Source: Lachnospiraceae bacterium (GTDB lineage Bacteria; Bacillota; Clostridia; Lachnospirales; Lachnospiraceae). From it: a stretch of DNA of 64,000 nt. The DNA lies in contig JAILQK010000019.1 in the NCBI GenBank assembly GCA_024699045.1, positions 1 through 64,000 of the forward strand. The letters run 5' to 3'. Shown here in pieces: positions 1 to 64,000 of this stretch (position 1 is the first letter of the stretch; each line of letters starts with the position of its first letter). Below the pieces are notes generated by a model. That model searched no databases and had not been told where the DNA came from. It worked only from the letters and a program-made list of their open reading frames with translations. A program made the translations under genes and the position numbers.

Positions 1-2
1 AG

Positions 3-218
3 GTGAGATATGTCGATAACGAAAGGGGAGAGCTTTTTGATCTTTGTGCAATGAGCGCGTGCAGACACAACATCATAGCCAACAGCACGTTCTCGGCATG
101 GGCGGCATGGCTTAACGAAAATGAGGGGAAGATCATAGTGTATCCCGATAAGCGGCATGGCTGGACCATCGAGCCGAAGGGAGGGAGCTTTTGGCCTGAT
201 GACTGGGTCGCGTTGTAG
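3..218 (+). CDS. Alpha-1,2-fucosyltransferase (GT11), C-terminal fragment
   Basis: Only the last 71 codons lie in the window; the GTG at base 3 is an internal Val, not a start. The fragment carries the GT11 C-terminal signature HNIIANSTFSAWAAWLN, where the family normally has ANSTFSWWAAWL, followed by the usual VYPDKRHGW and a closing DDWVAL. GT11 enzymes transfer fucose from GDP-fucose to galactose in surface glycans. One Trp of the family's WW pair is Ala here. The rest of the gene and its neighbours are outside the window, so the acceptor cannot be judged. The family assignment from the motif is firm; activity is unknown. Confidence 0.8.
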   Translation: MRYVDNERGELFDLCAMSACRHNIIANSTFSAWAAWLNENEGKIIVYPDKRHGWTIEPKGGSFWPDDWVAL

Positions 219-241
219 TTTTTATTTATCAAAGGTATCAT
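213..241 (+). promoter_or_regulatory. Possible promoter for the ZIP transporter
   Basis: TTGTAG (overlapping the fucosyltransferase stop codon), 17-base spacer, TATCAT. It lies about 55 bases before the chosen ZIP start. The match is moderate and unsupported by other evidence. Confidence 0.3.
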
Positions 242-296
242 TGAGTGTGACAGTATCATACAGCAGCAAAGGATAATGAGGGGGAGATCTGAATAT

Positions 297-1079
297 ATGA
301 GCCTTGATGCACTTTTGGGAGTGACCATACCGTTTATAGGCACGTCGGCGGGAGCTGCCTGCGTGCTCTTCATGAAAAAGGATCTTGGGACCAAGGTTCA
401 GAAAGCTCTCACGGGGTTTGCGAGCGGGGTAATGGTCGCAGCCTCCATATGGAGCCTTCTGGTCCCGGCCATGGAACAGAGCGAGGGAATGGGGAACCTT
501 TCGTTTATCCCTGCGCTGACGGGCTTCTGGCTGGGAATAGCCTTCCTGCTCCTGCTGGATTTTTGTATCCCTCACCTGCATCTGAATTCCGAGGAGGCAG
601 AGGGACCTGCCACGCACCTTTCAAAGACAACGATGATGCTTCTCGCGGTAACGCTCCATAACATTCCGGAGGGGATGGCGGTCGGTGTGGTCTATGCCGG
701 ATATCTTTCGGGGTCTTCCGAGATCACATTGGGCGGAGCGCTTGCGCTTGCGCTTGGAATAGCGATACAGAATTTTCCGGAGGGAGCGATAGTATCGATG
801 CCTCTCAGAGCGGAAGGAGAGAGCAAAGGAAAGGCTTTTTTAGGCGGAGTGCTCTCGGGAGCGGTCGAGCCTATAGCGGCGATCCTGACTATAATGGCGG
901 CGGGCCTGATCATACCGGCAATGCCGTATCTTTTGAGCTTTGCCGCAGGAGCCATGATGTATGTCGTGGTGGAGGAGCTGATCCCCGAGATGTCAGCAGG
1001 CGAGCACTCGAATATAGGGGTCGTTATGTTCGCCTTCGGTTTCACTCTGATGATGGCCCTTGATGTAGCGCTGGGTTGA
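297..1079 (+). CDS. ZIP family divalent metal transporter
   Basis: A 260-residue membrane protein with about eight hydrophobic segments. The paired ZIP signatures are visible: HNIPEGMAVGV in one helix and QNFPEGAIVSMPL in the next, the His/Asn/Glu-rich sites that bind Zn or similar metals. It also has EELIPEM near the end. Bacterial ZIP proteins (ZupT/GufA type) import or equilibrate Zn(II) and related ions across the cytoplasmic membrane. I start it at the ATG at 297, behind GGGGGAG with about 10 bases of spacing, instead of the track ATG at 276, which has AAAGGA only 2 bases away. It is a single gene with no metal-linked neighbour visible. Metal specificity is not readable from sequence. 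Confidence 0.9.
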   Translation: MSLDALLGVTIPFIGTSAGAACVLFMKKDLGTKVQKALTGFASGVMVAASIWSLLVPAMEQSEGMGNLSFIPALTGFWLGIAFLLLLDFCIPHLHLNSEEAEGPATHLSKTTMMLLAVTLHNIPEGMAVGVVYAGYLSGSSEITLGGALALALGIAIQNFPEGAIVSMPLRAEGESKGKAFLGGVLSGAVEPIAAILTIMAAGLIIPAMPYLLSFAAGAMMYVVVEELIPEMSAGEHSNIGVVMFAFGFTLMMALDVALG

Positions 1080-1088
1080 CGGAAGGGG

Positions 1089-1117
1089 TTGACTAATCAA
1101 AAAAATCAAAATAAGAT
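1089..1117 (+). promoter_or_regulatory. Possible promoter for the sigma factor unit
   Basis: TTGACT, 17-base A-rich spacer, TAAGAT. It sits about 60 bases upstream of the ECF sigma factor ATG, in AT-rich intergenic DNA. It resembles a housekeeping promoter and not an ECF-type one. Confidence 0.45.
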
Positions 1118-1176
1118 GATACAGAAAAAAAATAACGGACATAACGACCACTGACAGAGGGGAAAGACTGCATACG

Positions 1177-1680
1177 ATGGATATTGAACAGGTATATAAG
1201 GACTATCATGACAAGGTATTGAATTATATCCGGAGCAAAGTGGGAAATCCGGAGGATGCTGAGGATATCTGTTCGGATGTATTCCTCAAGGTTCAGAAAA
1301 AGCTTATGGATTATGACGAGGAAAAGGCCTCGGTATCTACCTGGGTCTATACCATAGCGCGCAATGCCGTCATAGATCATTATCGTACAAGACGGGTGGC
1401 TGAGGAGATCCCCGAGGAGCTGGCTTCCGATGATGAAGTCGATAACGAGCTGCTTAACAAAGAGACGCTTTCCGAGCTGGCGGAGGCACTGAAGAAGCTT
1501 TCCGAGGAGGAGAGAGAAGTGATAATCCTTCATTATTACGAAGGGCTTTCGCTGAAAGACATAGAGCAACGAACCGGACTGTCATACGGACAGGTGAAAC
1601 TGAGACACAACAGCGCTCTTAAGGAATTGAAAAAATTATTTTCCGGAGAGACTGCCAAAGGGACATTCCGTATCGTATAA
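1177..1680 (+). CDS. ECF-type RNA polymerase sigma factor
   Basis: 167 residues with the two-domain layout of ECF (group 4) sigma factors. Region 2 spans about residues 5-70, with the motifs GNPEDAEDICSDVFLKV and STWVYTIARNAVIDHYR. Region 4 spans about residues 105-160, with LSEEEREVIILHYYEGLSL followed by a helix-turn-helix. It directs RNA polymerase to a restricted promoter set. No anti-sigma factor (membrane or ZAS Zn-binding) follows. Instead the next gene encodes a small protein with a double-glycine leader-like segment and four Cys. The three genes 1177-3006 lie close together and probably form one unit. The signal and regulon are unknown. Confidence 0.9.
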   Translation: MDIEQVYKDYHDKVLNYIRSKVGNPEDAEDICSDVFLKVQKKLMDYDEEKASVSTWVYTIARNAVIDHYRTRRVAEEIPEELASDDEVDNELLNKETLSELAEALKKLSEEEREVIILHYYEGLSLKDIEQRTGLSYGQVKLRHNSALKELKKLFSGETAKGTFRIV

Positions 1681-1720
1681 AGAAGTAGAAAGCGTGATGC
1701 GGAGATAAGGAGATGAGGAT

Positions 1721-2035
1721 ATGGCAGACAATATAGGAAATAAGATCAGGAAATTATTTGATTTCCAGCGTTTTGAGAAGGAGCCGGGATTACAGGATGT
1801 GATCGAGGATTCTCTTAACAACGTGGCGGGTGTCCGGAGACTGACGGAGACCGAGCTTGAAAACGCCGCCGGCGGAGTCCGGATAGGAAATGATATGAAT
1901 AATGTCGGAAAGGCTCAGACAGGGGTCGGCACGATCTCAAATAAAAGAAAATGTGAATGCGGAGGAGATATAAGGCTCCTTTCCGGAGGAAGAGGGGTTT
2001 GCGTCAACTGTAACAAGACGTTTTATGATCTGTAA
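1721..2035 (+). CDS. Small Zn-ribbon-like protein with double-glycine leader-like N-terminus
   Basis: 104 residues, not recognised as a named family. The first ~52 residues are helical and charged and end in LTETELENAAGG. This closely resembles the leader end of double-glycine peptides and Nif11-type RiPP precursors (ELxxxxGG), which are cut after GG. The remainder holds KCECGG and a later CVNC, four Cys spaced like a small zinc ribbon. Its stop overlaps the start of the acyltransferase (TAATG), implying translational coupling. No C39 peptidase transporter or RiPP enzyme is seen in the window. It is therefore either a secreted peptide precursor processed elsewhere or a cytosolic Zn-ribbon partner of the sigma factor. 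Function unassigned. Confidence 0.7.
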   Translation: MADNIGNKIRKLFDFQRFEKEPGLQDVIEDSLNNVAGVRRLTETELENAAGGVRIGNDMNNVGKAQTGVGTISNKRKCECGGDIRLLSGGRGVCVNCNKTFYDL

Positions 2036-3006
2036 TGGATCAGACCGCTAAGGAGTCATATTCCGTTGCGATAATAGATATCATCAAAGCAGCCGCATGC
2101 CTGATGATATTTCTCTATCACTGCAATACGATCCTGCCGGGCGAGTGGAAATTTTTAACGGTGCTGGGTCAGGATCTGGGAAACAACCTGTTCTTTATGG
2201 TGAGTGGTTTTGCCCTCGCGCCTTCCGTTGATAAAACGGAGGGGCGGGGGTTTTTTTCGTGGTATGCAAGGCGGCTGGTAAGGATCCTGCCGATAACCGT
2301 TTTAGCTTATATCGCCACATATTTCATGGGATATTTTTCGCTTTCGGATATGTCACAGTTTATAGCGGTCTTTATCTATCCGACGCTGTACTGGTTCATT
2401 TCTTCGATACTCGTTTTTTACATAATCCTTTTTATCATTGCAAAGCTTGTCGGGACAAAGGGACAGATATTGATATGTCTGATCCTTTTTGCATTGTTCA
2501 TTGTCCTGTCCGGGAGACAGGAGAGGCTCTACGTTATAGGACTTCTGGCGATGATCGTGGGATATCTGCTGAGGCATCACGCCGAAGGATATGCAAAGGA
2601 AGACAGAAACAGTAAAGAAGGGCGGATCGTCTATGTCCTTATGGCAATTTCATTTATTGCCTTTATCTTTGGCAAGTCGACGGATCTCGGAGGGCTTTCG
2701 TACGGACTGACGGGGGCGGGCGCTTTGGGGGCAGGCGGTACGATGCTCCTTGCCGGGTCAAGGATGAATGAAAGCCTCTCGCGGTTCATGAAGGAGAAAA
2801 AATATGCGGGCAGCGTGATCAGATATACAGGAAACATGGCGCTTCCTTTGTATCTGGTCCAGTGCTTCTGCTCGGGATACATCGGCTTTTGGATCGGATC
2901 GCATATTGATTTTCCGGTCTCTTTCTGGATAAATTTTATCGTCGTCTGGGGCATCGGCACCGTTTTATATCTGATCAGCCGGATCTGTGCCCGGGTCATC
3001 TCATAA
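2035..3006 (+). CDS. Acyltransferase family 3 membrane protein (OafA-like)
   Basis: 323 residues with about ten hydrophobic segments. The N-terminal pattern is typical of acyltransferase family 3: IIDIIKAAACLMIFLYHC with the catalytic-type His, then GNNLFFMVSGF and RRLVRILP. Members O-acylate sugars or other extracytoplasmic acceptors using acyl groups delivered through the membrane. The ATG overlaps the previous stop by one base. The gene belongs with the ECF sigma factor and the small leader-type protein, so its acceptor may be a cell surface molecule controlled by that sigma factor, or the small protein's product; this is inference. Length is near the family norm. Confidence 0.85.
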   Translation: MDQTAKESYSVAIIDIIKAAACLMIFLYHCNTILPGEWKFLTVLGQDLGNNLFFMVSGFALAPSVDKTEGRGFFSWYARRLVRILPITVLAYIATYFMGYFSLSDMSQFIAVFIYPTLYWFISSILVFYIILFIIAKLVGTKGQILICLILFALFIVLSGRQERLYVIGLLAMIVGYLLRHHAEGYAKEDRNSKEGRIVYVLMAISFIAFIFGKSTDLGGLSYGLTGAGALGAGGTMLLAGSRMNESLSRFMKEKKYAGSVIRYTGNMALPLYLVQCFCSGYIGFWIGSHIDFPVSFWINFIVVWGIGTVLYLISRICARVIS

Positions 3007-3070
3007 CAAAATCCTCATAAAAAAATAATAAAATGCGATTCTTTTCAAGCTATTTTCGATGCGGTATATG

Positions 3071-3079
3071 TGGTATACT
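3071..3079 (+). promoter_or_regulatory. Extended -10 promoter element before the ligase operon
   Basis: TGG followed directly by TATACT (3074-3079) makes an extended -10. No good -35 is visible. It lies 35 bases before the ATG at 3114, and the ribosome site AAAGAGAG lies between. Confidence 0.4.
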
Positions 3080-3113
3080 GTAAGTTCAGTAAAAAAAGAA
3101 AGAGAGCAGAACA

Positions 3114-4751
3114 ATGCCGATCGTAGATCTACTTACCAGAAACGCAAAAGAATACGGAGATGAGGTCGCACTCGTCGAATTAAATCCGGAACTGAAGGAT
3201 ATGAGGCGCATGACATGGAAGGAGTATGACCTTATCCAGCCGGAGCCTGACGAGCCTTACAGAAGGGAGATAACCTGGCGGATATTTGACGAGAAAGCCA
3301 ACCGTTTCGCGAATCTCCTGCTTGAGCGGGGAATACAAAAAGGCGATAAGGTCGGTATCCTTTTGATGAACTGTCTGGAGTGGCTTCCGATATACTTTGG
3401 GGTGTTAAAGACCGGAGCGCTCGCGGTGCCGCTTAATTTCAGATATGCGCCCGATGAGATCGAATACTGCGTAGGCCTTGCGGAGGTAGATATACTGGTA
3501 TTCGGCCCGGAGTTCATAGGAAGGGTGGAGGAGATAGCGGACCGGATCTCGGAGCATCGCCTTCTGTTTTATGTGGGAGAGAACTGTCCCACATTTGCCG
3601 AGAGCTACAATACGCTGACGGCGGACTGCTCTTCCGTGGCGCCGGATATAACCCTCACGGACGATGATCTGGCGGCGATCTATTTTTCAAGCGGAACCAC
3701 CGGTTTTCCTAAAGCGATACTTCATAAACACAGGGCGCTCATGCACTCTGCCGTCGTCGAGCAGAAGCATCACGGGCAGCAGAAGGATGACGTCTTTTTG
3801 TGCATCCCTCCGCTTTATCATACGGGAGCAAAGATGCACTGGTTCGGATCACTCGTTTCGGGAAGCAAGGCGGTGCTCTTAAAGGGAACCAAGCCGGAGT
3901 TCATACTCGATGCGGTATCAAGAGAAAAGTGCACCATCGTGTGGCTGCTCGTTCCCTGGGCGCAGGATATACTGGAGGCACTTGACAGGGGAGATCTGAA
4001 GCTCTCCGACCATGAGCTCTCGCAGTGGAGGCTTATGCATATCGGAGCGCAGCCCGTGCCGAGATCGCTGATCCGTCACTGGAGGGATTATTTCCCTGAG
4101 CACCAGTATGACACCAACTACGGACTTTCGGAATCCATAGGTCCCGGCTGCGTGCACCTTGGGGTGGAGAACATAGAACATGTCGGAGCGATCGGGGTCC
4201 CGGGTTACGGCTGGGAATGCAAGATCGTGGATGAGAACCGTCAGGAGGTCACAAAAGGCGAAGTGGGAGAGCTGGCGGTCAAAGGACCGGGCGTCATGGT
4301 CTGTTATTATCATGACGAAAAGGCTACGGAAGAGGTAATGGACAAGGAAGGATGGCTTTACACCGGTGATATGGCGAAGCAGGATGAGGAAGGATTCTAT
4401 TACCTCGTGGACCGGAAGAAGGATGTCATCATCTCCGGAGGAGAGAATATCTATCCGGTCCAGATCGAAGATTTCCTTCATGGCTTCGAGCCGGTCAACG
4501 ATGTGGCGGTGATCGGGCTGGCGGACCGCAGGCTCGGCGAGATCTCCGCGGCGATCATCGAGATCAAAAAAGGATTTACCTGTACGGAGGAGGAGGTTCA
4601 GCTGTTCTGCAAGAAGCTTCCGAAATATAAGAGACCGAGAAAGATCATATTTGCCGAGGTCCCGAGAAATGCGACAGGCAAGATCGAGAAACCTAAGCTC
4701 AGGGAGATTTACGGCGCAATGAATCTGGTAGCGCAGGAAAATGAAGGGTAA
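3114..4751 (+). CDS. AMP-binding acyl-CoA ligase-like enzyme
   Basis: 545 residues of the class I adenylate-forming (ANL) superfamily, which activate carboxylic acids as acyl-AMP and usually transfer them to CoA. Motifs in order: the P-loop-like YFSSGTTGFPKAILHKH near residue 190, NYGLSESIGPG near 340, YTGDMAKQDEEGFYYLVDRK near 420, and the C-terminal PRNATGKIEKPKLRE with the catalytic Lys. Residues 25-60 contain an unusual acidic insertion (ELNPELKDMRRMTWKEYDL). The HD-GYP gene starts 11 bases before its stop. No acyl carrier or CoA-linked pathway is adjacent, so the acid cannot be named; a medium/long-chain fatty or aryl acid is possible. Confidence 0.88.
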   Translation: MPIVDLLTRNAKEYGDEVALVELNPELKDMRRMTWKEYDLIQPEPDEPYRREITWRIFDEKANRFANLLLERGIQKGDKVGILLMNCLEWLPIYFGVLKTGALAVPLNFRYAPDEIEYCVGLAEVDILVFGPEFIGRVEEIADRISEHRLLFYVGENCPTFAESYNTLTADCSSVAPDITLTDDDLAAIYFSSGTTGFPKAILHKHRALMHSAVVEQKHHGQQKDDVFLCIPPLYHTGAKMHWFGSLVSGSKAVLLKGTKPEFILDAVSREKCTIVWLLVPWAQDILEALDRGDLKLSDHELSQWRLMHIGAQPVPRSLIRHWRDYFPEHQYDTNYGLSESIGPGCVHLGVENIEHVGAIGVPGYGWECKIVDENRQEVTKGEVGELAVKGPGVMVCYYHDEKATEEVMDKEGWLYTGDMAKQDEEGFYYLVDRKKDVIISGGENIYPVQIEDFLHGFEPVNDVAVIGLADRRLGEISAAIIEIKKGFTCTEEEVQLFCKKLPKYKRPRKIIFAEVPRNATGKIEKPKLREIYGAMNLVAQENEG

Positions 4752-5928
4752 GATCGGAAACAGAAAAATCTATGCCGTATTGTTTGCAGTCTATATCGTA
4801 TTACTCATCGGGATGTTAATTTACTATAAACAGATGAGCAATAAGATTTTTGTGGTAAAGGGAACCTCGGCGGAGGCGGACAGATCCGGGATCTGCATAA
4901 TGTCCGAGAGATCCAAGGAATGGGCGGAAACGGGAACCCCGGGCTATGACAAGGGGATGGAGTATGATTTTATCATAGTGAATCCCGGAGACGCGGAAAT
5001 ATATGACTGGCAGGCGGAAATAAATTTCGGAACAGGCTTTGTGATAGACAGCAGCTGGAACGGGACCTTTGAGGCATCGGACGGCAGGCTTACCGTAAAG
5101 CCGGATGAGCGGACCGCGGTCCTGCAGCCCGAAGAGGAAAAGACCTTCGGGCTTGTGATGATCTCCTTAAATGAGCAGCAGGTCCTTGATTACAGTCTGT
5201 ATTATAAGGCAAATTACAAATATACGGACTCGCCGGCTTTCTGGCTCGTTGCCGCAGCTTTACTCCTTACACTCACGGTATTCATCACGGATGAATACAA
5301 CCGCAGAAGATACAGTAAGCTTAGAAAATCCCGGGAAGAGATACACGCGATCCTTATGGACAGCTTTACGACCTTTGCGAATATAATCGATGCAAAGGAT
5401 CCATATACTCAGGGACATTCCCTGAGGGTTGCGGAGTACGCCCGTCTAATCTCCGGCAAGATGGGATACAGTGAGGAGGAGCAGGAGAGGGTATACTGGA
5501 TCGGTATGCTGCATGATATCGGAAAGATAGGCATAACCGATGTGATACTGCAAAAACCGGGAAGCCTGGATAACGAAGAGTACTATACCATACAGACACA
5601 TGTGGATATCGGAGGGGCCATATTAAAGGATTTCAACGCGCTTTCGGATATAACCGCCGGGGCGCAGTACCATCATGAAAGATGGGACGGAAAAGGGTAT
5701 TCCAAGCATCTCAAAGGCAAGGAGATCCCTCAGATAGCCCGCATCATCTGCGTGGCGGATTCCTTTGATGCGATGACGAGCCCCAGGGTATACCGTAAGG
5801 CTCTGACCGTGGAATTTGCGAAAGAAGAGCTTGAAAAATGCGCGGGGACGCAGTTTGATCCCGAAATAGTCCCGGTGATGATCAAACTTATAGATGAGGG
5901 AGCGGTTCCGATAGAGATCAGATCATGA
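4741..5928 (+). CDS. Membrane HD-GYP c-di-GMP phosphodiesterase with CBM2-like outer domain
   Basis: 395 residues: TM helix ~9-29, an extracytoplasmic domain ~40-160, TM helix ~163-183, short linker, then HD-GYP ~195-390. The catalytic HD is in LHDIGKIGI (258-259), and HHERWDGKGYS follows at 311-321. The name-giving GYP is GYS here; the other metal-binding His/Asp positions look intact. HD-GYP proteins hydrolyse c-di-GMP or related dinucleotides. The outer domain reads like a family 2 carbohydrate-binding module (YDWQAEINFGTGF, SSWNGTFEA, LQPEEEKTFGL), suggesting sensing of polysaccharide. It overlaps the ligase gene by 11 bases and the glycosyltransferase by 4, so the operon link is tight. 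Confidence 0.88.
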   Translation: MKGKIGNRKIYAVLFAVYIVLLIGMLIYYKQMSNKIFVVKGTSAEADRSGICIMSERSKEWAETGTPGYDKGMEYDFIIVNPGDAEIYDWQAEINFGTGFVIDSSWNGTFEASDGRLTVKPDERTAVLQPEEEKTFGLVMISLNEQQVLDYSLYYKANYKYTDSPAFWLVAAALLLTLTVFITDEYNRRRYSKLRKSREEIHAILMDSFTTFANIIDAKDPYTQGHSLRVAEYARLISGKMGYSEEEQERVYWIGMLHDIGKIGITDVILQKPGSLDNEEYYTIQTHVDIGGAILKDFNALSDITAGAQYHHERWDGKGYSKHLKGKEIPQIARIICVADSFDAMTSPRVYRKALTVEFAKEELEKCAGTQFDPEIVPVMIKLIDEGAVPIEIRS

Positions 5929-6881
5929 CGATAAGCGTATGTCTTATAGTAAAAAATGAAGCGGCCATTCTTGCAAGATGCCTCGATCCGCTTGTAAGCA
6001 TAGCGGATGAGACAGTCATCGTGGATACGGGCTCGACCGATGAGACCAAAAAGATCGCATCAAGGTATACGCAGAAGATTTATGATCTTGAATGGAAAGA
6101 TGATTTTGCGGCCGCCAGAAATTTTGCTTTTTCCAAATGTTCCTGTGATTATATTTATTCCGCCGATGCCGATGAAGTCCTCGATGAGGTCAACCTTGAA
6201 AGGTTCAAAAAGCTCAAGTCGGCGCTCGACCCTTCAGTGGATATAGTTCAGTTCATCTATACAAACCAGCTTGAATACAATACGACCTATAATTTCGACA
6301 GGGAGCTCAGACCCAAGCTCTACAGGAGACTCCGTCCTTTTGTCTGGGAGGGGGAGGTTCATGAGCAGGTAAGGCTCGATCCGCTGATCTATGATTCGGA
6401 TATCGAGGTGATCCATAAGCCGACTTCTTTTCATTCGTCCAGAGATCTTGCGATATTCAGAAGGATCATCGGGGAAAAAGGAGGAATGGAACCCAGGCTT
6501 TCGGATATGTATATGAGGGAGCTTGCCGTGTCCGGGGAGGACGAAGATTTTGTCGAAGCCAGAGCGTATTTTGAAAAACTCATAGAGACGGAGACGGATC
6601 CGGCAAGGATCCGCGACGAACTGTATACGGTGATCCGGGGCTGCAGGGTATCGGATGACAGAGATGCCTTCATGAAATATGCGTTCCGGGCGCTGGCGCT
6701 CGGGGAGGTCACTTCCGAGACGGCATTTGAGCTCGGAGAGTTCTACAGAACAGCCGGGGATCCGGATGAGGCGAAAATCTGGTATTATAACGCCGCTTAT
6801 GAGACTGAGGCCTCGCTGGATCACAGGTATAAAGATGAGTATCCGTTACGATATCTGAAGGATGGAAAAAAGCAGGACTGA
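5925..6881 (+). CDS. Glycosyltransferase family 2 with C-terminal TPR-like region
   Basis: 318 residues. The first ~200 form a GT-A fold: ISVCLIVKNEAAILARCL at the start, VDTGSTDET, then YSADADEVL as the DXD-type metal/sugar-nucleotide site. The remainder (ARAYFEKLIETETDP, ELGEFYRTAGDPDEAKIWYYNAA) looks like tetratricopeptide helices. This architecture matches the SunS/TPR-type GT2 glycosyltransferases found in Firmicutes, which act on proteins or peptides or in cell-wall glycan synthesis. Its ATG overlaps the HD-GYP stop (ATGA) and its end overlaps the next membrane protein by 20 bases. Donor and acceptor are unknown. Confidence 0.88.
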   Translation: MTISVCLIVKNEAAILARCLDPLVSIADETVIVDTGSTDETKKIASRYTQKIYDLEWKDDFAAARNFAFSKCSCDYIYSADADEVLDEVNLERFKKLKSALDPSVDIVQFIYTNQLEYNTTYNFDRELRPKLYRRLRPFVWEGEVHEQVRLDPLIYDSDIEVIHKPTSFHSSRDLAIFRRIIGEKGGMEPRLSDMYMRELAVSGEDEDFVEARAYFEKLIETETDPARIRDELYTVIRGCRVSDDRDAFMKYAFRALALGEVTSETAFELGEFYRTAGDPDEAKIWYYNAAYETEASLDHRYKDEYPLRYLKDGKKQD

Positions 6882-8535
6882 TCATATAAAACAATACGCG
6901 ATCCCGGCGGCGGCCGCTCTTATCCAGTGGGTGATATGGCAGGCGCTCGGGATAGGACGCGCCTTCCTGACATACGATATAAGGGCGCCTTATGTATGGA
7001 TACAGAAGGGGCTGTTTCTCTTTCTCCTTGTGTCTTTATGGTGCTTTTTGTTTTATGTGATAAGAAAAGCAAAGGCGGGAGACGAAAAGATAAGGCGCGG
7101 ACTCACGGTCTTTGCGGTCTATTTTTCCATATCTGCGGTCGTTCTTTTGCTGTTATGGCCGGGAACCTGGTACTGGGATGATATAGGTGTCCTTGCGAGC
7201 GCCAAAAACTTCGATCTGCTTCCCTGGCAGCATGTGCTCTCGGCTTTTTTTCAGACGCTCTTTTTGCAGTTCTTTCCGGTTCCCGGGGGGATCATCGCGG
7301 TACAGCTTCTCATCGTCTCCGTTATCGTGGCCTATGCCGTAACGGATCTGGAGCTTTCTCTGTTTAAGGGAAAGAGCATTACGGGATTTCGGGCGGCCGA
7401 TATCCTGATCGAGCTCATCCCGTTTTTCCTGCCTCCGGTACTCCTCTATCAATACTCAGGGTTCAGGATGGGACTGTATATTTTCATCGAGATCTTTGTC
7501 CTGAGCTTTATCATCTGCATATCGATAAGAGAAAGGGAGATAAGCTGTCCGATGCTTTTCTTTTTCGCCCTTGCTTCGGCAGTGGTGACAACCTGGAGGA
7601 CGGAAGGATTTTTGTATGCTCCGGTGATCATCGTTATGCTGGTCCTGCAGAAAAAGGAGATGCTCTCTGCCGGAAAGAAGATCTTTACCGTCGGGGTCAT
7701 GCTGGCAGTGGTATTCATGATCTCGTCATTTCAAAAGTCGGCAACGGGAAACGATGATTACTCCGTGGTAACTTTTCTGCGGCCGCTGTCCGAGGTCGTA
7801 AGGGCTGCGGATCCCGGAAAAGATGCCGACCTTCTCGAGAAGGTGAACAGGGTCGTAGACACCGGGGTGATACTTGACAATCCCGACGTCAACGGAGAGG
7901 ATCTGCTCTGGAAATATGACCTTCCGATCCATGAGTATACGGATGAGGAATACAGTGACTTTATGAAAGCGTTCATCGGACTTTGCGTAAGATATCCCAA
8001 GGCGGTCGCGAAGGAAAGGATAAAGGTGTTTATAGATACCTCGGCGATCCGCGGGAGGACAAATCCGACAAATGTGACAGGAGCTTATTATCTGTTCGAC
8101 CCGGATGAGCAGAACGACAATCAGAGAGAATTCAATGAATGGGAGATCATGCTCAACAGACCGGTTTCCGAAACGCTCAGGCAGCGTTTCATACTGTTTC
8201 TCGGATGTCTGAGGGAGGACTTTTCTGAAAGGATCACATACCGGCTCGTATGGGATACGATCATACCGCTCGGGATCATCGGGATACTGTGGGTGGGACT
8301 TGCCGTGAAGAAAAAGTGGAAGCTCTTTATCGCAATGTCAGCGGTAGCTTTGAGGATCCCGGTGCTGTTCCTGACCGCGCCGGCCACCTGGACCATGTAT
8401 TATCTGTCATTTTATCTCATCGGATATGTTTCGCTGGTATTTATTATCCTTAAGATGGTGTCAGTGAAAAATGACCGGAAGACGGAGCCTTGGGAAAAGG
8501 GCCGGCAGACAGCGGCATCAGGCGGTCAGGATTGA
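6862..8535 (+). CDS. Polytopic membrane protein, DUF6020-like
   Basis: 557 residues with about 11-12 hydrophobic segments and one larger hydrophilic loop (~300-420). LWPGTWYWDDIGVL and LPWQHVLSAFF, early acidic and His residues on the outer face, resemble GT-C type glycosyltransferase-like proteins grouped as DUF6020. GT-C proteins use lipid-linked sugars, so a role in glycan transfer at the membrane is possible but not shown. The start overlaps the GT2 gene by 20 bases, making it the fourth gene of the operon 3114-8535. The alternative is an O-antigen-polymerase-like or other transport protein. Confidence 0.7.
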   Translation: MEKSRTDHIKQYAIPAAAALIQWVIWQALGIGRAFLTYDIRAPYVWIQKGLFLFLLVSLWCFLFYVIRKAKAGDEKIRRGLTVFAVYFSISAVVLLLLWPGTWYWDDIGVLASAKNFDLLPWQHVLSAFFQTLFLQFFPVPGGIIAVQLLIVSVIVAYAVTDLELSLFKGKSITGFRAADILIELIPFFLPPVLLYQYSGFRMGLYIFIEIFVLSFIICISIREREISCPMLFFFALASAVVTTWRTEGFLYAPVIIVMLVLQKKEMLSAGKKIFTVGVMLAVVFMISSFQKSATGNDDYSVVTFLRPLSEVVRAADPGKDADLLEKVNRVVDTGVILDNPDVNGEDLLWKYDLPIHEYTDEEYSDFMKAFIGLCVRYPKAVAKERIKVFIDTSAIRGRTNPTNVTGAYYLFDPDEQNDNQREFNEWEIMLNRPVSETLRQRFILFLGCLREDFSERITYRLVWDTIIPLGIIGILWVGLAVKKKWKLFIAMSAVALRIPVLFLTAPATWTMYYLSFYLIGYVSLVFIILKMVSVKNDRKTEPWEKGRQTAASGGQD

Positions 8536-8560
8536 GGAAGAATGCAATATATGATACAAT
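8532..8560 (+). promoter_or_regulatory. Promoter of the polysaccharide locus
   Basis: TTGAGG, 17-base spacer, TACAAT, with TGA directly before the -10 (extended -10). It lies just past the stop of the DUF6020-like gene and about 50 bases before rfbB, whose ribosome site is AAGGGAGAAAGC. Confidence 0.5.
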
Positions 8561-8613
8561 TTTAAGGTTATCGTACTTACGATCAGGACACTAAAAAAGA
8601 TAAGGGAGAAAGC

Positions 8614-9693
8614 ATGCGTACATATCTTGTTACCGGCGGCGCCGGATTTATCGGTTCAAATTTCATTTATTATATGCTCCGCAAGTACGGGGATGAGATA
8701 AAGATCATCAACGTGGATGCGCTTACCTATGCCGGGAATCTTGAGAATCTTACCGGAGTTGAGGGGAAGGATAATTATTCTTTTATCAAGGCCGACATCA
8801 GAGACAAAGAGGCCATAGAAAAGATCTTTGGGGAAAATGATGTGGACATAGTGGTCCATTTTGCGGCGGAAAGCCATGTGGACCGCTCGATAGTAAACCC
8901 CGAGGTCTTTGTTGAGACCAATGTGCTCGGGACCGCCGTGATGCTCAACGCCGCGAAGGCCGCATGGGAGAATGAAGACGGCACATATAAAAAGGGAAAG
9001 AAATTCCTGCACGTATCGACGGATGAGGTATACGGTTCTTTGAGCGATCCCGCGGATTATTTCTATGAGACGACTCCCTACGATCCGCATTCGCCCTACT
9101 CGGCGAGCAAGGCATCGGCGGATCTTCTTGTAAAGGCTTACATGGATACTTATCATTTCCCGGCAAATATCACGAATTGTTCAAATAACTACGGCCCTTA
9201 CCAGTTCCCGGAAAAGCTGATCCCGCTGATCATAAACAATGCGCTTTCGGGCAAAAAGCTTCCGGTATACGGGGACGGAAAGAACGTGAGGGACTGGCTC
9301 TATGTGGACGATCACTGCAAGGGCATAGACATGGTGATCGAAAAGGGCGCGCCCGGCGAAAAATACAATATCGGCGGACATAACGAACGCGAGAATATCC
9401 AGATAGTAAAGACCATAATCAAGACGCTCCGGGAGATCCTTCCGGATGACGATCCGAGAAAGAAGAACGTGTCGGAGGATCTCATAACTTACGTGGAGGA
9501 CCGGAAGGGACATGACAGAAGATATGCGATCGCTCCCGATAAGATAAGCAGGGAGCTGGGCTGGCTTCCCGATACGAAGTTTGAGGATGGCATAAAGCTT
9601 ACGGTGAAATGGTATCTGGAGCATATGGACTGGATGGAGAATATCACCTCCGGGGGATATCAGGACTATTATAAGAGGATGTATAAGGTATGA
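8614..9693 (+). CDS. rfbB: dTDP-glucose 4,6-dehydratase
   Basis: 359 residues, an extended SDR enzyme that converts dTDP-glucose to dTDP-4-keto-6-deoxyglucose, the second step of dTDP-rhamnose synthesis. Visible motifs: the NAD-binding [16 protein letters not shown] at the N-terminus, [20 protein letters not shown] (catalytic Thr/Asp/Glu area), [15 protein letters not shown] with the YxxxK catalytic pair, and [15 protein letters not shown]. Length and motif order are those of RmlB. Its stop overlaps the rfbA start (ATGA). It acts in the cytosol and supplies sugar nucleotide to the glycosyltransferases downstream. Confidence 0.96.
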
Positions 9694-10559
9694 AGGGAAT
9701 AATACTCGCCGGAGGATCCGGCACCAGACTTTATCCGCTGACCAAGGCCGTCAGCAAGCAGATGATGCCGGTCTATGACAAGCCGATGATCTATTATCCG
9801 CTTTCGACCCTCATGCTTGCGGGAATAAGGGACATACTCATAATCTCAACTCCGAGGGACCTGCCGGGTTTCAGGGAGCTTTTCGGAGACGGATCCCAGC
9901 TGGGACTCAGCATGAACTACAAGGTGCAGGAGACGCCCAGAGGACTTGCCGATGCGTTTCTGGTGGGGGCAGACTTTATCGGGACCGACAATGTGGCGAT
10001 GGTGCTCGGGGACAATATATTCTACGGACAGAGTTTTTCCAAGACCCTTAGGGCAGCCGCCGGGAGGGAGAAGGGCGCTACGATCTTTGGATATTACGTC
10101 AAGGATCCCACGGAATACGGGGTGGTGGAATTTGATGAAGACGGCAGGGCCATATCAATAGAGGAAAAGCCAAAGCATCCGAAGAGCAACTATGCGGTTC
10201 CGGGCCTTTATTTTTACGATAACGACGTGGTGGAGATCGCCAGAAACGTAAAGCCTTCGAAAAGAGGAGAGATAGAGATCACTTCCGTAAACAATGAATA
10301 TCTGAAAAGAGGAGATCTTTATGTCGAGACCCTTGGGCGGGGATTTGCGTGGCTTGATACGGGATCGCACGATATGCTCCTTGATGCCGCGGATTTTGTT
10401 TCGGCTTTCCAGAAAAGACAGGGGCTTTACATATCCTGTATTGAGGAGATCGCATACAAGAAGGGCTATATTGACAGGGAACAGCTTCTGAAGCTTTCGG
10501 AATCGCTGTCAAAGACGGATTACGGACGATATCTCCGGGATATAGCGAACGGATTATAA
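9690..10559 (+). CDS. rfbA: Glucose-1-phosphate thymidylyltransferase
   Basis: 289 residues. It makes dTDP-glucose from glucose-1-phosphate and dTTP. The nucleotide-binding start [18 protein letters not shown] is textbook, followed by [20 protein letters not shown] with the metal-binding Asp, and [20 protein letters not shown]. Length is normal for RmlA. It overlaps rfbB by 4 bases. The unit lacks rfbD, the final reductase of the rhamnose pathway, within this window. Confidence 0.96.
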
Positions 10560-10607
10560 GTTATGGGACAGGAAGGTCCGTGACAAAAAGACAGGGGACA
10601 GGGCTTA

Positions 10608-11966
10608 ATGGGACGGCACAATTATAAGATATGGCTGATCCCTGCGATCATCATAGGGTTTAACTGTCTGGCTTTTATCGTGATCCTTGCCATAAGCATA
10701 AATAAAGAAAGCAAACCGTCGCCCGCAACGGATACGGTCTCGGGGGACAGTCCCGTCTCTTTTGCCGGAGAGTATGAGACGGAAGAGGCCGGACAGGCTG
10801 AGGGTGACCGTACCGGGGATGAACCGACGGAACCGGAGGAGGCTGAGGATAAGCCGGGTCTTGACGAATCTATATATGATGATGAGGTCGAAGAGGCGGA
10901 TCAGGGCAGCGGTTATGTTCTCCTGCTGACTTCAAGCGATTCGGATCTCAGGGTCAGGATAGCGGATACGAACGGCGGGGATCCCTCCGATATGAACTGG
11001 ACGGTGACGGTGACCAGGACCGGGGAGGATCAGGAAGAGACGGATGCTTCTTCGGAAAGCACGGAAGAAGTCTATGAGACTACGGGAGACAGCGGAGACG
11101 GGATACTGTATCTTGATGAAGTGCAGCCCGGAAGCTACAACGTCGTCGCGGATAACGGTTCCGGGATAGTGGAGTCGTCCTCCATTACCGTGAAACCCAG
11201 GATCCGGTACACGGCTTCCGCGGGGATACGAAGCATAGTGATGCAGGAATCGGATATCGATGCCGCAACCGAGGATACGGGATCGACCCCCGAGGAGAAG
11301 GAAAGCGAAGCCGAAAGTCAGGGAGAGGGAACGGAGCAGCCCTCCGGGATATCGCTCCCGCAGGGAACTCTCGGCATAGATGTTTCCAAATACAATAAGG
11401 AAATAGACTGGAATGCGGTACGTTCTTCCGGTGTGGAATTTGCCATAATAAGGGCCGGATACCGGGGATCGAGCACGGGCGTGCTGGTCGAGGATCCGTA
11501 TTTCGGAAAGAATCTCGCAGGGGCCAAGGCTGCCGGGATCAAGATCGGAGTCTATTTCTTTACACAGGCGATAACCCCCGGGGAGGCGGCAGAGGAGGCG
11601 GAAGCCGTGGCTTCGCTGGTAAATGCTTCGGACCTGTCACTTCCCGTATTTCTGGATGTGGAGAGCTCGGGAAACTCAAACGGCGGAAGAGCCGATCCGC
11701 TTGATAAGGCTGCGAGGACCGAGATAGTCCGGACTTTCTGCGAAACGGCTGAAGGCCTTGGATACGATGCCGGAGTGTACGCGAACAAGACCTGGATGAC
11801 CAAATATCTGGATATGGAGCAGCTTGCGCCTTATACAAAATGGCTTGCACAGTACAGAGCCGAGGGGCCTACCTATGAGGGGGATTACAGTATATGGCAG
11901 TATACATCAAACGGAAGCGTTGACGGGATCAACGGACGGGTCGATCTTGATATATTCATAAAGTAA
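10608..11966 (+). CDS. Membrane-anchored GH25 muramidase
   Basis: 452 residues: a signal-anchor helix (~8-30), an acidic Thr/Ser/Glu-rich stalk (~35-100) with a possible small beta domain (~100-205), a second acidic linker, and a C-terminal GH25 catalytic domain (~255-452). The GH25 motifs are LGIDVSKYNKEIDW (first catalytic Asp), FAIIRAGYRG, LPVFLDVESSG (DxE), and closing IWQYTSNGSVDGINGRVDLD. GH25 enzymes cut the MurNAc-GlcNAc bond of peptidoglycan. It lies between rfbA and rfbC, an unusual place, and may open the wall for polysaccharide export or attachment. It starts 48 bases after rfbA; the ribosome site GGGACAGGG is weak. Confidence 0.9.
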   Translation: MGRHNYKIWLIPAIIIGFNCLAFIVILAISINKESKPSPATDTVSGDSPVSFAGEYETEEAGQAEGDRTGDEPTEPEEAEDKPGLDESIYDDEVEEADQGSGYVLLLTSSDSDLRVRIADTNGGDPSDMNWTVTVTRTGEDQEETDASSESTEEVYETTGDSGDGILYLDEVQPGSYNVVADNGSGIVESSSITVKPRIRYTASAGIRSIVMQESDIDAATEDTGSTPEEKESEAESQGEGTEQPSGISLPQGTLGIDVSKYNKEIDWNAVRSSGVEFAIIRAGYRGSSTGVLVEDPYFGKNLAGAKAAGIKIGVYFFTQAITPGEAAEEAEAVASLVNASDLSLPVFLDVESSGNSNGGRADPLDKAARTEIVRTFCETAEGLGYDAGVYANKTWMTKYLDMEQLAPYTKWLAQYRAEGPTYEGDYSIWQYTSNGSVDGINGRVDLDIFIK

Positions 11967-12035
11967 TATCAGGCAGGGACTTAGGATCCCGGAAGGTTAT
12001 GCCGGAGTATCCGGAAGCCGGGAGACGGCCCGTAA

Positions 12036-12064
12036 TTGTATACATAAGCGATAAGTGGTAATAT
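12036..12064 (+). promoter_or_regulatory. Promoter before rfbC
   Basis: TTGTAT, 17-base spacer, TAATAT, preceded by TGG (extended -10). It is about 40 bases before the rfbC ATG and suggests that rfbC-wzm-wzt and the following genes can be transcribed apart from rfbBA. Confidence 0.5.
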
Positions 12065-12104
12065 TTACAGAACAGAATAATCTTAAAGGGGTTGGATCTA
12101 AGCC

Positions 12105-12668
12105 ATGGGAAAGATAAGTGTCGAAACGTGTGAGATAGAGGGACTTAAAGTCATAACTCCGCAGGTCTTTGGCGATGAGCGCGGATATTTCATGGAGACC
12201 TATAGTCACAGAGATTTCAGTGAGGCCGGGATACCGGAGGTGTTCGTGCAGGACAACCAGAGTTCGAGCACGAGAGGGGTCCTAAGAGGACTTCATTTCC
12301 AGATAGAGCATCCTCAGGATAAGCTTGTAAGAGTCGTAAGAGGAGAAGTCTTTGATGTGGCGGTGGATCTGAGACCGGGTTCCGCTACCTTCGGCAAATG
12401 GTTCGGCACGATCCTTACGGAGGATAATAAAAAGCAGTTCTTCATACCGAGGAACTTCGCCCACGGTTTTCTGGTGCTTTCGGAAACCGCCGAGTTTTGT
12501 TATAAATGCACGGATTTCTATCATCCGGGAGACGAGGGAGGACTTCCCTATGACGATAAGGAGATAGGGATCGAGTGGCCGCAGGTCGACTGCGCTCTTA
12601 ATATCAACGACAGGGACAGGGGATGGCCCTCATTTGCCGAATACAAAGCCTCCCGAAAAATGACATGA
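12105..12668 (+). CDS. rfbC: dTDP-4-dehydrorhamnose 3,5-epimerase
   Basis: 187 residues of the RmlC cupin family, which inverts C3 and C5 of dTDP-4-keto-6-deoxyglucose. Recognisable stretches: PQVFGDERGYFMETY, QDNQSSSTRGVLRGLHFQ with the catalytic His, GEVFDVAVDLRPGS, and FIPRNFAHGFLVLSE. Length is typical. The final ATGA is shared with wzm. The reductase RfbD that should complete dTDP-L-rhamnose is not in the window. Confidence 0.96.
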   Translation: MGKISVETCEIEGLKVITPQVFGDERGYFMETYSHRDFSEAGIPEVFVQDNQSSSTRGVLRGLHFQIEHPQDKLVRVVRGEVFDVAVDLRPGSATFGKWFGTILTEDNKKQFFIPRNFAHGFLVLSETAEFCYKCTDFYHPGDEGGLPYDDKEIGIEWPQVDCALNINDRDRGWPSFAEYKASRKMT

Positions 12669-13639
12669 CAAGAAAAAAAACAGTCACGGCGATAGTCGCG
12701 GTCCTTGTAGTCATCTGGGCCAGCTATATCATATTTCATCATAACCCGCTTGCCGATCCCGGTCAGGAGATGATAAAGAAGATCGTTTCCGTCGCGGTAA
12801 TGTGCGCAGCGTTCATAGTTTTCGCAAAGCTTTATGACAGGATAGTGATCCTGCCCCAGGAGCTGTGGTCAAACCGGAAGCTGATATGGAAGCTTTCGAT
12901 AAATGATTTCAGATCAAAATATGCCGGATCCTATATGGGGATCGTCTGGATCTTCTTACAGCCTGCAGTCACGGTGCTGGTTTACTGGTTTGTCTTTACG
13001 ATGGGGGGGCGCACCCCCGTATCTGAAACGCAGAATTATCCTTTTGTATGCTGGCTCATAGTCGGTATAGTCCCCTGGTTCTTTTTTTCGGATGCCTGGG
13101 GATCCGGAACGGGAGCGCTTCTGGCGTATTCATTCCTGGTCAAAAAGGTGGTCTTTAAGATCAGCATACTGCCGATAATAAAGATCATGTCAACGCTTTT
13201 CATACATGTGTTCCTGGTAGCGGTGACACTTGTGATCCTTATCCTGAACGGGATCTATCCGAATATATACTGGATACAGATCATCTACTTCACGCTCTGC
13301 ACTTTCCTTCTTGTGCTTGGCATATCCTATATAACCTGTTCGGTCGTGGTCTTTTTCAGGGATCTGGGACAGATCATCGGGATACTGCTTCAGGTTGGGG
13401 TATGGATCACTCCGATAATGTGGGACATAAACAATCTGTCGAGACCCTGGCAGATAATATTCAAACTCAATCCGGTTTTTTATGTGGTGGACGGCTACAG
13501 GATGGCACTGCTTGATCATATGTGGTTTTTTGAGCATTTTTATTCGACAATGTATTTCTGGATATTTACCGTAGCGGCGTTTCTCATAGGAGCGCTCATA
13601 TTCAAACGCCTTAAGGTGCATTTTGCGGATGTGCTGTAG
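12665..13639 (+). CDS. wzm: ABC-2 type polysaccharide export permease
   Basis: 324 residues. The C-terminal ~250 are the usual Wzm/TagG permease: LIWKLSINDFRSKYAGSYMGIVW, then six hydrophobic segments. An N-terminal extension of about 70 residues adds two more predicted helices, which is unusual for the family. I start it at the ATG at 12665, which shares ATGA with the rfbC stop; the track start at 12623 would overlap rfbC by 46 bases and prepend a non-conserved stretch. With Wzt it should form the exporter that flips an undecaprenyl-linked glycan. Wzt follows after 39 bases. Confidence 0.92.
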   Translation: MTRKKTVTAIVAVLVVIWASYIIFHHNPLADPGQEMIKKIVSVAVMCAAFIVFAKLYDRIVILPQELWSNRKLIWKLSINDFRSKYAGSYMGIVWIFLQPAVTVLVYWFVFTMGGRTPVSETQNYPFVCWLIVGIVPWFFFSDAWGSGTGALLAYSFLVKKVVFKISILPIIKIMSTLFIHVFLVAVTLVILILNGIYPNIYWIQIIYFTLCTFLLVLGISYITCSVVVFFRDLGQIIGILLQVGVWITPIMWDINNLSRPWQIIFKLNPVFYVVDGYRMALLDHMWFFEHFYSTMYFWIFTVAAFLIGALIFKRLKVHFADVL

Positions 13640-13678
13640 AGCGGTGCGTGAAAGGACAGACGGGTATAACGATCGACC

Positions 13679-14989
13679 ATGGATGAAGTGATCATTAACG
13701 TAGAACATCTGGATAAGATGTATAAGCTTTATAACAGACAGCGCGACCGCATGAAGGAGGCGCTCGGCCTGTCAAAGAACAAGCCCCTTTATAAGGAGCA
13801 CTATGCCCTGAAGGATGTCTCGATGCAGGTGCACAGAGGGGAGACGGTCGGCATCATAGGGACCAACGGGTCAGGCAAGTCGACGATCCTTAAGATAATC
13901 ACCGGGGTCCTGTCGGCGACTTCGGGAAATGTGGAGATAAACGGAAGGATATCCGCGCTTTTAGAGCTCGGAGCCGGTTTTAACATGGAGTTTACCGGGA
14001 TAGAGAATGTCTATCTGAACGGCACGATGAACGGCTTTTCAGAGGCGGAGATAAATTCCAGGCTGGAGGCGATCCTTGAATTTGCCGATATCGGTGAATT
14101 TGTTAATCAGAAGGTCAAGACCTATTCGTCGGGTATGTTTGTCCGCCTTGCGTTTGCGCTTGCGATCAATATAGATCCCGAGATCCTCGTGGTCGACGAG
14201 GCGCTCTCGGTCGGAGATGTGTTTTTCCAGAACAAATGCTACCACAAGTTTGAGGAATTCCGTAAGGACGGTAAAACGATATTATTCGTTTCCCACGATC
14301 TGTCTTCGATAAGCAAGTACTGCGACAGGGTCATACTTCTCGATCACGGGCGTAAGATGGCGGAGGGTAAGCCCAAGGAGATCATCGATATCTACAAAAA
14401 GGTGCTGGTGAACCAGACCTCATCCGCGATGTCGGGCTCCGAAACGGTAGGGGAGGACGGCAAGCTCATCAGCTCGCTGAACCGCAATTACAAGGGCGGA
14501 CTCTGGAAGTCGCATATGATACTCAATCCTTCCAACGATACCTATGGCAGCGGGCTTGCGGAGATAGAGGATTTCTGTCTGATCGACAATACGGGGAACA
14601 TGGTCAATACCGTCGTCAAGGGAGACAGCTTTTCCGTCAAGGTTAAGACAAGATATCATGCGGATATCTCCGAACCGATCATAGCGGTATCTCTTAAGAA
14701 CCGGATGGGAGTGGAGATCACGGGAACCAATACGATGTTTGAAAAACTCACTACAGGCGATTGCAAGGACGGGGATGAGATCGTTGCGGTCTTTACCCAG
14801 AAGATGATGCTGCAGGGCGGAGATTACCTTGTATCATTGGGACTCGTCGGATACAGAGAGGGGAATTTTACTGTTTATCACCGACTGTATGATATATTTA
14901 ATATACAGGTCATATCCTCCAAGGACACAGTAGGGTATTATGACATGGATTCAGAGGTGGAATTATATAAGAATGGAAAAGAAATCTGA
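13679..14989 (+). CDS. wzt: ABC transporter ATPase with Wzt-type carbohydrate-binding C-terminus
   Basis: 436 residues. The N-terminal ATPase (~1-245) has Walker A GTNGSGKST, ABC signature YSSGMFVRLAFAL and Walker B ILVVDEALSVGD, as in Wzt/TagH. The C-terminal ~170 residues form a beta-rich extension beginning around YGSGLAEIEDFCLID, the place and pattern of the Wzt substrate-binding domain. In E. coli O8/O9a that domain recognises the modified non-reducing end of the finished O-chain. The next gene is a methyltransferase-kinase fusion overlapping it by 17 bases, so a coupled end-capping/recognition step is likely (inference). Confidence 0.93.
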   Translation: MDEVIINVEHLDKMYKLYNRQRDRMKEALGLSKNKPLYKEHYALKDVSMQVHRGETVGIIGTNGSGKSTILKIITGVLSATSGNVEINGRISALLELGAGFNMEFTGIENVYLNGTMNGFSEAEINSRLEAILEFADIGEFVNQKVKTYSSGMFVRLAFALAINIDPEILVVDEALSVGDVFFQNKCYHKFEEFRKDGKTILFVSHDLSSISKYCDRVILLDHGRKMAEGKPKEIIDIYKKVLVNQTSSAMSGSETVGEDGKLISSLNRNYKGGLWKSHMILNPSNDTYGSGLAEIEDFCLIDNTGNMVNTVVKGDSFSVKVKTRYHADISEPIIAVSLKNRMGVEITGTNTMFEKLTTGDCKDGDEIVAVFTQKMMLQGGDYLVSLGLVGYREGNFTVYHRLYDIFNIQVISSKDTVGYYDMDSEVELYKNGKEI

Positions 14990-17099
14990 AAAGATAGGAA
15001 ATGTATATATCGATCTGACTCATTACAGCGGGAAGGATCTTTACAGTGAGGGCGCCGTAGAAGACGAGCTGCTGAACATAGTAAAGAGCGAACCGCATGA
15101 GAAATACAATGAGATGGCTGCCCGGATGATGACATGGAACGGGCTTTATCATCTGTCCGACATCAGGGGAAACATAGCCGATTTTATCCCGATAAGAAAA
15201 GATCAGAACGTGCTCGAGATAGGGGCGGGTTGCGGAGCGGTGACCGGAACGCTTGCCAAAAAGGCAGGAAGGGTCACAGCCGTAGAGCTGTCCTATAAGC
15301 GGAGCCTGATCAATGCCTACCGGAACAGGGATTTCGATAATATAGAGATCCATGTCGGAAATTTTGAAGATATAGAGCCTTTTCTTTCCGGGAGATATGA
15401 TTACATTTTTCTGATAGGAGTGCTGGAATACTCGGGGTCCTATATATCGAAATCCGGACCGGATCCGTATCTTGCCATGTTGAAAAAGCTCATCCCGCAC
15501 CTTGCGCAGGGCGGGGAGATCGCAGTGGCGATAGAGAACAAATACGGACTCAAGTACATATCGGGATGCCGCGAAGATCATACAGGCGGGTTTTATGACG
15601 GCATAGAAGGATACAGGAATACCGACAGGGTCAGGACCTTTTCCCGTAACGGGCTCAGCGAGCTTGCCAGGAAGGCGGGACTGAGAGCGAATTTTTATTA
15701 CCCCTATCCGGATTACAAACTCCCGTCCGTTATCTTTTCCGATGAACGGCTTCCGCATACAGGAGAGTTGCGTGATAATATAAAAAATTTCGATACTGAC
15801 AGATTTATCGCTTTTGATGAAGGGGCGGCTTTTGATGAGAGCATAAAAGAGGGACTCTTCCCCCTGGTCTCAAATTCGTTTCTGGTGATGCTCTCCACAG
15901 AGGACAGGATCGAGAGCTTTGATGTCAAAAGGGTGCTGTATTCCAAGCATTCCGATGAGAGAGATAACAGGTACCGGATAAGGACCGATATCCTTAAGGA
16001 TGGATATCATCGTAAATTCGTGGTCAAATATCCAAGAACCCAGGCTGCGGCAGCTCATCTGCTTGCAATGTATGATGCTTCGACAAAGATGGAGGCGGGG
16101 CTTAAGGATTCTTCGGTGAGGGTCAATAAGGCAAGGCTTCTGACTGATGAGGACGGGGTTTTTGAGGGGGTCCAGTTTGAATACCTCGAGGGCAGGGTCT
16201 TACAGGATATACTGGCCGAGCTTCTGATCATGGGCGGGAAAGCCGCGGCTTTTAAGATCGTAAAGCAGTTCGCGGGGTTTGTAAGGGCAAAGAGACTTCC
16301 CGATATCGATCTGATCTTTACAAACATAATGATAACCGCCGATGGAGCATGGAACATAATAGATTATGAATGGAGCAGCGATGACACTGATCCGGAATAT
16401 GTCATCTATCGCGCTATCAGATATTTCTACCGGGAATATCCGGGACTTGTCCCGACCGAGGAGCTGTATTCGGCGGCAGAGCTTGATGCATCTACCGACG
16501 GGAAGTTCGATGAGATGGAGAAGGAGCTTCAGGAACGCATAGCCGGAGACCATATATCGCTTGAAAAGATGTACAGCATCTTCGGTAAAGGGTATGTGAC
16601 ACTCGGGCAGGCAATGGAGGGATATAAGGGGCTGCTGAGACCGGCACACGTAAAGATCTATGCGGACCTTGGGGAGGGATTTTCCGAAAGCGGGATGCCT
16701 TTTATTGACGGGAAGATAACCGATGACATGAAGGTGACCCTTGACATTCCTCTTCCGGAGGGAGTCAGAAAACTGAGGATAGATCCGCAGGAAAACTACT
16801 GTATGGTCAGATTCCTCAAAGCGACGGTGCCCGATGCAAAAGTGAACGGGCGGGTCTGCGGAAACACGGTCATATTCGATACCCAGGATCCTCAGTTTAT
16901 ATTTGATATAAAGAAGGGAACCGGGAGCTTCCATATGGAATATACCATCGGGATCACGGATATGGGGATGTACGAGGATATCAGGGACGGGCTTACGGCG
17001 TATGAGACCGCGCCCAAAGGGATAGTGAACAAGATCAAGAATCTCCCGCAGGAGAAGGTGGAATATGTCAAGGTATCTGCGCTATATAGACAAGAATGA
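14973..17099 (+). CDS. Methyltransferase-kinase fusion, WbdD-like chain terminator candidate
   Basis: 708 residues from the ATG at 14973 (GAGGTGG 12 bases upstream); the track start at 14940 would overlap wzt by 50 bases instead of 17. Residues ~50-220 are a class I SAM methyltransferase (NVLEIGAGCGAVTGTLAKKA, then IGVLEYSG). Residues ~290-490 read as a kinase fold: FVVKYP as beta-3 Lys, FEYLEGRVLQDIL as hinge, IDLIFTNIMI with Asp and Asn at catalytic-loop spacing, and IIDYEW as the metal Asp. The last ~150 residues are a beta domain with KLRIDP, common in polysaccharide-locus proteins. Known WbdD methylates and phosphorylates the chain end to stop polymerisation. Position next to wzt supports the same role here. 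Confidence 0.75.
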   Translation: MEKKSEKIGNVYIDLTHYSGKDLYSEGAVEDELLNIVKSEPHEKYNEMAARMMTWNGLYHLSDIRGNIADFIPIRKDQNVLEIGAGCGAVTGTLAKKAGRVTAVELSYKRSLINAYRNRDFDNIEIHVGNFEDIEPFLSGRYDYIFLIGVLEYSGSYISKSGPDPYLAMLKKLIPHLAQGGEIAVAIENKYGLKYISGCREDHTGGFYDGIEGYRNTDRVRTFSRNGLSELARKAGLRANFYYPYPDYKLPSVIFSDERLPHTGELRDNIKNFDTDRFIAFDEGAAFDESIKEGLFPLVSNSFLVMLSTEDRIESFDVKRVLYSKHSDERDNRYRIRTDILKDGYHRKFVVKYPRTQAAAAHLLAMYDASTKMEAGLKDSSVRVNKARLLTDEDGVFEGVQFEYLEGRVLQDILAELLIMGGKAAAFKIVKQFAGFVRAKRLPDIDLIFTNIMITADGAWNIIDYEWSSDDTDPEYVIYRAIRYFYREYPGLVPTEELYSAAELDASTDGKFDEMEKELQERIAGDHISLEKMYSIFGKGYVTLGQAMEGYKGLLRPAHVKIYADLGEGFSESGMPFIDGKITDDMKVTLDIPLPEGVRKLRIDPQENYCMVRFLKATVPDAKVNGRVCGNTVIFDTQDPQFIFDIKKGTGSFHMEYTIGITDMGMYEDIRDGLTAYETAPKGIVNKIKNLPQEKVEYVKVSALYRQE

Positions 17100-18765
17100 G
17101 ACCTGGCGGGGAGAGCATACCGACCGTCATATCATAGACAGGTTCAATGAGACGTATGACATCATCTATGACAGCGACAGCTTCACTCCCGATCCCGATG
17201 CCATAGGGGAATTCGCCAGGGCGTCGCAGAACGGGGATTATGATCTGATCTACTGCGACGAGGATGTGATAAGCGATCATCACAGGATCAAGCCCTTTTT
17301 CAAGCCGGGGTACTCCCCCGAAAACGAAAGAAGCCTGAAATACATTTCGGGGATGATAGCCTTAAAAAAAGGACAGACTCCTTCGGATCTTTCCGGTTAT
17401 GCAAGGGAAAAAGTCTTCCATATAGAAAAGGTTCTCTACCATCGCGATAAGGAGAGAGAGACTCCCGAACCGGAGGCTTCCGATCCTTTTGTCGAAAAGA
17501 CCGAAAAGAAGATCTCGGTGATACTGCTGTCAAAGGATCATCCGGATATGCTCGAGCGATGCGTCAGATCGCTGCGCGCCGCCCTTATCTCGGATGACAC
17601 GGAGCTTATCCTTATAGACAACGGAAGCAGTAAGGGATGCAAACGCAGATACCGGGAGATATCAAAGGAGCATGGCATCATCTACAGGTACAGAGAGTCG
17701 GAGTTTAATTATTCCGAGCTCAATAATTTCGGTGTGTCCCAGGCAAAGGGTGATATCCTGGTCTTTATGAACGATGACATAGAGGTCCCGGAGAGCGAAA
17801 AAGGAGTGATCGAAAAGCTCGCCGCCAGAGCCGACCTTGAGGACGCCGGCGCGGTGGGGATAAAGCTTTTGTATCCCGGAGAGGAAAAGATACAGCATTG
17901 CGGGATCACGCTCTTATATTCCGGCCCGTCACACAAGCTTCAGGGATACAGGGACGAAAGCTACTATAAGGGCTACAGCGATCATGACATCAATGCGCTT
18001 GCCGTGACCGGGGCCTGCCTTGCTGTCAGAAAGGACAGATTTGAGGCTGTCGGAGGGTTTGACGAGAAGCTTCCGGTGGCATACAACGATGTCGATCTGT
18101 GTCTTAAGCTTTATGAAAAAGGCTTTTACAATATATGCATGAATTCCCATCATCTGATCCATTATGAGGGAGCCACCAGAACGGATGACCGGAAACACCG
18201 GGAGGCCTACGAAAGACTTAAGAGCGAGCGGGAGTATTTTAACGCGAAGCACGGTGAGCTTGTGGACAGCGGGGATCCTTTCATGAATAAGAACATAACC
18301 CCGTACGGACTTGATTTTGAGATCAACCTTCCCTACGAATGGGAGCTTTCGGGGCTTTCGGATGTGAAGGATTCCTACGGCAGGATAAGGAAGAAAAAAG
18401 GGATCCATGCTTCGCTTGACCGGATCGATTATCGTCTGGCGGATGCGTACGGCAACGAGGATTTTTATGAGGTCACGGGCTGGATCTTCAAGGAAGGCTT
18501 TTGCCGGATGTCTCCCTGCGTGGTGATCGAGGGTGAAGGGGGAAGATGCGTGGCGGATACCGCCGGAATGCGGCGGCCTGATGTGGGAGAAGCATTTTCG
18601 AGATTCAAAAAAAGCGCGGATTCGGGTTTCATGGCCAGGATCCCGGCGAAGGAGCTCGAAAGGCTCGGTATAAAAGGAGAGATAACAGTCTATCCGGCCT
18701 TTGCCGGAAGGAACAGACGGATATATAAGGGTGACGAGGAATGTCAGAAGAAAACAGAGATCTGA
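17065..18765 (+). CDS. Glycosyltransferase family 2 with degenerate first GT domain
   Basis: 566 residues. The main GT-A domain spans ~150-390: ISVILLSKDHPDMLERCVRSL, DNGSSKGCKRRY, ESEFNYSELNNFGVSQAKGD, FMNDDIEVP as the DXD site, then AVTGACLAVRKDRFEAVGGF. It resembles rhamnosyl/galactosyl transferases of rhamnan clusters. Residues ~30-115 (YDIIYDSDSFTPDPDAIGEF, LIYCDED, PFFKPGYSPE) match only the second half of a GT-A domain, so the first domain of a tandem enzyme seems to have lost its nucleotide-binding half. A beta-rich tail follows (~430-560). It overlaps the preceding gene by 35 bases; the AGGAGAAGG site supports the ATG. Confidence 0.85.
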   Translation: MSRYLRYIDKNETWRGEHTDRHIIDRFNETYDIIYDSDSFTPDPDAIGEFARASQNGDYDLIYCDEDVISDHHRIKPFFKPGYSPENERSLKYISGMIALKKGQTPSDLSGYAREKVFHIEKVLYHRDKERETPEPEASDPFVEKTEKKISVILLSKDHPDMLERCVRSLRAALISDDTELILIDNGSSKGCKRRYREISKEHGIIYRYRESEFNYSELNNFGVSQAKGDILVFMNDDIEVPESEKGVIEKLAARADLEDAGAVGIKLLYPGEEKIQHCGITLLYSGPSHKLQGYRDESYYKGYSDHDINALAVTGACLAVRKDRFEAVGGFDEKLPVAYNDVDLCLKLYEKGFYNICMNSHHLIHYEGATRTDDRKHREAYERLKSEREYFNAKHGELVDSGDPFMNKNITPYGLDFEINLPYEWELSGLSDVKDSYGRIRKKKGIHASLDRIDYRLADAYGNEDFYEVTGWIFKEGFCRMSPCVVIEGEGGRCVADTAGMRRPDVGEAFSRFKKSADSGFMARIPAKELERLGIKGEITVYPAFAGRNRRIYKGDEECQKKTEI

Positions 18766-20780
18766 ATCCGGAGCAGATGGCTTCGTATTACAAGGAGCTG
18801 TATAAAAAAGAAAAGGACAAGAATAAAAAGCTTACCCGTGAACTCACGGATCTTGAGGCGGAGTATACCCGTCTGAGGATCAAGGTCGACAGGCTTAAGA
18901 AGAGTCTTTTGTACAGGATGATCTATCCTCTGCGCCTTGCATGGTCGCATCTGAAGAATGCCTTTATAAGGGTCAGGAGATACGGATCGATAAAAGAGCT
19001 GGTGCGTAAGATAAAATCAAAACGCATCGAAAGGGCCGCCTACAAATATCACGGTACCGAAAGCTTTCTTACCGGCGAGGAGCTTGAAAAAGCAAAGGCA
19101 AGAAAGTTTAAGAAGGATCATGTATTCTCGATCCTCATCCCGCTTTACAATACTCCCGAAAAGTTCCTCAGGGAGCTTCTCGACTCGGTGAACGCCCAGA
19201 TCTATGAGGGGTGGGAGCTCTGTTTTGCCGACGGCTCGGACGAAGAGCACGGCTATGTGGCGGATATCGTTTCGGAATATGCCGCGCGTGACGGCAGGGA
19301 CCGGATCAAATATAAGAAGCTTGATAAAAACGGGGGGATCTCGGAGAATACCAACGCCTGCTTCGAGCTGGCAACCGGTGACTATTATGCGCTGATGGAT
19401 CATGACGATCTGCTCCATCCTTCCGCATTTTATGAATTCATGAAAGTCCTCGATGAGAAGGATGCGCTCTTCATTTATTCGGATGAGGCAACCTTCAAGG
19501 GGGATTCGATCAATGACATGGTCACGCTCCATTTCAAACCGGATTTTGCGGTGGACAATCTAAGGGCCAATAATTATATCTGCCACCTTTCGGCATTTAA
19601 GAGGGAGCTTGTGGAGAAGGCAGGAAAATTCCGCTCCGAATATGACGGAAGCCAGGATCACGATCTTATCCTCAGACTGACCCATGAGGCGTCCAAATAT
19701 CCCGACGGGATAGTCCATGTGCCGCACATACTTTATTACTGGCGCAGTCATTCGGGATCGACTGCGGCAAATATCAATGCAAAGACCTATGCGATCGAGG
19801 CGGCGAAAAAGGCCGTTGCTTCGGCTCTTGAAAGAGACGGGATGGAAGGCTTTGAGATCCACAGTTCTCAGGCTTTTGCCACGATATTCAGGCTCAGGTA
19901 CAAGCTGTTGAGTGAGCCAAAAATCTCGATCATCATACCCAATAAGGATCATGTCGAAGACTTAAGACGCTGTATAGATTCGATAATGCTTAAGTCCTCA
20001 TATGAAAACTATGAGATAGTGATAGTAGAAAACGGGAGTACGACGGCAGAGATCAGAGATTATTACGGGGAGCTTGAAAAGGCGCCCTGCATAAGGATAG
20101 TCGAGGAGAAGCAGGAGAGCTTTAATTTTTCGGGACTCATCAACAGAGGAGCGGCGGAAGCCTCCGGGGAATATCTCCTTTTCCTTAATAATGATACGGA
20201 AGTCATTTCCAGAGACTGGATCGAGGAGCTTCTGATGTATGCGCAGCGTCCGGATGTAGGCGCGGTTGGAGGGATACTTTATTATCCGGATCATACGGTC
20301 CAGCATGCCGGAGTGGTCATCGGTCTCGGCGCGCACCGTACCGCAGGACATGTGCACTACAGGCTTGCGGATTCAAATCTGGGATACATGGGACGCCTTT
20401 GTTATGCACAGGATTTCAGCGCGGTAACGGGAGCCTGTCTCATGGTCTCAAAAGAAGATTTCGATGCCTGCGGCGGACTTGATACGGATTTTGCCGTGGC
20501 GCTCAATGACGTGGACTTTTGCCTGAAGCTAAGACACATGGGAAGGGTCAATGTGTTTACACCTTATGCCAGTCTTTATCACTATGAATCCGCTAGCCGC
20601 GGATCGGATGTGAACGGCGAGGATGGCGAAAGAGCAAAGCGATATGAGGAAGAATCGGAGATGTTCCGCAGGAAATGGGCAGAGGATCTGGAAAAAGGAG
20701 ATCCCTATTTCAACCCGAATTTCAGTCTTGATCACAGTAATTTTACGCTGAAGGTCAATCCTCAGCCGATGGTACAGTAG
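18741..20780 (+). CDS. Tandem family 2 glycosyltransferase
   Basis: 679 residues. An N-terminal charged coiled coil (~15-55) is followed by an amphipathic basic stretch. GT-A domain 1 (~125-370) has FSILIPLYNTPEKFLRELL, ALMDHDDLLHP, FIYSDEATF and LHFKPDF. GT-A domain 2 (~395-650) has ISIIIPNKDHVEDLRRCI, FNFSGLINRGAAEASGEYLL, FLNNDTEVI and AVTGACLMVSKEDF. Both keep DXD-type motifs, so the enzyme could add two linkages. Its start overlaps the previous gene by 25 bases and its last 26 bases overlap the convergent HD gene. It closes the polysaccharide locus in this window. Confidence 0.9.
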   Translation: MSEENRDLNPEQMASYYKELYKKEKDKNKKLTRELTDLEAEYTRLRIKVDRLKKSLLYRMIYPLRLAWSHLKNAFIRVRRYGSIKELVRKIKSKRIERAAYKYHGTESFLTGEELEKAKARKFKKDHVFSILIPLYNTPEKFLRELLDSVNAQIYEGWELCFADGSDEEHGYVADIVSEYAARDGRDRIKYKKLDKNGGISENTNACFELATGDYYALMDHDDLLHPSAFYEFMKVLDEKDALFIYSDEATFKGDSINDMVTLHFKPDFAVDNLRANNYICHLSAFKRELVEKAGKFRSEYDGSQDHDLILRLTHEASKYPDGIVHVPHILYYWRSHSGSTAANINAKTYAIEAAKKAVASALERDGMEGFEIHSSQAFATIFRLRYKLLSEPKISIIIPNKDHVEDLRRCIDSIMLKSSYENYEIVIVENGSTTAEIRDYYGELEKAPCIRIVEEKQESFNFSGLINRGAAEASGEYLLFLNNDTEVISRDWIEELLMYAQRPDVGAVGGILYYPDHTVQHAGVVIGLGAHRTAGHVHYRLADSNLGYMGRLCYAQDFSAVTGACLMVSKEDFDACGGLDTDFAVALNDVDFCLKLRHMGRVNVFTPYASLYHYESASRGSDVNGEDGERAKRYEEESEMFRRKWAEDLEKGDPYFNPNFSLDHSNFTLKVNPQPMVQ

Positions 20781-21237
20781 ATCTGATCACTTCTTTTGAG
20801 GAGCAGATCTTGTCCGCGAGGGTAAGGATCCAGCCTTCTTTTGATCTTGGGATATGAAACAAAGTCAAAGGCCACATATGTGATGCTATCATGTCGTACT
20901 CTTTGTCGGTGATATCGAAATCACGCCGGGCGTTCATGCCTGCGATATCCGGATGATGATATCCGTGAAGCCGGTCTCCGTGGTCATGCCAGTCATATAA
21001 AAAATAATCGTGGAGCAGAGCGGCCTTTATCAGGCTTTTTTCATCCGTTTTGATCCCGAGTCTGCGATTGATCAGGAAAGCCGTATAAGCCACGCTGAGG
21101 GAATGGGCGTAGGTCGTCGTGGCACCGTGCTGAATGAAGCCGCGCATCCTGCGGACCCGGTTGTCGCCTGCCACGGGTTTGGCGTATTGCATGAAATCCT
21201 TAAGTTCATCATCCGATAATCTGAAAGAACGTTTCAT
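20755..21237 (-). CDS. HD domain phosphohydrolase
   Basis: 160 residues. The HD superfamily metal site is visible: an early His in GATTTYAHSLSVAY, LHDYFLYDWHDHGDRLHGYHHP holding HD plus further His, and LADKIC with the distal Asp. The family hydrolyses phosphate esters of nucleotides and related molecules; the substrate is unknown. Its ATG overlaps the stop of the upstream CmpB-like gene (ATGA), so the two are co-translated. The 3' end overlaps the convergent glycosyltransferase by 26 bases. Confidence 0.88.
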   Translation of the reverse strand: MKRSFRLSDDELKDFMQYAKPVAGDNRVRRMRGFIQHGATTTYAHSLSVAYTAFLINRRLGIKTDEKSLIKAALLHDYFLYDWHDHGDRLHGYHHPDIAGMNARRDFDITDKEYDMIASHMWPLTLFHIPRSKEGWILTLADKICSSKEVIRSTVPSAED

Positions 21238-22085
21238 TGGGTATCATCCTCCGTCGCTGTCGAGCGGTATTTATCATACATCTCTTTAAGAGTGGCGGCA
21301 ATATGGGAAGTCACGCCGTCGGAGTTTTTGGTTTTGAAGGCCCGGATGCTCCTCATATGGTGCCTGTCTTTACGGGACATGTTTGACATATATTCGGTGA
21401 TCCCTTCAGAGATCTCTTTTTTCGCGGTCAAGGCGTTTTGCTTCGCGGTCATCGCGCCGTGTTTTGCCGCCGATACCAGAACCGAAGGACCGGTTGAGGC
21501 AAGCTCGTAACCTGACTGCATCCTTTTATCAAAGTTTTCCTGCATCATCTCGATACGCGTCAGCATATCGGTGAGGCTTGCTACCGTCACGGCGATATCG
21601 ATCCCAAGCATCAGCATGAATATCATCGCGATAAGCTCATTCAGAAGCATATGCCTGTCGAGCTCCAGCGATATGATAAAAGGAAGGATATACCTGACGA
21701 TAAATACCCCGACGAGACCAAAACCGCAGGTGGCAGGGATACAGATGCGGCCGTTGATATTTAAGGGGACATCACTGTAGTCCCACCATACCGCATGAAA
21801 AATGCGTTCCATAACGTAAGAGGTAAAGTATTCGATAAAGGCCGAGAGAAGGGCGCAGATCAGAAAGGTCTTCCAGACGGGGCCGCGATACCCTCCGGAG
21901 ATCAGACCGCTTCCGAAAAAAATCATGGCCAGTGTCACTGCCGAGCCGTATATCGGGCATATGGGTCCGAAAAGAAAGCCCCGGTTTTCCCAGTGTTTAT
22001 CCTTAAAAGTGCAGAAAATGCATTCGTAGATCCAGCCTGCAAACGAAAAAACAATAAAAATGTTAAAATATTGCGCGATTATCAT
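21234..22085 (-). CDS. CmpB-type (ABC-transporter type IV-like) membrane protein
   Basis: 283 residues with about six hydrophobic segments in the first ~190 residues and a hydrophilic, helical tail. Features typical of the Firmicute ABC_trans_CmpB family: FAGWIYECIFCTFKDKHWENRGFLFGP near the start, then FIEYFTSYVMERIFHAVWWDYS. The function of the family is not established despite the name. The start is the ATG at 22085 with AAGGGAT upstream. It leads a two-gene minus-strand unit with the HD protein; a TTGACA-N16-TAAAAT promoter lies upstream. Confidence 0.82.
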   Translation of the reverse strand: MIIAQYFNIFIVFSFAGWIYECIFCTFKDKHWENRGFLFGPICPIYGSAVTLAMIFFGSGLISGGYRGPVWKTFLICALLSAFIEYFTSYVMERIFHAVWWDYSDVPLNINGRICIPATCGFGLVGVFIVRYILPFIISLELDRHMLLNELIAMIFMLMLGIDIAVTVASLTDMLTRIEMMQENFDKRMQSGYELASTGPSVLVSAAKHGAMTAKQNALTAKKEISEGITEYMSNMSRKDRHHMRSIRAFKTKNSDGVTSHIAATLKEMYDKYRSTATEDDTQ

Positions 22086-22113
22086 GTCATATCCCTTTTT
22101 CCTTCCTCAATAC

Positions 22114-22141
22114 ATTTTATTTGTATCGAAAGGTTTGTCAA
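22114..22141 (-). promoter_or_regulatory. Promoter for the CmpB-HD unit
   Basis: Read on the minus strand: TTGACA (22141-22136), 16-base spacer, TAAAAT (22119-22114), about 29 bases upstream of the CmpB start. Confidence 0.5.
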
Positions 22142-22307
22142 ATTCCAACGGGATCGAAGAGGTGCACCGGATGCAAAAAAAGCGCGCTTCCGACACCGCA
22201 ATACTTTTCATACAGGCCGTTTTGAGGTATCATTTAATCTGCAGGATCTGTTGAAGCGCTGGATTCCGTATGGATCGGAGCACAGGCCGCAGGAAACAAA
22301 CGGAGTC

Positions 22308-24449
22308 ATGAAAGTGAAGAAAGCTAAGATCAAAGATACAGGCAGTTCGATGCGCGTGATCCTCGTGATAGCGGGGATAATGCTGAATGTGGGTCTTGCG
22401 TATGTTACACACAGATCGAATCTGCCGTTTTTCATGGATACCATAGGGACCATAGTCGTATCGGCGACTGTGGGGATCCTTCCCGGGATCCTGACCGCGA
22501 TAATGACCAATGTTTTTTGCGGATTCTTCTTCCCGCATTCCATGTATTATTCTCTTGCGGGTGTACTGATCGCTATTTTAACCTCATTCTATTTCGAAAA
22601 CCGGGGATCAAAGGGACGGGGATTTACCGTTTTATATGTGCTCGGGATCGCGCTGATCGGCGGAGTGCTCGGGATGACGATACAATGGGGACTGCTCGGC
22701 AGGCCGCAGTTTGAGGACGTGGAGATGCTTGCGGAAACTTTCTCCGGAGAGCGCAGAGGAGCATCCTTCTATATTATGTGGCTTCTTGTTAACACGATCA
22801 TCAATATCGTGGATAAGAGCCTCACATCAGGAGCGGCGTTCTTTATAATCCGCCTTATCCCCGACAGGATCACAGAGTCCATGCAAAAAAGCGCATGGAA
22901 GCAGAAACCCCTCACAAAAGATGAGATAAACCTGCTCAAGGATAAAGCCAGAGAGGAAAAAAGGTCGCTTCGGACCAGGATGTCCCTCATGCTCATCATC
23001 GCGGCCCTTTCGCTTACGGTGATGATGATCTTTATCAGTGCCGGTCTTCACTTTGAAAAGACCGAGAAGGAATATGCCGATAATGCGATGAATGCGGCTA
23101 AGTTCGCGGCCTCGGTGGTGGAGCCGGAAATGATAGATAAATATATGTCCGAAGGAAGCGATGCGCCGGGTTATAAAGGCACGGAGGAGTTGCTTTACCG
23201 GATCCGCGATAACACTACAGGGGTCAAATATCTTTATGTGCTGAAGATCGAGGAGGAAGGCTGCCGTTTTGTCTTCGACCTTGATTCCGATGACGGAGTG
23301 GAAAGCTTCAAGCCCGGAGAATTTACACCGTTTGAAGAGAGCTTTTTACCTTATATCGAGGCGCTGAAAGCCGGGGAGGAGATAGATCCCATTGAGTCCA
23401 ACGAGATATTCGGATGGCTTCTCACCGCTTATTATCCCATAAGGAATGATGACGGGCAGACGGTCGGCTATGCGGGCGCCGATGTATCCATGAATTATCT
23501 GTCCGATTACATCAAGGAATATCTGATAAGAGTCATTTTCATTTTCTCCGGATTCATAATACTGATCCTTGTATACGGATTCCGGGTGTCGGGGCACTAC
23601 CTGATATATCCGATCGGGAGCATGGCGGCTGCGACCGAAGCTTTCATGCAGGGACAGAACGATCAGGATGCGCTTGATGACAGCGTGGACAAGCTGAAGG
23701 CGCTTGATATACATACCGGAGACGAGACAGAGAGACTCTACATCGCTATCTGCAACATGGCCTCGGGCATGGCGGAGCATATGAGGAGCATCCGGCACTA
23801 TGCCGATACAACGGCGCAGATGCAGAACGGGCTCATCGTCACAATGGCGGATCTGGTGGAGGACAGGGATTCGGATACCGGAGCGCATGTACAGAAGACC
23901 TCGGCTTATGTGAAGATCATCCTGAACGGGCTGAAGAAAAAAGGTTATTACGAGGAAAAGCTTACCCCTGAGTATATATCCGACGTAGTGATATCGGCTC
24001 CTCTCCATGATGTGGGCAAGATCAACATACCGGATGCGATACTCAACAAGCCTGGAAAGCTTACGGATGAGGAATATGAGATAATGAAGACTCACACCAC
24101 CGCCGGAAAAAGGATCATAGAGAAGGCGATCGATACAGTGCAGGGAGGAAGTTATCTCAAGGAAGCAAGGAACATGGCGGCATATCACCATGAGCGCTGG
24201 GATGGCAAGGGATACCCGGAAGGTCTTTACGGAGAGGTGATCCCTTTGTCCGCAAGGGTCATGGCGGTAGCGGATGTCTTTGATGCCCTGGCATCCCCAC
24301 GGGTATATAAGCCGGCCTTTCCGTTGGAAAAGGCACTTGCGATCATAGAGGAAGGCGCCGGAACGCAGTTCGATCCGAAATGTGTGGAGGTGTTTATGGA
24401 CTCGCTTCCTGAGGTTAAAGAGATATTGAAGAAATTCCATGGAGTTTGA
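22308..24449 (+). CDS. Membrane sensor HD-GYP c-di-GMP phosphodiesterase
   Basis: 713 residues from the ATG at 22308; the track ORF starts at 21795 but those 171 codons lie antisense to the CmpB gene and look non-coding. The ribosome site is weak (CGGAG close by), so a TTG around 22250 is possible. Residues ~12-180 hold five to six helices resembling an ECF-transporter-like sensory block. A helix near 230, an extracytoplasmic Cache-like domain ~255-400 and a helix near 410 follow. A HAMP-like linker leads to a complete HD-GYP domain ~505-705 with LHDVGKINIP, HHERWDGKGYPEGL and VADVFDALASPRVYK. It should hydrolyse c-di-GMP under control of an outside signal. Confidence 0.9.
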   Translation: MKVKKAKIKDTGSSMRVILVIAGIMLNVGLAYVTHRSNLPFFMDTIGTIVVSATVGILPGILTAIMTNVFCGFFFPHSMYYSLAGVLIAILTSFYFENRGSKGRGFTVLYVLGIALIGGVLGMTIQWGLLGRPQFEDVEMLAETFSGERRGASFYIMWLLVNTIINIVDKSLTSGAAFFIIRLIPDRITESMQKSAWKQKPLTKDEINLLKDKAREEKRSLRTRMSLMLIIAALSLTVMMIFISAGLHFEKTEKEYADNAMNAAKFAASVVEPEMIDKYMSEGSDAPGYKGTEELLYRIRDNTTGVKYLYVLKIEEEGCRFVFDLDSDDGVESFKPGEFTPFEESFLPYIEALKAGEEIDPIESNEIFGWLLTAYYPIRNDDGQTVGYAGADVSMNYLSDYIKEYLIRVIFIFSGFIILILVYGFRVSGHYLIYPIGSMAAATEAFMQGQNDQDALDDSVDKLKALDIHTGDETERLYIAICNMASGMAEHMRSIRHYADTTAQMQNGLIVTMADLVEDRDSDTGAHVQKTSAYVKIILNGLKKKGYYEEKLTPEYISDVVISAPLHDVGKINIPDAILNKPGKLTDEEYEIMKTHTTAGKRIIEKAIDTVQGGSYLKEARNMAAYHHERWDGKGYPEGLYGEVIPLSARVMAVADVFDALASPRVYKPAFPLEKALAIIEEGAGTQFDPKCVEVFMDSLPEVKEILKKFHGV

Positions 24450-24468
24450 CGGGAGGATTGCGGAAGTA

Positions 24469-27400
24469 ATGACCGGGACTAAAACGAAGCTAAGGTCAAT
24501 GATAGCGGCTGCAGTGATGCTGACGGTTTTCGGCAGCATCGATATGGCTTACGCGTCTTCGAACACTTCAGAAACAACGGAGAGTACTGTTGCTCCGGAA
24601 CAGTCCGAGTCGATGATCGGGGGCGGCTATGCGGTCACCGGTCAGCTTGATGACGTCGGATATACTGCGGAGCTTTATGATGCAACCAACGGTCTGCCAA
24701 CCTCGGATGCGAACTATATCCTTGCTACCGAAGCGGGTTATATCCTGATCGGCGGATACAGCGGGATAATACGCTATGACGGAAGCACGTTTGAGAGACT
24801 TGACGCGTCCGGCGGACTTACCAGCGGAAGAGCGATGTATGAAGATAAAAAAGGAAGGATATGGGTCGGGACCAATGACAACGGGGTCGTCCTTATGGAG
24901 GGCAATACAAGCACCCATTATACCTATCTTGACGGATTGCCTTCATCTTCGATCCGGGCATTTGCCGAGGGAGGCGACGGGATCATCTATATAGGGGCTA
25001 CGGCAGGCGTATCCTATGAGAATGAGGCCGGACAGCTGAAGGTCCTGGAGGATGACAGGCTCAAAGACAAGCTGGTGACCAATCTTTCGACGGGGGCAGA
25101 CGGGATAGTGTACGGAAATACCAAGGACGGAGAGATCTTTTCCCTGGAGGGAGGAAAGGTGTCAAGGTTCTATACCGGCGCGGAGCTCGGACTGGGACTT
25201 GTCACCGCGATCCATGCCGATCCCGGGCAAAGAGGCATCGTGTACCTCGGGACTGAGGGAAACAGTGTTTTCAAGGGAAGATTCGGAAATGATGTCGAGA
25301 ATATGGAAGAGATCTCCGTGGATCCGGCAGAAAATATCGCCTGGATAACCACGGCCTGCGGAAGGGTATGGGTCATTTCCGAGAAGACTGCGGGGTATCT
25401 TGATGAGAAAGGGACCTTCCATGTGATAGAGGGCATGCCGATGGATAATTCCATCGAAATGATGACTACGGATTATCAGGGGAATCTCTGGTTTGCTTCA
25501 TCGCGGCAGGGCGTGATGAAGGTCGTGACAAATAATTTCAAGGATGTCACGAAGATGGCCGGGCTGCCGGAGACCACGGTGAACGCTACCTGTTTCAGGG
25601 ACGGAGAGCTTTATATCGGGACAGACAACGGATTGTGCATGATAGACGGGAAAGGAAGCATCATTGAAAACGAGCTTACCGGTTTTGTCGGAGATGCCAG
25701 GATACGATGCCTTACGCTCGACGGGACGGGAAATATGTGGATATCCACTTTCACGAACGGTCTGGGACTTTTGTGTTATACCCATGACGGAAGGATCATA
25801 AGCTTTACCGAAGAGGACGGGCTTCCGGATGAGCGGATAAGGTGTACCGCTGTGGGCTCCGATGGTTCGATACTTGTCGGCACGAACGGGGGGATCGCCG
25901 TTATAAAGGACGAAAAGGTGACTTCGGTCCCCGGAGAAGGATCGGAGCTTGGTAATTCGGTGATACTTACGATCGAAGAAGGAGAGGACGGACAGATCAT
26001 TGCCGGGACAGACGGTGCCGGGATCTATATAGCAGACGGAGACAAAGTAACCTCGATAGGACGCGGGGACGGACTTACCAGTGACGTGATAATGAGGATA
26101 AAGAAGGACGATGAGCGAGGAGTTTACTGGATAGTCACATCCAATTCCATAGAGTATCTGAAGGACGGGAAGATAACAAACATAAAGAGTTTTCCTTACA
26201 ACAATAACTTTGACATATATCCCGGAAGTAACGGGGACCTCTGGGTGCTCTCTTCTTACGGGGTTTATTCCGTAAATGCGGAGGATATGCTCAATGATTC
26301 CATAACGGATTACAGACTCTACACGGTCGATAACGGTTTGACGGCCACGCCCACTGCAAATTCATTCAGCGCGCTGGATGATGAAGGGAACCTGTACATC
26401 TCGGGCAGGACAGGTGTGAGCCGTGTAAACATCGATCATTATTTTGAAAAGAACACGAAAGTCAAAACGCTTATACGATCGGTCTTCTGCAGAGACGAGG
26501 AGATCCTTCCCGATGAGGAAGGAACCTATACTCTTCCGGCGGAATCCGGACGTATCCATATCACCCCCTCGATACTGGACTATACCATGACGAATCCAAT
26601 GGTACATGTATTTCTTGAAGGAAGCGATGATGACGGTATAACCGCAGTGCAGAGCGATATCAGGACTCTTGAATACACGGGACTTAAATACGGGAATTAT
26701 ACGCTTCATATCCAGATACTCGACAGCAGTACCCGGAAGGTGATCCAGGATGATACGTTCAATATCGTAAAAACTCCCATGATAATAGAGCTTTTATCCG
26801 TAAGGATACTTCTGGTCATACTTCTGGCTGCGATCGTGGGCTTCATAGTATGGCGGATCATGACAGGGACTATCATAAGGAGACAGTATGCCGAGATCAG
26901 ACAGGCCAAAGACGAGGCGGAACGGGCAAACAGCGCCAAGTCCAGATTCCTGGCCAATATGTCCCATGAGATAAGGACTCCCATCAATACCATAATGGGA
27001 ATGGATGAGATGATAATGAGGGAGGACACGAAAGATGTGCCGAAAAGCTACTCCTCAACCGTGACGGGCTATGCACGCGATATCAAGGCCGCATCCGAGT
27101 CCCTCCTCGGACTTATCAATGATCTTCTTGATATGTCAAAGATCGAGTCCGGGAAGATGCATCTTGTGGAGCAGGAATATGACACACAGGATATGCTCCG
27201 GTCGATCGTAACGATGATAAGAGTGAGGAGCAGGGAGAAGGATCTTACATTTGACGTCTTCATCGACGGCGGACTTCCCAAAAGGCTGTACGGTGATGCG
27301 GGGAAGATAAAGCAGATCATTTTGAACCTTTTGACAAATGCGGTAAAATATACGGCTGAGGGGGGCTTTGTCCTCAGGGTGGATGTGACAGAGAGGGAGC

Positions 27401-28722
27401 AGGATCACTGCGGTCTGCGCATTTCCGTAAAGGATACGGGGATAGGTGTCAAACCTGAGGATCTGGATAAGCTCTTTACCGCCTACGAACGTCTCGATGA
27501 GGAAAAGAACAGCGGCATACAGGGGACAGGACTGGGCCTTGACATCTCCAGACGTTTTGCCGGGCTGATGGACGGAAAACTCTGGTGTGAAAGTGTCTAC
27601 GGTGAGGGCTCCGAGTTCATACTGACACTGAAACAAAAGATCGCTGACCGGACAGCGATAGGGACATTTACCGAGGAGGAGGACGAAGGCTTAAAGGGAC
27701 CGTATGTGCCCCAGTTCGTAGCGCCGGAGGCTGAAGTGCTGGTCGTCGATGACAATCCGATGAACCTTAATGTCATAAAGGGACTCCTGAAGGCTACAAG
27801 GGTCTTTGTGACGACAGCGGAAAGCGGCAAGGAATGTCTGGAAAAGATCAGGTACGGAAAGTTCGATGTAGTCCTTCTTGATCATATGATGCCGGGAATG
27901 GACGGTATCGAGACCGTGGCCCGCATCAGGGAAACGGATCCGGAGCTTCCGGTGTACGCGCTTACCGCCAATTCTACCGCGGGAGGCGAAGAGTTCTACA
28001 GATCAAAAGGCTTTAACGGTTATCTGGCAAAGCCCATAGACAGCATCGTGCTCGAGAAGGCGATAATGAAACATCTGCCTGAAGAGATCATGATGAAGCC
28101 TTCGGAAAGTGATGTGACGGAGGACCTTACCGAGCTGCCGGAGGACATGCAGTGGCTTAACGAAACGGAAGGGATATCGGTACCTTTGGGAATAAAATAT
28201 TCCGGAGGAGTGTCGTCCTTTATCTTTTCACTGAAGCTCTTTCTGGAAACCATGGATGACAGCGCAAAGGTTATCGAGGATGCCTATGAGACCGGGGATA
28301 TAAAACTGTATACGGTCAAAGTCCATGCGCTGAAGAGTTCCGCAAGGATCATCGGAGCGGAGAAGCTTTCAAAGCTTGCCGAAAGCCTGGAGGATGCCGG
28401 AAACAGAGAGGACATGGGATTCATAAACGATAATACCGGAAGGCTTCTTGAGGATTATAAAGAGTACAAGGTCAGGCTGGCTCGTCTTATGAGCAATGAT
28501 GCGGATGAGGACGATAAGGAGCCCATTCCGCGGGACGAGCTTGAAGGAGCCTATGCCGCCTTAAAAGAGGTGATCCCCCAGATGGATTACGATTCAGTGG
28601 AGATGATCCTGGAGCAGCTTAAGACATACCGCCTTCCGGATGAAGACAGGAAAAAGACGGAAGAACTCGAAAGATTACTCAAGGCTCTCGATTGGGACGC
28701 AATGGAGGCGCTTGTAGGTTGA
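24469..28722 (+). CDS. Propeller-sensor hybrid histidine kinase with receiver and Hpt
   Basis: 1417 residues from the ATG at 24469 (GGAGG 12 bases upstream), which puts a clean signal peptide first; the track ATG at 24439 would precede it by 10 charged residues. The outer part has repeated Reg_prop blades (YEDKKGRIWVGTNDNGV, DGTGNMWISTFTNG) and a Y_Y_Y-like domain. Then come a TM helix (~775-797), HisKA with SHEIRTPINTIMG (~832), an ATPase domain with NLLTNAVKYT and GTGLGLDISR, a receiver (~1084-1203, LVVDDNPMN and LLDHMMPGMDG) and an Hpt-like domain with VHALKSSARI. Such sensors are classically linked to polysaccharide sensing. It starts 20 bases after the HD-GYP gene. Confidence 0.92.
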   Translation: MTGTKTKLRSMIAAAVMLTVFGSIDMAYASSNTSETTESTVAPEQSESMIGGGYAVTGQLDDVGYTAELYDATNGLPTSDANYILATEAGYILIGGYSGIIRYDGSTFERLDASGGLTSGRAMYEDKKGRIWVGTNDNGVVLMEGNTSTHYTYLDGLPSSSIRAFAEGGDGIIYIGATAGVSYENEAGQLKVLEDDRLKDKLVTNLSTGADGIVYGNTKDGEIFSLEGGKVSRFYTGAELGLGLVTAIHADPGQRGIVYLGTEGNSVFKGRFGNDVENMEEISVDPAENIAWITTACGRVWVISEKTAGYLDEKGTFHVIEGMPMDNSIEMMTTDYQGNLWFASSRQGVMKVVTNNFKDVTKMAGLPETTVNATCFRDGELYIGTDNGLCMIDGKGSIIENELTGFVGDARIRCLTLDGTGNMWISTFTNGLGLLCYTHDGRIISFTEEDGLPDERIRCTAVGSDGSILVGTNGGIAVIKDEKVTSVPGEGSELGNSVILTIEEGEDGQIIAGTDGAGIYIADGDKVTSIGRGDGLTSDVIMRIKKDDERGVYWIVTSNSIEYLKDGKITNIKSFPYNNNFDIYPGSNGDLWVLSSYGVYSVNAEDMLNDSITDYRLYTVDNGLTATPTANSFSALDDEGNLYISGRTGVSRVNIDHYFEKNTKVKTLIRSVFCRDEEILPDEEGTYTLPAESGRIHITPSILDYTMTNPMVHVFLEGSDDDGITAVQSDIRTLEYTGLKYGNYTLHIQILDSSTRKVIQDDTFNIVKTPMIIELLSVRILLVILLAAIVGFIVWRIMTGTIIRRQYAEIRQAKDEAERANSAKSRFLANMSHEIRTPINTIMGMDEMIMREDTKDVPKSYSSTVTGYARDIKAASESLLGLINDLLDMSKIESGKMHLVEQEYDTQDMLRSIVTMIRVRSREKDLTFDVFIDGGLPKRLYGDAGKIKQIILNLLTNAVKYTAEGGFVLRVDVTEREQDHCGLRISVKDTGIGVKPEDLDKLFTAYERLDEEKNSGIQGTGLGLDISRRFAGLMDGKLWCESVYGEGSEFILTLKQKIADRTAIGTFTEEEDEGLKGPYVPQFVAPEAEVLVVDDNPMNLNVIKGLLKATRVFVTTAESGKECLEKIRYGKFDVVLLDHMMPGMDGIETVARIRETDPELPVYALTANSTAGGEEFYRSKGFNGYLAKPIDSIVLEKAIMKHLPEEIMMKPSESDVTEDLTELPEDMQWLNETEGISVPLGIKYSGGVSSFIFSLKLFLETMDDSAKVIEDAYETGDIKLYTVKVHALKSSARIIGAEKLSKLAESLEDAGNREDMGFINDNTGRLLEDYKEYKVRLARLMSNDADEDDKEPIPRDELEGAYAALKEVIPQMDYDSVEMILEQLKTYRLPDEDRKKTEELERLLKALDWDAMEALVG

Positions 28723-28732
28723 AGGGAGAGAT

Positions 28733-29500
28733 ATGGCAAAAAGCAGAGTCATCGTGACGGGTGAGAAAGAGACATTTCTTATAAGGGTCCTTATAAAAAA
28801 GGTTAATGATGCGGGCATCAACTGCGATTTTGTCCCCTGGGAGATAGATGACCTTAATTCCGGACTTGATGGGGTCAGCCTTGTAACGGTATATATGGAT
28901 GAAAGCGTGAGACCGACGGAAAATGTGCTCCATTTCCTGAGTGACAAAATGTCAGAGGACGGCTGCCGCCTGATCCCGGTGGGAGAAGAAAGGGACCTGC
29001 AGTATGTTCAGAGTCATTTCCCGAGGGACATGATATACAAGAGTTTCCCCCGTCCTATAGATAACGAAGCCTATATTAAAACGGTCAAGGAGCTTACCGA
29101 TAAGGCTGCGGCCGGTGAACTCAGAAAGACCATACTCATTGTCGATGACGATCCGAACTACATGGGACTTGTGAGAGAATGGCTGAAGGGAACCTATAAG
29201 GTTGCCATGGCAAATTCCGGATTGCAGGCGATCAAATGGCTCGGTAAAAATAAGGCAGACCTTATCCTTCTCGATCATGAGATGCCGGTCACCAGCGGTC
29301 CTCAGGTCCTGGAGATGCTGAGGAGCGAAAACGATACAAAGGACATACCGGTAATGTTCCTTACCGGAAAGAGTGATAAACAAAGCGTCATGTCGGTCGT
29401 AGCACTGAAACCGGAGGGATATTTCCTTAAGAGTATCGAAAGAGAAGAGCTTTTGGAGAATCTTTGGAAATTCTTTATGCTGCATAAGAAAACCGTTTGA
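28733..29500 (+). CDS. Response regulator without output domain
   Basis: 255 residues. The C-terminal half is a clear receiver: TILIVDDDPNYMG, LLDHEMPVTSGPQVLEML with the phospho-acceptor Asp, VMFLTGKSD and GYFLKSI with the conserved Lys. The N-terminal ~120 residues (FLIRVLIKKVNDAGINCDFVPWEIDDL) look like a degenerate receiver-like fold lacking these residues. There is no DNA-binding or enzymatic domain, so it probably relays phosphate or acts by protein contact, for instance from the kinase 10 bases upstream to the GGDEF protein 30 bases downstream. That wiring is inference. Confidence 0.88.
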   Translation: MAKSRVIVTGEKETFLIRVLIKKVNDAGINCDFVPWEIDDLNSGLDGVSLVTVYMDESVRPTENVLHFLSDKMSEDGCRLIPVGEERDLQYVQSHFPRDMIYKSFPRPIDNEAYIKTVKELTDKAAAGELRKTILIVDDDPNYMGLVREWLKGTYKVAMANSGLQAIKWLGKNKADLILLDHEMPVTSGPQVLEMLRSENDTKDIPVMFLTGKSDKQSVMSVVALKPEGYFLKSIEREELLENLWKFFMLHKKTV

Positions 29501-29530
29501 AGGAAAAATTATCGTCGAGGTAAAGATGAT

Positions 29531-30745
29531 ATGACTTATTCTTCCATTGCCGTACTTGCAATACTTGTACAATTGATAATAAATCAGGATGTTATCCACA
29601 AACATGCGCAAAAGGATAATATCCCTGCCGAAAAAGAGTATCTGAGGTTCTTTTTGTCGACCATGGTCTATTATGTCACGGATGCGCTCTGGGGCATTTT
29701 TGACATGCTGCATATGACATCGATCCTTTATGCCGACACGGTCGTATACTATGTTGCAATGGCCTCCGCGGTCCTTTTATGGACACGGTACGTGATCACA
29801 TATCTTGACGAGAAAAGCATCCTGTCCAGGATGCTGCTCCGTGCGGGTCAGATCTTTTTTGCTTTTGAGATACTCTTCCTTATCGTCAATTTTTTCAGAC
29901 CGGTATTGTTCACGTTTGATGAGAACGGAGTCTATCGGCCGGGAAGCGTCAGGTATATTGCTTTAGTCATACAGATAGTGTTTTTCCTGCTGACATCGGT
30001 GTACACATTCTATGTGATGACGAAGACAGCCGGCGCGGTAAGGCGCAGGAACCGGACGATCGCGGCCTTTGGACTGATAATGGTGATCTTTATAGGCTGG
30101 CAGTATTTTTATCCTTATCTCCCGATGTATTCCGCAGGCTATCTTTTGGGCTTCTGCCTGCTTCACAGCTTCGTCCTTGAGGATGTCAAGACCGAGTACC
30201 GGATGGAGCTTGAGAATGCGCTGAAGCGGGAGAAGGAACAGAGAAAGACACTGGGATCCGTCAGGAAGCTTGCTTACACCGATCCTCTTACCGGGGTAAA
30301 GAGCAAGCATGCTTACGCTGAAAGGGAGGATGTCGTAGACCAGCTCATCGCCGACAACGTTGCGGGTGAGTTCAGCGTGGCGGTCATGGACCTTAACGGA
30401 TTAAAGGAGATCAATGATACGAGAGGACATGAAACCGGGGATGAATACATCATCACGGCCTGCAGGCTCATATGTGATCATTTCAAGCACAGTCCGGTCT
30501 ATCGTATCGGGGGAGATGAATTCGTCGTCATTATGATCGGAGAGGATCATAAGAACCGTTCCGAGATCATGAAGTCCCTTGGAGAACGGATGGAAAAGAA
30601 TGCCAGAGAGGGAAAGGTGGTCATAGCGATCGGGGTCACCGATTTCAATCCCAAAACCGACTACAGTCTCTCTACGGTCTTTAAGCGCGCAGATAAGATG
30701 ATGTATCAGAATAAAAAAGAACTCAAGAATCAGGAGCCGGCATAG
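29531..30745 (+). CDS. Membrane diguanylate cyclase (GGDEF)
   Basis: 404 residues. Seven hydrophobic segments fill the first ~215 residues, then a short charged helix (LENALKREKEQRKTLGSV), then a GGDEF domain (~250-395). The active-site motif GGDEF is intact within YRIGGDEFVVIM, so c-di-GMP synthesis from GTP is expected. I see no RxxD inhibitory site at the usual place before it. It is the last gene of the HD-GYP, hybrid kinase, response regulator, GGDEF series, so both making and breaking of c-di-GMP are encoded together. Confidence 0.93.
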   Translation: MTYSSIAVLAILVQLIINQDVIHKHAQKDNIPAEKEYLRFFLSTMVYYVTDALWGIFDMLHMTSILYADTVVYYVAMASAVLLWTRYVITYLDEKSILSRMLLRAGQIFFAFEILFLIVNFFRPVLFTFDENGVYRPGSVRYIALVIQIVFFLLTSVYTFYVMTKTAGAVRRRNRTIAAFGLIMVIFIGWQYFYPYLPMYSAGYLLGFCLLHSFVLEDVKTEYRMELENALKREKEQRKTLGSVRKLAYTDPLTGVKSKHAYAEREDVVDQLIADNVAGEFSVAVMDLNGLKEINDTRGHETGDEYIITACRLICDHFKHSPVYRIGGDEFVVIMIGEDHKNRSEIMKSLGERMEKNAREGKVVIAIGVTDFNPKTDYSLSTVFKRADKMMYQNKKELKNQEPA

Positions 30746-30811
30746 ACACCTGACAGGGGGTGAGCCTGAGGTTCTGAGCCTGAAAGGGACATTACGCTGA
30801 ACTTTTCCGAT

Positions 30812-32545
30812 GTGATAAAAAAATATATGCAGGAGACCGGATGCACCGCGAAGGATCTTGCGGAGCTAAGCGGGCTTTCCGCGGCTACGGTCAGCAGGTA
30901 CCGGTCCGGAGAGAGGACCCCTGCAGCGGGGAGCAGCCGGCTTACAAGGCTTGGCAATGCGTTTGCAGCCCTTGCGGAGCGTAAGGGCATCAGCGGGATC
31001 GACAGTGCTGCAGTGCAGCGGGATCTGCGGTCGGCCTGTTCTGAAAACGACCGCGGCTTCGATGCGGCAAGCTTTCATTTCAATTTTTCTCTTATGACAG
31101 AAACCCTCTCTTTAAATCTGAGCGATATGGCGCGTACCATGGGTTATGACACATCCTACCTTTCCCGCATCGGCGCAGGGAAGAGGACACCGGCCGATCC
31201 GGAACGGTTCGTGCAGGAGGCCGTGACCTATGCGCTTAAGGCCCGCGGCGGCAGTGAATACCAGGCAAAGCTCGCCGGTCTTTTAGGATGCCGGGAGAAG
31301 GACATTGCCGATAAGAAAAGCGCATACGACAGGCTGTACGGGTTTCTTTACAGCGATTCGGAAAGTCCGAGACGATATGCGGAGAGCTTCCTCTGTACGA
31401 TGAACTCATTCAATATAGATGAGTATCTTAAGGAAAACAGCAGGTACGATCTGTCAGGAGCCGGGGACCGGGGAAACGTGGCAGGAGAGATCCCCGAGAT
31501 GACCTATGATCTGGCGCATGTCCCTTTTATTGTACAGGGTTTTATCCGAAGAACGATCCCGGAACACCCGGATGCGCCGCTGACGATATGCTGGAATATC
31601 CCGGATAAGCCGTACGGTGAGAACGGGGAAGTCGATCTCAGACTTACGGAGACAGTCGCCCGAATGATGGCGAGCGGTGCCAGGATCAGGCTCATTCACT
31701 GCGGGGCGAACTCGGTCGAAGATATGACGGCCTGGATGACACAGTGGATGCCGTTATATCTGACCGGCCGGATAGATCCGTATTATCTTGAAGGCGGGAG
31801 CGGCCGGATATTTCACAGCGCTTTTTTTCTGTCAGGCAACGGGGTCCTTCAGATCGAGGAGATTGAAGGGCATGCGGACAGGGGCAGGATCGTTTTTTCC
31901 GAGGCCAAGGATGACCTTATCTATTATTCGCGCAGGGCGGAGGATCTGATCTCACATTCGGAAAAAGCGCTTGAAGTCATATCGAGCGCTGATCGTGAAA
32001 AAAGAGACGGATTTCTGATGCAGGATGCCGATGTGACCGGCAAACGCAAGACACTTCTTTCCACGCCCCCTACCTACACAGCGTCTCCGGAATTGATGAA
32101 GACCCTGTTTGACCGTAACGGAACGGGGGAATCGGACAGGAGACGGATACTGGACTATATCGACAGGGAACGGGGCCGCATATTAAAGATCATGGAGCAT
32201 TCCGAGCAGGAGGATCATATCCCGTACATCACACGAAAGGACTATGCAAAGAATCCCATCCATCTTTCGCTTTCAGGACTTTTTTACGAAAAGGACATCT
32301 TTTATACCTATGAGGAATACATGAAGCATGTGGAGGATACACGGCGCTTCGAAAGGGAAAACCGCAGGTACCGCGTCATATTGAGGGAAGGGATGCCGTA
32401 CCGGAACATCCAGATATTTATGCACAGCGGCAAGTGGGTCATGATATCCAAAAATAAAACACCGGCGGTACATTTCATAATCAGACATCCGGGACTTATC
32501 GACAGTCTGGAAAAGATGATAGAGATATACACGAGGAACGGGTAG
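30812..32545 (+). CDS. Double helix-turn-helix protein of unknown function
   Basis: 577 residues, not recognised as a named family. The N-terminus is an XRE-type HTH (GCTAKDLAELSGLSAATVSRYRSGERTP). A second, similar HTH follows at ~95-130 (LSLNLSDMARTMGYDTSYLSRIGAGKRTP). The remaining ~440 residues are mixed alpha/beta without a motif I can name, ending in a compact block (PYRNIQIFMHSGKWVMISK). The track uses GTG at 30812, which has no ribosome site. An in-frame CTG at 30797 has AGGGAC upstream at good spacing and would add LNFSD, so the true start is uncertain. It lies 175 bases upstream of the ABC importer and is a candidate regulator of it. Confidence 0.75.
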   Translation: MIKKYMQETGCTAKDLAELSGLSAATVSRYRSGERTPAAGSSRLTRLGNAFAALAERKGISGIDSAAVQRDLRSACSENDRGFDAASFHFNFSLMTETLSLNLSDMARTMGYDTSYLSRIGAGKRTPADPERFVQEAVTYALKARGGSEYQAKLAGLLGCREKDIADKKSAYDRLYGFLYSDSESPRRYAESFLCTMNSFNIDEYLKENSRYDLSGAGDRGNVAGEIPEMTYDLAHVPFIVQGFIRRTIPEHPDAPLTICWNIPDKPYGENGEVDLRLTETVARMMASGARIRLIHCGANSVEDMTAWMTQWMPLYLTGRIDPYYLEGGSGRIFHSAFFLSGNGVLQIEEIEGHADRGRIVFSEAKDDLIYYSRRAEDLISHSEKALEVISSADREKRDGFLMQDADVTGKRKTLLSTPPTYTASPELMKTLFDRNGTGESDRRRILDYIDRERGRILKIMEHSEQEDHIPYITRKDYAKNPIHLSLSGLFYEKDIFYTYEEYMKHVEDTRRFERENRRYRVILREGMPYRNIQIFMHSGKWVMISKNKTPAVHFIIRHPGLIDSLEKMIEIYTRNG

Positions 32546-32583
32546 GAAACCGGAGAGAGAAGGGGTCGTTTTCCGGCTGTCCC

Positions 32584-32632
32584 CACCGTTGTTTCCACCG
32601 CTGTTTCCATCCTCTGTTCCCACCACTGTTTC
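32584..32632. repeat. Four-copy 12-13 bp tandem repeat
   Basis: Units close to CACCGCTGTTTC repeat four times (12, 12, 13, 12 bases) between the double-HTH gene and the importer promoter. The array runs straight into the left arm of the palindrome at 32629. It has no coding sense. Confidence 0.7.
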
Positions 32633-32664
32633 CGCCTTGTCAAAACCTGTTGACAAGACGGAAA
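32629..32664. promoter_or_regulatory. 36-bp palindrome over the importer promoter (operator candidate)
   Basis: TTTCCG-C-CTTGTCAA, 6-base loop AACCTG, TTGACAAG-A-CGGAAA: 14 paired positions with one mismatch per arm. The right arm contains the -35 TTGACA, so a protein bound here would block RNA polymerase. As RNA it would not be fully transcribed, favouring a DNA operator over a terminator. Confidence 0.6.
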
Positions 32665-32678
32665 TTGACTTTTATACT
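32650..32678 (+). promoter_or_regulatory. Promoter of the branched-chain amino-acid-type importer
   Basis: TTGACA (32650-32655), 17-base spacer, TATACT (32673-32678); a near-consensus promoter 41 bases before the binding-protein ATG. AACAGGGGAGACG is the ribosome site. Confidence 0.65.
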
Positions 32679-32719
32679 ATTGAAGTTGTAAGTCGGTTAA
32701 CAGGGGAGACGAATTTATT

Positions 32720-34000
32720 ATGAGAGGAAAGATCTTCGGGATCTGCCGCAGATCATGCGTGGCGGTATTTACGGCATTTGCCGCGTTTATGCTTATGTCC
32801 TGCGGAAATGCAGGGCAGGACACGATCAGGATCGGATATGTCAATCCGACAACGGGCGCCCTTGCCGGGAACGGAGAGGGCTGTGACTGGGTAGTGGCCC
32901 GGATGGAGGAATATCTTGCCGGGCATCCGATAAAGGTCAACGGTGAGGAGAAGGCCTGCGAGATCATAGTCTATGATTCGGAAAGTGACGCCAATAAATG
33001 TTCGGAGCTGACACAGAAGCTTATCGAAGAAGATAATGTGGACATGATCATCGCGATACAGACGCCGAACACCGTGATACCCGTGGCAGAGGTTGCGGAG
33101 AGATACGAGGTTCCGTGCATCGCCACACAGTCGCCCATAGATTCCCTGGCGAACTCACGGGATGAATTCAAATGGACTTATTGCTCATTTTATACGCTTG
33201 ACGATGTCTATGAGTCACAGAGAGCGTTATGGACCGCGGCGGGCTGCGGCGTCGGGAGCGGAGCAAAGGTCGGACTTCTTTTTGCCAATGACGCCGACGG
33301 CACGGCATGGCACGAGCTTTTTGTAAAACGCCTTGCCGAGGATGGTTACACGGTAGTGGATCCGGGGCAGTATCCTTCGGGAACCACGGACTTTACCAAT
33401 CTGGCGAATAAGTTTAAGACCGAGGGCATAGATGTGATCGCCGGGACCAATATCCCCCCGGATTTCATGAATTCGTACAATGCGATAATAAGCGCGGGAG
33501 TGGAAGCAAAAGGAGTCACGATGGGAAAGTGCTGCCTGCTGCAGTCGGATGTGGAAGCGCTCGGAGATCTGGCCGACGGGATCATGACCCAGGTGTGGTG
33601 GGCTCCCACAAACCCGTATTCCTCGGAGCTTACCGGGATCTCATCTGAGGAGCTGGATAAAGCTTACCGGGCGGACCACGACGGCAGAGTCATGCCGCAG
33701 CCTGCGGCATACGCCTATGAAGCGCTTGAGCTTGCGGTGCATACATTCAACAACAGCAGCTCTCTTGAAAAGGAAGACATTCGCGCTGCCCTGAGTTCCC
33801 TGGATGTGGATACGGTGATCGGTCATGTGAAATACGATCAGAAGATGAAAGGACTCACCTTTGCGAGAACGGTCCTTTGCGGAGGACAGTGGCAGAGGGA
33901 GGACGGAGAGCTTACGCTTAAGATAATAGACAACTCCCTGCATCCCGAGATACCTCTCACGGGAGAATACCAGCCGGGGAATGCCACGAACAAAAAATAA
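32720..34000 (+). CDS. Substrate-binding lipoprotein of a branched-chain amino-acid-type ABC importer
   Basis: 426 residues. A lipoprotein signal peptide ends in the lipobox LMSC (Cys ~28), so the mature protein is tethered outside the membrane. The mature part begins DTIRIGYVNPTTGALAG, the characteristic opening of periplasmic-binding-protein fold type I receptors (LivJ/LivK, UrtA, AmiC group), and continues with IIVYDSESDANKCSELTQKL and PNTVIPVAEVAERY. The four downstream genes supply the rest of the transporter; the stop overlaps the first ATPase start (TAATG). The substrate may be branched-chain amino acids, another amide or urea; the sequence does not decide. Confidence 0.9.
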   Translation: MRGKIFGICRRSCVAVFTAFAAFMLMSCGNAGQDTIRIGYVNPTTGALAGNGEGCDWVVARMEEYLAGHPIKVNGEEKACEIIVYDSESDANKCSELTQKLIEEDNVDMIIAIQTPNTVIPVAEVAERYEVPCIATQSPIDSLANSRDEFKWTYCSFYTLDDVYESQRALWTAAGCGVGSGAKVGLLFANDADGTAWHELFVKRLAEDGYTVVDPGQYPSGTTDFTNLANKFKTEGIDVIAGTNIPPDFMNSYNAIISAGVEAKGVTMGKCCLLQSDVEALGDLADGIMTQVWWAPTNPYSSELTGISSEELDKAYRADHDGRVMPQPAAYAYEALELAVHTFNNSSSLEKEDIRAALSSLDVDTVIGHVKYDQKMKGLTFARTVLCGGQWQREDGELTLKIIDNSLHPEIPLTGEYQPGNATNKK

Positions 34001-34752
34001 TGAAGCAGGATGCAGCGGTTTTTGATAATGTAGAAGCGGGATACGGCAATGTCCGTATTCTGAACGGCCTTTCCTTCCGTGTTGCGGAAGGAGAGGTTTT
34101 TGGCGTTATAGGACCTAACGGCTGCGGGAAAACGACAATGCTCAATGCTCTTTCCGGTATGATAAGACCTTCAAAAGGGATGATTAGCTGTTTCGGGAAG
34201 GAACTGAACCGGCTTGAGGCATACGAAAGATGCAGGCTTGGCATAGGCAGGACATGGCAGATCCCCAGACCCTTTGCCGGGATGTCGGTATATGAGAATA
34301 CGCTTGCGGCTGCCGTACACGGAGCCGGGAGAAAGAACCTTTTAAGGGATCGAAGAAGCGGGCGCAAGGAGTCGGATACAGCGCTTAAGGCGCTCGAGGA
34401 GACGGGACTTGCCGAAAAAAAGGATATGCCTTCGGGAGAGCTTACGCTGCTTGACCGCAAGCGTCTGGAGGTTGCAAGGGCCATGGCATCGGAGCCCAGG
34501 CTGCTTCTCCTTGATGAGGTGGCGGCGGGACTCACGGAAGCGGAAACCACGCAGATAACGGATCTGGTGGCAGGATTAAAGGAAAAGCATTACACGGTCA
34601 TCTGGATAGAGCATAATATCGAGACCATGATGAAGGCTACGGACCGGCTGATGTGCATGTCGGAGGGAAGGAATGTGCTGACGGGGGATCCGGCAGAGGT
34701 GATGGCGTCGGAGACCGTCGAAAGGCTGTATCTTGGAGCGGATGATGAGTGA
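34000..34752 (+). CDS. livG: ABC importer ATPase, LivG type
   Basis: 250 residues with Walker A GPNGCGKTT, the LivG-specific insertion GIGRTWQIPRPFAGMSVYENT, Walker B RLLLLDEVAAGLT and a switch His in WIEHNIE. The ABC signature is altered: PSGELTLLDRKRLEVARA reads SGELTLLDRKR instead of the usual SxGQQxR, which resembles LivG proteins (LPYGxQRRLEIARA) only loosely. It powers import with LivF. It overlaps the binding-protein gene by one base and the next ATPase gene by 8. Confidence 0.92.
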   Translation: MKQDAAVFDNVEAGYGNVRILNGLSFRVAEGEVFGVIGPNGCGKTTMLNALSGMIRPSKGMISCFGKELNRLEAYERCRLGIGRTWQIPRPFAGMSVYENTLAAAVHGAGRKNLLRDRRSGRKESDTALKALEETGLAEKKDMPSGELTLLDRKRLEVARAMASEPRLLLLDEVAAGLTEAETTQITDLVAGLKEKHYTVIWIEHNIETMMKATDRLMCMSEGRNVLTGDPAEVMASETVERLYLGADDE

Positions 34753-35461
34753 AGAGATCCTGCGGCTGGAAAATATAAAGGCAAACTACGGGGATTTCCC
34801 CGCGGTCGATGATGTGAGCATCTGCATCGGGGAGGGAGACATAGTGTCCGTCCTCGGAACTAACGGCTCGGGGAAGACCACGCTTATGAACTGCGCAGCC
34901 GGACTTATCCGTCCTTCAGGGGGCAGGATATTCCTGCGGGGAGAGGATATAACGGAAATGCCGCCGGAGCTCAGGGTCAATGCCGGACTGGCACTCGTGC
35001 CCCAGGGGGGGAGATGCTTTGCAAGGATGTCGGTGGAAGATAATCTGCTGACGGGGAGCTACAGCAGGAGGGCCCGGAAACAAAGCCGGGATTCACTGGA
35101 AAAAGTCTATTCTCTGTTTCCTGTCCTTAAGGAAAAGAGAAAGCAGCAGGCAGGGACGCTTTCGGGAGGAGAGAGGCAGATGACCGCGATAGGAAGAGCG
35201 ATGATGTCCCGGCCTTCCGTCATGCTGTTTGACGAGCTGTCACTCGGACTTGCTCCGGTCGTTGTAAAGGAGATATATGCGAGGCTTACGGAACTGAACG
35301 GTTCCGAGCGGATGACCATCGTGCTCATAGAGCAGGATACGAGAAGGGCAATGAGGATGAGCAGCTATACATACATAATGCTCAAGGGACGCATCGTACT
35401 GGAAGGAAGATCCGATGCATTAAAGGATGAAGACGTGAAGACGGCTTATTTCGGGATATGA
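34745..35461 (+). CDS. livF: ABC importer ATPase, LivF type
   Basis: 238 residues from the ATG at 34745, which has GGAG 6 bases before it; the track TTG at 34733 is less likely. Walker A GTNGSGKTT, the LivF landmark ALVPQGGRCFARMSVEDNL, signature LSGGERQMTAIGRAM, Walker B VMLFDELSLGLAP and switch His replaced by Gln in LIEQDTR, as is normal in LivF. It overlaps livG by 8 bases and livH by 4. Confidence 0.93.
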   Translation: MSEEILRLENIKANYGDFPAVDDVSICIGEGDIVSVLGTNGSGKTTLMNCAAGLIRPSGGRIFLRGEDITEMPPELRVNAGLALVPQGGRCFARMSVEDNLLTGSYSRRARKQSRDSLEKVYSLFPVLKEKRKQQAGTLSGGERQMTAIGRAMMSRPSVMLFDELSLGLAPVVVKEIYARLTELNGSERMTIVLIEQDTRRAMRMSSYTYIMLKGRIVLEGRSDALKDEDVKTAYFGI

Positions 35462-36348
35462 TCATGTACATATTACAGGTATTGATAAACGGGATACTGT
35501 TAGGCGGCGTGTATGCGATACTCGGACTCGGGATGTCACTGACACTGGGAATAGTAAAGCTTACAAACCTTGCGCACGGGGAGTACATCATCCTCGGAGC
35601 TTATGCCTCAATGGTGCTTCAGTCCGCGCTTGGAGTGGATCCGATCCTTTCGCTTTTTATTTCGGTGCCGTTATTATTTGCCGGCGGTTACCTGCTGCAG
35701 AGGCTCCTTGTGAACAGGGCCATGAAGGACGGAGCCGAATCCGCGCTGCTTGTGACCTTTGGGATCTCGGTGATACTGAAGGATGCATTGCTGCTCATAT
35801 TCGGCGCCGATGCCAGACACATCACGGTATCCTACGGTAATGAGAGCATCATGATAGCAGGCTTAAGCATTCCGCTTTTAAACATCCTTCTGATACTGAT
35901 CTCGGGAGCGTCTATTCTGTTCCTTGAGCATTTCATGCAAAAGACCATGACGGGAAGAGCGATCAGGGCGGTCTCCGATGACACCGAAGCGGCGGCGCTC
36001 ACGGGTATCAATGTCGGACACATGTTTGCGCTGGCAGCGGGCATAGCGGCGGCTACCGCTGCGGTCGCGGGTCTTAGCGCAGGTATGAAATGGACATGGT
36101 ATCCGTCAAGCGGAGGTCATTATCTGCTGATCGCTTTTGTGATAGTCGTGATCGGGGGACTCGGCAATGTCGGAGGGACATTTGCCGCAGGGATAGTGTT
36201 CGGTCTGATCCAGGTGATCGGTGGGGCAAGCTACGGCATGCTAATAAGCTATATCTTTCTGGTAGTGATCCTGACGCTGAAGCCGCAGAGTATGTTTCCT
36301 CGGATAAAGAAGCTTACGGGAGGGCGGGGAAATGATGCCGGCCGGTGA
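35458..36348 (+). CDS. livH: ABC importer permease, LivH type
   Basis: 296 residues, about eight hydrophobic helices. LINGILLGGVYAILGLGMSLT and NLAHGEYIILGAYAS are the hallmark N-terminal LivH motifs, with VIGGLGNVGGTFAAGIVFG near the C-terminus. It forms half of the membrane channel. It shares ATGA with livF and overlaps livM by 17 bases. Confidence 0.93.
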   Translation: MIMYILQVLINGILLGGVYAILGLGMSLTLGIVKLTNLAHGEYIILGAYASMVLQSALGVDPILSLFISVPLLFAGGYLLQRLLVNRAMKDGAESALLVTFGISVILKDALLLIFGADARHITVSYGNESIMIAGLSIPLLNILLILISGASILFLEHFMQKTMTGRAIRAVSDDTEAAALTGINVGHMFALAAGIAAATAAVAGLSAGMKWTWYPSSGGHYLLIAFVIVVIGGLGNVGGTFAAGIVFGLIQVIGGASYGMLISYIFLVVILTLKPQSMFPRIKKLTGGRGNDAGR

Positions 36349-37315
36349 CAGGACAAAAAAAGGACTGATAGTCACAGGCGTCCTGTTTATGGTGCTGTTT
36401 GTGATCGGGATCACGGGGATCGGCGGGAGCAATGTCCTTCGCTACGGTTTTCGTATATTGCTCTATATCACGATAGGTGAAATGTGGAATCTGCTGTCGG
36501 GATATGCCGGTCTTACAAGCCTTGGCCAGCAGGCATTCATAGGGCTGTCGGGTTATGCGCTCGCAGTCGCAACGACTAAGTACGGCCTGTTCTATCCTTT
36601 AGGCATTGTGGCAGGTCTTGTGATAAGTCTGGGTGCGGCCTTTGTACTGTCCTTTCTTCTACTCAGGATCGAGGGGATGTATTTTTCGATCACTACCTGG
36701 GTCGTGGCCGAGGCCCTCGGGACCTTATTTATGAGCCTTATGTACGTAAACAGGGGAGCGGGCATGACGGTGTCTGCGGAGCCTTATCCCAGGATCGGCA
36801 CATTATATTTGATGGCACTGGTACTCTGCTTTGCTTCAATGATCACGATGATCCTCCTGCCGGGATCGGAGTTTGGTCTCGGGGTCAGGGCGATGCGCGA
36901 TGACGTGCAGGCAGCGGAGTCCTTAGGAGTAAACGTTAAGCGGAGCAGGCGTATCATCTATCTCGTCGCGGCGGGTTTTACCGCGCTTGCCGGTTCTTTG
37001 TTTTTTCTTAATAAGGGAACGATCTATCCGGAGAGCGGTTTTGATATCGGCTGGACGATCTCCATGGTATTTATCGTGATAATCGGGGGATCGGGGACCG
37101 TTGCGGGACCTGTTGCGGGTGCCGTGATCTATGTCTTTTTAAGTGAGATCCTGGCGCATTATCCCGGCTGGTCCAATATGATCCTCGGAGCCATAGCGAT
37201 CCTTATGATCCTTTTCTGCCCGCAGGGAGTGATACCGGCTATTGGAGCTGCAGTAAGAAACAGCGCAAAAAGACGGCGGAAGGGTTCCGACGGATGCAGG
37301 GAATTGGATTATTGA
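36332..37315 (+). CDS. livM: ABC importer permease, LivM type
   Basis: 327 residues with 9-10 hydrophobic helices. The family pattern is clear: GEMWNLLSGYAGLTSLGQQAFIGLSGYA, then RAMRDDVQAAESLGVNVKRSR on the cytoplasmic side that contacts the ATPases, and VIIGGSGTVAGPVAGAVIYV. It completes a five-gene importer in the order binding protein, G, F, H, M. The order differs from the urea transporter (urtABCDE) layout, which slightly favours an amino-acid-type substrate. Confidence 0.93.
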   Translation: MMPAGDRTKKGLIVTGVLFMVLFVIGITGIGGSNVLRYGFRILLYITIGEMWNLLSGYAGLTSLGQQAFIGLSGYALAVATTKYGLFYPLGIVAGLVISLGAAFVLSFLLLRIEGMYFSITTWVVAEALGTLFMSLMYVNRGAGMTVSAEPYPRIGTLYLMALVLCFASMITMILLPGSEFGLGVRAMRDDVQAAESLGVNVKRSRRIIYLVAAGFTALAGSLFFLNKGTIYPESGFDIGWTISMVFIVIIGGSGTVAGPVAGAVIYVFLSEILAHYPGWSNMILGAIAILMILFCPQGVIPAIGAAVRNSAKRRRKGSDGCRELDY

Positions 37316-37332
37316 AATTTATATATTATACT
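37304..37332 (+). promoter_or_regulatory. Promoter overlapping the livM end
   Basis: TTGGAT, 17-base spacer, TATACT, starting inside the last codons of livM. The transcript would have a leader of about 80 bases, which includes GATCATT and AATGATC arms (37359-37388 region) able to form a weak hairpin, before the AGGAGG of the next gene. Confidence 0.45.
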
Positions 37333-37421
37333 GTTAAGAGGTGAGACTATAGAGGGTTGATCATTTTCATACGTTGAAGAGTAATGATCTAAGTGTTTAC
37401 ATGGATAGGAGGAATCAGATC

Positions 37422-38426
37422 ATGGTATGTCCACACTGCGGTGAAAAAAATGCCGACGGGGCGAAGTATTGCGTCAGATGCAGCGCAACCCTTCCGAGAA
37501 AACAGGGCGGAGGACAGGGGAGAGGCCCCGGGGGCGGCATCGATCCCAAAACGATCATCATAATAATCCTTGCGGCTCTGGTCGTTATAGCAGGGATAGT
37601 ATTTATCCACTCAAAGCTTAGTGACAACAGCGAGGAACCGTCCGAGGAGGCTACTACCGAGGAAGAGACAGAAGAGGTGACGGAAGAAGAGACCGAAGAA
37701 GCTACGGAGGAAGCGACCGAAGAGGCGACCGAAGCGGCCCGTTCCGACTGGTTTTCGGATCAGGGACTGTCGCTGTCCGATGCTTCAAACAGTTTCACTT
37801 TCAATACGATGAAAAATGACGGAGCGAACGATACCGAGGAGATGGAGGTGACCTCCAAGGTGACTCTTACCGAATCCACAGAGAATGTTTCGGACGGATA
37901 CAAGATAGTCCAGGCGGTCTTTGTCCACGATATAAGCAATGCGAACGGTGACAGAGGGATCATCGCGGACGGAGTATTTGACCGTTATACCGGAACATTT
38001 TACGGCTTTGAAGAAAAGCAGCCCGAGCAGGATGATGACAGCAAGGCGGATCTTGAGGGCTTTGTCAGGATAACCGACGGGGATTATAAATACGATATCG
38101 CGGTCAAGACCGAGCAGAAGGTCAATGCTCCCATAGTCACGAAAACCATAACGGTAGTCTGTCCGAAAGATTACGACGGCGCGATATTCTTTGCGGGATA
38201 CAACAGCCTGGATCTTGATAATAAACGGGCGGAGCTCGATATGGGTGAGAGACTCTATACCTTTGATGAGCTTCCCTTTAAGGATGACGGGCACGATACC
38301 TATTATTTCCAGTATGAGAAACCGGATACCACCGGCAGCTCATTCTGGGGAACGTACGATGCCGAGGCAGCTTCGACGACCGAGGAGACCCCTTCGGAAT
38401 CCGAGCCCTCGAGACCTGCCCAGTAA
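37422..38426 (+). CDS. Zn-ribbon membrane-anchored protein with acidic stalk
   Basis: 334 residues from the ATG at 37422, placed by AGGAGG 9 bases upstream; the track start at 37374 has no such site. A Zn ribbon at 2-23 (CPHCGEKNADGAKYCVRC) is followed by a Gly-rich stretch, one TM helix (~46-66), an acidic Thr/Glu repeat stalk (~72-108) and an outer beta-rich domain of ~200 residues of unknown type. Such proteins with a cytoplasmic zinc ribbon and an outer domain are common in Clostridia; functions are mostly unknown. It precedes the YitT gene by 15 bases, likely one unit. Confidence 0.8.
   Translation: MVCPHCGEKNADGAKYCVRCSATLPRKQGGGQGRGPGGGIDPKTIIIIILAALVVIAGIVFIHSKLSDNSEEPSEEATTEEETEEVTEEETEEATEEATEEATEAARSDWFSDQGLSLSDASNSFTFNTMKNDGANDTEEMEVTSKVTLTESTENVSDGYKIVQAVFVHDISNANGDRGIIADGVFDRYTGTFYGFEEKQPEQDDDSKADLEGFVRITDGDYKYDIAVKTEQKVNAPIVTKTITVVCPKDYDGAIFFAGYNSLDLDNKRAELDMGERLYTFDELPFKDDGHDTYYFQYEKPDTTGSSFWGTYDAEAASTTEETPSESEPSRPAQ
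37647..37740. repeat. Degenerate GAAGAG/GCGACC coding repeat (TEEA stalk)
   Basis: Repeated 9-15 base motifs encoding Glu/Thr/Ala runs (EEATEEATEEATEA). A low-complexity stalk that could vary in copy number between strains. Confidence 0.6.
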
Positions 38427-38441
38427 CCGGACAGCACATGA

Positions 38442-39422
38442 ATGAAAACAGCATTTAGTGCAAAACGGATAAGACAGGAGATCAACTCCTTTTTGATGAT
38501 AACAGTGGGGGCTGTCATCGCAGCTTTCTCTCTGGAGGAGTTCCTTGCGCCAAATAGTATTTTTGACGGAGGAGTAGTCGGAATCGCCATGATCCTGGAT
38601 GAATTCCTGCCGTTCGATGTCGGAGTGCTGGTGGTGGTGATCAACATTCCGTTCCTGATCATAAGCTATAAGACGATAGGCAGATCCTTTGCGCTCAAGG
38701 CAGTTTATTCCATGGTACTGTTTTCTTTTATGACCTCCATATTCGGGCCTATGGTCAATGCGACGCAGGACAAGATCCTTGCGACCGCTTTCGGAGGAGT
38801 GCTGCTGGGAGCCGGAGTAGGTCTGGTATTAAGAGGAGGCGGCTGCCTGGACGGCACGGAGATCGTGGCTTTGATGTTATATCGCAAATACGGTTATTCC
38901 GTCGGAAATACGATCTTATATATAAACGTGGCGATATATACCATAGCCGGGATCCTCTTCGGACTTGATAACGGTATGTATTCGCTGCTCATGTATTTTA
39001 TCACCTCCAAAGTCATAGACATGGTGGATATGGGTGTGAACAACGCCAAATCGGTCATGATAATAACCGAAGAAGGACAGGGGCTTGCGGACGAGATCTA
39101 TAAACAGCTCGGGCGGACGGTGACCTTCCTCAAAGGAGAGGGGATGGTCAGCAGGAATCAGATGGACATACTGTACTGCGTGGTCAATCGTGCGGAGCTT
39201 TTCACACTGAAGGGGATAATAAACGATTTCCCCGGGAGCTCCTTCAGCACCGTGTCCGAGGTTTCGGAGATCGTCGGAAATCATATAAAAAAGACCGTCA
39301 TACGCAAACCGGCAAAGAAATCCGATAAGGCTGAGCCGGGAGCGGATAAAGTAACGGACACAGGGGTGAACACAGGGGCGGATAAGCCTGAAGCGGAAAA
39401 AGATATCAATAAGCCGGAGTGA
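38442..39422 (+). CDS. YitT family membrane protein with DUF2179 domain
   Basis: 326 residues. Five to six helices fill the first ~190 residues, with the family pattern AAFSLEEFLAPNSIFDGGVVGIAMIL and RGGGCLDGTEIVALML. The C-terminal cytosolic DUF2179 domain follows (~215-290: MDILYCVVNRAELFTLKGIIND, SEVSEIVG). A Lys/Ala/Glu-rich tail ends the protein. YitT proteins are widespread in Firmicutes, and the role is not established. A hairpin terminator overlaps the stop codon. Confidence 0.9.
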   Translation: MKTAFSAKRIRQEINSFLMITVGAVIAAFSLEEFLAPNSIFDGGVVGIAMILDEFLPFDVGVLVVVINIPFLIISYKTIGRSFALKAVYSMVLFSFMTSIFGPMVNATQDKILATAFGGVLLGAGVGLVLRGGGCLDGTEIVALMLYRKYGYSVGNTILYINVAIYTIAGILFGLDNGMYSLLMYFITSKVIDMVDMGVNNAKSVMIITEEGQGLADEIYKQLGRTVTFLKGEGMVSRNQMDILYCVVNRAELFTLKGIINDFPGSSFSTVSEVSEIVGNHIKKTVIRKPAKKSDKAEPGADKVTDTGVNTGADKPEAEKDINKPE

Positions 39423-39440
39423 TCAGCACTCCGGTTTATC
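39414..39440. terminator. Hairpin between convergent genes
   Basis: CCGGAGT (39414-39420), 7-base loop, ACTCCGG (39428-39434), then TTTATCATTT. It lies at the stop of the YitT gene, and its right arm and tail run up to the convergent membrane protein gene, so it may stop transcription from both sides. Confidence 0.55.
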
Positions 39441-40191
39441 ATTTACCGAAAGATTTTTTTAGCTGCTTTTTGTGCGCGCAGAGCTTTTCCTTACAGTTTT
39501 TGCACGAAAGATAATCATTGGTGTTTTCGGAAAAGCGTTCCGGATGCAGGAAAAACGTGATCTCCCATCTGATGAGCAGCGCGATCGAGAGTATCAGAAG
39601 TCCCTTTGCGTAGATATTGTCCACAAAAAACAGCGGAGTAAACATCATCGCATAATCCCAGTTATAAATACGGCAGGTGACACAGCATTTATTCTTCAGT
39701 AACCAGGTCTGAAAGGGGCAGAAGAAGAGGATGCATATAATATCGCATACCGAATACGCGCTGCAGAGGAGGATCATTGCGCCGTCATCAAGCAGACCTG
39801 ACATATGAAGGGCTCCAAACAGACCGTTGAAGACGATCCAGATCAGGGCGACCAGCACCGTGGCATTGTTGTCCTGGATCACGATCTCTTTTTTTCCGGT
39901 ATCGATATGATTTTTCGCGAACTGTTTTTGACAGCCCGGACTTTCGTATGATGAAGGGAAAAAGCGGAATACCATCTCGACCGCAAAGACAAGCCATACG
40001 ATTATAAGGACCACGGGACTTTGTTCGAGGCTTTTTGTATTAAAATCGCCGATATTGAACTTAAACGATGCATATCCTGCAAGCAATACCGCAAAGATGA
40101 CCGAACGATATAAAAGCCTGAAATAATGCCAGGCGCATATTACGCTGATCTTATGCTTTTTCATATTCTCCGTATCTTTTTTATTTTCCAT
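39439..40191 (-). CDS. Membrane protein of unknown function with Cys-rich tail
   Basis: 250 residues from the ATG at 40191, which has AGAGGAAAAAAGAT upstream; the track start at 40278 lacks a site and adds 29 unlikely residues. About six hydrophobic segments are visible. The tail carries YLSCKNCKEKLCAHKK and a mid-protein CCVTC, possible metal or disulfide positions. I do not recognise the family. It stands alone, convergent with YitT and divergent from the TSCPD gene. Confidence 0.72.
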   Translation of the reverse strand: MENKKDTENMKKHKISVICAWHYFRLLYRSVIFAVLLAGYASFKFNIGDFNTKSLEQSPVVLIIVWLVFAVEMVFRFFPSSYESPGCQKQFAKNHIDTGKKEIVIQDNNATVLVALIWIVFNGLFGALHMSGLLDDGAMILLCSAYSVCDIICILFFCPFQTWLLKNKCCVTCRIYNWDYAMMFTPLFFVDNIYAKGLLILSIALLIRWEITFFLHPERFSENTNDYLSCKNCKEKLCAHKKQLKKSFGK

Positions 40192-40388
40192 ATCTTTTTT
40201 CCTCTGCCATTGAATTATAACAAAAATCAATAAAAAAAACTGATCATTATGATCCGGGCAGATACAGGGGGGAAGCAAAAAGTGCCGAAAAAGTGCCGGG
40301 GTCCGGAGGAGAAGAAAGAGGGGAGACGCAGTGATGATGAAAAAGCTTTTACAAAAGGTCTGTGAGGTAACAGAGATCCTCGGATTGT

Positions 40389-40396
40389 GGTATAAT
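40389..40396 (+). promoter_or_regulatory. Extended -10 promoter before the TSCPD gene
   Basis: TGG-TATAAT (TATAAT at 40391-40396), perfect -10 with extended element, no clear -35. The transcript would have a ~60-base leader before AGGAGGAAAGC and the ATG at 40463. The rest of the 270-base gap upstream (40192-40388) shows nothing I can name. Confidence 0.5.
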
Positions 40397-40462
40397 CTTA
40401 TGAAATCATTTGGCGGGCATGCTTTTCATTTATTATGAAGGAAGCGACAGGAGGAAAGCATC

Positions 40463-40717
40463 ATGCAGCATTTTACATATTACCCGAAGGGGGTCTGCTC
40501 GAGACAGATAGATTTTGATCTTGATGAAGAAGGAAAGATCCACGATCTTAAGTTTGTCGGGGGCTGTGACGGGAACCTGAAAGCGATCGGGATCCTGCTT
40601 GAAGGCACGGACGCCCGTGAGGCAGCGGAAAGACTAAGAGGCAACGATTGCAGAGGCCGGGGGACGTCATGCGCCGACCAGCTTTCAAAGGCGATCGACG
40701 GGATGGCGCTTTCCTGA
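40463..40717 (+). CDS. TSCPD domain protein (TIGR03905 type)
   Basis: 84 residues. The motif GTSCADQLSKAI near the end, with FVGGCDGNLKAIGILLEG in the middle and KGVCSRQIDFDLDEEGKI at the front, matches the small stand-alone TSCPD proteins of Clostridia. The same fold occurs at the C-terminus of some B12-dependent ribonucleotide reductases. The biochemical role of the stand-alone form is unknown; conserved Cys suggest metal or thiol chemistry. A strong AGGAGG site supports the start. Confidence 0.9.
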   Translation: MQHFTYYPKGVCSRQIDFDLDEEGKIHDLKFVGGCDGNLKAIGILLEGTDAREAAERLRGNDCRGRGTSCADQLSKAIDGMALS

Positions 40718-40802
40718 AAAGACTGCCAAAGCCCATCCTACGGAAAAAGAGATAGCCGGAGCGGTTCATTTCTGCCGGACTCTGCCGTAAGGGTGGGGAA
40801 AT

Positions 40803-41663
40803 CTATACATTACCCAGATAAACGTGATCCAGATGACCGGAGGCCACCGAGCGCAGCCTTTGCATAAGCTTAATGTCTGTGGGAGGCGTATCGGTCATCA
40901 TGTACTGCGGGAAATATCTGGTAATGTGGAGGATGATCCCGGGATCGATCCCTGCTATCCAGGCGGCTTCTTTTTCCATATCAGACGGCTCGTCGCTTAA
41001 TCCGGGTACGATAAGGGTGGTAAGCTCGATATGAGCTGAGGCATGAGCCGCTTTTATAAAAGTCTTTACCGTATCGAAGTCGCCTCCCAGAGATCTGTAT
41101 CCTTCGGAGGAAAACACTTTCAGGTCTATGTTCATTGCATCTATAAAGGGAAGAACCTCTTCAAGGATCTCAGGGTTTATGTTCCCGTTCGTCACGAGGA
41201 CATTTACCAGTCCGGCTTTCTTTACAAGCTTTGCGGTTTCCAGAACATATTCATAAGCTATAAGGGGTTCATTGTAGGTGTAGGCTACACCTATATTGCC
41301 GTGAGAGCCTGCCAGTTCGACAGCAAGTTCGCAAAGCTCCGTCGGGGAAAGCTTTTCGGTGCGGAAAGCTCCTTTGAGTCCTGTCTGTGAGATCTCGTGA
41401 TTCTGACAGAACCTGCAGGACATATTGCATCCGAAGCTTCCGACGGAAAGGACAGGGCTTCCCGGCATGAAACCGGCCAGAGGTTTCTTTTCTATGGGGT
41501 CCAGCGCGGTAGCCGTAAGGGAACCGTAAGACACGGGAACAATGCGGCCGTCTTTATTGTGCCGCGCACGGCACCGACCGGTCTGTCCCTCCGATAACCT
41601 GCACCGGTGCGGACATACCGGGCATACAGAAATCTGATCGCTGCCTGTAATCCTGTTTTCCAT
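40803..41663 (-). CDS. amrS: AmmeMemoRadiSam system radical SAM enzyme
   Basis: 286 residues. The radical SAM cluster motif is CNMSCRFCQNHEIS (CX3CX2C), preceded by a small Cys-containing N-terminal segment (CPVCPHRCRLSEGQTGRCRAR) typical of the AmrS/PflA-like group. GVAYTYNEPLIAYEYVL and VLVTNGNINPE follow as in pyruvate formate-lyase activating enzyme relatives. It lies 3 bases after the Memo-AMMECR1 fusion gene, the conserved partnership that names the system. The substrate and reaction of the system are not firmly known. Confidence 0.94.
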   Translation of the reverse strand: MENRITGSDQISVCPVCPHRCRLSEGQTGRCRARHNKDGRIVPVSYGSLTATALDPIEKKPLAGFMPGSPVLSVGSFGCNMSCRFCQNHEISQTGLKGAFRTEKLSPTELCELAVELAGSHGNIGVAYTYNEPLIAYEYVLETAKLVKKAGLVNVLVTNGNINPEILEEVLPFIDAMNIDLKVFSSEGYRSLGGDFDTVKTFIKAAHASAHIELTTLIVPGLSDEPSDMEKEAAWIAGIDPGIILHITRYFPQYMMTDTPPTDIKLMQRLRSVASGHLDHVYLGNV

Positions 41664-41666
41664 GGG

Positions 41667-43016
41667 TCAGATATGCCTTACGACTTCAAATCTCTGCAGT
41701 GTCAGCTCTTCTGAGGGCCCTATCCCCGCCTTCTGTCTTGCGATATCGATCTGCTGCTCCACGGTATCAACGCCGTCGAGATCAGGCAGAAGAAGACCCC
41801 GGCGCATTCCGTTTGAAACTATCACGCCGTAGCGTTTTACATCAAGTTCATCATATGAGGTTACCGGCTCAGCTTCACCAAGCACATCAACGTTGATCTC
41901 AAGGTCATCCAGTTCGTCCTCTTTTACCGGGGAGAACCGGGGATCTCTTGAGACTGCCGAAACCGCATTCTCCCGGATCTCTTCGGCAACACTGCCGCAG
42001 GTTGCGGAGATAGTCCCGATACACCCTCTTAACATCCCGAATTCGTGCACGGATACAAAGGCACCGGCCCGGGTCTGAAGCATTTCGTCCGGAAGCCCTT
42101 CAAGGTCCGGGAGTTTTTTGCCTTTCACAAAATTGTTGATGGTTTCTCTGGCAAGCCTGACATATGCGTCCATGGCATCCGCTCCTTTCTCTTTCCCGGC
42201 AGCGGGCCGGTCATCGTCTCTGATCCTGAATATCGCGATCCCGTATCCGACACCGAACGTTGCTTCATGCGACAGGACTTCGCTTTTGACATTATGGGAA
42301 TGAAGGATCCCGCTCAGAATGACAAAAGAACGATGTCCGCATTCCTGGCTCTTGTCCAGCAGCCGTTCATCAAATTGCGAGAGTTCGGAAAGAGCGCCCC
42401 TTTTGATCACATCCATGAGCATGGAGTCGTATTTCGGCCCTTCGGGCCGATAGCCGTAAGGCCCGTCGGCTTTTTGACAGTGGGAAAGGTCTCCGCTTGC
42501 GATGACCACGATCTTTTTGTCGGTCCTTGAGGCGACACGGTCGATAACTCTTCCAAGGCTTTTGTGAACATCGAGCGAAAAACCGGAGAGACCTATGCGG
42601 ACCAGTTTGTAACCGGTATATCTTTTGTTGATGAAGTAAAGGGGGACCATGGTACCGTGATCCAGACGAGGATCCGTTTCTCCGTCGGTACCGGCCGGGA
42701 TCCCGGCGCTCTCAGCGGCATCGCAGATCTGCTGAACAAGTTCGGTGTCATAGTCCACTTCGAAGGAGACCTCGGGAGCGCCGAAGCTTCCAAAATTTCC
42801 GGAGGCATGCGTCCCGGGTGATATATGAAAGTAGTCGGAATACATGGTCGCATGAGGAGAGGTAACGATGATGGTGTCAGGCTGTATGTCTGCGATCCGT
42901 CTGGATACTTTCTCGAATGCGCTTTCTGTTGAATGTATCTTCCATTGCTCGCCTCTTCCTATCTCGGGTACTGCGACCGGAGGGTGAGGTACCATGAATG
43001 CTTCTGTTATCGGCAT
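41667..43016 (-). CDS. Memo-AMMECR1 fusion protein (AmmeMemoRadiSam A and B)
   Basis: 449 residues. The N-terminal half (~1-265) is a Memo/class III extradiol dioxygenase-like domain (HPPVAVPEIG, VTSPHATMYSDYF, DHGTMVPLYFI, VVIASGDLSHC). The C-terminal half (~280-449) is AMMECR1 (YVRLARETINNFV, AGAFVSVHEFGMLRGCIGT). The two are often separate genes; here they are fused. I start at the ATG at 43016 because AAGGAG lies 7 bases before it but only 1 base before the track ATG at 43022. The radical SAM enzyme follows, so A, B and S are all present. Confidence 0.94.
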   Translation of the reverse strand: MPITEAFMVPHPPVAVPEIGRGEQWKIHSTESAFEKVSRRIADIQPDTIIVTSPHATMYSDYFHISPGTHASGNFGSFGAPEVSFEVDYDTELVQQICDAAESAGIPAGTDGETDPRLDHGTMVPLYFINKRYTGYKLVRIGLSGFSLDVHKSLGRVIDRVASRTDKKIVVIASGDLSHCQKADGPYGYRPEGPKYDSMLMDVIKRGALSELSQFDERLLDKSQECGHRSFVILSGILHSHNVKSEVLSHEATFGVGYGIAIFRIRDDDRPAAGKEKGADAMDAYVRLARETINNFVKGKKLPDLEGLPDEMLQTRAGAFVSVHEFGMLRGCIGTISATCGSVAEEIRENAVSAVSRDPRFSPVKEDELDDLEINVDVLGEAEPVTSYDELDVKRYGVIVSNGMRRGLLLPDLDGVDTVEQQIDIARQKAGIGPSEELTLQRFEVVRHI

Positions 43017-43149
43017 GGGCATACTCCTTCTTTTCGGTAAGCTCTCTTACACAGTCGACCATAATCGGTACTATTTCAACTTTACTACCAAAATACAGAA
43101 GCATCAATACATTAAAAATAATTGCAAGGGTCATTGTTCCGGTCATCAT
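42877..43149 (-). CDS. Possible small membrane protein overlapping the Memo start
   Basis: 90 codons starting at an ATG with GGAGG 5 bases upstream, an excellent site. The first ~35 residues hold one hydrophobic helix (TLAIIFNVLMLLYFG) and look protein-like. The last ~45 codons overlap the Memo reading frame and look like off-frame sequence (many Arg, Ser, Gly). It may be a short real gene whose end has drifted, or a translated leader that couples ribosomes into Memo. A TATAAT lies on the same strand at 43169-43164, too close to leave the full ribosome site in the transcript. Uncertain. Confidence 0.35.
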   Translation of the reverse strand: MMTGTMTLAIIFNVLMLLYFGSKVEIVPIMVDCVRELTEKKEYAHADNRSIHGTSPSGRSTRDRKRRAMEDTFNRKRIRESIQTDRRHTA

Positions 43150-43304
43150 GCGAACCTCCGTGTATTATACTGAATGAGTTTATATGCCGCTGTCATCATC
43201 TTATGAAAGGATTTTCTCAAAATGAATGTACATTAAGACGGACAGCATCATTTGGCGCGGGAGGTGACAGAATTGAAGTGACAGGTTAAATGCGTATGGG
43301 ATTG

Positions 43305-43334
43305 TTGACCCTGTTTCAGCAGTTCTAGTATAAT
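43305..43334 (+). promoter_or_regulatory. gtrA promoter placed for a leaderless transcript
   Basis: TTGACC (43305-43310), 18-base spacer, TATAAT (43329-43334). The start codon follows within 2-8 bases, so initiation 6-8 bases after the -10 falls at the ATG at 43342. Confidence 0.65.
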
Positions 43335-43341
43335 CATGGCG

Positions 43342-43806
43342 ATGGATGATTTTATAAGAAGGGTACTAAAGATTTTTCATATCAGGCTTTCGGAGGGAAA
43401 GGAGACGGCTCTGATCCAGTTCGTTAAGTTCGGGATAGTGGGAGTTTCCAATACTCTGCTGAGCTATGCGATCAACGTGGTGATCCTGCTCGCGCTTTCC
43501 CCACTGAAGCTTTCCTGGGATTATTTTGCGGCAAATGTGGTCGCGTTCATCCTCAGCGTAGCCTGGTCATTTTTCTGGAACAATAAATATGTGTTCGTGA
43601 AGAAGGACGGAGAGAAGAGGAACATCTGGGCCGCGCTCTTAAAGACATATATTTCCTATGCGCTTACCGGTCTTGTGCTGGCCAATGTCCTTTCTTATAT
43701 CTGGATCGATGTGGTGGGCATATCAAAATTCATCGCGCCGCTGCTCAATCTGATAATAAGTGTTCCCGTGAATTTCCTTATGAATAAGCTCTGGGCATTC
43801 AAATGA
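43342..43806 (+). CDS. GtrA family membrane protein
   Basis: 154 residues (156 if the ATG at 43336 is used). Four hydrophobic helices and the GtrA pattern LIQFVKFGIVGVSNTLLSYAIN, FFWNNKYVF and NFLMNKLWAFK. GtrA proteins are thought to flip lipid-linked sugars such as undecaprenyl-phosphate-glucose, or otherwise support glycan decoration. No ribosome site precedes either ATG; the -10 element ends 1 or 7 bases before them. I favour 43342, where transcription should start. No partner glycosyltransferase is adjacent. Confidence 0.9.
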   Translation: MDDFIRRVLKIFHIRLSEGKETALIQFVKFGIVGVSNTLLSYAINVVILLALSPLKLSWDYFAANVVAFILSVAWSFFWNNKYVFVKKDGEKRNIWAALLKTYISYALTGLVLANVLSYIWIDVVGISKFIAPLLNLIISVPVNFLMNKLWAFK

Positions 43807-43856
43807 ACCCATATAAAGCCCCCGTTTCAGGAGCGCGGGCAGGATAAAAAAAGTAG

Positions 43857-43885
43857 TTGCATTTTGAGTTAGTCTATGCTAACAT
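43857..43885 (+). promoter_or_regulatory. Orphan promoter inside a double dyad
   Basis: TTGCAT (43857-43862), 17-base spacer, TAACAT (43880-43885). The spacer and -10 are covered by the left half of the GTTAG/CTAAC dyad. No gene follows on this strand; clpB converges from the right. Confidence 0.4.
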
Positions 43886-43909
43886 ATCACATGGTTAGCA
43901 ATGACTAAC
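43868..43909. promoter_or_regulatory. Tandem GTTAG-N6-CTAAC operator-like dyad
   Basis: GTTAGTCTATGCTAAC, 10-base spacer, GTTAGCAATGACTAAC. Each half is itself an inverted repeat, and the two halves are inverted copies of each other with two mismatches. The shape resembles binding sites of DtxR/IdeR-type metal repressors (TTAG...CTAA), though that is inference. Confidence 0.55.
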
Positions 43910-43934
43910 ACATACATTTATATTTCTCCTATAC

Positions 43935-43978
43935 TATAATATCCGTTCCGGGGGTGGGATACCGGAACGGATATTATA
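43935..43978. terminator. 17-bp perfect hairpin downstream of clpB
   Basis: TATAATATCCGTTCCGG (43935-43951), 10-base loop, CCGGAACGGATATTATA (43962-43978). It is 24 bases past the clpB stop and could end clpB transcription and any transcript from the orphan promoter at 43857. Neither side has a proper T-run, so it is an atypical intrinsic terminator. Confidence 0.5.
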
Positions 43979-44002
43979 CTGTTCAGCGTTATGGGACGGG
44001 CT

Positions 44003-46612
44003 TCAGTCTGCAGCGTTTCTGATGATCTCTGCCTTAAGCGCAGGGTTCCCCTCGCTTTGATCGCGATCGATGTTTATCACGTCACCCTCACCGGCCCCGT
44101 CGGAAAGGATGGCTCTTGCTGCAAGGGTTTCCACGTTCTTTTGCATGTACCGCTTCAGCGGACGAGCGCCGTATACGGGATCATATCCGCCGTCGGCTAT
44201 GATTTTTTTCGCTTCGTCCGTAAGGGTTATGGAGAGCTGCTTATCGGCAAGTCTCTTGTTCGTGTCCGCGATAAGGAGCTCGATGATCCCTTTGATATTT
44301 GCCTTGGTCAGCGGCCTGAATTCAATGATCTCGTCCAGCCGGTTCAGGAATTCGGGCCTGAAGTGGGAGCGCAGCTCCGCGTCAACCGCCTGATGAGCCT
44401 CACTGCTTATACGTCCCGAGTCATCGATACCTTCCAGAAGGTATTGAGAGCCTATATTGGACGTCATGATAAGGATGGTATTCTTGAAGTCCACGGTCCT
44501 GCCCTGAGAGTCCGTTATGCGTCCGTCATCAAGGACCTGGAGCAGCACATTGAACACATCCGGATGGGCTTTTTCGACCTCATCGAAGAGCACCACGGAA
44601 TAAGGGTGTCTCCTGACCGCTTCGGTAAGCTGACCGCCCTCGTCATATCCTACATATCCGGGAGGGGCTCCTATGAGCCTTGATACCGAGAATTTTTCCA
44701 TATATTCGGACATATCTATCCTGACGATGTTGTTTTCATCGTCAAACAGTGCTTCGGCCAGAGCCTTTGCGAGCTCGGTCTTGCCGACTCCGGTAGGGCC
44801 CAGGAAGAGGAAGCTTCCGATTGGCTTTGACGGATCCTTGATCCCGGCCCTTGACCTTATGATCGCATCGACGACCTTTTCGACGGCTTCGTTCTGGCCG
44901 ATCACGCGTTTATGAAGAGTGTCTCCCAGATGGAGAACCTTTTCCCTCTCGCCTTCATTCAGCTTGGAGACGGGGATCCCTGTCCAGCGGGATACGATCG
45001 TAGCGATCTCGTCTTCGGTAACGGCTTCGTGCACCATCGAGATGTCTTTTGAATTTAAGGCTGATTCTGCGGCTTCAAGTTCGGACTGAAGCTTCGGAAG
45101 GTCACCGTACTGAAGCTTGGCGGCTTTTTCCAGATCCCCCTGCCTCTGGGCGATCTGTATCTCATTGTTTACCGACTCTATCTGCTCACGCAGCTCCGAG
45201 AGCCTGCCTACGCTCTGCTTTTCATTATCCCACTTGGCTTTGTCGTTCTGGAAGGCCTCGTTCAGCTCGGAGATATCCTTTTGCAGTTCCGAAAGCCGCT
45301 GTTTTGACGCATTGTCTTTTTCCTTTTTCAGGGCGGTCTCTTCTATCTGCATCTGAGTGAGCCTTCTCCTCATCTCATCAAGCTCCGCGGGCATCGAATC
45401 CATTTCGGTCTTTATCGAAGCGCAGGCTTCATCGACAAGGTCTATCGCTTTGTCGGGCAGGAATCTGTCCGAGATATAACGGTTTGACAGGACTGCGGCA
45501 GCTACGAGAGCCGAATCGGCGATCTTTACGCTGTGATATACCTCATAGCGGTCCTTGAGTCCGCGGAGTATCGATATGGTATCCTCCACCGTGGGCTCGT
45601 CTACGAGAACCGGCTGGAAACGGCGCTCCAGCGCTTTGTCCTTTTCTATGTATTCCCTGTATTCATCAAGGGTCGTCGCGCCTATACAGTGAAGCTCTCC
45701 GCGCGCCAGCATCGGTTTGAGCATATTGCCGGCATCCATTGCGCCGTCGGTCTTGCCGGCGCCGACTATAAGATGCAGCTCGTCTATGAACAGGATGACT
45801 CTTCCGTCGGAACGCCGCACTTCCTCGAGGACCGCCTTAAGCCTTTCCTCAAACTCACCGCGATATTTTGCCCCGGCTACGAGGGCGCCCATATCAAGAG
45901 AGAAGATCTCCTTTTCCTTAAGTGCATCGGGGACATCCCCGGCTACTATCCTCTGGGCAAGGCCTTCGACCGCGGCGGTCTTTCCGACGCCGGGTTCTCC
46001 GATAAGGACCGGATTGTTCTTTGTTTTCCTTGAAAGGATGAGGATGGTGTTGCGGATCTCCGTATCACGTCCGATGACAGGATCAAGCTTTTGTTCTCTG
46101 GCTCTGGCGACCAGATTTGTACCGTATTTTTCAAGCACATCGTAGGTGTCTTCGGGATTGTCGGTATTTACGCTCTGATTACCGCGGACTTCGGAGAGGA
46201 CCTGAAGAAAATGGTCTCTTGTGATGCCGTAATCCTTCAGGATCTCTTTAAGCTCGCGGCCCGGGTGTTTTATCGTTGCGAGAAAGAGATGCTCTACCGA
46301 TACATATGAATCGCCCATGGCCTTTGCCTCGTCCGGCGCCGAGAGGAGGATCTTATTCAGATCCTGTCCCATATAAGACTCAGCCCCCTGAACCTTCGGG
46401 CGTTTTTCTATTATCCCGAGGATACCCTGAGTGAATTCCTCGGTATCTATCCACATCTTTTCAATGAGTTTCTTGATCAGGGAATCGTCCAGCGTCATCA
46501 GTGAATAAACGAGATGAGCGGGGACCAGTTCCTGGTTGCCGTAATCCGAAGCGATCTTCTGGCATCCGTTTACCGCCTTGATGGAATTTTGTGTAAATTT
46601 GTCTATATTCAT
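44003..46612 (-). CDS. clpB: ClpB disaggregase ATPase
   Basis: 869 residues with the full ClpB layout: N-terminal Clp repeat domain (~1-145), first AAA+ with Walker [17 protein letters not shown] (~205), coiled-coil middle domain (~400-525, typical of ClpB and absent from ClpA), second AAA+ with [16 protein letters not shown] and the ClpB sequence [20 protein letters not shown], and a C-terminal small domain ending in NIDRDQSEG. It resolubilises aggregated proteins together with DnaK. A GGAGG site precedes the ATG. A CIRCE operator lies over its promoter, so HrcA control is expected. Confidence 0.97.
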
Positions 46613-46700
46613 ATCAGTGCCTCCTTTCCGGGGACCGATCCTATAACGGCCCGTCGTGACTTTGTATCAGGGCGGGCCGGAGATCATTGGTTCAAAACAT

Positions 46701-46729
46701 ATACTACATCCAATTGTTAGCACTGTCAA
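46701..46729 (-). promoter_or_regulatory. clpB promoter
   Basis: On the minus strand: TTGACA (46729-46724), 17-base spacer, TAGTAT (46706-46701). The -35 lies inside the CIRCE element, the arrangement expected for HrcA repression. Confidence 0.7.
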
Positions 46730-46743
46730 GAGGTGAGTGCTAA
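46717..46743. promoter_or_regulatory. CIRCE element (HrcA operator)
   Basis: TTAGCACTG, 9-base spacer, GAGTGCTAA: the CIRCE consensus TTAGCACTC-N9-GAGTGCTAA with a single change. The remainder of the 306-base clpB-yccF gap (46744-46918) is AT-rich and holds no gene I can support. Confidence 0.92.
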
Positions 46744-46918
46744 TCCAAAGGAAGGCTTATTTATAAGCTTTTTTATAAGGTCTTACCGATGCTTGATATT
46801 ATAAGGCGGGTTTATTTATAATGGATGAAACATGCTCCGGGCTTTTGACAGCTTTCCGCAGGAATCGGACCGGGGGTGTTGGACTGTTATCCGGTTGCAC
46901 AGAACAGGAGGTATCGCA

Positions 46919-47293
46919 GTGAGGATTCTGGGAAACATATTATGGATAATATTCGGAGGCCTTTTCAGCGCGCTTGGATGGATCCTTGCGGGGTGTCTGT
47001 GGTGTATAACGATAGTGGGCATTCCGATAGGCTTACAGTGCTTTAAGCTTTCTTCGATATCGTTTAATCCTTTCGGTAAAGAGATAATCTATGACGGAGG
47101 AACGGTTTCGGTCCTGGTGAATGTGCTCTGGTTCATTTTGTCGGGGCTGGAGCTTGCGATAGGGAATGCGGTCATGGGATGTATACTTTGCGTTACCATT
47201 GTGGGCATACCTTTCGGAATGCAGTTTTTTAAGATCGCGAGACTGTCACTGGCTCCGTTCGGGGCAACTGTTGTAAGGACCGAGATCCTTTGA
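46919..47293 (+). CDS. YccF domain membrane protein
   Basis: 124 residues from the GTG at 46919, chosen because AGGAGG lies 7 bases upstream; the track ATG at 46832 would add 29 residues without hydrophobic or conserved character. The protein holds two copies of the YccF unit, each a hydrophobic helix pair followed by a conserved turn: ITIVGIPIGLQCFKLSSISFNPFG and VTIVGIPFGMQFFKIARLSLAPFG. The role of the family is unknown. Confidence 0.9.
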   Translation: MRILGNILWIIFGGLFSALGWILAGCLWCITIVGIPIGLQCFKLSSISFNPFGKEIIYDGGTVSVLVNVLWFILSGLELAIGNAVMGCILCVTIVGIPFGMQFFKIARLSLAPFGATVVRTEIL

Positions 47294-47342
47294 TCTTATT
47301 ATTGACTGATCGCAAAAAAAATCCGGAACAGGAGAGGAAAAT

Positions 47343-47984
47343 ATGCCGCTTGAACATAACAGAAATCTGACCGATGCCGGCAATCCGGCAAAGCCGGCCG
47401 GTAAAGCCGGGGAGGACATGCTGCTCTATATGAATAAAGAGCATAAAGATCTGACGCTATGGGCGTTGGATATCTTTGAGCGCGGTGCCGGAGACCGGAT
47501 CCTGGATATCGGCTGCGGAGGCGGTGAGACGATACGGGTCCTTTCGGAAAGGATCCCGACGGGGCATTTCACCGGGATCGATCATTCGGAGGTTTCGGTA
47601 AAGCTCTCAGGTGAGACGAATGCTTCGAGTATCCGGGAGGGCAGGACGGAGATCCTGTCGGGGTCCGTTTCGGAGCTTCCTTTTGAAGACGGATCATTTG
47701 ACAGGATCATCACGGTAGAAAGCTTTTATTTCTGGCCGGATCCCCCGGAAAGCCTGAAGGAGGTATACCGGGTCCTCACGAAAGGGGGAAGGTTCTTTCT
47801 TGTATCCGAGATATATGAACGTCCCGACCTTACCGGGCGCAGCAGGAGTAATATCGAAAAATATAAGATGAACGTTCCCGGGATCGGGGAGTTTAAGGAA
47901 TTGTTCCGTGAGGCCGGTTTTTCGGACACGGAGATACACTTGAAGGACGGAGAGTACTGGATCGTTGTGGAGGGAATAAAGTAA
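47343..47984 (+). CDS. Class I SAM-dependent methyltransferase
   Basis: 213 residues. SAM-binding motif I RILDIGCGGGETIRVLSER, motif II Asp in FTGIDHSEVSV, then SVSELPFEDGSFDRIITVESFYFWPDP and EVYRVLTKGGRFFLVSE, the order seen in Methyltransf_11/UbiE-like enzymes that methylate small molecules. No substrate can be named. Start supported by AGGAGAGG. A Zn-ribbon membrane protein follows after 7 bases. Confidence 0.92.
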   Translation: MPLEHNRNLTDAGNPAKPAGKAGEDMLLYMNKEHKDLTLWALDIFERGAGDRILDIGCGGGETIRVLSERIPTGHFTGIDHSEVSVKLSGETNASSIREGRTEILSGSVSELPFEDGSFDRIITVESFYFWPDPPESLKEVYRVLTKGGRFFLVSEIYERPDLTGRSRSNIEKYKMNVPGIGEFKELFREAGFSDTEIHLKDGEYWIVVEGIK

Positions 47985-47991
47985 ACGGAAG

Positions 47992-48492
47992 ATGTTAAGA
48001 TACTGTCCCGTTTGTAAGCAGGATCATGATTTTGATCCGTTGATGGTTTCCGGAAAAGAAGATCTGATATGTCCCACATGCGGGAACATCATCGATAAGA
48101 ACAGCAGGAACCCGGAAAGCAAAGCGGCTATAGAGGAGACCGAGGAAAAGATCGGTCGTGTCTATGCCGCCTTACTGCATATGGGTTATATCTTTTATAT
48201 GGTCATGGGTGTCATCGGGGCCACAGGTTTTTTCCTTGATGTCAGGATGCTTTTGTATGTGGCTACCGGCATTTCGCTGGCGGTCTATGTTATCCAGTTC
48301 CTGACAGGGACCGTTACGTTTCCTTCCGGAGTGATCCTTTTACCGGCGGGAGCGGTGGCCTGTTATTTTTATTTCCATACCATAGAGGGCGCATGCCTTG
48401 GCATACATCTCGTATTTCTCATCAGACATCTGATAAGGGATGTCATCTTCAGGCTGGTCCTGACTTTCATCAGAGCCGTATCGGGTGATTAG
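47992..48492 (+). CDS. Zn-ribbon membrane protein of unknown function
   Basis: 166 residues. An N-terminal zinc ribbon (YCPVCKQDHDF with ICPTCGN about 25 residues later) is followed by three to four hydrophobic helices (~60-150). I do not recognise a family. It probably forms a unit with the methyltransferase and is convergent with amt, with a 5-base gap. Confidence 0.75.
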   Translation: MLRYCPVCKQDHDFDPLMVSGKEDLICPTCGNIIDKNSRNPESKAAIEETEEKIGRVYAALLHMGYIFYMVMGVIGATGFFLDVRMLLYVATGISLAVYVIQFLTGTVTFPSGVILLPAGAVACYFYFHTIEGACLGIHLVFLIRHLIRDVIFRLVLTFIRAVSGD

Positions 48493-48497
48493 CCTGC

Positions 48498-50288
48498 TTA
48501 TTCCACATCCTGAAGGGCATCGTAGTTTTCTTCGCCGGTCCTGATCTTTACGACTCTTGTTACGTTGTAGACAAAGATCTTGCCGTCTCCGATATGTCCG
48601 GTATAAAGTGCTCTCTTTGAGGCTTCCACTACTGCGTCAACGGGGATGCCGCTTACGATGACCTCAACCTTGATCTTGGGCAGCAGGGTCGCATCCAGCT
48701 CGACGCCTCTGTAATATTCTCCGGCGCCTTTCTGTATGCCGCAGCCCATTACCTGTGTTACGGTCATGCCCGTTACGCCAAGTTCGTTAAGGGCTTTTTT
48801 GAGAGCATCAAATCTTGCAAGCTTTGCGATGATCGCAACCTTATGCATTCCGGTATCGTAGAAAGCGCTTCCTTCGGCCGGTACCATGATCTCTTTGACC
48901 ACCTTGACCGAGGCATTTTTCTGCGCTTCGGTAGCGTTATCATAGGAGTCTTCTCCAAGGTTTGTGTTCTCGTTTATATCCAGAGCGGTTCCGGTCATAT
49001 CCTGGATCGCAAAACCTGAGTAAGCGCTGGGAAGACCGTGCTCTGAGCTGTCGAGACCTTCGATCTCCTCTTCATAAGAGGCTCTGAGTCCCAGAGTCTT
49101 CTTTATTATAAAGAAGGTGATCACGATAGTTACCACAGTCCAGATTATCGTGCTGATCATGCCGATGAACTGGATCCCCAAAAGCTTGAAGCCTCCTCCG
49201 TAAAACAGGCCGAGAAGCTCGTTGCCTTCTGCGTCCGCAAGAGAATAGGTCGGAGCGGAATTTGTGGCAAAAAGACCTACCGCAAGGGTTCCCCAGATCC
49301 CGTTTACAAGGTGGACCGCACAGGCGCCGACGGGGTCATCGATACGTAATACATAATCAAACAGCCATACGCCGAATACTACCAGAAGCCCTGCGACTGC
49401 ACCGATGATCATCGACCCCGGAACATCCACGACGTCACAGGGGGCTGTGATCGCAACAAGACCTGCCAAAGAGGCGTTGAGACACATTGAGACATCGGGC
49501 TTACCATATTTAACCCAGGTAAGGATCATGGTGACAACGGTTGCAACCGCAGGAGCTACAGTAGTCGTAATGAATATCGATCCGAGCTGTCCTACCGATG
49601 TCGCGGCAGCTCCGTTAAAGCCGTACCAGCCGAGCCAGAGGATGAAAACACCAAGGGCTGCCATAGGAATGTTGTGACCGGGAAAAGCATTTACCTTAGT
49701 TATTTTTCCGTTCTTATCCTTCTCGTATTTTCCGATACGCGGACCAAGCATGGCAGCGCCGACAAGTGCGCAGATGCCGCCTACCATATGTATGCAGTTG
49801 GAGCCTGCAAAGTCATGAAAGCCCATCTGCGCAAGCCAGCCTCCGCCCCAGGTCCAATGTGCTTCTATGGGATATATCACTGCGGATATGATCGCCGAGT
49901 AAACACAGTAGGAGATGAACCTGGTACGTTCCGCCATCGCGCCTGATACTATGGTAGCGGTCGTGGCACAGAATACGAGGTTAAAGATGAAATTTGACCA
50001 GTCAAACTCTGCATAATTCGTGAAGATATCCAGGGTCGGAATTCCGACGAGACCGCCGAGAGCATCCTCTCCAAGAAACAGGCCGAAGCCCAGAAAGATG
50101 AACATCACGGTGCCTATGCAAAAGTCCATCAGATTTTTCATCAGGATGTTTCCGGCGTTCTTGGCTCTTGAAAATCCCGTTTCGCACATGGCGAATCCTG
50201 CCTGCATCCAAAAGACCAGGGCAGCACCGATCAAAAACCAGACGCCGTAGACTTCACCGGATACGTATTCCATAATTTCGTTGTTCAT
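48498..50288 (-). CDS. amt: Ammonium transporter fused to a PII domain
   Basis: 596 residues from the ATG at 50288 (GGGAGG 8 bases upstream); the track ATG at 50378 lies upstream of the attenuator hairpin region and adds 30 unlikely residues. Residues ~1-420 are an 11-helix Amt channel: FWMQAGFAMCETGFSRAKN, HWTWGGGWL and VHLVNGIWGTL with the pore His positions. After a linker, ~480-590 form a GlnB/PII-like domain with a T-loop region GCGIQKGAGEYYRGVEL and the B-loop-like TGHIGDGKIFVYNV. PII blocks Amt when nitrogen is ample, and fusion would make this gating intramolecular. LysR is divergent. Confidence 0.95.
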   Translation of the reverse strand: MNNEIMEYVSGEVYGVWFLIGAALVFWMQAGFAMCETGFSRAKNAGNILMKNLMDFCIGTVMFIFLGFGLFLGEDALGGLVGIPTLDIFTNYAEFDWSNFIFNLVFCATTATIVSGAMAERTRFISYCVYSAIISAVIYPIEAHWTWGGGWLAQMGFHDFAGSNCIHMVGGICALVGAAMLGPRIGKYEKDKNGKITKVNAFPGHNIPMAALGVFILWLGWYGFNGAAATSVGQLGSIFITTTVAPAVATVVTMILTWVKYGKPDVSMCLNASLAGLVAITAPCDVVDVPGSMIIGAVAGLLVVFGVWLFDYVLRIDDPVGACAVHLVNGIWGTLAVGLFATNSAPTYSLADAEGNELLGLFYGGGFKLLGIQFIGMISTIIWTVVTIVITFFIIKKTLGLRASYEEEIEGLDSSEHGLPSAYSGFAIQDMTGTALDINENTNLGEDSYDNATEAQKNASVKVVKEIMVPAEGSAFYDTGMHKVAIIAKLARFDALKKALNELGVTGMTVTQVMGCGIQKGAGEYYRGVELDATLLPKIKVEVIVSGIPVDAVVEASKRALYTGHIGDGKIFVYNVTRVVKIRTGEENYDALQDVE

Positions 50289-50348
50289 AATGATCCTCCC
50301 TTCACCGCAGTTCGGATTTTCGGACTTGCTGTCACGAGTACTGCGATG

Positions 50349-50386
50349 AAAATATAAAAGGCGCCCGGTTAATACCAAGCGCCTTT
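50349..50386 (-). terminator. Attenuator-like hairpin between short ORF and amt
   Basis: On the minus strand AAAGGCGC, 14-base loop with an inner GGT/ACC pairing, GCGCCTTT, then TTATATTTT. It has the form of an intrinsic terminator but lies upstream of the amt start and downstream of the 21-codon ORF, i.e. in the amt leader. Confidence 0.6.
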
Positions 50387-50435
50387 GCTTTCATCTATAT
50401 GTGCCGACTGTATTCGGCTTGTGTAGTATGTTGTA

Positions 50436-50501
50436 TTAATACTTGCAGATATGTGAAAAGCTTTCGTACAGTTCCTCAAAAAAAACTTCTATCTTCTTCA
50501 T
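50436..50501 (-). CDS. Short leader ORF upstream of amt (21 codons)
   Basis: Too short for the ORF track. The ATG at 50501 has AAGGAG 7 bases upstream, a textbook site. The peptide begins MKKIEVFFEELYESF and ends at TAA at 50436. It is followed about 50 bases later by the attenuator-like hairpin and then by the amt ribosome site. It carries no run of a single amino acid of the classical attenuation kind (two Phe pairs, several Glu). It is either a leader peptide or a tiny stand-alone gene with its own terminator. Confidence 0.45.
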   Translation of the reverse strand: MKKIEVFFEELYESFSHICKY

Positions 50502-50592
50502 AACGATGCTCCTTTCTTTTGAAACAATGCCTTCAACTTCCATGAGCTGCGTTCCGGCCGGTGAGCGCTACTCGTTATCTTTGCTAAAACCA

Positions 50593-50621
50593 ATATAACG
50601 CATTGCAATACCGATGTGAAA
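50593..50621 (-). promoter_or_regulatory. Possible promoter of the amt leader
   Basis: On the minus strand TTTCAC (50621-50616), 17-base spacer, TTATAT (50598-50593). The resulting leader before amt would be about 300 bases, including the short ORF and hairpin. Confidence 0.35.
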
Positions 50622-50640
50622 TACATATAATAAATGTATT
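50620..50640. promoter_or_regulatory. AT-rich inverted repeat between amt leader and lysR
   Basis: AATACAT, 7-base spacer, ATGTATT. It has the T-N11-A form of LysR-type operators (ATACAT...ATGTAT), lies 43 bases before the lysR ATG and touches the -35 of the candidate amt promoter, suggesting control of both directions by the LysR protein. Confidence 0.45.
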
Positions 50641-50682
50641 ATCATACCTTAAAGGTATCAAAGATCGAAGGAGATATAGCGG

Positions 50683-51600
50683 ATGGAATTGCGGCATATA
50701 AGGTATTTCATGGCGGTAGCCGAGGAGATGAATTTTACCAGAGCGGCCGAAAAACTGAGCATCGCCCAGCCTCCTCTGTCCCGTCAGATAAAGGATCTGG
50801 AGGATGAGCTTGGGGCAAAGCTTTTTGAAAGATCCTCACATGCGCTGAGGCTTACCGAAGAAGGGATAATATTCAAGCAGTATGCCGAACAGATGCTTGA
50901 GCTTGAGGGAAGGTCAAAAGATGACATCTCAAAGATGAGCAACAATCTGAACGGGCTCATACATATCGCGACCGTTGAAGGATACGGACCAAGAATGCTC
51001 GCGGACTGGATAGCGGGCTTCAGGAAGGACTATTCGGAGGTGCGCTTCGATATATGGTCCGGGACCACTGACGAGATAATAAACCGTACCCACAACGGAC
51101 TCTGTGATCTGGCGATCGTCATGGAGCCTTTTTCCGATCCCGATGTCATTTCATATCCGATACATTCCGAGCCCTGGGCCGCCATAATACCTAAAAGCGA
51201 TCCGCTGGCCAAAAAGAAAGGGTCATCGGTGAAACCGGAGGAGCTTGCGGACAAGACCCTGATCATCCCTTCAAGGGCTTCCAGAAGGGAAGAGTTCAGA
51301 AGCTGGATGCCGGATCCGAGCAAGCCTCTTAAGGTTGCCTGCAGAGTGGCGCATATCATCAATGTAAGGGAGCTTGCGGGGGCGGGCGCCGGGGTTGCGA
51401 TATTCCCGCTTGCCAAGGGGATAATGGAAGACGATGATGAAGTAGTGGTCAAGGCGATAGATCACCCCGAGGCTGTTGCTTCATATCTTCTTATAAAGAG
51501 TAAAAAGCGTTCGCTGTCAAGGGCGACCGAAGCATTTTGGGACTTTGCGGTTAAGGCTAAGCCGGATGGAAAACGCGGCAGGGGCGGAGGGAGGTTTTAA
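50683..51600 (+). CDS. LysR-type transcriptional regulator
   Basis: 305 residues. The winged HTH at 1-60 is classic: MELRHIRYFMAVAEEMNFTRAAEKLSIAQPPLSRQIKDLEDELGA, close to the CatR/BenM branch. Residues ~90-290 are the periplasmic-binding-like effector domain. The tail is rich in Gly/Arg (KRGRGGGRF). It is divergent from the amt leader and followed 3 bases later by maf. AAGGAGATA supports the start. The effector is unknown; nitrogen-related or aromatic ligands are possible given its position and branch. Confidence 0.93.
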   Translation: MELRHIRYFMAVAEEMNFTRAAEKLSIAQPPLSRQIKDLEDELGAKLFERSSHALRLTEEGIIFKQYAEQMLELEGRSKDDISKMSNNLNGLIHIATVEGYGPRMLADWIAGFRKDYSEVRFDIWSGTTDEIINRTHNGLCDLAIVMEPFSDPDVISYPIHSEPWAAIIPKSDPLAKKKGSSVKPEELADKTLIIPSRASRREEFRSWMPDPSKPLKVACRVAHIINVRELAGAGAGVAIFPLAKGIMEDDDEVVVKAIDHPEAVASYLLIKSKKRSLSRATEAFWDFAVKAKPDGKRGRGGGRF

Positions 51601-51603
51601 TTA

Positions 51604-52185
51604 ATGAAGATAATACTTGCAAGCTCATCTCCCAGAAGGAAGGAGCTGCTTGAGCAGGCCGGGATAGTGTTTGAAACGGATACATCCGAAGCGGACGAGA
51701 CCGTGGAGGAGAAAATGTCCCCCCCGGAATATGTGGAGGAACTGTCGGGCAGGAAAGCGGCGGCGGTCGCGGCAAGACATCCCGGGGATGTCATAATAGG
51801 AGCGGATACCATTGTCGCGCTTGAGGGCGATATACTCGGCAAGCCATCGGATGTGAAGGAGGCATACCGAATGCTGAAAAGACTTGCGGGGAAGACACAT
51901 TCGGTATATACGGGCGTGACGATCCTGTACCCAAAGCCTGACGGGCAGCATTCGGCGGAGTGCTTTCATGTAAAGACGGATGTCAAAATGTATGAAGAGA
52001 ATGAGAGGCTGATAAGAAAATATGCGAATTGCGGAGAACCTCTCGACAAGGCAGGGGCCTACGGGATACAGGGCAAAGGAGCGGTACTGGTCGAGCGGAT
52101 CGAGGGTGATTACAGCAATGTAAAGGGACTTCCGCTGGCAGAGGTATACAGACGGTTATACAATAAAGGAGTGTTTGAGAAATGA
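51604..52185 (+). CDS. maf: Maf family nucleoside triphosphate pyrophosphatase
   Basis: 193 residues. ILASSSPRRKELLEQAGI at the start, GADTIVALEGDILGKP with the catalytic Asp, THSVYTGV and AGAYGIQGKGAVLVE are the Maf/HAM1-like motifs; the Tyr/Gln-containing last motif fits the dTTP/UTP-preferring group. It removes non-canonical or excess nucleotides and is linked in some bacteria to septum formation. It is 3 bases downstream of lysR, likely co-transcribed. Confidence 0.95.
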   Translation: MKIILASSSPRRKELLEQAGIVFETDTSEADETVEEKMSPPEYVEELSGRKAAAVAARHPGDVIIGADTIVALEGDILGKPSDVKEAYRMLKRLAGKTHSVYTGVTILYPKPDGQHSAECFHVKTDVKMYEENERLIRKYANCGEPLDKAGAYGIQGKGAVLVERIEGDYSNVKGLPLAEVYRRLYNKGVFEK

Positions 52186-52246
52186 ACGCGCGATGTTATG
52201 ATCAACAGGCAGGTTCATGTCTTTACGGGAAAGGAGGCTATGGTCC

Positions 52247-53269
52247 GTGAAACAGATCACATTGGGAAAAACAGGGATAACGACCCCGAAAAACGCATTC
52301 GGTGCGCTTCCGATACAGAGGGTGAGCATGGAAGAAGCCGTAAAGCTCCTCAGAAAAGCACATGAAGGCGGCATGACTTATTTTGATACCGCCCGCGCAT
52401 ATACGGACAGTGAGGAAAAGCTTGGTGAGGCTTTTGAAGGGATCCGAGACGATATCTTCATAGCGACCAAGACGATGGCGGATACGCCTGAAAAGTTCCG
52501 GGAGGATCTGGAGACCAGCCTCAGGAATCTCCGCACGGACCATATAGATGTGTATCAGCTGCACTGCGTACCACGCTGCTACAGGCCCGGAGACGGGACC
52601 GGGATGTACGAGGCGCTCCTGGAGGCAAAGCGACAGGGCAAGATCCTTCATATAGGGATAACGGCGCATAAGATAGGAGTCGCGGAAGAGATCGTTGAAA
52701 GCGGACTTTATGAGACGCTTCAGTTTCCGTTTTCATATCTTGCCACTGACAGAGATATCGCGCTCGTCAAGGCGTGTGAAGAGGCCGACATGGGATTTAT
52801 CGCCATGAAGGGACTCTCGGGAGGACTGCTCAATAACTCCGAAGCCTGTATGGCATATATCGATCAGTATCCCGTGCTTCCGATATGGGGGATACAACGG
52901 GAGACGGAGCTTGACGAATGGCTCGGGTTTTTCAGGGAAGAGGCCGTTTTAAGCGATGAGATAAAGGCTTTGATAGAGAAAGACCGAAAAGAGCTTTTGG
53001 GTGAATTCTGCAGAGGCTGCGGTTATTGTTCCCCCTGTACGGCAGGGATCACGATCAATCAGTGCGCGCGCATGTCGCAGATGATCCGCAGGGCGCCGTC
53101 AAAGGCCTGGCTTTCGGAACACTGGCAGGCCGAGATGATGAAGATAGAGAAGTGCATCGACTGCGGAGCCTGTATGAAACGCTGTCCGTATGAGCTTAAG
53201 ATACCGGAGCTTCTGCGCAAGAATCTGGCGGATTATAAAGAGATACTGGCAGGAAGAGTCAAGGTTTAG
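52247..53269 (+). CDS. Aldo/keto reductase with C-terminal Fe-S domain
   Basis: 340 residues from the GTG at 52247, chosen because AAGGAGG lies 9 bases upstream; the track ATG at 52217 precedes this site. The TIM-barrel AKR domain (~1-230) shows FDTARAYTDSEEKLGEAF with Asp/Tyr, IATKTMA with Lys and DVYQLHCV with the active His. The C-terminal ~100 residues carry CRGCGYCSPCTAGI and CIDCGACMKRCPYEL, i.e. Cys for one or two [4Fe-4S] clusters. This fusion is common in Clostridia; physiological substrates are unknown. Its end overlaps the convergent lipoprotein gene by 4 bases. Confidence 0.93.
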   Translation: MKQITLGKTGITTPKNAFGALPIQRVSMEEAVKLLRKAHEGGMTYFDTARAYTDSEEKLGEAFEGIRDDIFIATKTMADTPEKFREDLETSLRNLRTDHIDVYQLHCVPRCYRPGDGTGMYEALLEAKRQGKILHIGITAHKIGVAEEIVESGLYETLQFPFSYLATDRDIALVKACEEADMGFIAMKGLSGGLLNNSEACMAYIDQYPVLPIWGIQRETELDEWLGFFREEAVLSDEIKALIEKDRKELLGEFCRGCGYCSPCTAGITINQCARMSQMIRRAPSKAWLSEHWQAEMMKIEKCIDCGACMKRCPYELKIPELLRKNLADYKEILAGRVKV

Positions 53270-54390
53270 GCCACGATCGGGGTCTGAGCAGTGCCACAGG
53301 TCAGGGGATCAGTGTCGTAAGTCAGGGCCTGATCAAGGGGGCGGATAAGGCTGCGGCGTGATCGGACCGTGCCGGGGATATCGAAGACCTTGTCGTAAAT
53401 TTCGAAAAAAGTCTGATCGGCATCCAGTATGTGCGGGGAAAGATCCAGAGAATTCCACAGCTCCTCATTGAATCCCGTACGAAGATCCCGGATATAAGAA
53501 GTGTAAACCCTGTCGAAGGCTTCGCTTTTTCTTTTTTGTACGATCCGGATCTTATTCGCATCCGTCTGCTCAAGATCCAGGGTGCTGAGGCATTTGACTA
53601 TGGATACTCCCTCATCGGTGACGATGGGGGAAGAGACCTCATCGTTCGAGAGCTCAAAGCAGGCTTCCACAAATTCCGGTGAGAATTCGTCGGTATCCTT
53701 GCCGAATGAATATTTTGACTGAGGCGCATCGTTGTAGTCGTCTGCAACGGAATCAAAGCTCGTGCCTTCCCCGAGCAGGGCATAGGCGGCATTTGCCCTC
53801 TGCATGGCTTCAGCTTCGTTGTCACCGGTTATCAATATCCTCTGAATGGTGATTATCCGGGCCTCATCGTCGGATATCTCGGGATCTATATCTCCCGTGA
53901 TCTCATCGTAGACCTTATAGGCAAGCGCATAGTCTTTATAAACAGAGAGCAGGGTATCCCGGTCGATCCGCATGGCAGAGATATCCCCGTCTGACAGTGA
54001 ATCCATATACTGATCTGCGGCTTCTTCGCATTTTGCTATGTCTTTCGCATCAAGGGCGATACCCCGGTCGGCGGCCATAAGACCCATTGCTTTGACCTGG
54101 GCGAGCCTTGAAAGGGCGATCGAGGTCAGTCTGTCGGAAACATTGATCCCGTCAAGAGTGCGGTCCATAAGACCGTCTCCGTACACCGATCCGTAGCTTT
54201 TTTCGGTGTTGCAGATATAGGTCAGGGCTTCGGGAACATAGCATTTGCTGTCTCCGATAAAGAAGAGCTCGTTCTCTTCGAAACCGGTCGTAAGGACGAC
54301 CCGTCGGTCCCTTTCCTTTTCTTTATCGCCGCATCCTGTGATCATAAGGAGGCAGACCGTTATCATAATGAAAAGACATCTGATCTTCAT
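53266..54390 (-). CDS. Parvulin-like peptidyl-prolyl isomerase lipoprotein
   Basis: 374 residues. The signal peptide ends in the lipobox MITGC (Cys 20). The middle resembles SurA/PrsA chaperone helices, and ~190-280 a parvulin domain (ITIQRILITGDNEAEAMQRANAAYALL, YSFGKDTDEFSPEFVEACFEL, SSPIVTDEGVSIVKCLS). Known relatives fold exported proteins on the outer face of the membrane. No ribosome site precedes the ATG; an extended -10 (TGG-TAAAAT, 54406-54398) ends 7 bases before it, so a leaderless message is possible. The C-terminal ~35 residues (RSRRSLIRPLDQ onward) look atypical. Confidence 0.8.
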   Translation of the reverse strand: MKIRCLFIMITVCLLMITGCGDKEKERDRRVVLTTGFEENELFFIGDSKCYVPEALTYICNTEKSYGSVYGDGLMDRTLDGINVSDRLTSIALSRLAQVKAMGLMAADRGIALDAKDIAKCEEAADQYMDSLSDGDISAMRIDRDTLLSVYKDYALAYKVYDEITGDIDPEISDDEARIITIQRILITGDNEAEAMQRANAAYALLGEGTSFDSVADDYNDAPQSKYSFGKDTDEFSPEFVEACFELSNDEVSSPIVTDEGVSIVKCLSTLDLEQTDANKIRIVQKRKSEAFDRVYTSYIRDLRTGFNEELWNSLDLSPHILDADQTFFEIYDKVFDIPGTVRSRRSLIRPLDQALTYDTDPLTCGTAQTPIVA

Positions 54391-54441
54391 GCGGCTTATT
54401 TTACCATAAAAATCCCGGGGCGCACCATTTCACAACGCAAC

Positions 54442-54469
54442 TTGTTTTTTATGGATATGAGGGTATAAT
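54442..54469 (+). promoter_or_regulatory. Promoter candidate for the anchored acidic protein and PBP
   Basis: TTGTTT, 16-base spacer, TATAAT. A second candidate, TGA-TATAAT at 54501-54509 (extended -10), lies 40 bases further on. Either could serve 54586-57603. Confidence 0.45.
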
Positions 54470-54585
54470 ATAAGCATTTAGCGACCGAGTCCGGGCAGTG
54501 TGATATAATAAGGAAATCGATCGGCTCTATCCGGAACGGCTGAATGATCAAGGATAGTGAATCATCATTACGGAGGTATTGTTCA

Positions 54586-54912
54586 ATGAAGAAATTCTTA
54601 AAGGGAGTATTGGGAGTAGCAGTGATCGGAGCTGCTGCAGCCGGGGTTTATTATTATCTGACCGGCAACAAGTATTCGGATATCGAAGATTTTGATGAAG
54701 AGACCAACGACGATCTGCAGGATTTCCTTGACAGTGAGAAGGAAGAAGAGGGCGAAGATCACTATGTAACGCTCGACCTCACGAAGGAAAAGGCATCCGA
54801 TGACGACAAGATAATAGGTGATGTGAGCGATGAAGAAAGCAAGGTCGTCAAAGCCGATTCGGATGAGAGTGAAGAGGTGGAAGGATTTAACTTCAGCGAC
54901 CTCACAGACTGA
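54586..54912 (+). CDS. Small membrane-anchored acidic protein
   Basis: 108 residues from the ATG at 54586 behind GGAGG at 9-base spacing; the track start at 54544 has no site. One TM helix (KFLKGVLGVAVIGAAAAGVYYYL) resembles YtxH-type anchors and is followed by a strongly acidic tail of Asp, Glu and Ser. Function unknown. It lies 15 bases upstream of the class A PBP and may assist it or act in wall stress; that is inference only. Confidence 0.8.
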   Translation: MKKFLKGVLGVAVIGAAAAGVYYYLTGNKYSDIEDFDEETNDDLQDFLDSEKEEEGEDHYVTLDLTKEKASDDDKIIGDVSDEESKVVKADSDESEEVEGFNFSDLTD

Positions 54913-54927
54913 TAAGCAGGAGAGGTT

Positions 54928-57603
54928 TTGGACTACAGTCGAAGAGGAATAGAAAAAAGACGCAGAGAGCTCCATGCCAAGATGCCCAAGCTCACGAACA
55001 TGCTGGGCGCCGGTTTTTATATGGCGGCCATAATCGTTCTCGTTGCGGGGGTTCTGGCCGGAGCTTTTGCAGGTGTCGGGATATTCAGGGGAATGCTGGC
55101 GACGGCGCCGGATATCTCAACTATTGATGTGCGTCCCACGGGTTATTCCAGCTCGGTGTATGACAGCGAGGGCAATCAGATCACGAAGCTTGTCGCTACC
55201 AATTCAAACAGGATATATCAGACCATAGACAAGATCCCGATCGACATGCAGCATGCGTTTGTTGCCATGGAGGACGAGAGATTCTATGAGCATAACGGCA
55301 TAGATATAAAGGGTATTGCCAGAGCGGCATATATAGTGCTCTCCACAAGAGATATGTCGCAGGGAGCGAGTACCATAACCCAGCAGCTTATCAAAAACTC
55401 CGTGTTTGACAAGTGGGCATCGGGGGAGTCGAAATTTGAAAAGATAAAGAGAAAGATACAGGAGCAGTATCTGGCGATACAGCTTGAGAGACAGCCCGGG
55501 ATGACCAAGGACAATATACTCGAGCTTTATCTGAATACGATCAACTTAGGACAGAATACGCTGGGCGTTCAGGCAGCGTCGCTCCGCTATTTCGGAAAGA
55601 ACGCATCCGATCTGGATCTTTCCGAGGCCGCAGTTATAGCGGCGATCACAAGTAACCCCAGCAGATACAATCCTATCTCGCATCCCGAAAACAATACGAT
55701 AAGGCGTAAGATGGTGCTCGATAAGATGCTGGAGCAGGGCTATATCACCGAACAGGCTTATTCCGCGGCGATAGCCGACGATCCGTATGAAAGGATCCAG
55801 AAGGTTAATTCGCAGACTGAGCAGAATTCCATCAACTCATATTTTGTCGATGCCATGGTTCAGGAGATCATGGATGATTTCCAGGAGAAACTCGGTTATA
55901 CCGAGAATCAGGCATATAACATGCTTTATTCGGGCGGACTGCAGATCTTTGCGACACAGGATTCATCCATCCAGAAGACCTGTGACACCGTGACCTCCGA
56001 TCCCGAGCTTTATCCCGCTAATACGGAATATCTTCTTGATTACCGGGTCACCGGCGTAGATAAGGATGACAACGTACAGAATTTCTCATCCCAGATGATG
56101 GAGGTTTATTTCAAGGATCAGGGACGGAACGGATACGACAGGCTCTACGCTTCGGAGGAAGAGGCAAGGGCCGATGCGGAGGCATATAAGCAGTATATAG
56201 AAAGCGAGGGCTACAGTGTCGAGGCGGAGACGATATCGATCACGCCTCAGCCCCAGATCTCGCTTACCATAGAGGATCAGTCCACGGGATACGTGAAGGC
56301 GGTAGTCGGAGGACGGGGAAAGAAGGAAGCTTCCCTTACACTGAACCGTGCGACGGATACGGTAAGACAGCCCGGATCCACATTTAAGATCGTGTCAACG
56401 TATGCTCCGGCGTTTGATATTGGAGCCAAGACTCTGGGTACGGTAACGGTCGATGAACCTTTTAACTATGCAAACGGAAGACCCGTATCAAACTGGTACT
56501 CATCGGGCTACAAGGGACCCGTGACATTGAGATATGCGATCGAGCAGTCGATGAACATCATTGCCGTAAAGACGCTCACCGATATAACCCCCCAGGTAGG
56601 ATTTGATTATCTGCTGGATTTCGGATTTACCACGCTGGTCGATAATGAAGTTCAGTCTGACGGGACAGTAATGTCGGATGTGCAGCAGGCTCTGGCGCTC
56701 GGAGGCATCACGCACGGCGTCAAGAATTATGAGCTTAACGCGGCCTATGCCACGATAGCAAACGGCGGGCTTTATCATGAGCCTACCTTCTATACGAAGA
56801 TACTGGATCATGACGGAAATGTCCTGCTCGACAATACCGGAGATCCCGGAAGACAGGTAATAGGAGAGGCAGCGGCTTATCTTTGCACCTCGGCCATGGA
56901 GGATGTCGTAACAAAGGGAACGGGAGCTTCAGTCAATTTCGGGACACAGAAGATCGCCGGTAAGACAGGTACCACGACCGGTGAGAATGATGTGTGGTTT
57001 GCGGGATACACTCACTACTACACCTGCACGACCTGGGCCGGATATGACAATAACAAGAAGATGTACAATAAGGACCAGCAGAGACTAGCGCGTACGGTCT
57101 GGCGGGCGGTCATGGAGCCTATACATGAAGGGCTTCCCGAGGTTGATTTCGTCAAGCCTCCGGATGTTACGACCGCATCCGTCTGTAAGATGACCGGTAA
57201 TCTGGCATCTGATTTCGATCAGGCTGCGGGAACGGCGCACTCGGAATTCTACCGGGTCGATACGATACCTACCACGGTCTGTAACGGGGTACACAGCACC
57301 TCATACAGCTTTGTATGCGGAGTAACGGGTCAGGCGGCGTCGGAGACCTGTCCATACCGGGTGGCAGGGACACCGCTGAATGCGGGATGGTGTCCTCATT
57401 CGCTCGATGCTACGGGTGTGCAGCGTACCGATGCGGTTCCCGGAACAGCCACCGGAACTACGGACGATGCCGGAGCTGCCGGCGGAGGCGAAGAAAACGG
57501 TGATATCGGAACCGTGGATCCCAATGTGCTCGCGGCGCTGATGGCCCAGCAGGCCGCCCAGCAGGCCGCTCAGCAGGCCGCCCAGCAGGCGGTGACACCG
57601 TGA
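54928..57603 (+). CDS. Class A penicillin-binding protein (PBP1A type)
   Basis: 891 residues, TTG start at 54928 with AGGAG 5 bases upstream; an ATG at 54982 would cut the basic cytoplasmic segment. TM helix ~28-55. GT51 transglycosylase ~80-265 with EDERFYEHNGID and GASTITQQLIKN. Transpeptidase ~430-730 with the active Ser in PGSTFKIVS, SMN and GKTGTT. A Cys-containing C-terminal extension follows, then a Gly/Glu linker and a four-copy Ala-Gln repeat. It polymerises and cross-links peptidoglycan. A strong terminator follows the gene. Confidence 0.95.
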   Translation: MDYSRRGIEKRRRELHAKMPKLTNMLGAGFYMAAIIVLVAGVLAGAFAGVGIFRGMLATAPDISTIDVRPTGYSSSVYDSEGNQITKLVATNSNRIYQTIDKIPIDMQHAFVAMEDERFYEHNGIDIKGIARAAYIVLSTRDMSQGASTITQQLIKNSVFDKWASGESKFEKIKRKIQEQYLAIQLERQPGMTKDNILELYLNTINLGQNTLGVQAASLRYFGKNASDLDLSEAAVIAAITSNPSRYNPISHPENNTIRRKMVLDKMLEQGYITEQAYSAAIADDPYERIQKVNSQTEQNSINSYFVDAMVQEIMDDFQEKLGYTENQAYNMLYSGGLQIFATQDSSIQKTCDTVTSDPELYPANTEYLLDYRVTGVDKDDNVQNFSSQMMEVYFKDQGRNGYDRLYASEEEARADAEAYKQYIESEGYSVEAETISITPQPQISLTIEDQSTGYVKAVVGGRGKKEASLTLNRATDTVRQPGSTFKIVSTYAPAFDIGAKTLGTVTVDEPFNYANGRPVSNWYSSGYKGPVTLRYAIEQSMNIIAVKTLTDITPQVGFDYLLDFGFTTLVDNEVQSDGTVMSDVQQALALGGITHGVKNYELNAAYATIANGGLYHEPTFYTKILDHDGNVLLDNTGDPGRQVIGEAAAYLCTSAMEDVVTKGTGASVNFGTQKIAGKTGTTTGENDVWFAGYTHYYTCTTWAGYDNNKKMYNKDQQRLARTVWRAVMEPIHEGLPEVDFVKPPDVTTASVCKMTGNLASDFDQAAGTAHSEFYRVDTIPTTVCNGVHSTSYSFVCGVTGQAASETCPYRVAGTPLNAGWCPHSLDATGVQRTDAVPGTATGTTDDAGAAGGGEENGDIGTVDPNVLAALMAQQAAQQAAQQAAQQAVTP
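57544..57591. repeat. Four tandem 12-bp units at the PBP 3' end
   Basis: GCCCAGCAGGCC repeated four times with one or two changes, encoding AQQA units at the protein C-terminus. Such in-frame repeats can change copy number by slippage without breaking the gene. Confidence 0.85.
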
Positions 57604-57638
57604 CAGTGACCGGCTTAAATATGTATTTGAGAATATAC

Positions 57639-57680
57639 AACCCCCTGACCTATCAGGGGGTTGTTCCATGTGTTTTTTTT
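57639..57680 (+). terminator. Intrinsic terminator after the PBP gene
   Basis: AACCCCCTGA, 4-base loop CCTA, TCAGGGGGTT: ten perfect pairs, with eight T nearby (57673-57680). Confidence 0.85.
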
Positions 57681-57690
57681 ATAGTATAAT
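57661..57690 (+). promoter_or_regulatory. Possible ppdK promoter
   Basis: TTGTTC, 18-base spacer, TATAAT (57685-57690), about 49 bases before ppdK. The -35 touches the terminator stem. Confidence 0.4.
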
Positions 57691-57738
57691 TAATTTTTAC
57701 CGAAGGTATTTCGGAAGAACAATTATGGAGGAAATGTA

Positions 57739-60369
57739 ATGAAGAAATGGGTGTATCTATTCACGGAAGGTAACGCAGACATGCGGGAACTCCTCGGGGG
57801 AAAGGGAGCGAACCTGGCTGAGATGACGAATCTCGGACTGCCGGTCCCGCAGGGCTTTACAATCACGACGGAAGCCTGCACACAGTACTATGAGGACGGC
57901 AGGGAGATCAATGACGAGATATTCGGACAGATCACGGATTATGTAGACAAGCTGCAGGAGATCACGGGGAAGACGTTCGGAGATAAAGAGAATCCGCTTC
58001 TGGTTTCCGTTCGTTCGGGAGCAAGAGCTTCGATGCCCGGTATGATGGATACCATCCTTAACCTGGGACTGAACGAGACAGTCGTAAATACTCTTGCAGA
58101 GAAATCCAACAACCCCAGATGGGCCTGGGACTGCTACAGACGTTTCATCCAGATGTATTCGGATGTCGTTATGGAGGTCGGTAAAAAGCATTTTGAACAG
58201 CTCATCGATAAGATGAAATCCAAAAAGGGCGTCACTCAGGATGTGGAGCTCGATGCTGACGATCTTAAAGAGCTGGCCAATCAGTTCAAGGCTGAGTATA
58301 AGGAGAAGATCGGCAAGGAATTTCCTTCGGATCCCAAAGAACAGCTCATGGGAGCGATCAAGGCGGTATTCAGGTCATGGGATAATCCCCGCGCCAATGT
58401 GTACAGAAGAGACAATGATATCCCTTATTCCTGGGGAACCGCGGTAAACGTTCAGTCAATGGCCTTCGGTAACATGGGAGATGACTGCGGTACCGGTGTC
58501 GCATTTACAAGAAATCCCGCAACAGGCGAGAAGGGACTCTTCGGTGAATTCCTTACCAATGCACAGGGGGAGGATGTGGTCGCAGGCGTGCGTACCCCTA
58601 TGAAGATCTCCGAGATGGAAGTAAAATTCCCCGAGGCTTTCTCACAGTTCAGCAGTGTGTGCAAGACCCTTGAGGATCACTACAGAGATATGCAGGACAT
58701 GGAGTTTACGGTCGAGCACGGCAAGCTCTTCATGCTGCAGACGAGAAACGGTAAGAGAACAGCGCAGGCCGCACTCAAGATCGCATGTGATCTCGTGGAT
58801 GCCGGCATGAGAACAGAGGAAGAGGCAGTGGCGATGATCGATCCCAGGAATCTGGATGCGCTTCTTCATCCTACGTTCGATCAGAGCGCTCTTGTAAGGG
58901 CAAGGCTTATAGGCAAGGCTTTGGGAGCGGCTCCCGGAGCAGCCAGCGGTAAGATCGTATTCACGGCTGCGGATGCCGAAGACTGGGCAGCAAGAGGTGA
59001 GAAGGTTGTGCTCGTAAGGCTCGAGACTTCACCCGAGGATATCACCGGAATGAAGGTCGCCCAGGGAATCCTTACCGTGCGTGGAGGAATGACAAGTCAT
59101 GCAGCGGTCGTGGCACGCGGAATGGGCGCCTGCTGCGTATCGGGATGCGGCGATATCATAATGGACGAGGAGAATAAGAAGTTCACGCTTGCAGGCAAGG
59201 AATATCACGAAGGCGATGTTATTTCCTTTGACGGAACCACCGGTAATATCTATGACGGCGCGGTTCCCACGGTCGATGCAAAGATCGCGGGTGAGTTCGG
59301 CAGGATCATGGGCTGGGCCGATAAATACAGGACGCTTAAGGTTCGTACGAATGCGGATACACCGTTTGATGCAAAGAAGGCAAGAGAGCTCGGAGCAGAG
59401 GGCATAGGACTTTGCCGTACTGAGCATATGTTCTTCGATGAGGACAGGATAGAGGCATTCCGTGAGATGATAGTATCCGATACGGTTGACGAGAGAGAAG
59501 AGGCTCTTAAGAAGATCGAGCCTTTGCAGCAGGGAGACTTCGAGCAGCTCTTCGAGGCTATGGAAGGCAATCCCGTGACCATAAGGTTCCTTGATCCGCC
59601 GCTTCATGAGTTTGTTCCCAAGACCGAGGAGGATATATCAAAGCTCGCAAAGGCGAAGGGTAAGAGCGTCAGCGCTATCAAGGCCAAGATCGACAGCCTG
59701 GTGGAGTTTAACCCGATGATGGGACACAGAGGTATCAGACTTGATGTCACATACCCTGAGATCGCAAAAATGCAGACGGTTGCAGTCATAAGGGCCGCGG
59801 TCAATACTCAGAAGAAGCATTCCGACTGGAACGTGGTGCCTGAGATCATGATCCCTCTCGTAGGAGATGTGAAGGAGCTGAAATACGTTAAGGATATAGT
59901 TGTAGAGGCTGCGGATGCCGAACTCAAGGCTCTCGGATCGGATCTTAAGTATGAGGTCGGAACCATGATCGAGATCCCCAGAGCGGCGCTTACGGCCGAC
60001 AAGATCGCCAAGGATGCTGAGTTCTTCTGCTTCGGTACGAATGATCTCACCCAGATGACCTATGGTTTCTCAAGAGACGATGCCGGCAAGTTCCTTCAGG
60101 CATATTATGAGAGAAAGATCTTTGAGAACGATCCTTTCGCAAAGCTTGACCAGGACGGCGTGGGTGAGCTCATGGATATGGCGCTCAAGAAGGGCAAGGC
60201 TGTAAGACCTGAGCTTCACTGCGGTATCTGCGGAGAGCATGGAGGAGATCCTTCATCCATCGAATTCTGCAACAAGATCGGACTTGATTATGTATCCTGC
60301 TCACCGTTCCGTGTCCCGATAGCAAGGCTTGCGGCGGCACAGGCGGCCATCAGCCAGAGAGACGAGTGA
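57739..60369 (+). CDS. ppdK: Pyruvate, phosphate dikinase
   Basis: 876 residues, the standard bacterial PPDK length. The N-terminal ATP-grasp domain opens with LLGGKGANLAEMTNLGLPVPQGF. The swivelling phosphohistidine domain shows the catalytic His in GGMTSHAAVVARGMG (~450). The C-terminal PEP/pyruvate barrel carries GLCRTEHMFF, GTNDLTQMTYGFSRDD and CGICGEHGGDP with the active Cys. It interconverts ATP, phosphate and pyruvate with AMP, PPi and PEP, serving PPi-linked glycolysis or gluconeogenesis in anaerobes. GGAGG precedes the ATG. A small gene follows after 22 bases. Confidence 0.98.
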   Translation: MKKWVYLFTEGNADMRELLGGKGANLAEMTNLGLPVPQGFTITTEACTQYYEDGREINDEIFGQITDYVDKLQEITGKTFGDKENPLLVSVRSGARASMPGMMDTILNLGLNETVVNTLAEKSNNPRWAWDCYRRFIQMYSDVVMEVGKKHFEQLIDKMKSKKGVTQDVELDADDLKELANQFKAEYKEKIGKEFPSDPKEQLMGAIKAVFRSWDNPRANVYRRDNDIPYSWGTAVNVQSMAFGNMGDDCGTGVAFTRNPATGEKGLFGEFLTNAQGEDVVAGVRTPMKISEMEVKFPEAFSQFSSVCKTLEDHYRDMQDMEFTVEHGKLFMLQTRNGKRTAQAALKIACDLVDAGMRTEEEAVAMIDPRNLDALLHPTFDQSALVRARLIGKALGAAPGAASGKIVFTAADAEDWAARGEKVVLVRLETSPEDITGMKVAQGILTVRGGMTSHAAVVARGMGACCVSGCGDIIMDEENKKFTLAGKEYHEGDVISFDGTTGNIYDGAVPTVDAKIAGEFGRIMGWADKYRTLKVRTNADTPFDAKKARELGAEGIGLCRTEHMFFDEDRIEAFREMIVSDTVDEREEALKKIEPLQQGDFEQLFEAMEGNPVTIRFLDPPLHEFVPKTEEDISKLAKAKGKSVSAIKAKIDSLVEFNPMMGHRGIRLDVTYPEIAKMQTVAVIRAAVNTQKKHSDWNVVPEIMIPLVGDVKELKYVKDIVVEAADAELKALGSDLKYEVGTMIEIPRAALTADKIAKDAEFFCFGTNDLTQMTYGFSRDDAGKFLQAYYERKIFENDPFAKLDQDGVGELMDMALKKGKAVRPELHCGICGEHGGDPSSIEFCNKIGLDYVSCSPFRVPIARLAAAQAAISQRDE

Positions 60370-60391
60370 TATATAAGAGGAGAGTAAGAAT

Positions 60392-60580
60392 ATGAATGGT
60401 ATTTCTTCGAGCGTTACAGCAAATAAGATCAACCAGTTTGTGGATCCTTCAAGGAGGATGACGAAGCCTCTTGCGGAAACGAAGCCGCAGAAGGAGCAGC
60501 CGCAGGATTTTCAGAGCACTTTCAGGGAGGCGTTGGCGCATCCCGAAGGCAAGGGACTCTTTGTGGACAGCGCGCTCTGA
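60392..60580 (+). CDS. Small protein of unknown function downstream of ppdK
   Basis: 62 residues, hydrophilic, without Cys or TM helix (FQSTFREALAHPEGKGLF near the end). An AGGAGAG site precedes the ATG, and a strong terminator follows the stop by ~45 bases, so it is probably the last gene of the ppdK transcript. I do not recognise a family. Confidence 0.65.
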   Translation: MNGISSSVTANKINQFVDPSRRMTKPLAETKPQKEQPQDFQSTFREALAHPEGKGLFVDSAL

Positions 60581-60625
60581 TAAAGCCGTAAATATTTTTC
60601 ATATCCGAAAACAGGAATAAAAAGG

Positions 60626-60666
60626 ATAACCTCTGCCGGGGCATCGGCAGGGGTTATTTTTTCTTT
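60626..60666 (+). terminator. Intrinsic terminator of the ppdK unit
   Basis: ATAACCTCTGCC, 8-base loop, GGCAGGGGTTAT (12 pairs, one G-T), followed by TTTTTTCTTTT. Confidence 0.85.
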
Positions 60667-60692
60667 TACGTGAGCGTTCATTGTAGTATAAT
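60664..60692 (+). promoter_or_regulatory. Promoter of the DUF3048 gene
   Basis: TTTTAC, 17-base spacer, TATAAT, 43 bases before the ATG at 60736, whose site is AAAGGGGAGAG. Confidence 0.5.
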
Positions 60693-60735
60693 AAGCGTCA
60701 TAGTTTATCTGTTGATATGAAAGGGGAGAGTATCA

Positions 60736-62637
60736 ATGCTGAAAAAGTTGATGGCAACAATGCTTGCTGCCGTTCTCATACTGACAGGCCTGTCTTTCAG
60801 TGAGCCTGCGTATGCTGCCGGCAGTGCGAAGCGAAATACTAAGTTTACGACTACCGCGGAGATGAAGACAAAGCTCGGGACGAGCGATGCCTCGACCTGG
60901 TCTCCGGTATATCTGACAGAGGTGGAGAATACCTATTGGACCTTTGCCGATCAGAGCAAACTCGGAGGCACTCAGATCAGCCTTGACATGGCTAAGAACT
61001 GCTACCGTAATCTTGAGATGCTGCTCGATAACGGCTACACGATGGATTACAACGTGCTCTCAGCGTACTGCGCGGAGTATCTCGGGAAAAAGAACGGTCA
61101 GCCGGATGCATTCTACAATGTGATGTCGAGCTGTCTCAATAATCCGTATCTTCTCAATCGTCCCGCGGCTACGGTGACGGCGACGACTTATAACGGAAGA
61201 GATTATTCAAAGGTTTTTGATGCATCCTATTATCTTTCTTCAAATCCTGACCTTGCGGGAACCATAGGAAACAATCCTCCGGAGCTTCTGCGTCATTTTG
61301 TGGAGATCGGAGTGACCGAGGGAAGAGCCGGGAATGCTTCATTTAATGTAGGAGCGTATGCCGCATCGATCGATGCGGGAGTGATGGCATCGGCAATGCA
61401 GTCGGCTTCCTATAAGACTCTCGGAGCCGGAGCGGCGGCACCGGTCGGAAAATACAGCTATTCAAACGCCAATTACTATGGACAGTACCTGGGACACTAC
61501 ACGGTGTCGGCTGCGGCGGATACCGCAGGTTCGACTGCGGCTTCGCAGGCAACCGGAGGCACAAAGACATCAACGACAAGCTCGATCGATCCTTCGACGA
61601 TAACCGATATCGATACTCAGGGGCCTGACGGGGCAGAGGACAATTCACCTGCCATCCCCAAAGCTGTGGTGGGAACCTATACCACAAACAGTACCAGAAG
61701 CGTCTATACGAATGAGCCGGTATCCGCGGCGCAGGCCAACACGAGACCGATCGCGGTCATGATGCCTACGGACAGGGCTGCCCAGCCGTCCTACGGGATA
61801 AGCAAGGCGGATATTCTCTATGAGATAATGGAAGAAGGCGGGATATCAAGGCAGATGGCGATCATCCCGAACTGGCAGGGGATGAGCCGGATAGGAAATC
61901 TCAGAAGCTGCAGACTTTATTATATATATGCGGCCAAGGAGTGGGATCCCATCCTGATCCATTTCGGTGGAGTGGCCTATATGAAGGGCGTGATAAATGC
62001 GGCGGATATGAACAATCTGTCCGGTACATACGAGTACGGAGTCGGAGGAAAGGCTCCGGGAGCGGGATATTTCTTCAGGACAAGCGACAGGTCGGCGCCT
62101 CACAATGCGTATATCTCGGCATCGGGAATACAGAAGGCGGCACTGCAGCAGGGGTATTCTCTCAATCTCCGCGCCGGATATTACAATCCGACACATTTCC
62201 AGTTCGCTCAGGGGGTGAACGATCTCTCACAGTATGCGGATGCAGTTGCGGCTCCGACCATTGATCTGTCGGGAGTGTATCCTTACAGTAAGAGTAAGCT
62301 CACCTATAATGCTTCTGACGGAAAGTATTATAAATATATCCACGGAGGCCCTCAGAAGGATGCGATAAACGGACAGCAGCTCGCATTTGCCAATGTCATT
62401 GTACAGAACACCAAGTGGAAAACCATGGATAAGAAGGGCTATCTGGCTTTCTCCATGCTCGACAGCACAGAGGACGGTTATTATTTCACCAAGGGCAAGA
62501 GGATACATATCCACTGGAGTAAGACCAGCGATTACAGCCCTACAAGGTATTACGATGATTCCGGCAAGGAGATACAGATGAATACTGGAAAGACATATAT
62601 CGCCATAGCTCAGGCCGGTAAGTATAACGGCAACTGA
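60736..62637 (+). CDS. Secreted DUF3048 domain protein
   Basis: 633 residues. A Sec signal peptide (~1-27, cut near AYAAG) leads a ~90-residue helical segment, then FDASYYLSSNPDLAGTIGNNPPELLRHFVEIGVTEGR (shortened here: YYLSSNPDLA...HFVEIG), a repeat type seen in surface proteins. A Ser/Thr-rich linker (~265-300) precedes the C-terminal DUF3048/YerB-like region (~330-633) with RPIAVMMPTDRAAQPSYGIS, ADILYEIMEEGGI and IGNLRSCRLYY. YerB-like proteins are secreted or anchored and of unknown activity. It is monocistronic with its own promoter. Confidence 0.9.
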   Translation: MLKKLMATMLAAVLILTGLSFSEPAYAAGSAKRNTKFTTTAEMKTKLGTSDASTWSPVYLTEVENTYWTFADQSKLGGTQISLDMAKNCYRNLEMLLDNGYTMDYNVLSAYCAEYLGKKNGQPDAFYNVMSSCLNNPYLLNRPAATVTATTYNGRDYSKVFDASYYLSSNPDLAGTIGNNPPELLRHFVEIGVTEGRAGNASFNVGAYAASIDAGVMASAMQSASYKTLGAGAAAPVGKYSYSNANYYGQYLGHYTVSAAADTAGSTAASQATGGTKTSTTSSIDPSTITDIDTQGPDGAEDNSPAIPKAVVGTYTTNSTRSVYTNEPVSAAQANTRPIAVMMPTDRAAQPSYGISKADILYEIMEEGGISRQMAIIPNWQGMSRIGNLRSCRLYYIYAAKEWDPILIHFGGVAYMKGVINAADMNNLSGTYEYGVGGKAPGAGYFFRTSDRSAPHNAYISASGIQKAALQQGYSLNLRAGYYNPTHFQFAQGVNDLSQYADAVAAPTIDLSGVYPYSKSKLTYNASDGKYYKYIHGGPQKDAINGQQLAFANVIVQNTKWKTMDKKGYLAFSMLDSTEDGYYFTKGKRIHIHWSKTSDYSPTRYYDDSGKEIQMNTGKTYIAIAQAGKYNGN

Positions 62638-62680
62638 GAGGGCGGCGAAACAACCATAAAGCGCTGAAAGAGTGATGAAA

Positions 62681-62722
62681 CGCTCCGCCGGGGACCGGTC
62701 AGATCCGGATCCCGACGGAGCG
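62681..62722 (+). terminator. Long hairpin after the DUF3048 gene
   Basis: CGCTCCG-C-CGGG.. pairs with ..CCCG-A-CGGAGCG around a short loop, a GC-rich stem with mismatches. The tail (AAACGTTTTAC) is only partly T-rich and is shared with the first fucI operator-like site. Confidence 0.55.
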
Positions 62723-62733
62723 AAACGTTTTAC
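62720..62733. promoter_or_regulatory. LacI-type operator, upstream site
   Basis: GCGAAACGTTTTAC, identical to the downstream palindrome in its first 11 bases. It abuts the -35 of the fucI promoter. Confidence 0.5.
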
Positions 62734-62762
62734 TGGACAAAAGCGCCGGTTTGTTTTATATT
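62734..62762 (+). promoter_or_regulatory. fucI promoter
   Basis: TGGACA (62734-62739), 17-base spacer, TATATT (62757-62762), giving a leader of about 145 bases. The 276-base gap between the DUF3048 gene and fucI contains this promoter, the hairpin and four GAAACG motifs; no gene was seen in it. Confidence 0.55.
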
Positions 62763-62809
62763 ATTTACTAGGCTTTTGATTTTGCGGAGCCATCTTTTTT
62801 GAAACAAAG

Positions 62810-62823
62810 GCGAAACGTTTCGC
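62810..62823. promoter_or_regulatory. LacI-type operator, downstream site (perfect 14-bp palindrome)
   Basis: GCGAAACGTTTCGC is a perfect palindrome with the central CG typical of LacI/GalR-family operators. It lies about 48 bases into the predicted transcript. Further GAAACG half-sites occur at 62677 and 62832. Confidence 0.65.
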
Positions 62824-62913
62824 TTAAAACCGAAACGCGTGCCGTGTCTGCATCGGGAAGTAATGCCGCCCGCAGCGGATGAAAAAATCAATATTTAAGA
62901 GGAGGTATTTGTA

Positions 62914-64000
62914 ATGGCAAAAAACAGGTATATCGGGGAGTATCCGGCGATAGGTATCCGTCCTTGTATCGATGGGCGCAGAGGACCGCTCAAGGTAAGG
63001 GAGTCTCTTGAAGATCAGACAATGGGAATGGCGAAGTCCGTTAAGAAGCTTTTTGAGGAGAATCTCAGATACTCAAACGGCGAGCCGGTAAAAGTAGTTA
63101 TCGCGGATACCACGATAGGACGTGTTGCCGAGTCGGCTGCCTGCCAGGCAAAGTTTAAGAAGGAAGGCGTGGCGATCACTCTTTCGGTAACTCCCTGCTG
63201 GTGCTATGGTTCGGAGACAATGGACATGGATCCCCTGACGATAAAGGGTGTGTGGGGCCTTAATGCTACGGAGCGTCCCGGTGCGGTATATCTTGCATCG
63301 GTTCTTGCTACTCATGCGCAGAAGGGTCTTCCTGCATTCGGGATCTACGGTAAGGATGTACAGGATGCCGATGATTCTGTTATTCCCGAGGATGTAAAGA
63401 CAAAGCTTCTCCGTTTCGGAAGAGCGGCAGTGGCAGCGGCTACAATGAGAGATAAGTCATATCTGCAGATCGGTTCGGTAACCATGGGTATCGGTGGATC
63501 CATCATCAATCAGGACTTCTTCGAGGAGTATCTCGGAATGAGAGTTGAGTCCGTTGACGAGGTTGAGATCCTTCGCCGTATGGAAGAGCACATCTATAAT
63601 GAGGATGAGTATCAGAAGGCGCTCGCATGGATCAAGAAGTATTGCAAGCCCGGCTTTGACAAGAACCCTGATTTTGTTAAGAAGTCTGATGAGCAGAAAG
63701 AGAAGGACTGGGAGTTTACGGCAAAGATGGCATGCATCATAGAGGATCTCTATCAGGGCAATCCCAATCTTCCGAAGGGCTGCGAAGAGGAGGCGGTCGG
63801 TCACAATGCCATCGCCGGTGGATTCCAGGGACAGAGGCAGTGGACGGATCACTGGCCCAACTGCGATTTCCCTGAGGCTATCCTGAACACAACATTTGAC
63901 TGGAACGGCGCGAGAGAGCCTTTCATCCTCGCTACCGAGAATGATACTCTTAATTCCGCCAGCATGCTTTTCATGACGCTCCTTACGAACCGCGCTCAGA
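62914..64000 (+). CDS. fucI: L-fucose isomerase, N-terminal ~362 codons
   Basis: Not in the ORF track because it runs off the window. ATG at 62914 with GGAGG 8 bases upstream. The translation reads [47 protein letters not shown]-like [64 protein letters not shown] and ATEND, the conserved FucI series; the Glu of PEAILN and Asp of ATEND fit the metal-binding positions. It converts L-fucose to L-fuculose (and often D-arabinose to D-ribulose) in the cytosol. The LacI-like sites upstream suggest sugar-induced expression. Confidence 0.95.

Follow-up and report, generated by a model that had tools for sequence, protein, structure and literature searches.

Sequence elements between gtrA and clpB

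The window, which is the whole stretch of 64,000 nucleotides analysed here, contains an intergenic interval flanked by gtrA and clpB. The gtrA gene, with a GtrA domain, stops at 43806 upstream of the interval. The clpB gene (44003-46612, minus strand) converges on it, and no gene follows the interval on the plus strand. Within the interval, TTGCAT and TAACAT are separated by 17 bases, two perfect GTTAG-N6-CTAAC dyads lie over and after this promoter-like sequence, and a perfect hairpin of 17 bp is found downstream (Table 1). The dyads, the hairpin and the lack of a downstream reading frame had all been described in an earlier note on this sequence, and the direct reading agrees with it. When operator 2 was reverse-complemented and compared with operator 1, 2 of the 16 positions differed.

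Table 1 Features of the predicted small RNA gene, with positions counted in the window.
Feature	Position	Strand	Basis
-35 hexamer TTGCAT	43857..43862	+	Direct reading; TTGCAT or TTGACA aligned in relatives, likewise 17 bp from the -10
-10 hexamer TAACAT with extended -10 TGC	43880..43885	+	Direct reading; most relatives have TAATAT or TAACAT here
Operator 1 GTTAGTCTATGCTAAC, covering spacer and -10	43868..43883	.	Direct reading, genome count, shuffles
Operator 2 GTTAGCAATGACTAAC, at predicted transcript start	43894..43909	.	Direct reading, genome count, shuffles
Predicted small RNA, about 90 nt	43892..43983	+	Interval conserved in congeners; covariance model R1 match 43892-43983
Conserved unpaired stretch CATACATTTATATTTCTCCTATA	43911..43933	+	Unpaired in predicted fold; aligned in relatives
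Proposed pairing seed AUUUCUCCU, complementary to Shine-Dalgarno type AGGAGAAAU	43922..43930	+	Identical in 18 of 20 members
Terminator-like 17-bp hairpin	43935..43978	+	Predicted fold; covariation in 20 sequences

The arms of the hairpin (43935-43951 and 43962-43978) are paired at all 17 bp. The predicted folding energy is -32.4 kcal/mol (z = -5.1), and none of 200 shuffled sequences was equally stable. The T-run behind the hairpin is weak in the window's genome and clear in several relatives. The hairpin may also terminate clpB from the opposite side. The -35 hexamer is weak in the window's genome, where the promoter is missed by a plain sigma-70 scan. The putative promoter was assigned from the extended -10 (TGC-TAACAT) and from the many relatives with TTGACA-N17-TAATAT, a far better match than the window's own. 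The ends of the predicted RNA were placed about 7 bases past the -10 and just past the hairpin.

Two coding readings of the interval were rejected. The minus-strand reading, with AGGAGAAATATAAATG as ribosome-binding site and start, was dropped on inspection; its start codon is absent or displaced in genomes G009, G014, and G030, and the frame also extends into the operators. The plus-strand frame of 12 codons (ATGACTAAC...) begins in the variable centre of the operator and is not conserved.

Further upstream, a radical-SAM-like gene and a LigB and AMMECR1 fusion gene form an AmmeMemoRadiSam-type pair on the minus strand (40803-43022). A homologous pair directly precedes the small RNA gene in G020.

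Conservation and covariation in congeneric genomes

A 200-base query over the interval matched 16 of 47 congeneric genomes. In 15 of the 16 matches the elements follow one another as in the window: the -35 comes first, operator 1 overlaps the -10, operator 2 falls on the predicted start, and an unpaired ACAUUUAUAUUUCUCCUAU-like stretch leads to the hairpin. The remaining match, G036, has a single dyad only and was left out of the member count. Operator 1 is lost in the G023 copy, and the hairpin is less clear in the G007 copy. A covariance model was then built from 13 copies of the interval. It added four congeners (G010, G015, G031, and G035) and matched two further Lachnospiraceae genera (G153 and G127), none of which had been used in building the model. 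The total for the genus is 20 genomes including the window's own, or 19 of the 47 other congeners, with the weak model matches in G376, G231, G157, G036, and G016 excluded from the members.

Covariation was measured in a 20-sequence alignment fitted to the model, and a MAFFT alignment shows the same picture. Changes on both sides were found in 10 of the 11 model pairs of the stem, and 94.9% of the cells are paired. The covariation score was 0.74, compared with 0.20 for shuffled alignments and at most 0.16 for slid structures. The seed AUUUCUCCU is identical in 18 of the 20 members. In 19 of 22 examined copies both operators retain the form TTAG-N6-CTAA, with an operator-to-operator spacing of 24-29 bp in copies where both are intact, and GTTAG and CTAAC of operator 2 are invariant in 20 of 20 members of alignment A2. 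The hairpin loop carries a second conserved motif, RGCCA, in one subgroup (G009, G014, G030, G032, G039, G042, G010, G015, G031, and G153), and reads GGGAUACC in the window's subgroup. This loop motif may be a second pairing site.

The Rfam 15 covariance-model search of 43000-44500, with E up to 5, matched no RNA family at the element and gave only one chance-level match elsewhere. A plasmid search for the G032 contig returned weak matches only. The dyad was beside clpB in none of the named genomes with ClpB relatives, which are too distant for this comparison (closest named ClpB records 79% and less).

The neighbours of the element vary from genome to genome, several of the gene names having been assigned by eye. 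The gtrA gene is beside it in the window, G021, and G022, and clpB is beside it in the window, G033, and G007 and absent beside most copies. An ECF-type transporter is the neighbour in G017, and a metal P-type ATPase region is near the element in G032, G047, and G039. In G023 the element lies between feoB and a DtxR gene, and in G041 it adjoins an mntP-type gene. Flavodoxin and DUF3793-type genes are the neighbours in G009, G014, and G030, where the element lies 184-288 bp ahead of the flavodoxin gene on the same strand. This drift of the neighbours toward iron and metal genes is a clue to function. By computation, the element has its own conserved promoter, structure, and covarying hairpin between varying neighbours, as an independent intergenic RNA gene would.

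The element might not act in trans, and could instead be a metal-regulated leader or attenuator of a neighbouring gene, or the terminator of clpB beside a stray promoter. The hairpin just beyond the clpB stop and the position ahead of the flavodoxin gene in three genomes favour such a role, but the next gene converges on the element in the window, G033, and G007 and differs in many others, clpB is missing beside most copies, and the seed is conserved beyond a terminator's needs; we give this reading only a very small probability. The second option of the earlier note, a relic of a lost iron-transport operon, would account for the plus strand without a following gene. However, the promoter, operators, pairing region, and hairpin have stayed linked in 20 genomes of this genus, the window's own included, while the neighbours changed, and compensatory changes maintained across many species are unexpected of a relic. 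The relic proposal therefore fails and has practically no probability left, and the conservation in close relatives that the note had named as a check was found. Because the neighbours vary, neither the leader of one gene nor the relic of one operon fits, and a stand-alone RNA gene does. From sequence comparison, the interval is a predicted small RNA gene and not a relic, because it is conserved as a unit between differing neighbours with a covarying hairpin.

The operator dyad and the genes that share it

In the window's genome, the exact GTTAG-N6-CTAAC dyad occurs at 9 sites, and its reversed control at 0. When up to one mismatch was allowed, the reversed control gave 32 sites and the real motif only 11. 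The exact dyad thus stands far above background, with 9 sites against 0 and yet few one-mismatch variants, and it is not scattered at random as had been considered beforehand. Within the window, the 2 observed dyads compare with 0 matches in 100 shuffles. Enrichment over the reversed control was found across the genus (for example 20 versus 0, 16 versus 0, and 12 versus 0) and in much of the family.

In relatives, the dyad was found ahead of feoA/feoB (loci L169, L181, and L187), ferritin (L184), flavodoxin with a DUF3793-type gene (L186), and a flavodoxin-like gene (L179), and about 100 bp ahead of a DtxR-family gene (L185). In the window's genome its neighbours include a DUF3793-like gene together with an NhaC-type gene in divergent orientation, ABC exporters with TetR, and a methyltransferase gene followed by a heavy-metal P-type ATPase gene. 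Several operator sites precede genes without a known iron role (enolase, flgG/mreB type). One exact dyad of the window's genome (L010:853-868, G000:C181) lies between flgG-type and mreB-type genes, where a link to iron is not evident.

Two families of SAM-methyltransferases, with proteins starting MTDKEYKxLSIKEFSKAARVYETDKGG and MDLKFGDVQETALIPLAIKASET, are directly behind the operator in many congeners, and so are paired ABC exporters with TetR genes. These methyltransferase/exporter loci (L009, L155, L161, L166, L170, L177, and L188) are possibly a metal-handling or metallophore system.

The sites have TTAG and CTAA half-sites at the DtxR spacing before iron genes, as operators of a DtxR/IdeR regulon do. 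With a leading T added to the DtxR box (TTAGGTTAG(G/C)CTAACCTAA), TTAG-N6-CTAA would fit twice into that box, shifted by 5 bp. The published box of DtxR/IdeR is TAGGTTAG(G/C)CTAACCTAA (PMC12327846). In contrast, the full 19-bp box for two dimers is absent here. The sites are single GTTAG-N6-CTAAC dyads with a variable centre, each of which would fit one dimer.

A regulator that does not sense metal, such as a TetR-family protein, could own the operator instead, and the RNA would then answer another signal. Two sites in the window's genome and several in relatives do adjoin TetR and ABC exporter or TetR and MATE genes, but the dyad is also found repeatedly ahead of feo, ferritin, flavodoxin, and dtxR genes without a TetR gene directly adjacent, and its half-sites at N6 spacing occur twice in the DtxR box (PMC12327846). 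TetR ownership is accordingly regarded as very unlikely. Since the operator is common to feoA/feoB, ferritin, flavodoxin, DUF3793-type, and DtxR-family genes, its likeliest owner would be a DtxR-type iron repressor. The regulon sharing the dyad, together with conservation and covariation, supports what the earlier note had suggested, a small RNA of about 90 bases under a DtxR-like metal repressor.

Candidate repressor

The only DtxR-family match in the window's genome is a protein of 121 amino acids with one PF02742 match above the cut-off. It aligns over its length with the structures of MntR, IdeR, and DtxR, covering the winged helix and the metal-binding/dimerisation domain. At the recognition-helix position it carries SKPSVS, and the recognition helix of DtxR has SGPTVS at the corresponding position.

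The nearest solved relatives of this protein are MntRs, and its NCBIfam scores are closest to MntR, below the cut-off. MntR-like manganese sensing by the operator-binding protein is possible. The small RNA would then be under a metal-dependent repressor that responds to manganese or a different signal, and its role would not be iron sparing; the mntP-type gene adjoining the RNA gene in G041 and the precedent of RsaC under MntR in S. aureus (PMC9294342) fit this. We nevertheless judge it unlikely, against an operator that precedes feoA, feoB, ferritin, and flavodoxin and proposed targets that are iron proteins.

Putative mRNA targets

The seed AUUUCUCCU complements Shine-Dalgarno sites. The pattern AGGAGAAAT-N1-9-ATG was searched in six RNA-bearing genomes, and the genes behind the pattern were then identified. 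A rubrerythrin-type gene was found behind AGGAGAAAT in 5 of the 6 genomes, plus a second rubrerythrin. The glutamate synthase small subunit (gltA), two NADH-4Fe-4S/Fer4 oxidoreductases, two indolepyruvate:ferredoxin oxidoreductase alpha subunits (IorA), two Fer4 aldo-keto reductases, two aconitase-family enzymes, a TM1266-type hydrogenase regulator, a LUD protein, and other genes were also found. At gltA of G020, 16 of 17 positions match the complement of the window's 17-mer, and at the LUD gene 17 of 17 do; the G020 RNA itself departs from the window's RNA at one of the 17 positions, which leaves one mismatch to it at each site.

Six congeners where neither search found the RNA served as control; these are draft genomes that may hold diverged copies. 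The same pattern preceded 46 genes in them, and the iron proteins, judged by regex and eye and not by Pfam, were two IscU-type scaffolds only. Iron proteins thus stand behind AGGAGAAAT in 15 of 42 cases in the RNA-bearing genomes versus 2 of 46 in the control congeners (Fisher p = 0.0002), the RNA-bearing genomes being near relatives whose common ribosome-binding sites are not independent. With the cysteine-motif regex alone, the counts were 10 of 42 versus 2 of 46 (p = 0.008), and both control matches look like zinc proteins. For the rubrerythrin ribosome-binding sites alone, AGGAGAAAT was found in 7 of 16 RNA-bearing genomes versus 1 of 13 other genomes, with G031 and G035 counted as bearing; this comparison by itself is only suggestive.

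Unbiased duplex-energy scans covered about 395 kb of G020 and about 380 kb of the window's genome (about 14% of each) and gave no significant Fe-S enrichment, with 10-12 Fe-S-motif genes in each. In the scanned part of the window's genome, exact AGGAGAAAT is ahead of rplO and a few others, with no clear Fe-S target. The complement of the 17-mer seed at 3 mismatches gave fewer matches than the reversed control. In addition, AUUUCUCCU is a generic anti-Shine-Dalgarno sequence, which counts against specific targeting. One recurrent seed-complement match, TACAGGAGAAATATAGA, present in three genomes, was dropped; it has no start codon behind it and resembles coding sequence.

Many genes of G020 (L297-L316) share the leader ACGCTTTATAGAGGAG just ahead of the start codon. 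This leader resembles a promoter/ribosome-binding element that recurs in that species.

Proposed mechanism

We consider it probable that a free-standing gene occupies the interval and encodes a base-pairing RNA of about 90 nt that acts in trans and would be DtxR-controlled and iron-sparing. This reading draws on the sequence elements and their joint conservation, on the covarying hairpin, on the operator common to iron genes, and on the enrichment of iron proteins at seed-complementary ribosome-binding sites in RNA-bearing relatives. Its transcription, the binding, identity, and metal of the repressor, and the pairing with mRNAs and its effect are what we infer.

When iron is plentiful, the DtxR-family Fe(II) repressor would sit on both GTTAG-N6-CTAAC operators, covering the -10 region as well as the start site, and so block transcription. 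When iron is low, the repressor would leave, and RNA polymerase would transcribe the RNA as far as the hairpin. The exposed AUUUCUCCU would then pair with AGGAGAAAU-type ribosome-binding sites on mRNAs for iron-rich proteins. The pairing would lower their translation, and iron would be spared.

Comparison with known iron-sparing RNAs

RyhB in E. coli cuts back iron-rich proteins when iron is short. The proposed logic of the Lachnospiraceae RNA, by analogy, resembles that of FsrA, IsrR, and most of all MrsI. FsrA of Bacillus subtilis is a short stand-alone RNA with iron-type control and a C/U-rich stretch directed toward ribosome-binding sites, as proposed for the Lachnospiraceae RNA, and its target classes overlap with the putative ones here (glt genes, aconitase, lut/LUD) (PMC12871923, PMC9410917). 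FsrA is known to target glt, citB (aconitase), and lut genes (PMC12871923), on which the putative targets found here converge independently. FsrA is under Fur and uses Fbp proteins, whereas the Lachnospiraceae RNA has a DtxR-like operator and the seed AUUUCUCCU. IsrR of Staphylococcus aureus has a promoter with two copies of an iron-repressor operator, and it pairs with the Shine-Dalgarno regions of mRNAs for iron-containing enzymes (PMC9410917), as proposed for the Lachnospiraceae RNA. However, IsrR has Fur boxes and three C-rich regions, and it is a different RNA with no resemblance found. In Mycobacterium tuberculosis, the iron-sparing sRNA MrsI has a length of about 100 nt, and its promoter carries a site for IdeR, a DtxR-family protein; the regulatory logic is the one proposed here (PMC8628891). 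MrsI differs in being actinobacterial, with a 6-nt seed and hypF and bfrA as targets, and IdeR is a full-length repressor whereas the Lachnospiraceae candidate is a short DtxR-family protein.

The predicted RNA is rated as a new family of the proposed iron-sparing kind; the comparison with FsrA, IsrR, and MrsI was made via Rfam only, and sequence kinship to them is not claimed. A 2022 review of metal-responsive RNAs gives none for iron-sensing DtxR (PMC9294342), and MrsI under IdeR is an exception. Our literature search found no description of an iron-sparing RNA in Lachnospiraceae. We lean toward an undescribed RNA family of the Lachnospiraceae that would spare iron by silencing rubrerythrin, glutamate synthase, an aconitase-family enzyme, and ferredoxin-linked oxidoreductases, under the control of a short DtxR-type iron repressor in place of Fur.

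Lachnospiraceae are dominant anaerobes of the gut and rumen and depend on Fe-S enzymes. If the proposal is true, Clostridia evolved the strategy of RyhB anew, with another family of repressor in control. The operator would then give a means of reading the iron regulon of Lachnospiraceae, and a testable list of targets would be available.
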